DNA of 33,779 bases from the NCBI GenBank assembly GCA_036376135.1, contig DASVAW010000002.1:1-33779 (forward strand), written 5' to 3'. This DNA is from Candidatus Polarisedimenticolaceae bacterium (lineage in GTDB: Bacteria; Acidobacteriota; Polarisedimenticolia; Polarisedimenticolales; DASRJG01). Of this stretch, positions 1 through 33,779 are shown in pieces. How positions within the stretch are numbered: the stretch's first letter is position 1; each line of letters starts with the position of its first letter. The translations under genes and the position numbers were made by a program. The notes under the pieces were generated by a model that was not told where the DNA came from, searched no databases, and saw only the letters and a program-made list of their open reading frames with translations.

Positions 1-1715
1 AGGTAGAGCTCGTAGGCCTCGGCGTTGCTGCCGATCGGCGTCGTCAAACGATCGACCTGCGTTCCGGTCAACGCTCCGGAGAGCCGAGTGGCGGCGGCGA
101 GGGCGATCCGGTTCTGAACCCGGAACAAGTCCCCGGCTGCCTCGTCGAAGTCGTCCGCCCAGACCTGGCGTCCCGTGCCGCCGTCGATCAACGTGATGGT
201 CCCGCGGAGCCGCTCGGCGTCCGCCCGGAAGTGCCCGACGAGCAGCGCTTCGACGCCGAGCTCCGCGGCCACGCGAGACGGATCGTCGGCCGGGTCCCGA
301 AACCGCCGCGAGGTCATCCACGGCGTGACCTCGACCCCCCCTACTTGCGTGAGCTTGCTGATGAGGCTCTGCGCGAGGCCTTCGCCGAGGTGTTCCGTCT
401 CCGACTTCGCGGTACTGTCATTCCGGAGCGGAAGGACCGCGACCGAGCGGAAACGGACGTCCGACGACGCGGCGGTCGGTTCGGTGCCACGTTGCATCCA
501 AGCCTGGATCGCCGCGGAGACCATGAGGACTCCGAGCCCGGCCACGGCGATCCAGAGGAAGCGAGACTTCGACGACGGCGCGGGCCGGGACGCCCGTGTC
601 GACGAGGCGCGCATGGGAGCGGACGTGGGACGCGAGCCGGGAACGAGCGTGGCCGTCTCATCGCGCGATTCCGGGAGACTGCCGGTTCGGAGCAAATCGT
701 CCAACTCGTCCGCGACGGCACCTAGGGACGGGTACCGGTCGGTCGGCGCTTTGGCGAGCATGCCCGAGAGGAGGCGGTCCAACACCGCAGGGATATCGGC
801 CCTCCGCGAACTCGGGAGCTCCATGGGCTCGTTCACGACCCTCCAGAGCACGGTCCCGATCCGGTCCGCGTCGAAAGGGCGCGAACCGGTCAACATCTCG
901 TAAACGACCACGCCGAGCGAGAACTGGTCGCTTCGAGGGTCGGCCTTCTCTCCCTGGATGACCTCGGGAGACATGTACGCGGCCGTCCCCACGACGGCGT
1001 CCGTTTGCGTGAGACTGACCCCGTCGTCGAGTGCCGCCAACCCGAAATCGACGACCACGACGCGACCGTCTCGAGAGAGCATCAGATTGCGAGCCGAGAT
1101 GTCGCGGTGAGTGACGCCCCGACGGTGCGCGTGGTCGAGGGCCTGCGCAGCATCCCTCGCCAAGGTAACGGCTTCGCGGAGCGCCAGCGGTCCACGTTCG
1201 GCGAGACGCGCGGCCACCGTTCCACCCTCGATCAGCTGCATCGCCAGGTAGGGGCGGCCGTCTTGCTCGCCGAAGTCGTAGACGGTCCCGATTCCCGGGT
1301 GGTCGAGGCGGCTCGCGGAGCGGGCTTCTCGAAGGAACCTGCGCCTCGCGGTCTCGGAGTCCTCGAGCTCCGGCCGAAGGAACTTCAACGCGACCGAACG
1401 GCCGAGCAATGTGTCCTCGGCGCGCCACACGACCGCCATCCCTCCCTGGCCGAGGCGTTCGATCATCCGGTATCTGCCGAACGGGGTTCCGGGCACCGAC
1501 GCGGGGGGCCGCTCGCCGGGTGGAGTCCCGGGCGGCGGCTCGTCCGCCCGCAGCAGGGCGTGGGCATCGACGATTTCGGCCACGGCGCGGAGACGCAACA
1601 CATCCGCTCTCTCGTCCGGTTCCGGCGCCGAGGCGATCGCGAGGTCCCAGTCGATCGGCTTTCTGTCGGAGACCAGCGCGGCCAGTCGGACAAGCGAGTC
1701 TCTTTCTTCGCTCAT
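1..1715 (-). CDS. Hanks-type (eukaryotic-like) membrane protein kinase with TolB-N/FlgO-like C-terminal domain, partial
   Basis: The reading frame is open from the ATG at 1715 to the left edge, so the C-terminus is missing (571 residues present). Visible in order: an acidic/helical N-terminal region (1-80); a kinase domain with a glycine-rich loop (GQGGMAVVW, about 87-95), VALK lysine at 111, catalytic loop HRDISARN at 203-210, VDFG, SPE in place of APE, and the Asp of SDQFSLG; a linker; one membrane helix (about 384-403); then a domain starting VAVLPLRNDS and ending near ALTGTQ that resembles the TolB-N/FlgO-like module placed before TPRs in many such kinases. The kinase domain would be cytoplasmic and the C-terminal domain periplasmic. 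The catalytic loop lacks the usual Ser/Thr-kinase lysine (HRDxKxxN) and reads like the tyrosine-kinase form (HRDLAARN). It diverges from the sigma gene, a common kinase/ECF pairing. The family is clear; the substrate is unknown. Confidence 0.92.
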   Translation of the reverse strand, partial: MSEERDSLVRLAALVSDRKPIDWDLAIASAPEPDERADVLRLRAVAEIVDAHALLRADEPPPGTPPGERPPASVPGTPFGRYRMIERLGQGGMAVVWRAEDTLLGRSVALKFLRPELEDSETARRRFLREARSASRLDHPGIGTVYDFGEQDGRPYLAMQLIEGGTVAARLAERGPLALREAVTLARDAAQALDHAHRRGVTHRDISARNLMLSRDGRVVVVDFGLAALDDGVSLTQTDAVVGTAAYMSPEVIQGEKADPRSDQFSLGVVVYEMLTGSRPFDADRIGTVLWRVVNEPMELPSSRRADIPAVLDRLLSGMLAKAPTDRYPSLGAVADELDDLLRTGSLPESRDETATLVPGSRPTSAPMRASSTRASRPAPSSKSRFLWIAVAGLGVLMVSAAIQAWMQRGTEPTAASSDVRFRSVAVLPLRNDSTAKSETEHLGEGLAQSLISKLTQVGGVEVTPWMTSRRFRDPADDPSRVAAELGVEALLVGHFRADAERLRGTITLIDGGTGRQVWADDFDEAAGDLFRVQNRIALAAATRLSGALTGTQVDRLTTPIGSNAEAYELY

Positions 1716-1871
1716 GCCGCATTCCGCACCGGCGCGGTCTCGCGCTCGGCTCCGGGTCCCGAATTCCCCTCGCTCACGTCAAGGCCTCCGCCTGTCAGGG
1801 AGAATAACCCAGTCGGGGATGCCGCCTCGGCGGGAAACGGCGGTCCCGGCTGCCGATACGGCCGCGGAGAC

Positions 1872-1901
1872 ATGACCGAACGACGCCGACACGAGTATGA
1901 T
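1872..1901 (+). promoter_or_regulatory. Candidate promoter for the ECF sigma gene
   Basis: ATGACC (1872-1877), an 18-bp spacer and TATGAT (1896-1901). The -10 matches the housekeeping consensus at 5 of 6 positions and the -35 at 4 of 6. The predicted start of transcription is about 12 nt before the ATG at 1920. This supports 1920 over the in-frame ATG at 1872, which lies inside the -35 box. Sequence match only. Confidence 0.4.
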
Positions 1902-1919
1902 CCGGTCGATCGGGATCCC

Positions 1920-2504
1920 ATGGGGAAGCGGACGGAGTTGGACGACACGGAGCCGGTTTCCAATCTCGAGTTGCTCCGACGGTCGGTCGCGGGAGACCGC
2001 GGAGCGACGGAGGAGCTGACCGCTCGGATCCGCCCGCACCTCAAGCGCTGGGCGAGCGGGCGGCTTCCGGGTTGGGCGCGGGACGGCGTCGACACCGACG
2101 ACCTCGTACAGGACGCCCTCGCGCGTGCCGTCGCGGAGCCCGGCCGCCTCGAGGTCCGTCCCGACTTCCAGTCCTACCTACGGCAGACGATTCTCAACTC
2201 CATTCGGGACCACGTCCGCAGGGCGCATCGGCGTCCCCGCGCGGATGTGGACCCGGAGCTGCAATCGAGCTCCGAAGCGTCACCGCTCGAGGCCCTGATC
2301 GGCAAGGAGCGGATGACCCGGTTCGAGGCGGCTCTTCAAGGGCTCGATCCCGACGATCGCGAGGCCATCGTCTGCCGGGTCGAATTCGGCATGACATACA
2401 GGGACATCGCGCTCGCGCTCGGCCGGCCGACCGCGGATGCCGCACGCATGGCGGTGGCGAGGGCACTCGTGCGTCTTTCGCGACGGTTGGAGATCGACGC
2501 CTGA
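1920..2504 (+). CDS. ECF-type RNA polymerase sigma factor
   Basis: A 194-aa sigma-70 family protein. Region 2 holds the RLPGWARDGVDTDDLVQDAL segment (49-68) and QSYLRQTILNSIRDHVRR (84-101), the core-binding and -10 recognition helices. Region 4 is at about 132-190, with the helix-turn-helix around GMTYRDIALALGRPTADAAR (157-176). The start was chosen at 1920 because a promoter-like sequence ends at 1901 and family members begin shortly before the LLRRSVAGD helix. An in-frame ATG at 1872 would add 16 residues. It is divergent from the kinase at 1-1715, across a shared upstream region with no other gene. In related pairs the kinase modifies or controls the sigma factor; that link is inferred here. 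No anti-sigma gene is seen. Confidence 0.9.
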   Translation: MGKRTELDDTEPVSNLELLRRSVAGDRGATEELTARIRPHLKRWASGRLPGWARDGVDTDDLVQDALARAVAEPGRLEVRPDFQSYLRQTILNSIRDHVRRAHRRPRADVDPELQSSSEASPLEALIGKERMTRFEAALQGLDPDDREAIVCRVEFGMTYRDIALALGRPTADAARMAVARALVRLSRRLEIDA

Positions 2505-2508
2505 TCGC

Positions 2509-2537
2509 TTGACAGCTTCCCGCCCCCTCCTTAGCCT
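2509..2537 (+). promoter_or_regulatory. Promoter of the M16 peptidase gene (likely leaderless start)
   Basis: A perfect -35 TTGACA (2509-2514), a 17-bp spacer and a -10 TAGCCT (2532-2537). The expected +1 falls on the A of the ATG at 2544. No Shine-Dalgarno sequence precedes that ATG, so the mRNA is probably leaderless. The -35 starts only 5 nt after the sigma stop codon, so the peptidase unit can be transcribed on its own. Confidence 0.6.
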
Positions 2538-2543
2538 CCGGCC

Positions 2544-5500
2544 ATGCGCCGCTCCATCCTGCTCGTCGCCGCCCTCCAACTCCTCCTCCCGCCCGTCGCC
2601 GCCCAGGCGCCGGCGAAACCGTCGCTGGACATCAAGACGGTCTCCCTCGCCAACGGCCTCGAGATCTACGTCCTCGAGCGGCCGGCGTCGCCCACCTTCG
2701 CCGCTCTCTACCAGTTCGACGTCGGCGGCGCGGTGGACCCGAAGGGCAGGAGCGGGATCGCACACCTGCTCGAACACATGATGTTCAAGGGCACGCCGAC
2801 GCTCGGCACGACGGACTTCGCGAAGGAGAAGCCCCTCCTCGACCGGATCAACGCGGCGTGGATGGAGCTTCAGGCCGAGACCGAGCGCGAGGACGATCCG
2901 TTCCGTCCCCCCGACAAGGAGAAGGTCGAGCGACTGCGCAAGGAGATCGACGCGCTCACGGCCGAGCAGAAGAAGCTCGTCGTCAAGAACGAGTTCGACC
3001 AGGTCATGACGCGCGCGGGCTCCGTCGGCATGAACGCGTCCACGTCGTGGGACCAGACCAACTACTACATGCAGCTCCCGGCGAATCGGCTCGAGTTGTG
3101 GTTCCGGATGGAGGCCGACCGGATCCTCAACCCCGTCTTCCGCGAGTTCTGGAGCGAGCGCGACGTCGTCCACGAGGAGCGGCGCCTGCGCACGGAGAAC
3201 TCCCCGCAGGGAACCGCGAACGAGGCCTTGATGTCCCTGCTGTTCCCGGCCCACCCCTACGGGACGCCGGTGGTCGGCTGGCCGTCGGACGTCGCCAAGC
3301 TCACCCACGACGACGCGATGGCCTACTTCCGCACGTATTACTCGCCCACCAACTGCACGATGGTCCTCGTCGGCGACGTGAAGACGGCCGACGTCGAGCG
3401 GCTCGCCAAGAAGTACTTCGGTTCGTGGAAACGACAGACGATCCCGCCGAAGGTCGTGACCCGCGAGCCCGACCCGCGCGGCGAGCGCCGTCGCGTCGTC
3501 GAGTTCGACGCGGAGCCCTCCCTCCGGATGGCGTGGCCGACGGTCCGCGACGGCCACCCGGACAGCTACGCGCTCGAGGTGCTGGGCTCGGTTCTCGGGG
3601 GCCTCGACTCGTCGCGCCTCGACAAGACGATCGTCCAGAAAGAGCGTCTCGCCGCGTCGGTGGGAACCGGTCAGGCGAGCCTCGCGCACGGCGGCTGGTT
3701 CTCGCTCTCCTCGACGCCCAAGGGGGAGACCCCGATCGCGGACCTCGAGAAGGCGATCGACCGCGAGATCAAGCGGATCCAGGACGAACCTCCGGACGCG
3801 GCGGAGCTCGACCGGGCCAAGATCCAGGTCGAGGTGAGCCGTGCGACGTCCCTCAAGAGCAATCTCGGCCTCGCCTTCCAGATCGCCGACTCCGTGTCGC
3901 TCACCGGCGGCATCGGCTACATGGACGAATACGAGCGCCGCATCCGCGCCGTGACCGCGCAGGACGTGCAACGCGTCGCGAAGCAGTACCTCGCGGCGGG
4001 ACGCCGCAGCGTCGTCGAGGTCCGCAAGACGCCGGGAGGGGCGAAGGCCGAGCGGGGCGCCGACACGGCGCACGCCCGCGGCGGAGAGCCCGCGCGACGC
4101 GGGGCGTCCCAGTCGAAGGGGTTCGCCGAGGCGATGACGATGCTGACCGGAGCGGCGCCGGTCACCCTCAAGCTCCCGGAGATCGGCAAGGACGTGGAGC
4201 GCGTCGTCCTCCCCTCGGGGGTCACGGTCTTCATCCGGGAGGACCATTCGGCGCCCACCGTCGAGATGGGGATGACGTGGCTGGGCGGCTCGAACGCGGT
4301 GCCGGTGGAGCGGCTCGCGCCGTATTCGCTCGCGACGCAGCTGCTGAACCAGGGCGGCACGGAGTCCCTCACCCCCGAGCAGCTCGACGAGCGCAAGGAA
4401 GACCTCGGGATGTCGTTCTCGCTCTTCGCCGGCTCGACGGAGTGCGGCGGCTCGTTCTTCTCCCTCTCGCGGAACTTCGACGACGCCTTCGGCCTCGCGA
4501 TGGAGATGCTCCGGAAGCCGCGTTTCGATCCCGGACGGCTGGACACGATCCGGGGGCAGTTCATCGAGGGGATGAAGCGGCGTTGGGACTCGCCCGGCTC
4601 GGGCGCGGGGACGCTCCAGGGGTGGATCTTCAACGCGTCGCACCCGCGCCTGGGGTACGTGCCCTCCCGGGCCGAGATCGAGAAGGTGACGGCCGAGTCG
4701 GTCCGGGAGGTGTGGGAGAGGCACTTCGGACGCGACAACCTCTACGTCGCCGTCGTCGGGGACTTCGACAGGAAGGAGATGCTCGGGAAGATCGACCGGG
4801 CCTTCGCGGGCTGGCGCAGCGCTCCCGTGAAGGACCGCGTGTGGATCACGCGCGAGCCGGTCGTGAAGCCCGGGGCGTTCCTGGTGGAGAAGGAGATCCC
4901 CCAGCCGGCGATCCGCCTCGCCCACCAGATCCCCGTCGATCGCACGGCGCCCCTCGAGGACCACGCGGCGCTCGAGATCCTCAACGACATCCTCGGCGGG
5001 AGCGGCTTCCGGTCGCGCCTGATGGAGCGGCTGCGCTCCGACGAGGGGCTCACCTACGGCGTGTCGTCGTCGATCGGGCACCAGTCGCGGCCGGGGATCC
5101 CGGGCTCGTTCGGCGTCGGGTACCAGACCAAGGCACCCTCGGTCGCCCGATCGGTCTCGATCGTGCTCGAGGAGATCGACAAGATCGTGGCCAAGCCGGT
5201 CTCCGCGGAGGAGATCGCCGAGCAGATGGACGCGTGGCGCAACCGGTTCGTGTTCCGGTTCACGAACGACTTCTCGATCGTCAGCCGCCTGCTCGCCGCC
5301 GAGCTCGACGACCGGCCGTACACCTGGGACCGGACCTTCCTCGACGCCGTGCAGAAGGTGACGGTCGAGGACGTCTCCCGCGTGGCGAAGCGGTACCTCG
5401 CTCCCGCGAACCTCACGGTCGCGGTCTTCGGGTCGTTCCCCGAGGAGGACCGGAAGGCCCTCGGAGCGCGTTTCCCGCTGACCGTCCTCCCGAAGGAGAC

Positions 5501-5555
5501 CGTCTTCACCGGCGGGTACGACGCGGCCCCCGCGCCTTCGCCTTCGAAGCCGTGA
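2544..5555 (+). CDS. M16-family zinc metallopeptidase, two-domain, secreted
   Basis: A 1003-aa protein with a signal peptide (RRSILLVAALQLLLPPVAA, cleavage near AQA at 20-22), so periplasmic. The first M16 unit carries the inverted zinc motif HLLEH (74-78); the third ligand is expected in the ERDVVHEE segment near 205-212. A charged helical insert (about 95-155) separates them. The second M16 unit (about 543-990) lacks HxxEH and has the usual inactive-half features, including GLTYGVSSSIG. The two halves should form the clamshell seen in pitrilysin-like and processing-peptidase proteins, with one active centre. It overlaps the next gene by 4 nt. The substrate is unknown; small peptides or misfolded periplasmic proteins are typical for the family. 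Confidence 0.95.
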   Translation: MRRSILLVAALQLLLPPVAAQAPAKPSLDIKTVSLANGLEIYVLERPASPTFAALYQFDVGGAVDPKGRSGIAHLLEHMMFKGTPTLGTTDFAKEKPLLDRINAAWMELQAETEREDDPFRPPDKEKVERLRKEIDALTAEQKKLVVKNEFDQVMTRAGSVGMNASTSWDQTNYYMQLPANRLELWFRMEADRILNPVFREFWSERDVVHEERRLRTENSPQGTANEALMSLLFPAHPYGTPVVGWPSDVAKLTHDDAMAYFRTYYSPTNCTMVLVGDVKTADVERLAKKYFGSWKRQTIPPKVVTREPDPRGERRRVVEFDAEPSLRMAWPTVRDGHPDSYALEVLGSVLGGLDSSRLDKTIVQKERLAASVGTGQASLAHGGWFSLSSTPKGETPIADLEKAIDREIKRIQDEPPDAAELDRAKIQVEVSRATSLKSNLGLAFQIADSVSLTGGIGYMDEYERRIRAVTAQDVQRVAKQYLAAGRRSVVEVRKTPGGAKAERGADTAHARGGEPARRGASQSKGFAEAMTMLTGAAPVTLKLPEIGKDVERVVLPSGVTVFIREDHSAPTVEMGMTWLGGSNAVPVERLAPYSLATQLLNQGGTESLTPEQLDERKEDLGMSFSLFAGSTECGGSFFSLSRNFDDAFGLAMEMLRKPRFDPGRLDTIRGQFIEGMKRRWDSPGSGAGTLQGWIFNASHPRLGYVPSRAEIEKVTAESVREVWERHFGRDNLYVAVVGDFDRKEMLGKIDRAFAGWRSAPVKDRVWITREPVVKPGAFLVEKEIPQPAIRLAHQIPVDRTAPLEDHAALEILNDILGGSGFRSRLMERLRSDEGLTYGVSSSIGHQSRPGIPGSFGVGYQTKAPSVARSVSIVLEEIDKIVAKPVSAEEIAEQMDAWRNRFVFRFTNDFSIVSRLLAAELDDRPYTWDRTFLDAVQKVTVEDVSRVAKRYLAPANLTVAVFGSFPEEDRKALGARFPLTVLPKETVFTGGYDAAPAPSPSKP

Positions 5556-5971
5556 TCGACGTCCCGGGGGGCCCCTCGATCCCGGAGGAGGAGATCGACT
5601 TCGCCGTCAGCCGGGCCGGGGGGCCCGGGGGCCAGCACGTGAACACCACGGCGACCCGCGTCGAGTTGCGCTTCGACGTCGCGGGATCGCCGAGCCTCGA
5701 CCCCGCGCAGCGCGCGCGGATCCTCGATCGGCTGCGCACGCGGATCAGCCGCGAGGGGATCCTGCGGGTCGTCGCATCCAGGGAGCGCAGCCAGCGCGCC
5801 AACCGCGACGCGGCGATCGCCCGCTTCGTGGAGCTGCTGGCGGGGGCGCTCGCGCGGGAGGCGCCCCGCGTGCCGACGCGGGTCTCCCGGTCGGCGAAGG
5901 CGCGGCGCGTGGACGCGAAAAAGCGGGAGGGTGCGAAGAAACGGCTCCGCGCGTCCAAGGGCGAGGACTAG
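5552..5971 (+). CDS. arfB: ArfB/YaeJ-like peptidyl-tRNA hydrolase (class I release-factor domain)
   Basis: A 139-aa protein read from a GTG at 5552 that overlaps the peptidase stop (GTGA). It holds the catalytic GGQ loop (RAGGPGGQHVNTTATRVELR, GGQ at 26-28), which hydrolyses the ester bond of peptidyl-tRNA in the ribosomal P site. The stop-codon recognition domain of RF1/RF2 is absent. The tail (about 105-139) is rich in Lys and Arg (KARRVDAKKREGAKKRLR), matching the ArfB tail that enters the empty mRNA channel of stalled ribosomes. The predicted role is rescue of non-stop ribosomes. Being fused translationally to a secreted peptidase gene is a positional oddity rather than a clear functional link. 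Confidence 0.9.
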   Translation: MIDVPGGPSIPEEEIDFAVSRAGGPGGQHVNTTATRVELRFDVAGSPSLDPAQRARILDRLRTRISREGILRVVASRERSQRANRDAAIARFVELLAGALAREAPRVPTRVSRSAKARRVDAKKREGAKKRLRASKGED

Positions 5972-5990
5972 AGTCGGGGGCGGAGGCCCC

Positions 5991-7316
5991 ATGACCATCC
6001 TCGACCGCCGCACCTTCCTGGCGGGGAGCGGGATCGCGCTCGCGACCGCAGCCGCCGCCCCCCGCACCTTCGCTTCCGTCGCGACGCAGCCGAACGCGTG
6101 GGCGGACGTCCGTGCCTCGTTCCGCCTGAGGCGCGACCTCATCCACCTCTCGTCCTTCTTCCTCGTGTCCCATCCGAAACCGGTCCGCGACGCCGTCGAG
6201 CGGTACCGCGACATGCTCGACGCCGACCCCTTCGAGACGGTCGAGCGGCATTGCTTCGGGAAGCCGGAGGAGAACCTCGCCCTGAGGGTGAAGCGCGCGG
6301 CGGCCTCGTACCTGGGTGGCCGTCCGGAGGAGGTGGCGCTCACCCAGAGCACGACGGCGGGGCTCGCGCTCGTCTACCTCGGTCTTCCGCTCGGCCCCGG
6401 GCAGGAGATCCTGACGACGACCCACGACCACTACGTCCACCACGAAGCCTCGAGGCTCGCGGCGGCGCGCGCGGGGGCGACGGTGCGCCGGGTCCCCCTC
6501 TTCGATCGATTCGAGGAGCTCCCCGCCGTCACCGAGCAGGCGATCGTCGCGCGGCTGCGGGAGGCGATCCGTCCGGCGACGCGCGTGCTGGGGATCACCT
6601 GGGTCCATTCGCAAAGCGGGCTCAAGCTCCCGCTCGCGGCGATCGCGGCGGCGGTTCGGGAGGTCAATGCCGGACGTCCCGAGCGCGAGCGCGTGCGCGT
6701 CGTCGTGGACGGCGTCCACGGCTTCGGCGTCGAGGACGTCGCGGTCGCGGGGACCGGCATCGACGTCTTCGTCTCCGGGACCCACAAGTGGATCTTCGGC
6801 CCCCGCGGAACGGGCCTCGTCTGGGCGCGGGCGGAGGTCTGGGCGGAGATGGCCCCGACCATTCCCACCTTCGACGGCCTGGCGCCGTACGAGGCATGGG
6901 AGAAGGGGGAGCCGCCCGCCGGGCCGCCGCGCGCCGACTGGTTCACCCCGGGCGGATTCCACGCGTTCGAGCACGCGTGGGCGGTCGAGGCGGCGTTCGC
7001 GTTTCACGCCTCGATCGGCAGGGCGCGGATCGCCGAGCGGATCCACGCGCTGAACGCGAGGATCAAGGACGGCCTCTCGCGCAACCGTCGGGTCAGGCTG
7101 TGGACGCCGAGGTCGCCGGACCTCTCCGCCGGCCTCGTCGGGTTCGACGTCGAGGGGATGGCGACCGGCGCGGTCGTCGAGGGGCTGCTGCGCAGGCGCG
7201 TCGTCGCCAGCGGCAGCCCCTATCCGCGATCGGTCGTGCGGCTGGCGGCCGGGATCATGAACACCGAGGAGGAGATCGACCTCGCGGTGAAAGCGGTCGC
7301 CGAGCTTTCCGCCTAG
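5991..7316 (+). CDS. Class V PLP-dependent aminotransferase, Tat-exported (isopenicillin-N epimerase-like)
   Basis: A 441-aa protein; the start at 5991 is set by GGAGG at 5982-5986. The N-terminus has a twin-arginine signal (DRRTFLAGSG followed by an Ala-rich stretch, residues 5-29), so the folded, cofactor-loaded enzyme should reach the periplasm. The fold-type I core is visible: a Thr-Ser-rich phosphate-binding region (TQSTTAGLALVYLGLP), the cofactor aspartate in VVDGVHGFG (D240), and the Schiff-base lysine in SGTHKWIFGPRGTG (K266). It resembles CefD/cysteine-desulfurase-like proteins annotated as isopenicillin-N epimerases, but no beta-lactam genes are nearby, so the true substrate is unknown. 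Its stop codon overlaps that of the converging gene (CTAG at 7313-7316). Confidence 0.9.
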   Translation: MTILDRRTFLAGSGIALATAAAAPRTFASVATQPNAWADVRASFRLRRDLIHLSSFFLVSHPKPVRDAVERYRDMLDADPFETVERHCFGKPEENLALRVKRAAASYLGGRPEEVALTQSTTAGLALVYLGLPLGPGQEILTTTHDHYVHHEASRLAAARAGATVRRVPLFDRFEELPAVTEQAIVARLREAIRPATRVLGITWVHSQSGLKLPLAAIAAAVREVNAGRPERERVRVVVDGVHGFGVEDVAVAGTGIDVFVSGTHKWIFGPRGTGLVWARAEVWAEMAPTIPTFDGLAPYEAWEKGEPPAGPPRADWFTPGGFHAFEHAWAVEAAFAFHASIGRARIAERIHALNARIKDGLSRNRRVRLWTPRSPDLSAGLVGFDVEGMATGAVVEGLLRRRVVASGSPYPRSVVRLAAGIMNTEEEIDLAVKAVAELSA

Positions 7317-9565
7317 CGTCGCGGCCGGAACGACTTCATGGCGCCGACGACGTTGGAGTAGTCGTCGGTCCAGAGGTACCGGGCGCGCGTCGCGTCCAGC
7401 TCCTCCCGCGGGATCGACCACCACCGCGCGTCGCCGTCGAACGGGAACGGGGCGTCGGTCGACGCGGCGAGGACGGCCCACGTCGAGTCGTCCTTGGCCT
7501 CGACGACCGCGCCGAATCCCGTCGCCTCGTCCCATCGGACCGCGCCGCGCCGGCCGAGGGCGTGCGCGATCGCCTCGACCACCGGGGCGAGGTCGACGTA
7601 CTGGTTGGACAGGTGGAACGCGATCAGCCCGTCGGGCTTGAGCTTGCGCAGGTAGATCGCGACCGCCTCCCTGGTGAGCAGGTGCGCCGGGATCGCGTCG
7701 CTCGAGAAGGCGTCGATGACGATGAGGTCGTAGGTCGCGTCGTCGGCCTCGGCGATCCTGAGCCGGCCGTCGCCCAGGACGAAGTCGAGCGTCGCCTTCG
7801 ACTCCGAGACGAACGTGAACCACTCCGGGTTCCGCGCGATGCGCACCACCGCCGGATCGATGTCGTAGATCGTGAACGCGTCCCCGGGGGCCCCGTACGC
7901 GGCGAGGGAGCCGGCGCCCAGGCCGATCAGTCCCATGCGCACCGGGCGCCCGCGGGCGTGCAGGGTTTCGAAGACCTGGCCGATCGGCCCCGACGGGTGG
8001 AAGTAGGTCGTCGGCATGGCGCGACGCCTCACGTCGAGCGACTGCATCCCGTGGCGGGTCGGGCCGTGCAGGAGGACGCGGTAGGGGTTCGCGAAGATCA
8101 GCGAGCTCCCCTCGTCGATCTTGTAGGGCTTCCCCTCGAAGTCGAGCACGCGATGGACGCCGAAAAACGTCCGCTCCTGGTGGATCACGTCGACCGACTG
8201 CGCCGTCCGCGTCCACGCGAATCCGAGCAGGACGGCGAAGGCGAGGCCGAAACGCCGCGTCCACCCCAGGGTCGCGAGACAAAGCGTCGACGGGAGTCCG
8301 ACGGCGAGCCACGTGCGCGCCAGGGGGGACAACCCTTCCGCCGCCTGCACGAACCGGCCGGTGCCGAGCAGCAGCAGCGCCAGGGCCGCGGGGACGGCGA
8401 GGTCGAGCGCGGTGCTCCGGCGCTCGGGCGCGCCCCAGGCCGGCCGGAGGAAACAGGCGGCGGCGAGCATCAGCGGGAACTCGAGGACGTCGTTGAAGAC
8501 CACCGGCGCGACGAGCGCGTTGAAGGCGCCGCCGAGGACGCCGCCGAGGGCGATCACGAGGTAGTACTGGGTGAGGTGCGACGCGGCGGGCCGGGCGTCG
8601 GCGAGCCTGCCGTGGGCGACGAGCGCCGCGGCGACCATCGCGGCGAGCGCGAGGGTCAGCTCGACCAGACCGTCCGGCTCCACGCCCGGGAAGGTCACGG
8701 CGGCGACGGCGACCGCGAGCATCGCGAGCGCGACCCCGGAGGCCGGGACGAGCCACGAGGGCCGCCCCTTGGCGAACACGATCACGAACGTGAGCAGGTA
8801 CAACGCGAGGGGGACGACCCACAGGAGCGGGACCGAGGCGATGTCGGTCGTCAGGTACTGCGTCGTGGCGAGCAGGAGGCTCGACGGGACGAACGCGTAC
8901 ACCAGCCAGCGCAGGCGGTCTCCCCACGACACCGGGGCGTCGTCGACGGCGTCGGCGGCGCGCGAAGGCGCGTGCCCCCTTCGCAGGACGAAGGCCCCGC
9001 AAGCCAGGACGAACAGGACGTACAGGCCGTATCCCGCCGTCCAGAACCCCGCCTGTCCGCGCAGGGTCAGCCACGGCTCGAGAACGAAGGGGTAGGCGAG
9101 CAGGCCCGCGAAGCTGCCGACGTTGCTCGCCGCGTAGAGGAAATAGGGATCGGCGGCGTCGCGGTGCCCGGTCCGCGAGAACCAGCGCTGGATCAGGGGG
9201 CCCGTCGTCGCGACCACGAAGAACGGGAGCCCGCACGTCCACGTCAGCGCGGAGAGGAGCCAGACGACCGGCGAGCCGCTCTCCGGCGGGGCGCTCAGGC
9301 CGCGCGCCCCGATCGGCAGGAAGAGGAAGGGGAGCAGCAGGACGGCGCCGTGGACCGCCACCTGCGCGCGGAGCGATCTCCTGGACCCGAGGGCGTGGGC
9401 GTAGGCGTAGCCGGCGAGCAGCCCCGCCTGGAAGAAGACCATGCACGTGTTCCATACGGAGGGGCTGCCGCCCAGCAGGGGCAGCAGCATCTTCGCCACC
9501 ATCGGCTGGACGAGGAAGAGGAGGCCCGCGCCGGTCAGGATGGCCAGAAAGAACGTCGCGAGCAT
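7313..9565 (-). CDS. Fused MFS-like membrane protein / spermidine-synthase-like protein
   Basis: A 750-aa protein. The N-terminal half (about 1-420) is a series of hydrophobic helices beginning FFLAILTGAGLLFLVQPMVA, of the type found in fused MFS/spermidine synthases. The C-terminal half (about 450-750) is a Rossmann methyltransferase-like domain with GLGAGSLAAYG (from 548), an acidic YDIDP strand end, LGDGR and VIDAFSSDAIP, as in the SpeE superfamily. The usual SpeE active-site DxxDP is not evident (DAFSSD instead), so true polyamine synthesis is doubtful. No polyamine genes lie nearby. It converges on the aminotransferase, with stop codons overlapping. Confidence 0.88.
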   Translation of the reverse strand: MLATFFLAILTGAGLLFLVQPMVAKMLLPLLGGSPSVWNTCMVFFQAGLLAGYAYAHALGSRRSLRAQVAVHGAVLLLPFLFLPIGARGLSAPPESGSPVVWLLSALTWTCGLPFFVVATTGPLIQRWFSRTGHRDAADPYFLYAASNVGSFAGLLAYPFVLEPWLTLRGQAGFWTAGYGLYVLFVLACGAFVLRRGHAPSRAADAVDDAPVSWGDRLRWLVYAFVPSSLLLATTQYLTTDIASVPLLWVVPLALYLLTFVIVFAKGRPSWLVPASGVALAMLAVAVAAVTFPGVEPDGLVELTLALAAMVAAALVAHGRLADARPAASHLTQYYLVIALGGVLGGAFNALVAPVVFNDVLEFPLMLAAACFLRPAWGAPERRSTALDLAVPAALALLLLGTGRFVQAAEGLSPLARTWLAVGLPSTLCLATLGWTRRFGLAFAVLLGFAWTRTAQSVDVIHQERTFFGVHRVLDFEGKPYKIDEGSSLIFANPYRVLLHGPTRHGMQSLDVRRRAMPTTYFHPSGPIGQVFETLHARGRPVRMGLIGLGAGSLAAYGAPGDAFTIYDIDPAVVRIARNPEWFTFVSESKATLDFVLGDGRLRIAEADDATYDLIVIDAFSSDAIPAHLLTREAVAIYLRKLKPDGLIAFHLSNQYVDLAPVVEAIAHALGRRGAVRWDEATGFGAVVEAKDDSTWAVLAASTDAPFPFDGDARWWSIPREELDATRARYLWTDDYSNVVGAMKSFRPRR

Positions 9566-9573
9566 CGCGGGAG

Positions 9574-9602
9574 TTTATACGGCGTCCATAATGCGCCGTC
9601 GA
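9574..9602 (-). promoter_or_regulatory. Promoter of the MFS/spermidine-synthase-like gene
   Basis: On the minus strand: -35 TCGACG (9602-9597), a 17-bp spacer and -10 TATAAA (9579-9574), with only 8 nt to the ATG at 9565. The transcript would begin at or 1-2 nt before the start codon, so it is nearly leaderless. The -35 box overlaps the ATG of the divergent flavoprotein gene, so the two genes probably compete for polymerase here. Confidence 0.55.
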
Positions 9603-10819
9603 TGGCGGAGTCCTGTGCGGTCGCGATCGTCGGGGCGGGGGCCGCGGGGCTCGCGGCGGGCATCTTCGCCGCCGAGACGTCGCCGGGGTCGCGGACCGTC
9701 CTCCTCGACGGCGCACCCCGCCTCGGCGCCAAGATCCTCATCGCCGGCGGGGGACGGTGCAACGTCACGCACGAGGCCGTCCGCCCGGAGGACTTCCACG
9801 GTTCCCGGACCTTCGTGAAGCACGTGCTCGCCGCGTTCGACGCCGGTGCCGCGGCGAGGTGGTTCGAGTCGCTCGGCGTTCCCCTGAAGCGCGAGGCGAC
9901 GGGGAAGCTCTTCCCGGCGAGCGATCGCGCGCGCGACGTGCTCGACGCTCTCGTGCGCCGGTGCGGCGAGCTGGGCGTCGAGATCCGGACCTCCTCGAAG
10001 GTCGCGTCGGTCGCGGTGGAGGACGACGGGTTCCGGATCGACGGGACCCTCCGGGCGCGGCGCGTGATCCTGGCGGCCGGGGGCCGCTCGGTCCCCGCGA
10101 CTGGCAGCGACGGCTCCGGATACGCGCTCGCCCGCGCGCTCGGGCATACGGTGACGCCGACCTTTCCGGCGCTGGTCCCGCTCCTGCTCGCCGACGGGTT
10201 CTTCCACGCCTCGCTCTCGGGGGTGTCCCACGAGGTCGAGCTCACCGTGCGCGCGGAAGGGCGCGTCGCCGAGCGGCGGGTCGGGAGCCTGCTCTGGACG
10301 CATTTCGGGGTCAGCGGTCCCGTCGTCCTCGACGCGAGCCGCGCCTGGATCGAAACGCCCGGCGCGACGCTTCATGCGTCGATGTTCCCGGGCGAGCCCT
10401 TCGAGGGGGTGGAGCGCTGGCTCGTCGGCGAGCGGCGCACGCTCGCCAACGCCCTCGCCGACCGGCTCCCCGCGCGGGTCGCGGAGGCGCTGGCGCGGCA
10501 CGTGCGGATCGATCCCGGCGAGCGCGCGGCGCGGCTGGCGCGGGAGGATCGGCGCCGGCTCGTGCACGCGCTGACCGCGCTCGAGCTCCCCGTCGTGGGC
10601 GACCGCGGCTGGAACCACGCCGAGGTGACCGCAGGCGGGGTGCCCCTCGCGGAGGTCGACTTCCGCACCCTGCGGTCGAAGGCGACTCCGGGGCTCCACC
10701 TCGCGGGGGAGATCCTCGACTGCGACGGCCGGATCGGCGGCTTCAACTTCCAGTGGGCGTGGGCGACCGGGCACCTCGCGGGGCGAGCGGCGGCGCGCGC
10801 GGGCGAGGATCGGCGTTGA
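9602..10819 (+). CDS. BaiN/YhiN-family FAD-dependent oxidoreductase (HI0933-like)
   Basis: A 405-aa flavoprotein. It has the dinucleotide-binding GAGAAGLAAG (11-20), the family signature GGGRCNVTH (49-57), a second nucleotide-facing AAGGRSVPATGSDGSGYALA segment, and the C-terminal GEILDCDGRIGGFNFQWAWA motif that closes over FAD. These define the HI0933/YhiN/BaiN group. Some members reduce bile-acid intermediates, but most have no known substrate. ATG 9602 leaves the Rossmann strand 8 residues from the N-terminus. The weak -10-like CATAAT at 9587-9592 is the best promoter candidate. The stop codon overlaps the TTG start of the patatin gene, suggesting coupled translation. Confidence 0.92.
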   Translation: MAESCAVAIVGAGAAGLAAGIFAAETSPGSRTVLLDGAPRLGAKILIAGGGRCNVTHEAVRPEDFHGSRTFVKHVLAAFDAGAAARWFESLGVPLKREATGKLFPASDRARDVLDALVRRCGELGVEIRTSSKVASVAVEDDGFRIDGTLRARRVILAAGGRSVPATGSDGSGYALARALGHTVTPTFPALVPLLLADGFFHASLSGVSHEVELTVRAEGRVAERRVGSLLWTHFGVSGPVVLDASRAWIETPGATLHASMFPGEPFEGVERWLVGERRTLANALADRLPARVAEALARHVRIDPGERAARLAREDRRRLVHALTALELPVVGDRGWNHAEVTAGGVPLAEVDFRTLRSKATPGLHLAGEILDCDGRIGGFNFQWAWATGHLAGRAAARAGEDRR

Positions 10820-13515
10820 GGCGGGCGCGAGCCGGGGCGCTGCTCCTCGCCGCGCTCGCGTGGCGGGGCGCGTCCGGGGAGGAGGTCGTCGAGCTTCGTC
10901 CCGAGCGGATCCCCCCCGACGGCGTGTTCCGGTGGTTCGCCGACTGGCGGCCGTCGTCCTCGCCGCGCTGGGCGCTCGCGCTCGGCGGGGGCGGCTCGTG
11001 GGGGATCGCGCACATCGGCGTGCTCGAGGCGCTCGAGGACGACGGGTTGCGTCCCGACGCCATCGCGGGGACCTCGATCGGCGCGATGGTGGGAGCGTTC
11101 GCCGCGGTCGGGGCGTCGCCGTACGAGATCGAGCGCTCCTTCATCGAGAACGACTGGAACACCGTCCTGACCCGGCAGGCGCGTCCGCGCGGCGCCTCTT
11201 CTCCCGACGACCCGCTCGCCTCCCAGGCGGCTCTCCTGAGGTTCGGCCGCCGCCGCGGCGGTTCGCCGCTCCTCTATCGCGGCCTGGTCTCCGACGCACC
11301 CCTGAACATCGAGCTCGTGCGCCACCTCTCCTGGGCGAGCGTGGCGGCCGGCGGCGACTTCGACCGGCTTCCGATCCGCTTTCGGGCGGTCACGACCGAT
11401 CTCGTCTCGGGGGAGCGCTTCGCGCCGGCCTCGGGCACGCTCCCGGTGATCGTGCGCGCGAGCATCGGCCTGCCGCTGTTCCGCCCGGTGTCGTACGAGG
11501 GGCGACTGCTCGTGGACGGGGGCGCCCTCGAGAACGTGCCGGTGCGCGCGGCGCGCGAGGCCGGCGTCGACCGGGTCGTCGCCGTGCAGCTCACGATCGA
11601 CGGACGCGACCTCGCCGCGGCTCCGGCCATCTCCTCGGTGACCGCGCAGATCGCCCGCAGCTACGACATCTCCGGTGCGGAACAGCGCCGCGCCCTGCTC
11701 GCGAGCGCCGACGCGAAGATCAACATCGCGGTCGGCGAGATCTCGTTCGTCGACTTCCACTCCAACGTCGCGACGACCGTGGAGATCGGGCGCGAGGCGT
11801 GGCAGGCCCATCGCGAGGAGGTCCTCGCGGCGCTCGAGCGCGACGCCCCCCGTTTCGCCGTGCGCGCGATCGAGGCGGGGGAGGGCGTCGAGTCGATCAT
11901 GGCGGCGGAGATGGCGGTTCGACTCGGGATCGACGGATCCGCGCGCGCGGTTTCGGCGCTGCGCCTCGAGCTCGAGCTGATCCGCATCCTGAGGCGAGGC
12001 GGCTACGAGGACGGTCGGCTCCGCGTCCACCCGGACGGGCGGGTCGAGGTCGTCCTCGGCCGCGGCGCGGTCGTCCGGGAGCTGCGTCTCGACGTGCCTC
12101 CCGCCCTCGTGCCGGAGTTCGAAGGGATCCGGCTCGACCGGCTCCCGTCGCCGGTCCTGCCGCGAACCGTGATGGCGGCGGTGGACGCGGCATTGATCCG
12201 CGCCCGGGAGCGCGGCTTGTTCCTGTGCTCGCTGCGCGAGGTCCAGTGGGAGGCCGAAACCGGCGTCCTCCGCGTCGTCGTGGACGAGGGACGCCTCGTC
12301 CGTCTCGACGCGGTCTCGGCGGCGTCGGGGGAGCTCGTCGAGTCGGAGCCCCCGGACGGCCTGGAAGGGGCCGCGACGTTGCGAAGGCTCGAGGATCTCT
12401 TCGTCGAGCTCGATCACCGTCGCGAAGCGGAGTCGGTCCGCACCCTGTCGGTCGCGCGCGAGGGGGAGGGGTACGGCGTGACGCTCCACGTCGAGGAGCC
12501 GCCCGCGTGGGAGGCCACGCTCCAGCCCGGATTGAGCGACGCCCTGGGGCCGACGGTATTCGCGCGCTTCTCGCTGCCTTCGCTTGCCGGGTGGGCGCAC
12601 TGGGACATGGACGCGAGGGTCGCGGCGTGGCGCCTGGGCCAGCAGCTCGCGATCGAGGTGACCCCGCCCAGCCGCTGGCTCGTGGCGCGCGGGGTCGTCG
12701 CGCGGACGCGGCTGCCGGACTACGGCCCGAGCGGCGAGCTTCGCGGGTCCCGCGGCTTCGGGCTCCAGGCCGGGGCGTTCGGCGTCCGGACGCGGCAGGG
12801 GCGCTGGGGAACCCCGGAGGCGCTCCTCGCGGTGCGGACCGTGGAGGACGACGCGTTCCTCCAGCCCGCCGGCGTGGGCACGGGGCGGGATCCCTCGGAG
12901 GACCCGGACGAGCCGAGCATCGACTACGCCGTCGATCTCGCGTGGAGCGGCGATCGCCGCGACGATCCAGCCCGGCCGACCGCGGGCATCGCCTGGGAGC
13001 TGTTCACGACGCTTCCGTTCGCGGGGGAGCGGCGCGCGGCGGTCGCGACCGCGAACCTCGCGCTGCACCTCCCGTTCGGGAGCGCGCGACGGGTCTGGGC
13101 GGCGTTGCAGCTGCACGGCGCCGAGGCGCAGGACGACCGGCCGCTTCCCCTCGACCGGTGGAGCGACGTCGGAAGCTGGAGCGACGCTCCGGGCATGCTC
13201 CCCGCGCGCGGCCTGTCCCCCGACATCCGGCGCGGGACCGTCGCGCTGCGCGTGCGCGTCGCCGAGTTCGCGGGGACGTCGTTCGTCGCGGGGGCGAGCG
13301 CCGCGTCCTGGGAGATGGGGGAGGTGCGCGCGGACGAGACACTCGACCGCAGGGGACACGGCGTCGCGATCTTCACCGAGGTTTCCTACGGCCGGTACGG
13401 CCCCTTCGTCCTGGGATTCGCCCGCGGCTCGGAGGACTCGAACACCGTCTACCTGCTCGCGCGACCGTTCACGGTCCCGTGGCCGGGACCGAGGATCCGG
13501 CTGCCGGGGCGGTGA
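10816..13515 (+). CDS. Patatin-like phospholipase fused to POTRA-like region and outer-membrane beta-barrel (type Vd-like)
   Basis: An 899-aa protein read from TTG 10816, which overlaps the previous stop (TTGA). This start gives a complete signal peptide (RRARAGALLLAALAWRGASG). The patatin domain (about 50-350) has the oxyanion GGGGSWG (57-63), nucleophile elbow GTSIG (S87) and the dyad aspartate in DGGALEN (D234). A POTRA-like alpha/beta stretch follows (about 385-520), then about 340 residues of amphipathic strands with GDRRDDPARPTAG, resembling the BamA/D15 surface-antigen barrel. The order matches the PlpD/FplA type Vd autotransporters, in which the lipase passenger is displayed or released through its own barrel. 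At 899 residues it is longer than PlpD. The C-terminus ends in RLPGR rather than an aromatic residue, so barrel insertion deserves testing. Confidence 0.88.
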   Translation: MRRARAGALLLAALAWRGASGEEVVELRPERIPPDGVFRWFADWRPSSSPRWALALGGGGSWGIAHIGVLEALEDDGLRPDAIAGTSIGAMVGAFAAVGASPYEIERSFIENDWNTVLTRQARPRGASSPDDPLASQAALLRFGRRRGGSPLLYRGLVSDAPLNIELVRHLSWASVAAGGDFDRLPIRFRAVTTDLVSGERFAPASGTLPVIVRASIGLPLFRPVSYEGRLLVDGGALENVPVRAAREAGVDRVVAVQLTIDGRDLAAAPAISSVTAQIARSYDISGAEQRRALLASADAKINIAVGEISFVDFHSNVATTVEIGREAWQAHREEVLAALERDAPRFAVRAIEAGEGVESIMAAEMAVRLGIDGSARAVSALRLELELIRILRRGGYEDGRLRVHPDGRVEVVLGRGAVVRELRLDVPPALVPEFEGIRLDRLPSPVLPRTVMAAVDAALIRARERGLFLCSLREVQWEAETGVLRVVVDEGRLVRLDAVSAASGELVESEPPDGLEGAATLRRLEDLFVELDHRREAESVRTLSVAREGEGYGVTLHVEEPPAWEATLQPGLSDALGPTVFARFSLPSLAGWAHWDMDARVAAWRLGQQLAIEVTPPSRWLVARGVVARTRLPDYGPSGELRGSRGFGLQAGAFGVRTRQGRWGTPEALLAVRTVEDDAFLQPAGVGTGRDPSEDPDEPSIDYAVDLAWSGDRRDDPARPTAGIAWELFTTLPFAGERRAAVATANLALHLPFGSARRVWAALQLHGAEAQDDRPLPLDRWSDVGSWSDAPGMLPARGLSPDIRRGTVALRVRVAEFAGTSFVAGASAASWEMGEVRADETLDRRGHGVAIFTEVSYGRYGPFVLGFARGSEDSNTVYLLARPFTVPWPGPRIRLPGR

Positions 13516-13653
13516 GGCGCCGCGGGACTCCCCCCCATGCGCCTTGCCCAAAGTCAACGCCCGCGCGGCACATGTTTCTTGTGATCGTCGCCGCACTCCG
13601 GTACTCCTTTGCGCAACGGGGATGCCCGATTCCGGGCACACCGCGCCGGGGCA

Positions 13654-13686
13654 GGCGACGACCCGGCGACCGGGTATCTCGTCGCC
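13654..13686 (+). promoter_or_regulatory. Strong stem-loop in the leader of the copper operon
   Basis: GGCGACGA (13654-13661) pairs with TCGTCGCC (13679-13686), and the adjoining CCCGG (13662-13666) pairs with CCGGG (13670-13674). The loop is CGA, with a 4-nt TATC bulge on the 3' side: 13 base pairs in all. A smaller hairpin, TGCCCG-ATTC-CGGGCA, lies at 13623-13638. Both sit in the 193-bp gap before the multicopper oxidase. The larger ends 22 nt before its ATG and just ahead of the AGGGGG ribosome-binding site (13693-13698). There is no U-tract, so it is not an ordinary intrinsic terminator. A weak promoter candidate (TTGTGA 13579, 17 bp, TACTCC 13602) would place both hairpins in the leader. 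A regulatory role is inferred. Confidence 0.5.
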
Positions 13687-13708
13687 ACGTCGAGGGGGCT
13701 TGAGAATC

Positions 13709-15736
13709 ATGCGCAGGTCGTTCGCCAGGGAAAGCCTCGTGCTCCTGGTCACGGCGACGGCCCTGCTCGCGATGCCGGAAGCATCCGCGCAGCAGGTGCC
13801 CCTGCCCGGGACCAACATTCAGAAATGGGTCGATCCGATGCCGGTCTTCCCGGCGCGCGTGGACGCCACCCAACCTCTCGAGGTCCGCATGGCGGAGGTG
13901 CAGCAACGCGTCCTCCCCGCCGCGATCTACGAGAACCTCCCCGCGCCCTTCGGCGCGGGCACGTTCGTCTGGGGATACGGCTTCACGGAGCTCGGCCCGG
14001 ACGGTCGCTCGTTCCCGGTCTACTACCCCGGCTTCACCGTGGTCGCAAAGCGCGGCACGCCGACCACGATGACGTTCCTCAACGACCTCGTGAACCCGTT
14101 CCTGCAGTCGTACCCCGGCGGCGGCGGAGCGCCGATCTTCGCGGTCGACGCCACGCTGAACTGGGCCGATCCCCTCGATCAGGGGGCGAGCTTCTCCCCC
14201 TACGACGGCCCGGTCCCCGTCTGCGTGCACCTGCACGGCGGCGAGGTTCCCTCCGCGTTCGACGGAGGCCCCGACGCATGGTTCACGCCGAACACTCCCG
14301 GGAACCAGCCGATCACCGGCCCCGGCTACGTGACGAACGTCTACACGTATCCGAACGGCCAGGAGGCGGCGACGATCTGGATGCACGACCACGCTCTGGG
14401 GATCACGCGCCTGACTCCGCACATGGGGATGGCGGCGTTCTACTTCCTCCAGGATCCCGTCAACGACCCGCAGAATCTCCCGACGGGCAAGTACGACCAG
14501 GAGATCGTGATCCAGGATCGTCTGTTCGACACGAACGGGCAGCTGATCTTCCCCGCCGTCGGCGACAACCCGGACGTCCACCCGTTCTGGCTCCCCGAGT
14601 TCTACGGGGACACGATCCTCGTGAACGGGAAGAGCTGGCCGTACTTCGACGTCGAGCCGCGCCGCTACCGCCTGCGTCTGCTCAACGGCTCGAACGCCCG
14701 CTTCTACAACCTCGCTTTCGACAACCCGCGCGTGAAGGTCTGGCAGATCGGAACCGACGGCGGCTACCTCGACGCCCCGGTCCCGCTGAAGACCCTGCTG
14801 CTCGCCCCCGGCGAGCGCGCCGAGCTCATCGTCGATTTCCGCCGCGCCAAGCGCGAGACCACGCTCCTCACGAACAACGCGAAGTCGCCGTACCCGGTCG
14901 GCGCTCCCGCCGACCCGCGCACCGTCGGCCAGATCCTCCAGTTCCGGATCTCCGACGGGACCGACGTCGTGGATCACAGCTGCGATCCCGGGGCCGGCGA
15001 ATGCGTGCTGCGGCCGAACAACCGGATCGTCCGGTTGAACCCCGATCCCGCGCAGGTTCCCACGCGCCGCCTGACCCTCAACGAGGAGCAGGGAGCGAAC
15101 GGCCCGCTGACCCTCTTCATGAACAACACCGAGCTGGGCGACCTCGGCGTCGAGGGGACGCTCGACGAGAAGCCCCGCGTCGGATCGACGGAGATCTGGG
15201 AGATCGTGAACATCTCCGCCGACAGCCATCCGATCCACACCCACCTCGTCGACTTCCAGGTGCTCAGTCGCCAGGCGCTGCAGTCCTCGAAGTACGTCTC
15301 CGCCTACGATGCGTCGTTCCCCGGCGGGTTGTGGAAGGGCGTGAACTATCCCCCGGGCGTTCTGATGCCGGGCTTCGGCCCGCCGCTCGCCTACGGCAAC
15401 TGCCTGCCGGGCACCGTCTGCGGGGGCAACCCCGATCCCGGACCGTACCTCCAGGGGATGCCGATGGGGCCGTACCCGTACGAGCAAGGGTGGAAGGACA
15501 CCGTCCAGTCCAACCCCGGCGAAGTGCTTCGCATCGCGGTCCGCTGGGCGCCCACGAACACGCCGAGCGCCGCGGCGCAGCCCGGCGTGAACCTCTATCC
15601 CTTCGACCCCACCGCGAAGCTCGGCGTCCTCGACGACGGCTTCGGATACCCGGGAGGGCCGGGGTACGTCTGGCACTGCCACATCATCGACCACGAGGAC
15701 AACGAGATGATGCGGCGCTACGAGGTGACCCCCTAG
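13709..15736 (+). CDS. Multicopper oxidase (CotA/bilirubin-oxidase type)
   Basis: A 675-aa secreted protein; the start at 13709 follows AGGGGG at 13693-13698 and gives a signal peptide (RRSFARESLVLLVTATALLA, cleavage near ASAQQ). All copper ligands are present: HLHGG (H174, H176) and WMHDH (H226, H228) for the trinuclear centre, HPIHTH (H507, H510, H512), and HCHIIDHEDNEMM with H656, C657, H658, H662 and axial M667 for the T1 and T3 sites. The surrounding WMHDHALGITRL resembles the CotA segment. It should oxidise phenols, bilirubin-like compounds or Cu(I) at the expense of O2 in the periplasm. As first gene of the copper unit, a cuprous-oxidase or detoxifying role is the best inference. Confidence 0.95.
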   Translation: MRRSFARESLVLLVTATALLAMPEASAQQVPLPGTNIQKWVDPMPVFPARVDATQPLEVRMAEVQQRVLPAAIYENLPAPFGAGTFVWGYGFTELGPDGRSFPVYYPGFTVVAKRGTPTTMTFLNDLVNPFLQSYPGGGGAPIFAVDATLNWADPLDQGASFSPYDGPVPVCVHLHGGEVPSAFDGGPDAWFTPNTPGNQPITGPGYVTNVYTYPNGQEAATIWMHDHALGITRLTPHMGMAAFYFLQDPVNDPQNLPTGKYDQEIVIQDRLFDTNGQLIFPAVGDNPDVHPFWLPEFYGDTILVNGKSWPYFDVEPRRYRLRLLNGSNARFYNLAFDNPRVKVWQIGTDGGYLDAPVPLKTLLLAPGERAELIVDFRRAKRETTLLTNNAKSPYPVGAPADPRTVGQILQFRISDGTDVVDHSCDPGAGECVLRPNNRIVRLNPDPAQVPTRRLTLNEEQGANGPLTLFMNNTELGDLGVEGTLDEKPRVGSTEIWEIVNISADSHPIHTHLVDFQVLSRQALQSSKYVSAYDASFPGGLWKGVNYPPGVLMPGFGPPLAYGNCLPGTVCGGNPDPGPYLQGMPMGPYPYEQGWKDTVQSNPGEVLRIAVRWAPTNTPSAAAQPGVNLYPFDPTAKLGVLDDGFGYPGGPGYVWHCHIIDHEDNEMMRRYEVTP

Positions 15737-15758
15737 TCTCCTCGGGACGAAGGCCCCG

Positions 15759-18700
15759 ATGGTGCGCCTGTTCTGCCTCGCCGCCGCCGCCGTTCTCCCG
15801 GGAACGGCGGCGGCGGAGGATTTCTGCCTCGAGCCGCGCCGCGCGCTCGAGGAGGTCGCCCGCCGTCACCGCGGCGGGGGGGAGGCGCTCGCCGAGGAGA
15901 CGCTCCGAGCCCTCGTCGAGCGCGACGCCGCGAAGGCCCGGGCGCTGGCGGCGCTGCGCGCCGCCCCTCTCACGCGAGCGGAGATCCAGGGGGAAGTCGA
16001 CCGCATGGCCGCGTCGACGCGCGATCCCGCCCGCCTGCGGGAGATGCTCGCCGCCCTCGGCGGCGACCCCGAGCGCTTCGGCCGGTGCGTCGCGGCCCCC
16101 GCGCTCGTGGAGCGCAGGCTGCGTTCGGCTTTCGCCGCGGATGCCGCATTCCAGTCCGAGGTGCGGGGTCGCGCCGTGGATCGCGTCGCTCCCGACACCG
16201 AGGTCGAGTTGCGGGACTCCCTGGACCACCCGGCGCTCGCCGCGTGGTTCGGCGAGCGCGGTCCCGCGTCGACCCCGCGTCGCGAGCCCGCGGCGATCCC
16301 GCGGGGGAGGTGGAGCTCCGTACTCGAGGATGCCGACCGCTTCTTCCGCGTTCGCGTCGACGGCGCCGTCGTCGCCATCGCGAGCTGGGACAAGTTGCCT
16401 TACGAACGCTGGTGGCCGCGCTTGGTGTCCGATGTCGAGCCGGTCGCCCACGACGGCGTGCCGCTCGGCCTGCGCGCCCCCGACGGCACGTGCACCGAAG
16501 ACACCTGGTCCGGCATCGAAGCCGGCCAGGTCCCCGACGCGCGCGATTCCCATACCGCCGTCTGGACGGGCACCGAGCTGCTCGTGTGGGGGGGCGCGGG
16601 ACTCGCCGGCGCGCTCGACGGCGGCGCGCGCTACGACCCCGCGACGGATGTCTGGGTCCCGATCTCGCGCAGCGGCGCGCCGTCGGCCCGCTGGAACCAC
16701 ACCGCGATCTGGACGGGCGCGTCGATGGTCGTCTGGGGAGGCACCGACGGCGGGGCCGTCTTCGCCGGCGGGGGACGCTACGAGCCCGCGAGCGACACGT
16801 GGACGCCGACGGCGATCGCATCCGCGCCGGCGGCGCGCGAGCGGCATACCGCGGTGTGGACGGGGACCGAGATGATCGTCTGGGGCGGGGACGAGCCGCT
16901 CGGCCACCTGGACAGCGGCGGCCGTTACGATCCCGCGCTCGATCGGTGGCGGCCGGTCGCTTCGGCGGGATCCCCGTCCGCCCGCTACCGCCACACGGCG
17001 ATCTGGACCGGCACGCGCATGGTCGTCTGGGGCGGGCTCGACGACACCCTCGGGCCGCTCGGGGACGGTGCGCGCTACGACCCCGCGGCCGACGCGTGGA
17101 GCACCGTCGCGCCGAGCGGCGCGCCGTCGGCGCGTTCGCTGCACACCGCGGTGTGGACGGGGAACCGCATGGTGGTGTGGGGCGGGAGCACCTCCTCCGG
17201 ATACGTGTCGAGCGGCGGCAGGTACGATCCCGCGGCGAACAGCTGGTCGCCCACCTCGCTCACACCGGACGCCCCCTCCGCGCGATACCTCCACACCGCG
17301 GTCTGGTCCGGCACGCGCATGATCGTCTGGGGCGGATACGACGCGGGCGGGTACACCGCCACAGGATCGCGCTACGACCCCGTCGGCGACACGTGGTCGG
17401 CGACGTCGTCCGCGCCGACCGTGCCGTCCCCCCGCGGATACCACGCCGCGGTCTGGTCGGGAACGACGATGCTCGTGTGGGGCGGCTACGCCTACGACGG
17501 CGCGGACCACGAGCTCGACACCGGCGGTCGCTACGATCCGGTCGCCGACCGCTGGACGCCGACCTCCGCGTGGGCCGACCGCCGCCGGCGTCACACGGCG
17601 GTGTGGACCGGATCGGAGCTCCTCGTCTTCGGCGGCGTCGAGGACGCCCCCGGCGCGGCGTCGCGCGTCCTCGCGAGCGGCGGACGGTACGTCCCCGCGA
17701 CGGACACGTGGACCTCGCTCGCGGGGGACGGCGCCGCGCCGTCGGCGCGGGAGCGCCACGCGGCGGTGTGGACCGGCTCGCGCATGTTCGTCTGGGGCGG
17801 GCGCGGCCCGAATGCCGCGACGGCCACCGGCGCACTCTACGACCCGGCGACCGACGCATGGTCGACGACCGCCGGCAGCGGCGCTCCCAGCGCCCGTTAC
17901 CTCCACACGGCGGTCGGGACGGGCTCGAGCGTCCTCGTCTGGGGGGGGTGGGACGGGACGGCGTCGGGAACGGGGGCGACCTACGACCCGGCGGCAGATG
18001 CTTGGACGCCGATTCCCCCTGGACCCGCGGGGAGGTACGGCCACGTCGCCGCGTGGACGGGAACGCGGATGATCGTCTGGGGCGGCACGACCGGAAGCGG
18101 CGCGACCGCGACCGGCTCCGGGCTCGACCCGGCGAGCGGCAATTGGACGCCGACGTCCACGAGCGGCGCCCCCTCCGCACGCACCTACGCCACCGCCTGC
18201 TGGACGGGCGCCGAGATGGTCGTCTGGGGAGGAGCGAACGGCGCCCCGCTGGATACCGGCGCCCGCTACGACCCCGCCTCCGATACCTGGCGCGCGACCC
18301 CCGTGGGGCCGTCGGCAAGGCAGGAACACACGGCGGTGTGGACCGGGAGCGGGATGATCGTGTGGGGCGGGGTGAACGGCGTGGAGCTCGACACCGGAGG
18401 GATCTACGCCCCGGGCTCCGATGCGTGGCGCGCGACCGCGCCCGGGCCATCGGCGCGCCAGGGGCACACCGCCGTCTGGACCGGGGAGCGGATGATCGTG
18501 TGGGGCGGCCGTGCGGCGGGGGCGTCTCTCGCCGACGGGGCGTCGTATTGCGCGACGGCGTGCACATCCCCCGTGCCGGGAACGGTCGGGTCGCTGCGGG
18601 TCGACGGGATCACGATCCGCTGGGCCGCGGCCGCGGGAGCGTCCGCCTACGACGTCGTGCGCGGGACGACCGCGCTCCTCCGCGGTTCGGGCGGGAACTT

Positions 18701-18905
18701 CACGACGGCGACGGACCGCTGCCTCGCGGACGACCTGGCGGCGACGAGCCTCGACGACCCGTCGAATCCCGGGGCGGCCGACGGCTACTGGTACCTCGCG
18801 CGCGCCGTCTCCTGCGGCGGGAGCGGGAGCTTCGACGGCCCCGGGTCGTCGCAGCCGAGTTCACGCGATGCGGAGATCGCCGCGTCGGCGGAGGCCTGCC
18901 CTTGA
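15759..18905 (+). CDS. Secreted Kelch-repeat protein, 14 repeats, with FN3-like C-terminus
   Basis: A 1048-aa protein with a signal peptide (VRLFCLAAAAVLPGTAAA). Residues 20-260 are mostly charged helices (such as RMAASTRDPARLREMLAALG), reminiscent of SurA-like chaperone N-termini but not assigned. From residue 263 come 14 Kelch repeats of about 46-55 residues, each with HTAVWTGxxMxVWGG, an inner strand ending GxRYDPxxDxW, and a linker ending GAPSAR. A short fibronectin-III-like domain (about 945-1048) closes the protein with several cysteines. Fourteen blades would fit two seven-bladed propellers. None of the galactose-oxidase copper ligands can be assigned by eye. It lies between the oxidase (22-nt gap) and the CusB-like gene (4-nt TTGA overlap), so it is made together with the copper exporter. 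Its role is unknown; binding of copper, a ligand or partner proteins is possible. Confidence 0.9.
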   Translation: MVRLFCLAAAAVLPGTAAAEDFCLEPRRALEEVARRHRGGGEALAEETLRALVERDAAKARALAALRAAPLTRAEIQGEVDRMAASTRDPARLREMLAALGGDPERFGRCVAAPALVERRLRSAFAADAAFQSEVRGRAVDRVAPDTEVELRDSLDHPALAAWFGERGPASTPRREPAAIPRGRWSSVLEDADRFFRVRVDGAVVAIASWDKLPYERWWPRLVSDVEPVAHDGVPLGLRAPDGTCTEDTWSGIEAGQVPDARDSHTAVWTGTELLVWGGAGLAGALDGGARYDPATDVWVPISRSGAPSARWNHTAIWTGASMVVWGGTDGGAVFAGGGRYEPASDTWTPTAIASAPAARERHTAVWTGTEMIVWGGDEPLGHLDSGGRYDPALDRWRPVASAGSPSARYRHTAIWTGTRMVVWGGLDDTLGPLGDGARYDPAADAWSTVAPSGAPSARSLHTAVWTGNRMVVWGGSTSSGYVSSGGRYDPAANSWSPTSLTPDAPSARYLHTAVWSGTRMIVWGGYDAGGYTATGSRYDPVGDTWSATSSAPTVPSPRGYHAAVWSGTTMLVWGGYAYDGADHELDTGGRYDPVADRWTPTSAWADRRRRHTAVWTGSELLVFGGVEDAPGAASRVLASGGRYVPATDTWTSLAGDGAAPSARERHAAVWTGSRMFVWGGRGPNAATATGALYDPATDAWSTTAGSGAPSARYLHTAVGTGSSVLVWGGWDGTASGTGATYDPAADAWTPIPPGPAGRYGHVAAWTGTRMIVWGGTTGSGATATGSGLDPASGNWTPTSTSGAPSARTYATACWTGAEMVVWGGANGAPLDTGARYDPASDTWRATPVGPSARQEHTAVWTGSGMIVWGGVNGVELDTGGIYAPGSDAWRATAPGPSARQGHTAVWTGERMIVWGGRAAGASLADGASYCATACTSPVPGTVGSLRVDGITIRWAAAAGASAYDVVRGTTALLRGSGGNFTTATDRCLADDLAATSLDDPSNPGAADGYWYLARAVSCGGSGSFDGPGSSQPSSRDAEIAASAEACP
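16545..18555 (+). repeat. Fourteen tandem Kelch-encoding repeats
   Basis: Fourteen in-frame units of roughly 138-165 bp, each containing a version of ACxGCGGTxTGGACxGG followed by GTCTGGGGCGG. Spacing varies slightly through insertions in the loop after VWGG (longest in units 7 and 8). Units 10 and 12 are the most diverged: HTAVGTG in 10, and TYATACWTG in 12, which lacks the usual His. The last unit lacks the RYDPxxDxW strand. Similarity among units suggests duplication within the gene. Confidence 0.85.
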
Positions 18906-20290
18906 ATCGCCCCCGACTGCTGCTCGCCGGGTTGCTGGTGATGATCCCCCTCGCCTTCGTGGGCGGTTACCGGCTCGCGGGGCGCGAGGCGGGGACGGCG
19001 CCGTCGGGAGAGCGGAAGGTCCTCTACTGGGTCGACCCGATGAATCCGTCGTTCCGCTCGTCGGAGCCGGGGACGGCGCCGTGCGGGATGCCGCTCGAGC
19101 CCGTCTACGCGGACGGCGAAGCACCCGCTCCGAACGGGGCGGTACGCGTGCGCGCCGACCGGCAGCAGCTCATCGGCGTCCGCGTGGAGGCGGTGAACCG
19201 CCGGGCCGCGTCGCGCAACCTGCGCCTGCCGGGTCGCGTCGCGGTGGACGAGAGCCGGCTCTACCGCATCTACTCCATCTCCGAGGGGTGGATCCGCGAG
19301 CTCGGGGCCTCGACGACCGGCTCGGTCGTCGACCGGGACGCGCGACTCGCGTCGTTCTACAGCCAGGAGATCCTCGGCCCGCAGCAGGCCTACCTCTACG
19401 CCCTCGAGGCGCTCGACCGGTACGCGGCGAGCGGGACCGCCTCGGACGAGCAGCTCACCCTCAACCGCCGCAACGTCCGCAACACCCGGCAGGCGCTGCT
19501 CAACCTCGGGATGGGGGAGACGCAGGTCGACGAGATCGCGAGGACCCGGCAGGGGGCGACCCTCGTCGACATCCGCTCGCCGGCCCGCGGGTTCGTCCTG
19601 CAGCGCAACGTCTCGATCGGGCAACGCTTCGACCGCGCGACGGAGCTGTTCACGATCGCCGACCTCCGGCGCGTCTGGGTCCTCGCGGACGTTCTGGAGG
19701 CCGACGCGGCGGCGCTCGCGCCGGGGACGAGGGCGATCGTGCGCTTCGGAGGAGCGACCGCGATGCTGGCGGCGGTCGTGAGCGCGGCCCTTCCCCAATT
19801 CGACCCGGCGACGCGGACCTTCAAGGTTCGCCTCGAGGCGGACAACCCGGGGTTCGTCCTTCGGCCGGGCATGCTCGTGGACGTCGAGGCGTCGTTCGAG
19901 CTCCCGGAGGCCCTCGTCGTTCCCGCTTCCGCGGTGATCGACTCCGGACTGCGCAGGACCGTCTTCGTCGAGCGCGACGAGGGGATCTTCGAGCCGCGGG
20001 AGATCATGACCGGCTGGAGCGCCTCGGGGGACGTGGAGGTCGTGGCCGGGCTCGAGGAAGGCGAGCGCGTGGTCGTTTCGGGGAACTTCCTCCTCGACTC
20101 CGAGAGCCGGATGCGCGCGTCGCCCCCCGACCGGGCGAAAGCGAGAGACCCGATCTGCGGGATGGAGGTCGACGTGGCCGAGGCCCGCGCGCAGGGGCTG
20201 GTCCTCGAGCACGACGGGAGGACGACGTCCTTCTGCGCGCCGGGCTGCCGGGACGCCTTCGCCGCGAAGCTGGGCCATGACGCTCGTTGA
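18902..20290 (+). CDS. cusB: CusB-like RND periplasmic adaptor with N-terminal heavy-metal-binding and C-terminal YHS-like modules
   Basis: A 462-aa protein from TTG 18902, overlapping the Kelch stop (TTGA). This start keeps an uncleaved-looking N-terminal anchor (RPRLLLAGLLVMIPLAFVGG). Next is a heavy-metal-binding motif, YWVDPMNPSFRS through APCGMPLEPVY (42-69), then the membrane-fusion core: a beta-barrel and lipoyl half (LRLPGRVAVDES; LVDIRSPARGFVLQRNVSIG) around a helical hairpin (about 140-215), and a distal barrel (RLEADNPGFVLRPGMLVDVE). The last 49 residues are a YHS-like module: DPICGM (C419, M421) and FCAPGC (C445, C449). The adaptor links the CusA pump to an outer-membrane channel and can pass Cu(I) to it. 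No CusC or CusF gene is in the window. It overlaps cusA by 14 nt. Confidence 0.92.
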   Translation: MNRPRLLLAGLLVMIPLAFVGGYRLAGREAGTAPSGERKVLYWVDPMNPSFRSSEPGTAPCGMPLEPVYADGEAPAPNGAVRVRADRQQLIGVRVEAVNRRAASRNLRLPGRVAVDESRLYRIYSISEGWIRELGASTTGSVVDRDARLASFYSQEILGPQQAYLYALEALDRYAASGTASDEQLTLNRRNVRNTRQALLNLGMGETQVDEIARTRQGATLVDIRSPARGFVLQRNVSIGQRFDRATELFTIADLRRVWVLADVLEADAAALAPGTRAIVRFGGATAMLAAVVSAALPQFDPATRTFKVRLEADNPGFVLRPGMLVDVEASFELPEALVVPASAVIDSGLRRTVFVERDEGIFEPREIMTGWSASGDVEVVAGLEEGERVVVSGNFLLDSESRMRASPPDRAKARDPICGMEVDVAEARAQGLVLEHDGRTTSFCAPGCRDAFAAKLGHDAR

Positions 20291-23200
20291 ACGGGTCGTC
20301 GACGCCTCGATCCGCAACAAGGCGCTCGTCTTCGCGATCACGGCGCTCGCCGCGCTCTGGAGCCTCGCGTCCCTCTCGCGGATGCCGCTCGACGCGATCC
20401 CCGACCTGACCGACACGCAGGTCATCGTCTACTCGAGGTGGGATCGGAGCCCGGACCTCGTCGAGGACCAGGTCACCTACCCGATCGTCTCCGCGATGCT
20501 CGGAGCGCCGGGGGTCCGAGCGGTGCGCGGCTTCTCCGATTTCGGCTATTCGTTCGTCTACGTCCTCTTCGACGACGACGTGGACGTCTACTGGGCGCGC
20601 TCGCGCACCCTCGAATACCTCTCGGCGGTCCTCCCGACCCTCCCGGAGGGGGTGCAGACGCAGCTCGGCCCCGACGCGACCGCGCTCGGGTGGGTCTACC
20701 AATACGTCCTCGTCGACACGACGGGCTCGCGCGGGCTCGACGAGCTGCGTTCGCTGCAGGACTGGTACCTGCGTTACCACCTCAAGGCGGTTCCCGGGGT
20801 CGCCGAGGTCGCCCCCCTCGGCGGCTTCCGCCGGCAGTACCAGGTCCAAGTGGACCCGAATCGGCTGCGCGCCTACGGCATTCCCATCGCCGACGTGGTC
20901 GACGCGGTGCGCGGCGCGAACGTCGAGGTGGGGGGCCGCCTCGTCGAGTTCGGCGGCGCGGAGTACATGGTGCGGGGCCGCGGCTACGCGCGCTCGATCC
21001 AGGACTTCGAGGAGGTCGTCGTCGCGGCGGGGGACACCGGCTCGCCGATCCGCGTTCGCGACCTCGGCGTCGTCGTCGAGGGACCGGAGCTCCGGCGCGG
21101 GGTCGCCGACCTCGACGGCACCGGGGACACCGTCTCCGGGATCGTGATCGTGCGCCAGGGTCGGAACGCGCTCGAGGTCATTGGCCGCGTGAAGGAGAAG
21201 CTCCGCGAGATCGAGGCCGGACTCCCCGAGGGGGTGCGGGTCGTCCCTGTGTACGACCGCTCGGAGCTGATCCGGCGCGCGATCTCGACCCTGACGACCG
21301 CGATCCTCGAGGTCGTACTCACGATCTCGATCGTGATCCTGCTGTTCCTGTGGCACCTGCCGAGCTCGATCATCCCGATCGTCACGATCCCCCTCGCGGT
21401 GCTCCTGGCGTTCCTCCCCTTCGGCTGGATGGGGCTCACCGCGAACATCATGTCCCTCGGCGGGATCGCGATCGCCATCGGCGCCCTCGACGACGCCGCG
21501 ATCGTCGTCGTGGAGCAGACCCACAAGAAACTCGAGGAGTGGCAGCGCGCGGGGAGCGTCGGGGACTACCGGGAGGTCGTCCGGCGGGCGATCGGACAGG
21601 TGGCGGGGCCGAGCTTCTTCTCCCTGCTCGTGATCGGCGTGTCGTTCCTCCCCGTTCTCGCCCTCGAGGCGCAGGAGGGACGCCTCTTCAAGCCGCTCGC
21701 CTACACGAAGATCCTGGCGATGACGATCGCGGCGGTCCTCGCGATCACCCTCGACCCGGCGCTGCGGATGTTGTTCACCCGGCGCGAGCGGTACGCCTTC
21801 CGTCCCGCGTGGCTCGCATCGGCGGCGAACGCGGCCTTCGTGGGAACGATCCGCCAGGAGGAGCGTCACCCCGTGAGCCGGTTCCTCATGCGCGCCTACG
21901 CCCCCGCGGCCCGGTGGTCGCTCGATCACAAGGGAGCGGTCTTCGCGGTCGCGATCGTCCTGCTCCTCGCGACGGTCCCGCTCTTCCTCGGCCTGGGAAG
22001 CGAGTTCATGCCCCCGCTCGAGGAGGGGGCGTTGTTCTACATGCCCACGACCATGCCCGGCATCTCCGCAACCGAGGCGCAGCGCCTGCTCCAGGTCACC
22101 GACCGGGTGATGATGGGCTTTCCCGAGGTCGCCCGCGTTCTCGGGAAGGCCGGCCGGGCGGAGACGGCGACCGATCCCGCGCCGCTGTCCATGTTCGAGA
22201 CGGTCCTGGTCTTGAAACCCGAGGAGGAGTGGCGCCGCGTCGACACGTGGTACTCGTCGTGGGCTCCCGAGCTCGTCAAGCCGCTCCTGCGCCGGATCAC
22301 CTCCGACCGCATCCCGCAGGAGAGGCTGGTCGAGGAGCTCAACGACGCCCTTCGCCTTCCGGGGCTCTCCAACGCGTGGACGATGCCGATCAAGGCGCGC
22401 ATCGACATGCTGAGCACCGGGATCCGCACCCCGGTCGGGCTCAAGATCTCCGGGGCCGACCTCGCGGCCATCGAGTCGATCGGGGTGGAGGCGGAGCGCG
22501 TGCTGCGCGACGTCCCGGGAACACGCAGCGTCTTCGCCGAGCGCACCGGGGGAGGGTATTTCCTCGACATCGACTGGAAGCGGGACGCGCTCGCGCGGTA
22601 CGGGCTCACCGTGGAGGAGGCGCAGGAGGTCGTCCAGGCGGCCATCGGCGGAGAGTCGATCACGACGACCGTCGAGGGACGGGCCCGCTACGCCGTGAGC
22701 GTGCGTTACCTGCCGGACTTCCGGTCCGATCCCGACGCCGTCGGGCGCGTTCTCGTTCCCGCGGGGAGCGGCGACCGCCAGGTCGCTCTCGCCCAGCTCG
22801 CGGAGGTGAGCGTCTCGACGGGCCCGTCGATGATCCGCAACGAGGACGGCCTGCTCACCGGCTACGTCTACGTCGACCTCGCGGGTCGCGATCCCGCCGC
22901 GTACGTCGAGGAGGCCGACGCGCTCCTGCGCGCGAAGGTGAAGGTACCGCCGGGGTACGCGATCGGCTGGAGCGGCCAGTACGAGTCGATGGTGCGCGTG
23001 CGCGAGCGCCTCCTGGTCGTCGTGCCGATCACGCTTCTGCTGATCCTGATCCTGCTCCTCATGAACACGCGTTCGCCGACCAAGACGGCGATCGTCATGC
23101 TGGCGGTTCCGTTCTCGGCGGTCGGCGCGATCGCCTGCGTGTGGGCGCTGGGCTACGCGATGAGCCCGGCGGTCTGGGTCGGCCTGATCGCGCTGCTGGG

Positions 23201-23531
23201 CGTGGACGCCGAGACGGGGGTTTTCATGCTTCTCTACCTCGACCTCGCCTGGGAGCAGGCACGATCCGAGGGGCGGATGAACACCCGCGACGACCTCCGC
23301 CGCGCGGTGCTCGAGGGGGCGGTGCAGCGGCTGCGGCCGAAGTTCATGACGGTCACCACGACCTTCGTCGGGCTGCTTCCGATCCTGTGGGCGACGGGAG
23401 CGGGATCGGCCATCATGAAGCGGATCGCCGCGCCGATGGTGGGCGGAATCCTGACCTCGTTCCTGCTCGAGCTGCTCGTTTATCCCGCGGTCTACGAGGT
23501 GTGGCGGGGGAGGTCCCTGCGATCCTCGTGA
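20277..23531 (+). CDS. cusA: CusA-like copper/silver efflux RND transporter
   Basis: A 1084-aa inner-membrane proton-driven pump. It has the RND layout: N-terminal helix (NKALVFAITALAALWSLA), a large periplasmic loop, a helix cluster with the proton-relay aspartate in IGALDDAAIVVVEQTHK (D405, D406), a second loop and a final helix cluster. The three methionines that bind Cu(I)/Ag(I) in E. coli CusA (M573, M623, M672) have clear counterparts: FYMPTT (M589), APLSMFET (M639) and RIDMLSTGI (M711). Zn/Co/Ni pumps of the CzcA type have other residues there, so copper or silver is the likely substrate. Its ATG lies inside the end of cusB; the receptor gene follows after 26 nt. Confidence 0.95.
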   Translation: MTLVERVVDASIRNKALVFAITALAALWSLASLSRMPLDAIPDLTDTQVIVYSRWDRSPDLVEDQVTYPIVSAMLGAPGVRAVRGFSDFGYSFVYVLFDDDVDVYWARSRTLEYLSAVLPTLPEGVQTQLGPDATALGWVYQYVLVDTTGSRGLDELRSLQDWYLRYHLKAVPGVAEVAPLGGFRRQYQVQVDPNRLRAYGIPIADVVDAVRGANVEVGGRLVEFGGAEYMVRGRGYARSIQDFEEVVVAAGDTGSPIRVRDLGVVVEGPELRRGVADLDGTGDTVSGIVIVRQGRNALEVIGRVKEKLREIEAGLPEGVRVVPVYDRSELIRRAISTLTTAILEVVLTISIVILLFLWHLPSSIIPIVTIPLAVLLAFLPFGWMGLTANIMSLGGIAIAIGALDDAAIVVVEQTHKKLEEWQRAGSVGDYREVVRRAIGQVAGPSFFSLLVIGVSFLPVLALEAQEGRLFKPLAYTKILAMTIAAVLAITLDPALRMLFTRRERYAFRPAWLASAANAAFVGTIRQEERHPVSRFLMRAYAPAARWSLDHKGAVFAVAIVLLLATVPLFLGLGSEFMPPLEEGALFYMPTTMPGISATEAQRLLQVTDRVMMGFPEVARVLGKAGRAETATDPAPLSMFETVLVLKPEEEWRRVDTWYSSWAPELVKPLLRRITSDRIPQERLVEELNDALRLPGLSNAWTMPIKARIDMLSTGIRTPVGLKISGADLAAIESIGVEAERVLRDVPGTRSVFAERTGGGYFLDIDWKRDALARYGLTVEEAQEVVQAAIGGESITTTVEGRARYAVSVRYLPDFRSDPDAVGRVLVPAGSGDRQVALAQLAEVSVSTGPSMIRNEDGLLTGYVYVDLAGRDPAAYVEEADALLRAKVKVPPGYAIGWSGQYESMVRVRERLLVVVPITLLLILILLLMNTRSPTKTAIVMLAVPFSAVGAIACVWALGYAMSPAVWVGLIALLGVDAETGVFMLLYLDLAWEQARSEGRMNTRDDLRRAVLEGAVQRLRPKFMTVTTTFVGLLPILWATGAGSAIMKRIAAPMVGGILTSFLLELLVYPAVYEVWRGRSLRSS

Positions 23532-23557
23532 AGGCCGAAGCGCTGTGGGAGGAACCC

Positions 23558-25774
23558 ATGAAGCGCGGGTTCGGTGTCCTTTCCCTGCTGGCCCCCCTTC
23601 CGCTCCTCGCCGCCACGGTGACCGGCACGGTGCTCACCCCCGAAGGGTCGCCGCTTCCGGGCGCCCTCGTCGTCGCGCGGAGCGCCGCGGCACCCGCCGT
23701 GGAGGTCCTGAGCGGCGAGCGCGGCGTGTTCCGGTTCTCCGGGCTTCCCGCCGGGGAGGTGATCCTCGAGGCGTCGGTGCCCGGCTACCTCGCGGCGATC
23801 GAGCGCCGGACGCTGTCCGCCGACGATCGCATCGCGGTGGTCCTGCGGATCCCGACCGCGCCGACGGAGGCGGTCACCGTCCGCGCCGACGCCCCGCGCG
23901 GCGGGATCGAGATCCCCGAGATCCGCGAGAGCGCGGCGCGGGACGTGGGGGAGGCGCTCGCGTCCGTGCCCGGCGTGTGGGCGCTGCGCAAGGGAGGCGT
24001 CGCCAACGAGGTCGTCGTCCGCGGCTTCCAGTCCCGGGACCTCAACGTCCTCATCGACGGAGAGCGGGTCTACGGCGCCTGCCCCAACCACATGGACCCG
24101 CCGGCCTTCCACGTGGACTTCGCCGAGGTCGAGCGGATCGAGGTGGGGAAGGGACCGTTCGACGTCCTCCACCAGGGAAGCCTCGGCGGGACCGTGAACG
24201 TCGTCACGCGTCGCCCCGCCCCCGGTTTTGCCGCGCATGCGAACCTCGCCGTGTCGGGGGACGATTACCGGAATCCATCGCTCGCGGCGTCGTACGGCGG
24301 CGAGCGGCTCGCCGTCCTGGGCGGCTGGTCGTATCGCGCCGGGGACGCGTACCGGACCGGGTCGGGGCGGCGGACCACCGAGATCACGAACTACCGCTCC
24401 GATGCGATCGGGGAGCGCGCGTTCGAAGTGGGGACCGCATGGGCGAAATTCGCCGCCCGCCCCGCCGACGGGCACGACCTGGATCTGTCCTGGACCCGGC
24501 AGCAGGCCGACCGCGTCTACTACCCCTACCTGATGATGGACGCGATCTACGACGACACCGACCGCGTGCGCGCCTCCTGGCGCTCGAAGCGGATGCGCGC
24601 GGAGGCCTACTTCACCCGCGTCGACCACTTCATGACCGACACCTGGAGGACCTCCTCGGCGATCCCCGCCGCCACCCTGGGCTGGTCGATGGGGACGCTC
24701 GCGGAGTCGAGGACCTTCGGCGGGCGCGTCGAGGTGCGCGTGGCGGGCTGGACGCTCGGTGCGGAGGGGTACGACCGGTACTGGAACACCGCCACGCGCA
24801 TGGCGGGAACGGCCTACCGGGTCCAGGCGTCCACCCCCGGGGTGACGACGACCGTCGGCGGCCTCTTCGCGGAGCGCGACTTCGACCTCGGCGACGGGAC
24901 CACCCTCGCGGCGGGGGCGCGCCTCGACCGCGCGCGGACCGCGGCCGACGCCTCGATCGCCCCGACCGCGCTCTGGTACGCGGTTCACGGCACGCGTTCG
25001 ACGCAGGCGACCGACACCCTGCCGTCGGCGACGCTGCGCCTGGTCCACCGCAACGAGGACACGGGATTCGAGTCGGCGATCGGCGTCGGGCACGCCGCCC
25101 GCGTCCCCGAGGCGAACGAGCGTTATTACGGCCTCCGGCGCCCGACCTCGGACTGGGTCGGCAACCCGCTCCTCGAGCCGAGCCGCAACACCGGGGTCGA
25201 CGCCTCCGTCGCCAAGCGCTCCGGGCGCGCGTCGGTGGGACTGAGCGTGTACGCGATCCTCGTGGAGGAGTACGCGACGGTCGTGGAGAAGGGGCGCGCC
25301 CGCACCTACGCCGACGTGGACGCCACGATCCTCGGCGGCGAGATCGACGCGGCGGTGACCCTCGCGACGCGCTGGTTCCTGTCGGGGGAGGTCTCGGCCG
25401 TCCGCGGCCGGCAGGAGGCCGACCCCTCGCGCGGGATCACCTCGCGCGACCTGGCCGAGATGCCCCCGCTGCGCGGGCGGCTGGCGCTTCGCTGGAACGG
25501 CCCGGGCGTGTGGGCGGAAGGAGCGTTCGAGGGATCGCTCCGCCAGGACAAGGTCGACACCGACCTCGGGGAGACGCCGACGCCGTCGTACGGCGTTCTC
25601 GGCGTGCGCGCGGGCGCCGCGTGGCGGATGCTGACGTTCACCGTGGGCGTCGCGAACGTCTTCGACCGCGACTATCTCCAGCACCTGTCCTATCAGCGCG
25701 ACCCGTTCCGATCGGGGGTGCGCCTCCCGGAGCCGGGGAGGACCGTGTACGCGAACCTGGGGATGCGGCTCTGA
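23558..25774 (+). CDS. TonB-dependent copper receptor, OprC/NosA-like
   Basis: A 738-aa outer-membrane receptor; start set by GGGAGGA at 23547-23553. Order: signal peptide (1-19), carboxypeptidase-regulatory-like beta domain (20-100), plug domain (about 105-220: VPGVWALRKGG, VVVRGFQSRDLNVLIDG, VERIEVGKGPFDVLHQGSLG, TVNVVTRR), then a beta-barrel ending YANLGMRL. In the plug is YGACPNHMDPP, a CxxxM pair (C175, M179), and in the barrel VDHFMTD, an HxM pair (H357, M359). These match the C143/M147 and H323/M325 copper site known in Pseudomonas OprC, with nearly identical spacing (182 versus 180 residues). Copper uptake is therefore the best call. It is last in the copper unit and ends 2 nt before the inverted-repeat element. 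Confidence 0.93.
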   Translation: MKRGFGVLSLLAPLPLLAATVTGTVLTPEGSPLPGALVVARSAAAPAVEVLSGERGVFRFSGLPAGEVILEASVPGYLAAIERRTLSADDRIAVVLRIPTAPTEAVTVRADAPRGGIEIPEIRESAARDVGEALASVPGVWALRKGGVANEVVVRGFQSRDLNVLIDGERVYGACPNHMDPPAFHVDFAEVERIEVGKGPFDVLHQGSLGGTVNVVTRRPAPGFAAHANLAVSGDDYRNPSLAASYGGERLAVLGGWSYRAGDAYRTGSGRRTTEITNYRSDAIGERAFEVGTAWAKFAARPADGHDLDLSWTRQQADRVYYPYLMMDAIYDDTDRVRASWRSKRMRAEAYFTRVDHFMTDTWRTSSAIPAATLGWSMGTLAESRTFGGRVEVRVAGWTLGAEGYDRYWNTATRMAGTAYRVQASTPGVTTTVGGLFAERDFDLGDGTTLAAGARLDRARTAADASIAPTALWYAVHGTRSTQATDTLPSATLRLVHRNEDTGFESAIGVGHAARVPEANERYYGLRRPTSDWVGNPLLEPSRNTGVDASVAKRSGRASVGLSVYAILVEEYATVVEKGRARTYADVDATILGGEIDAAVTLATRWFLSGEVSAVRGRQEADPSRGITSRDLAEMPPLRGRLALRWNGPGVWAEGAFEGSLRQDKVDTDLGETPTPSYGVLGVRAGAAWRMLTFTVGVANVFDRDYLQHLSYQRDPFRSGVRLPEPGRTVYANLGMRL

Positions 25775-25776
25775 AA

Positions 25777-25952
25777 ATAGGGACAGTCACCGTATTTCGA
25801 CAAATGGGGACAGCAACCTATTTCGCTAACCGTGGAAATAAAAAGGGGGTCGGGATCCCATAACGTGCACCAGGGTTCCCGGCACCCTTCTTACTTCCAC
25901 GGTTAGCGAAATAGGTTGCTGTCCCCATTCGAAATACGGTGACTGTCCCTAT
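25777..25952. repeat. 176-bp inverted-repeat element (REPIN/MITE-like)
   Basis: The left arm 25777-25841 and right arm 25891-25952 are reverse complements apart from a 3-nt CAA insertion (25801-25803) and one substitution. Pairing continues inward at 16 of 20 positions (25840-25859 with 25873-25892), leaving a 13-nt loop. Each arm holds two tandem versions of a motif, AGGGACAGTCACCGTATTTC and GGGGACAGCAACCTATTTC, so there are four in all. The left arm is 29/65 G+C, far below the flanking genes. There is no ORF of its own. The motif and layout recall the non-coding repeats mobilised by REP-associated Y1 (RAYT) transposases, but no transposase is in the window. It separates two converging genes and could act as a bidirectional terminator. 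Confidence 0.85.
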
Positions 25953-26644
25953 CTTCCGTACACCGGCACCAGCGCCCCCCGCGTGACCTCGTTCTGCGGC
26001 GAGGCGAGGAAGACGATCGTCGCGGCGACGGACGGAAGCGTCGCCCACCTCGAAAAGTCCGCCTTGGGCATCGCCGCGCGGTTCGCCTTCGTGTCCATCG
26101 TCGAAGGGACGACGGCGTTGACCCAGATCCCGCGGGGGGCGACCTCCTCGGACAGGGCGAGGGTCATCGCGACGACCGAGGCCTTGCTCATCGTGTAGGC
26201 GATCTTCCCCGCGCCGCGACGGGGCTCGATCCCCGCCTCGGCGGCGACGTTCACGATGCGCCCCCCCGCCGGCAACCTCCTCACCGCCTCGCGGGAGCAA
26301 AGGAAGGCCGAAAGGGTGTTCATCGCGTGCATCCGCCCGAAGTCGGCGAGGGAGGTCTCCTCGAACGGTGCCATCGCGAACCCCCCGGCGCAGTGGATCG
26401 AGCCCCAAAGCACGGGCAGGGAGGCGTAGTACCCGGCGACCTGCGCCTCGACGTCGAGGGAGACCCCCCCCGTCACCCGGACGCGGTCCCGGGTCTCGAA
26501 CTCGAGCTCGTGGGCGGCGGCCTCCCCCCGGACCGGCAGGTGGCAGACCGCTCCCGCCTCGACGAGGGCCCGCACGACGGCGGCGCCGAGCTCCCCCGAG
26601 GCCCCGGTGACCACGACGTTCCGGTTCTCGTAACGGATGTCCAT
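25949..26644 (-). CDS. SDR-family NAD(P)-dependent oxidoreductase with Ser-less catalytic site
   Basis: A 231-aa classical short-chain dehydrogenase. Cofactor loop TGASGELG (13-20), HCAGG (84-88) where NNAG is usual, catalytic Asn in HAMNTLSAF (N109) and YTMSK (Y150, K154). The position of the usual catalytic serine is alanine (VNVAAEAG, A134-A135), a feature shared with dihydropteridine-reductase-like members and some uncharacterised SDRs. The C-terminal GALVPVYGR is typical, but the stop codon (TAG at 25951-25949) and the last base of the final Arg codon belong to the inverted-repeat element, so the original end may have been replaced. GGAGGAG upstream of ATG 26644 is a good ribosome-binding site. 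The substrate is unknown. Confidence 0.9.
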   Translation of the reverse strand: MDIRYENRNVVVTGASGELGAAVVRALVEAGAVCHLPVRGEAAAHELEFETRDRVRVTGGVSLDVEAQVAGYYASLPVLWGSIHCAGGFAMAPFEETSLADFGRMHAMNTLSAFLCSREAVRRLPAGGRIVNVAAEAGIEPRRGAGKIAYTMSKASVVAMTLALSEEVAPRGIWVNAVVPSTMDTKANRAAMPKADFSRWATLPSVAATIVFLASPQNEVTRGALVPVYGR

Positions 26645-26700
26645 TCCCGCTCTCCTCCCGGAGAGTCTAGACTGTCGGCCGGGCCCCGGAGGGTGTTGCG

Positions 26701-27651
26701 ATGCCCGCCAACCTCACCCCCGACTACCACCGCGCCGAGGAGCATTTCCGCTCGGCGAAGACGAACGAGGAGAAGGTCCTCGCCCTCGAGGAGATGCTGC
26801 GCGTCGTCCCCAAGCACAAGGGGACGGACGGGCTGCAGGCCGACCTCAAGGCGCGCCTGGCCAAGCTCCGAAAACAGCCGATGAGCAAGGCGGCGCGGGC
26901 CTCGTTCAGCCACGTCGTCGAGAAGGAAGGGGCGGGGCAGGTGGCGCTCCTGGGCCCTCCGAACTCCGGGAAGTCGTCGCTCGTCGCGGCGCTCACGCAC
27001 GCGACCCCCGAGATCGCCGAGTACCCGTTCACCACGCGCGAGCCGGTACCGGGGATGATGCCGTTCGAGGACGTGCGCATCCAGCTCGTCGACCTCCCGC
27101 CGCTCAACGACGACCACGTCGAGCCGTGGGTGTGGGACATCGCGCGCCGCGCCGACGCGGTCTGGCTCGTGGTGAACGTCGAGGACGGGCTCGACGGGTT
27201 CCTCCATTCCCGCGAGCGGCTCGACGAGAAGGCGATCCGCACCACGCCCCCCGGCGGGGGAGGCAAGCCCGCGCTCGTCGTCGCGACCGGACTCGACCGC
27301 GGGGACGGACCCGACGACCTCGAGATCCTGCGCGAGCTGATGGATCCCGCGTGGCCGCTTTACGGCGTGTCGACGGTGACGAGGGCGGGGCTCGACGTCC
27401 TCGCGAAACGCACCTTCGAGGCGCTCGACGTGATCCGGGTCTACACGAAGCAGCCGGGGAAACCGGCCGACAAGGCGTCCCCGTTCACGCTGCCGCGGGG
27501 GGCGACCGTCGCCGACCTCGCGACGCGGATCCACAACGACCTCGCGGCGGCGATGCACTTCGCGCGCGTATGGGGACCCTCGGTCTTCGACGGGCAGACG
27601 GTGCACGGCGAACACGTCCTCCTCGAGGGGGACGTGGTCGAGATCCACTGA
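26701..27651 (+). CDS. DRG/Obg-like GTPase with TGS domain and degenerate G4
   Basis: A 316-aa protein; GGAGGG at 26688-26693 supports the start. The N-terminal helical region (1-70, with VPKHKGTDGLQADLKARLAK) is followed by a G domain: P-loop GPPNSGKS (85-92), the switch I threonines YPFTTREP (T111/T112), and G3 reduced to VDLPPL (D131, lacking the final Gly of DxxG). The guanine-specifying NKxD is replaced by ATGLD (195-199). The C-terminal TGS domain (about 240-316) runs from VIRVYTKQPG to LEGDVVEIH. The layout matches DRG proteins, translation-associated GTPases of archaea and eukaryotes with some bacterial relatives. The altered G3 and G4 make GTP specificity uncertain. It diverges from the SDR gene across 56 bp. 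Confidence 0.88.
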   Translation: MPANLTPDYHRAEEHFRSAKTNEEKVLALEEMLRVVPKHKGTDGLQADLKARLAKLRKQPMSKAARASFSHVVEKEGAGQVALLGPPNSGKSSLVAALTHATPEIAEYPFTTREPVPGMMPFEDVRIQLVDLPPLNDDHVEPWVWDIARRADAVWLVVNVEDGLDGFLHSRERLDEKAIRTTPPGGGGKPALVVATGLDRGDGPDDLEILRELMDPAWPLYGVSTVTRAGLDVLAKRTFEALDVIRVYTKQPGKPADKASPFTLPRGATVADLATRIHNDLAAAMHFARVWGPSVFDGQTVHGEHVLLEGDVVEIH

Positions 27652-27666
27652 AGCATCGGAGGGCTC

Positions 27667-29796
27667 GTGATCCGCGCCATCGCCGCCTTCTTCATCGCGC
27701 TGCTTGCCGCCGGCGTCGCGGATGCCGCCTGGATCGGCACCGCGCGCAGCGGCGACACGGCCTACTTCCTCTTCGACTCGCCCGCGGAGATCAGGCGGTA
27801 CGACCTGCGGGGCCGGGCGTGGCTCCCGGCGAAGCCGCTCGCCGAGCCCCCCACGGCGCTCGCCGCCTCGGATGGCGCGCTCTTCGTCGCCTTCGGGCGC
27901 CGGGTCTCGCGCTTCGCGCTCGACGTCACCGGAGAGGTTCCGATCCACAACACCGCGACTGACGTCTACGAGCTCGCCGTGGGACCGCGCGCGCTGTACG
28001 TGTTCTCCTGGATCGTGCAGGCCGTGGACCCGTCGACGGGAGCGCTCGTCGACGAGGAGGACTTCTGGTACTCGATGCGCGGCGTCTCGATCGCGCCGAC
28101 GACCGGTCGGATCTTCGGGAGGTCGACCGGGGTCAGCCCTTGCGACGTCGTCCGCGTGAGCCTCGCGGCGGACGGGACCTTCGTCGGACAGACCGACAGC
28201 CCCCATCACGGCGATTTCCCGTGCGCGGGCCGCACGTTCGTGTTCCCGGGCGAGGCGCGCGTGGTCGACGACGCGGGGATCGTCTATACGACGAACGACC
28301 TCCGCTACAACAACAGCTTCGCCGGGGCGTTCGACGACCTCGCGTTCTACGGGGACGTCCCGATCCTCCTGCGAGGCGGCACGCTCACGGCCTACACGAA
28401 CGCGTTCCTTCCGACGGGGAGCTTCGACCTGCCGCGTGCGGCGCACCGGATCTTCGTCGAGGGGGACACGATCTTCTCGTTCTCCGACGGCCCCGGGGAC
28501 CTGGGGGTCGTGACCACTCCCGTCGGGGCCCTTTCTCCTCCCGAGCCGGGGCTGCCCGTGGACCCTCGCGGGCTCGCCTACAGCCCTGATGCCGTGCACC
28601 GCGGCGCCGACGGCGTGATCTACCTCCTCAGCAAGTCGAACCTCAGCGTCTTTCGCTGGTCGATCGCGCTCCGCGACTACCTCGCCACGATCCCGCTCGT
28701 CGAGGCCCCGAGCCACATGGCGTACTCCGCGGAGGGAGGGCGTCTCTACCTCGCCTACCCGCAAGGGGCGATCCGCACCATCCCGGTCGACGGCCCGCTC
28801 GTGGAGTCCCCCTTCGCGAACCTCCCCCAGGCTCCGCTCGGACTGTCGACCGCCGGCGAGTTCGTGTTCGCCTGCGACGGAAGCGGGGCGTGGGCTACCC
28901 ACTGGACCTTCGCTCCCGACGGCGCGCTCGTCTCCCAGGTCGAATGGAACTACTACTCCCGCGAATACACGTGGAGTCCCGCGAACCGCCGGATGTACTT
29001 CTTCCGCGACGACACCTCTCCCAACGACCTTCACTGGGAGTCGATCGACGCCGGCGGGCGAATCACGGGCGAGGGCGAGTCGCCCTACCACGGTGAGGTG
29101 GGCACGCTCGTGCCGATCCGCGTGTCGCCGGACGCGTCGGTCGTCCTGCTCGGCTCCGGGCAGTTGTACGACGGGACGACGCTCGTCCACGCCGACGACC
29201 TCTCGAACAACGTCACCGACGGCGTGTGGCTTGGCGGCGCCCTCTTCACCCTGCGGTTCCTGACGCCGGACACCCAGGTGCAGCGCTGGACGGGGAGTTA
29301 CCTGATCGACGGCTCCTTCCGGCTCCCCGGCGACCCGATTCGGCTGTTCGACGTTGGTGAGGAGCTCCTCGTGATCACGCGGGTGGCCGGCGTCCCGCAA
29401 TTCACCTTCCGTCCCGGGGTCGCCGGGGATACCGACGGAGACGGCGTCCACGACGTGGCCGACAACTGCCCCCGCGTCGAGAACGGCGGGCAGGAGGACG
29501 GCGACGCCGACGCGGTGGGGTCGGCCTGCGACAATTGCGCCGAGACCTCGAACGCGAGCCAGGCGGACTTCGACGCCGACGGGCGGGGGGATGCCTGCGA
29601 AACGGGACGGGCGATCCTGGACGCCGATCTCTCGACGCGGGTCGACGGCGTCGACCTCGCGATGCTCGGCCGGCACTTCGGATCGCCGACGTCGGGGGCA
29701 CCGTACGACGCCCGGGTCGATTTCGACCGGGACGGAGACGTGGACGGCGTGGACCTCAGCCTGCTCGCCGCACAATTCGGGCGGCTGGTCTTCTAG
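27667..29796 (+). CDS. Secreted propeller-like protein with thrombospondin-3 and dockerin-type calcium repeats
   Basis: A 709-aa protein from GTG 27667, preceded by GGAGGG at 27658-27663. The signal peptide (RAIAAFFIALLAAGVADA) is clear. Residues 20-580 contain repeated beta-rich segments such as FSWIVQAVDPSTGAL and RGLAYSPDAVHRGADGVIY that look like propeller blades, though no family is recognised. From 588 come thrombospondin type-3-like calcium motifs (DTDGDGVHDVADNCP, DADAVGSACDNC, DFDADGRGDAC). From about 650 there is a duplicated dockerin-like EF-hand (DADLSTRVDGVDLAMLGRHF; DFDRDGDVDGVDLSLLAAQF). It is probably an extracellular protein, docked or calcium-stabilised. No cohesin is in the window. 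It lies 15 nt after the GTPase stop, converging with the lipoprotein gene across 13 nt. Confidence 0.85.
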   Translation: MIRAIAAFFIALLAAGVADAAWIGTARSGDTAYFLFDSPAEIRRYDLRGRAWLPAKPLAEPPTALAASDGALFVAFGRRVSRFALDVTGEVPIHNTATDVYELAVGPRALYVFSWIVQAVDPSTGALVDEEDFWYSMRGVSIAPTTGRIFGRSTGVSPCDVVRVSLAADGTFVGQTDSPHHGDFPCAGRTFVFPGEARVVDDAGIVYTTNDLRYNNSFAGAFDDLAFYGDVPILLRGGTLTAYTNAFLPTGSFDLPRAAHRIFVEGDTIFSFSDGPGDLGVVTTPVGALSPPEPGLPVDPRGLAYSPDAVHRGADGVIYLLSKSNLSVFRWSIALRDYLATIPLVEAPSHMAYSAEGGRLYLAYPQGAIRTIPVDGPLVESPFANLPQAPLGLSTAGEFVFACDGSGAWATHWTFAPDGALVSQVEWNYYSREYTWSPANRRMYFFRDDTSPNDLHWESIDAGGRITGEGESPYHGEVGTLVPIRVSPDASVVLLGSGQLYDGTTLVHADDLSNNVTDGVWLGGALFTLRFLTPDTQVQRWTGSYLIDGSFRLPGDPIRLFDVGEELLVITRVAGVPQFTFRPGVAGDTDGDGVHDVADNCPRVENGGQEDGDADAVGSACDNCAETSNASQADFDADGRGDACETGRAILDADLSTRVDGVDLAMLGRHFGSPTSGAPYDARVDFDRDGDVDGVDLSLLAAQFGRLVF

Positions 29797-29809
29797 TCGC
29801 GCCGGTGCG

Positions 29810-30340
29810 CTAACTCGCCTCGCCGACCCCGCGCACCACCGCCGTCCCCCGCGCCGTCGCCGACTTGAGGACCTCCCCGCCCTTCTGGTCGTAGATCGTG
29901 AAGGTCCCGCTCATCGAGAACGTGACGCGGTTCCCGCTCACCGACTCGATCGTGACCCACGCCTCCTCGGCGCCCGCGAGCCCGCCCATCCCGACGAAGC
30001 AGAAGTTCGCGTCGTCGCCGTCGCCGGTGAAGTCGACCTTCAGTCGTTCGCCGACGAGGTCGATCGGTTGCTTCACGCTCGCGGGAAGATCGCCGTAGAG
30101 TCCCATCCCCGAGCCGAGCCCGGCGAGGCACTCCTCGTCCTTCGCGCCCGTCGATTCTCCCTCGATGCGGAACCAGGGTTCTTCCCCCGGCTCGAAGGTC
30201 ATCGCGACGCCCCGAAGCGCGTAGGTCGTGCCCTCGAGGACGAGCGACCCCGAACCCCCGGCCTCCCCGACGGAGGCCCCGGAGCCGGAGCAGGCGGCCG
30301 TCAGGAGCAGCGCGGTCGAAAGCCAGACGAATCGATGCAT
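29810..30340 (-). CDS. Small predicted lipoprotein of unknown function
   Basis: A 176-aa protein from ATG 30340, chosen because GGGAGGG lies just upstream and the sequence begins with a lipoprotein signal (HRFVWLSTALLLTAAC, Cys 17). The lipobox TAAC lacks the favoured Leu at -3. The mature part starts with a Gly/Ser-rich linker (SGSGASVGEAGGSGS) and continues as a beta-rich domain of about 140 residues (SLVLEGTTYALRG, KVDFTGDGDDANFCFVG, RVTFSMSGTFTIYDQKGGEV). No family is recognised. It has its own promoter candidate at 30363-30391 and diverges from the radical SAM gene. Confidence 0.8.
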   Translation of the reverse strand: MHRFVWLSTALLLTAACSGSGASVGEAGGSGSLVLEGTTYALRGVAMTFEPGEEPWFRIEGESTGAKDEECLAGLGSGMGLYGDLPASVKQPIDLVGERLKVDFTGDGDDANFCFVGMGGLAGAEEAWVTIESVSGNRVTFSMSGTFTIYDQKGGEVLKSATARGTAVVRGVGEAS

Positions 30341-30362
30341 GGGGCCCTCCCGGGATGCAGGG

Positions 30363-30391
30363 AATATGGGCGCCGATCGGCGGAGCGTCCA
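30363..30391 (-). promoter_or_regulatory. Lipoprotein promoter with a palindrome in its spacer
   Basis: On the minus strand: -35 TGGACG (30391-30386), a 17-bp spacer and -10 CATATT (30368-30363), each matching consensus at 4 of 6 positions. A perfect 12-bp palindrome CGCCGATCGGCG (30371-30382) fills the spacer, where a bound repressor or activator would contact the promoter directly. The leader to ATG 30340 is about 16 nt and holds the GGGAGGG ribosome-binding site. Confidence 0.45.
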
Positions 30392-30471
30392 ACCCGGGCC
30401 TTGCGGCGCCTCCATGGAAGTGTTTCCTTGGGATCGGACGGCCCCGCGGGGCTCGTGGAAAGGTGGGCGCC

Positions 30472-32349
30472 ATGCGACTCGGCGTCGTTCCGCAGGGGAC
30501 CCCCCCTCCCGAGGGAGTCCGACGCCTTCACGTCCTCCTCATCAACCCCAGCAAATACGACGACGAAGGCTACGTCCTGCGTTTCCTCCGCGGCGTCCTT
30601 CCGAGCAACACCCTCGCCGCGCTCGCGGCCCTCACGCGGGACGTCGCGCGACGTCGCGCTCTCGGCGAGATCGAGGCCGAGATCCACCTCCTCGACGAGC
30701 ACGTGCAGACGATCCGCCCCGAGCGGCTCGCCCGCCGGCACGTCGGTCCCGCCGATCGCGCGGTCGTCGCCCTGTGCGGCGTGCAGACCAACCAGTTCCC
30801 CCGCGCGGCGGACCTCGCGCGGCGATTCCGCGCGGCGGGGGTACCCGTGATGATCGGCGGCTTCCACGTCTCCGGGAGCGTCGCGGAGAGCGGGGGTGCG
30901 CTTCCGCTCGAGTGCCGGGACCTCGTGGTCGAGGGGATCACGCTCGTGAAGGGCGAGGTGGAGACGTGCTGGGAGGATCTCCTTCGCGACGCGCTCCACG
31001 GGGCGCTCGCGCCGTTCTACGACGTCAAGGAACGCCCGTCCCTCGCCGATTCGCCGGTTCCCGAGATCGACCACGACCTCATGGCGCGGTTCGCCTTCCC
31101 GAGGATGGGGACGATCGACGCGGGGCGGGGATGCCCGTACCGCTGCAGCTTCTGCACGATCATCGCGGTGCAGGGGAACACGATGCGGTATCGCCCCGCC
31201 GCCCTCATCCGGGAGCGGATGCGGGCCAACGCCGCCTCCGGCGTGGATTACTACTTCTTCACCGACGACAACTTCGCGCGCAATCCGGCGTGGGAGGAGA
31301 TCTTCGACGCGATCGTCGCGCTTCGCCGCGACGAGGGGATCGACGTCCAGTTCATGATGCAGGTGGACGCGCTCGCGTACCGGATCCCGCGGTTCGCCGA
31401 GAAGGCGGCGGCGGCCGGATGCAGCCAGGTCTTCATCGGCATGGAGACCCTGAACCCCGCGAACCTGGCCGCCGCGGGGAAGACCCAGAACCACGCCGGG
31501 GACTACCGCGGCATGATCGACGCCTGGCACGCGCACGGCATCGCGTGCCACGTCGGTTACATCATCGGGTTCCCGTTCGACACCCCCGAAAGCGTGCGCG
31601 AGGACGTGCGGCGCCTGCGCGACGAGATCGGCGTGGACCAGGCGTCGTTCTTCATGCTCATGCCCCTTCCCGGCTCGCTCGACCACGCGGAGCTCGTGCG
31701 TCGCGGGGAGTGGATGGAGCCCGATCTCAACCGCTTCGATTCGTTCCATCCCACGACCCGTCACCCCCGGATGTCGGCGACGGAGTGGTTCGCCTCGTTC
31801 CGGCAGGCCTGGCGCGACTTCTACACCGTGGACGCGATGAAGGCGATCCTCGCGCGCGCCAACGCGCGGACCTACTGGGGCCTCTTCAAGAACTTCGTCT
31901 GGTACCGGTACGCCGCGTTCGTCGAGGACACGCCCCCGATGTTGTGCGGCTTCGTCCGCTTCAAGTCCCGCAGGGAGCGGCGGCTGGGGCTTCCGGTGGA
32001 GCCGTGGCTGCGCCACCTGCGGGCGAGGACGCTCGATCGCGTGCGCTGGGCGCGCCGGGTCGCGGCGCTCTACTTCGAGATGCAGGAGGTCTGGCTCGCC
32101 ACGCGCGGCCGGGTGCGGTTCGAGGCGAAGGTGGGCGCGTGGAAGTCGGCCCTGGGGCGCGCGAACCTCCTGGCGATCCGCGAGACCACGCGCCGGCAGC
32201 TCGACGCCTACTGGAGCGGCACGTGGGCCGCCGTCCGCCGGGGTCGGCTGTACCGGGTCAACCCGCTCGCGCTCTCGTGGAACCTGCTCCGCGACGCGAG
32301 ACTGTGCCTGGGCTTCAACCTCTCGATGCTGGCGGGGCACCGGAGGTAG
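30472..32349 (+). CDS. B12-binding-domain radical SAM enzyme, unknown substrate
   Basis: A 625-aa protein; start at 30472 after AGGTGG. Residues about 18-190 form a Rossmann-like cobalamin-binding-type domain (VLLINPSKYDD, VVALCGVQTNQFP, PVMIGGFHVSG) without the DxHxxG motif. The radical SAM core (about 205-420) has GRGCPYRCSFC with cluster cysteines C221, C225 and C228, then DYYFFTDDNFARNP and FIGMETLNP, typical of this superfamily. The C-terminal 200 residues are Arg/Trp-rich and unassigned. Such enzymes methylate or rearrange lipids, tetrapyrroles or peptides; no substrate is suggested by the neighbours. A 12-bp palindrome, GCCCCGCGGGGC, lies at 30441-30452, 19 nt before the ATG. Confidence 0.92.
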   Translation: MRLGVVPQGTPPPEGVRRLHVLLINPSKYDDEGYVLRFLRGVLPSNTLAALAALTRDVARRRALGEIEAEIHLLDEHVQTIRPERLARRHVGPADRAVVALCGVQTNQFPRAADLARRFRAAGVPVMIGGFHVSGSVAESGGALPLECRDLVVEGITLVKGEVETCWEDLLRDALHGALAPFYDVKERPSLADSPVPEIDHDLMARFAFPRMGTIDAGRGCPYRCSFCTIIAVQGNTMRYRPAALIRERMRANAASGVDYYFFTDDNFARNPAWEEIFDAIVALRRDEGIDVQFMMQVDALAYRIPRFAEKAAAAGCSQVFIGMETLNPANLAAAGKTQNHAGDYRGMIDAWHAHGIACHVGYIIGFPFDTPESVREDVRRLRDEIGVDQASFFMLMPLPGSLDHAELVRRGEWMEPDLNRFDSFHPTTRHPRMSATEWFASFRQAWRDFYTVDAMKAILARANARTYWGLFKNFVWYRYAAFVEDTPPMLCGFVRFKSRRERRLGLPVEPWLRHLRARTLDRVRWARRVAALYFEMQEVWLATRGRVRFEAKVGAWKSALGRANLLAIRETTRRQLDAYWSGTWAAVRRGRLYRVNPLALSWNLLRDARLCLGFNLSMLAGHRR

Positions 32350-32359
32350 GGCGGCCCGT

Positions 32360-33779
32360 TCAGCGCCTGCCCGTCCTCACGCGGACGGCGGCGCGCTCGT
32401 CGTGGACCGGGCGTAGGGTGAGGAACCCCGAGCCGTCCGGCAGGACGTCCATCAGGTTGCGCAGGTACGGAAGCTCCACCACCGGGATCGGGAAGACCAC
32501 GCGCGGCGTTCCCGCGTGGGCGCCGTTCCCCGAGAGCTCGACGTCGACCGCCATCCACTCCGAGGACGGGGAGCGGTAGTGGATCGTCCTGCCGTCGGCG
32601 GAGAAACGCGGCTCGGATCCGCCCCCCGACGAAATCTGCCACTGGCGGAGCTTCGGGCCGCCCTCGAGCGGCGCGAGGTAGACCTCCATCCGGCCCGACG
32701 CGTCGCTCGTGTACACGATCCAGCGCGAGTCCGGGGAGAACGCGCCGCGATCCTCGACGTAAGGTCCCGAGGACCATGCGATCCAGGGCTCGCTCGAGGC
32801 CCCGAGCGCGCGAAGGTAGAGGTCGTACTTCCGGTCGCCGTCCAATGTCGAGGCGAGCAGCCACCGTCCGTCGCCGGAGACGTCGAGCACCGCGAGGTCG
32901 TCCCCGGGGGGTGCACCGAGCCGGTCGGGCTCGCCGCCGCCGTTCACCGCCTTGCGGTAGACCTCCCACTTCCCGCCGTGGTTCGAGTCGAAGTACACGG
33001 ATTCGCCGTCGGGGGAGAAGGCGGCGCTGTCGGCCATCGCACCGCGGAAGGAGATCGGGGTCCTCACCCCGCGGTCGAGATCCTGCACCCAGATCAGCCG
33101 CTCCGGGGAGTCCGAGAAGATCTCGAAGGCGACGCGCTTGCCGTCCGGGGAGATGTTCGGATTGCCGAAGCGCTCGGCCGCGCCGAGGATTCGCGTCGGT
33201 CGGCCCGCGCGATCGACGAAGGTCAGCTCGGTCTCCGGGGAGCCGGTCTGGAAGGCGAGGATCCCGCCGGCCGCGGCCGAAAACGGCGCGGCGTGCATCG
33301 TCCCGAGGGGGTACACCTGCGATGCGACGAGGGACGCCGCCTCTCCGAGATCGCCGCGGCCCAGGTCGAAGGGAAACGCGACGAGCTGCCCCTGCTGACC
33401 CAGGAGCAGGCGTCCGTCCGGGTCGAGGATCGGCTGGGAGCGGACCGCCTTCCGGAGGATCCGCGGCGGCGATCCTCCGACGTCGGCCAGATAGATGCGA
33501 TGCCCCTCGTCCGACGAAGCGTCCGCGAGGAAGAGGAAGCGCTTGCCGTCCGGGAGGAATACGGGCCAGGCGTGCGTCGATTCGACCCCCTTCTCGACCT
33601 GGGTGATCGCTTCGGGCGATTTTCCCCCCGCCGCGGAGACTCTCCGGATCGGCCCCGAGACACTGCCGACGAGGATCACGCCGTCGGCGCCCCACGACCC
33701 TCCCACCGCCCCCGGGGCGGGCCCAACCACGCGGGAGGCGGCGCCGTCGCGCGGGACGAGCAGCAGGCGATCGTCCGCG
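32360..33779 (-). CDS. PD40 beta-propeller protein, probably the C-terminal half of a Ser/Thr kinase, partial
   Basis: The frame is open to the right edge, so the N-terminus is missing; 473 residues are seen, with the stop codon at 32360. It is made of WD40-like PD40 blades with SPDGKRVAFEI, SPDGESVYFDSN, SGDGRWLLAST, SPDSRWIVYTSD and SADGRTIHYRS. The segment ILVGSVSGPIRRVSAAGG followed by WPVFLPDGKRFLFLAD is characteristic of the sensor half of acidobacterial eukaryotic-like kinases, in which the kinase domain and a membrane helix come first. No kinase residues are in the window, so a stand-alone TolB-like protein remains possible. It converges on the radical SAM gene with a 10-nt gap. Confidence 0.82.
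   Translation of the reverse strand, partial: ADDRLLLVPRDGAASRVVGPAPGAVGGSWGADGVILVGSVSGPIRRVSAAGGKSPEAITQVEKGVESTHAWPVFLPDGKRFLFLADASSDEGHRIYLADVGGSPPRILRKAVRSQPILDPDGRLLLGQQGQLVAFPFDLGRGDLGEAASLVASQVYPLGTMHAAPFSAAAGGILAFQTGSPETELTFVDRAGRPTRILGAAERFGNPNISPDGKRVAFEIFSDSPERLIWVQDLDRGVRTPISFRGAMADSAAFSPDGESVYFDSNHGGKWEVYRKAVNGGGEPDRLGAPPGDDLAVLDVSGDGRWLLASTLDGDRKYDLYLRALGASSEPWIAWSSGPYVEDRGAFSPDSRWIVYTSDASGRMEVYLAPLEGGPKLRQWQISSGGGSEPRFSADGRTIHYRSPSSEWMAVDVELSGNGAHAGTPRVVFPIPVVELPYLRNLMDVLPDGSGFLTLRPVHDERAAVRVRTGRR

Follow-up and report, generated by a model that had tools for sequence, protein, structure and literature searches.

What is a long, strongly folded palindrome doing between two convergent genes of a GC-rich genome, and how did it get there? 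The question is raised by a locus within a 33,779-nt stretch of DNA from a Candidatus Polarisedimenticolaceae bacterium (the window). A sequence-only reading had described the locus as a near-perfect 176-bp inverted repeat of foreign base composition, with two GGGACAG...TATTTCG motifs per arm, and had proposed a REP-type element that depends on a RAYT transposase encoded elsewhere.

A concentric palindrome between convergent genes

The arms of the repeat pair in two blocks, an outer one of 28 nt (25773-25800/25929-25956, 96% complementary) and an inner one of 57 nt (25803-25859/25873-25929, 91% complementary), giving a concentric near-perfect palindrome at 25775-25952 (Table 1). Each arm contains two GGGACAG motifs (25780-25798 and 25807-25824 on the plus strand, 25908-25925 and 25931-25949 on the minus strand) and, further in, a third and diverged layer that the sequence-only reading had not described. 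Folded as single-stranded DNA, the palindrome reaches −86.7 kcal/mol, compared with −21.5 ± 3.5 kcal/mol for shuffled sequences (z = −18.9), and the predicted stem runs through 24 bp, a 3-nt bulge, 34 bp and a less perfect inner stem to a 13-nt loop. Arm pairing, motif positions and fold thus confirm the near-perfect 176-bp inverted repeat with its four motifs, and the bulge accounts for what had been reported as a CAA insertion. The composition is indeed foreign: the palindrome has a GC content of 50.6%, compared with 71.5% for the window, and is the minimum among the 176-nt windows sampled. Every motif also folds alone, as the small hairpin AAATAGG-GACAGCAA-CCTATTT, so that the motif is itself a hairpin, a second point absent from the earlier description. 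Judged by its sequence, the left-arm third layer (AAATAAAAAGGGGGTCGGGATCCC) appears to resemble the AAAAGGGGTCAGGCCCC repeats that belong to a second RAYT of the same genome (see below). A search of Rfam over 24500-27500 returned no known RNA family, only two chance-level miRNA matches far below the cut-offs, and a literature search with GGGGACAG gave nothing relevant among the matches listed.

The upstream open frame ends in a TGA stop (25772-25774) that abuts the palindrome, and the TAG stop of the convergent downstream gene (25951-25949) consists of element sequence, which had also gone unremarked. The protein of this downstream gene ends VYGR*, whereas its element-free orthologue in the nearest relative ends VYGRT*, one residue longer and with a TGA stop. 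At that empty locus of the nearest relative, a search for the gene that lies upstream in the window gave no match, so that the comparison there covers the downstream flank; the proposed comparison with relatives thus yielded genomes without the family and a downstream orthologue without the element.

Table 1. Features of the palindrome and of the genes that converge on it (window coordinates).
Feature	Position	Strand	Basis
Upstream open frame converging on the palindrome, TonB-receptor-like outer-membrane C-terminus (putative)	20438..25774	+	
Outer motif, left arm: AAATAGGGACAGTCACCGTATTTC, type R1, short hairpin	25775..25798	+	motif match, fold
Inner motif, left arm: AAATGGGGACAGCAACCTATTTC, type R2 (the type flanking the C179 transposase gene)	25802..25824	+	motif match
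Third, diverged inner layer, left arm: AAATAAAAAGGGGGTCGGGATCCC	25836..25859	+	sequence, arm pairing
Palindrome centre: 13-nt loop	25860..25872	.	arm pairing, fold
Third, diverged inner layer, right arm: AAGTAAGAAGGGTGCCGGGAACCC on the minus strand	25873..25896	-	arm pairing
Inner motif, right arm: R2 inverted	25908..25929	-	arm pairing, motif match
Outer motif, right arm: R1 inverted	25931..25952	-	motif match
Downstream gene in convergent orientation, putative SDR-type dehydrogenase judged from sequence	25949..26644	-	

A dispersed repeat family and its candidate transposase

Across the 4.4-Mb genome, the pattern GGGACAGN{1,4}CCN{0,2}TNNTT matches 93 times and its reversed control not once; a 184-nt query gives 74 matches. 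At the roughly 40 sites inspected, most copies are inverted pairs, nearly all of them between convergent genes, and three motif types recur: R1 (GGGACAGTCACCGTATTTC), R2 (GGGACAGCAACCTATTTC) and R3 (GGGACAGTCCCTCTTT). Two or three of these types are nested concentrically at many sites, with R2 outside R1, R1 outside R2 (as in the window) or R3 outside R2. At many element centres stands a stem-loop in which the loop is conserved (about TAACGTGCGCTT) and the stem varies without losing its pairing; since the arms mirror each other in any case, this covariation does not independently prove that structure is under selection. In a comparison with 60 relatives, the family reaches high copy in the window's genome only.

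The genome holds two divergent Y1_Tnp genes, on contigs C179 and C30, each in one copy, unlike the near-identical multicopy transposase genes of an IS200/IS605 insertion sequence. The C179 gene (82222-82938) is bordered by inward-facing inverted R2 units at 82060-82076 and 82933-82949; inverted AAATAGGGACAGCAACCTATTTC stands on each side, and the gene's own stop is a TAG within the 3' copy. A cognate Y1/RAYT gene flanked by the family's own unit is therefore present in the same genome, as the sequence-only reading had anticipated. The protein scores 70.7 bits against NCBIfam REP_Tyr_transpos, just under the equivalog cut-off of 80, and matches the E. coli TnpA-REP (PDB 4ER8) with E = 8e-6. Its length (238 aa), HUH motif (NHVH) and YVELNP motif match published subclass 2.1 entries in Table 1 of PMC6006769, the HUH and Tyr residues are invariant in an alignment of eight relatives, and the C-terminal extension beyond the Y1 domain, where subclass 2.1 enzymes have an HTH-like domain, has no Pfam HTH match at E <= 1. 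The agreement in HUH motif, Tyr motif and length makes it likely that the enzyme belongs to RAYT group 1 (TnpA-Y1 subclass 2.1, 'TIRYT'). The second RAYT gene (C30:11766-12104) has its own tag, AAAAGGGGTCAGGCCCCTTTT, with AAAAGGGGTCAGGCCCCTTTTTC on each side and inverted AAAAGGGGTCAGGCCCCTTTTTCTTTC flanks, the 19-mer core of which constitutes a family of its own (27 exact copies, 0 in the control). No RAYT with R1 or R3 at its flanks turned up, so that these two layers could be variants, or remnants left by another enzyme.

Taken in the broad sense, the family shows features of REPs and REPINs: short palindromic units in many dispersed extragenic copies, whose inverted pairs form a long hairpin. 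It differs from the classical GTAG REPs, which carry GTAG, GTGG or similar at the foot of the hairpin: the unit here, AAAT[A/G]GGGACAG...TATTTC, shows no GTRG there with any consistency and has its GGGACAG inside the hairpin. A closer likeness is found in the TIRs and TIRtrons of TIRYT transposases, for which Di Nocera et al. 2013 (PMC3733652) gives the inverted-repeat consensus GGGGWSAS, that is, GGGG[AT][CG]A[CG]. The inner motif conforms to this consensus (GGGGACAG at 25806-25813), as does the C30 family (GGGGTCAG); AGGGACAG, present in the outer motif R1 and in the units next to the C179 gene, matches seven of its eight positions. TIRtrons share with the present system a RAYT-like HUH/Tyr transposase flanked by GGGGWSAS-type inverted repeats, the dispersal of repeats as dimers or clusters in some genomes, and two transposases per genome, each with its own repeat. 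They differ in that the outer motif here is AGGGACAG, several tag families are nested round one centre and private spacers are mirrored, and a concentric arrangement was not found in the text of PMC3733652 that was read. With REPINs (PMC3116915) the elements share two inverted short palindromes round a spacer, compensatory changes, a long hairpin and presumed movement by a RAYT through a single-strand intermediate, but the transposase here is of another subclass and two or three pairs are nested instead of one. Concentric layering is the unusual feature of the element.

The association of tag and transposase extends to other genomes. Close relatives of the C179 transposase are carried by 37 of 297 genomes of the phylum, and most of those inspected have flanking inverted repeats with GGGGAC-type tags, the sequences of which differ. 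With subclass 2.1 (RAYT group 1) of the 2018 survey (PMC6006769) the C179 enzyme shares its 238 aa, NHVH, Y[IV]ELNP, a C-terminal extension and a patchy distribution over many phyla. That survey listed no REP-like sequences near subclass 2.1 genes, whereas here 56 of 76 named relatives, from many phyla, have inward GGGAC[A/G] on both sides (on the same 76 loci, reversed CAGGGG gives 0 and outward GTCCCC 5) and a dispersed family exists in the window's genome. A motif-free test agrees, with GGGACA the commonest 6-mer, present in 44 of the 58 loci that have a shared inverted 12-mer. Copy number of the tag GGGGACACAATAC tracks the transposase: the tag is present in 14 of 37 RAYT-positive and 10 of 260 RAYT-negative genomes (p = 1.5e-8) and reaches four or more copies in 9 and 2 genomes, respectively, although it was picked from flanks in some of the counted genomes, which inflates the presence figure more than the figure for four or more copies. 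Group-1/subclass-2.1 RAYTs are among the largest RAYT groups, yet were listed without REP-like repeats in 2018; with a GGGAC[A/G] tag beside most sampled members, it becomes possible to test directly in vitro what this enzyme group acts on.

A relative of the RAYT on contig C74 of genome G025 is flanked by repeats of another type (TCGGTGCCAGTTACCGAACTC), several copies of which lie beside the gene; the GGGAC tag is therefore not universal. In the 1.9-Mb genome G043, from the same phylum, a cousin motif (GGGACAGACCCTTTTT) has 77 matches against 14 in the control, many of them near contig ends. The junction between a NuoI-like and an L,D-transpeptidase-like gene (named by sequence look; C157:16158-16288) is kept in the nearest relative (contig C4), where GGGACAG-tagged hairpins occupy it whose sequence is peculiar to that relative; one convergent junction thus carries different repeat families in two genera.

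Together, these results indicate that the palindrome is probably a REPIN-like, non-autonomous mobile element with a GGGAC[A/G] tag, the likely enzyme being the C179 RAYT of group 1/subclass 2.1; we infer its mobility from copy number, association with a transposase and absence in relatives. Instead of a single copy conserved in distant relatives with no transposase, there are many copies, relatives lacking the family and a Y1 gene in the same genome. The REP/RAYT interpretation first proposed is supported as regards copies, cognate locus and absence from relatives; its tag is GGGAC[A/G] (GGGGWSAS) and not GTAG.

Stop codons, placement and mirrored arms

At 51 of the 61 element ends assessed, the stop of the converging open reading frame begins no more than 12 nt upstream of GGGACAG. 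The commonest stop positions are −2 (16 ends, TAG) and −6 (16 ends, nearly all TAA), both within the border TAAATAGGG; the frame without a stop in the border is depleted (5 of 51, p = 1e-4), and TAA is the stop of 28% of element-adjoining genes but of 5.7% across a sample of 434 kb (p = 3e-6). It follows from the stop positions, the frame depletion and the TAA excess that the element, which abuts the stops of the genes on both sides, often supplies them. In relatives, the orthologous proteins have the same end point or run on for one to several residues. According to PMC3733652, GTAG and CGTC REPs lie equally close to ORF ends and GTAG REPs donate TAG. The conv-REPs GTAG-1 of P. entomophila and CGTC-1 of S. 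wittichii, which adjoin ORF ends, represent the same phenomenon; stop-abutting placement is a known REP habit, here extended to a different tag and supplemented by frame statistics and orthologue comparison.

Stop-to-stop placement was also considered as proof of sequence targeting, an argument weakened by the landscape of the genome itself. About a third of the element-free convergent pairs in 434 kb of the same genome, surveyed with crude gene calling, have gaps of −4 to +25 bp, several of them sharing an overlapping CTAG, and most convergent junctions in the genome contain no element. With gaps so often close to zero at element-free convergent junctions, the placement may reflect tolerance and require no recognition of a target.

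Placement bears equally on whether the copies are host-made bidirectional terminators, or 3'-end mRNA structures under selection, with a similarity that reflects function and not movement. Nearly all copies do stand stop-to-stop between convergent genes and fold strongly, and pairing of the central stem-loop is kept while its bases change. Even so, we regard this explanation as improbable: the sequence identity goes far beyond the needs of a terminator, element sequence also flanks a transposase gene, the family is absent from relatives that must terminate these genes too, most convergent junctions manage without it, and no U-run directly follows the stem.

Over the private spacer and inner sequence of 27 internal elements, the two arms of one element agree at 85% of positions, compared with 32% between different elements. 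The excess in arm agreement continues beyond the motif (89% vs 70% at −6..−1 and 56% vs 32% at −12..−7; 0 of 2000 permutations) and is gone at −20..−13. Near-identical arms had been taken as a sign of recent arrival or ongoing repair; because an element's own arms match in nearly every copy, even among copies that differ from each other, they are no proof of recent arrival, and ongoing homogenization, or insertion into palindromes, is indicated instead. The mirroring would reflect either the insertion of units into short palindromes or arm-to-arm copying through the hairpin. The gene to the left of C164:58555 simply has its last few codons within the element; an overwriting of its end by mirror copying was considered and rejected, as proteins of relatives have a similar C-terminus. 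At C164:25376-25423, unlike at other copies, mirror symmetry continues for 24 bp past the motif on each side, perhaps as part of a larger inverted element.

A possible course of insertion and layer growth

The DUS/USS uptake signals of naturally competent bacteria are likewise short recurring words, often paired in inverted orientation where genes end, and the GGGACAG motifs resemble them in this respect. That the motifs are uptake or protein-binding signals is nevertheless very unlikely, given fewer than 100 copies, their division into several families (R1, R2, R3, GGGGTCAG), the Y1 transposase that R2 and GGGGTCAG each border, and the mirroring of private spacers. An assembly or library artefact (foldback chimeras) can be dismissed almost entirely, for although several of the copies fall at the ends of contigs, the points at which an assembly breaks off, at least 27 are internal with sequence on both sides, most with intact genes, and similar tagged repeats occur in many independent assemblies.

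For a mobile GGGAC[A/G]-tagged element, the following course can be proposed. On single-stranded DNA, for example the lagging-strand template, the HUH/Tyr enzyme would recognize two inverted tagged hairpins, cut and rejoin the pair and paste it into another site. Convergent junctions would tolerate such insertion thanks to their near-zero gaps and to a TAAATAGGG end that provides a stop in each of two frames. Existing palindromes could then receive additional units, whether from the same family or from others, at the centre or on the outside, to give concentric layers, while hairpin-templated copying between the arms would maintain the mirroring and extend it a few bases into the host flanks. 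Once settled, the hairpin would end both convergent transcripts and may serve, as a secondary effect, as a terminator or mRNA stabilizer. Repeated insertion of tagged hairpins into or around the hairpin tip, combined with copying of arms at the replication fork, is a tentative and rather doubtful account of the layers, in which growth would be self-mirroring and host gene ends rewritten; if true, RAYT-dependent repeats would grow and be maintained in a novel way. The self-mirrored concentric build and the element-supplied stops show how such repeats fit genomes that have almost no spacing between convergent genes.

Two further sites illustrate the range of element forms. At C68:205-469, the sequence enclosed by an R2 pair is unrelated, GC-rich and about 230 bp long, and may be a carrier element or a remnant. 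Near C164:53640, a convergent gene pair with 14 bp between its stops holds one variant hairpin (TAAATGGGGACGGCAACCTATTTC), the smallest form of the element.
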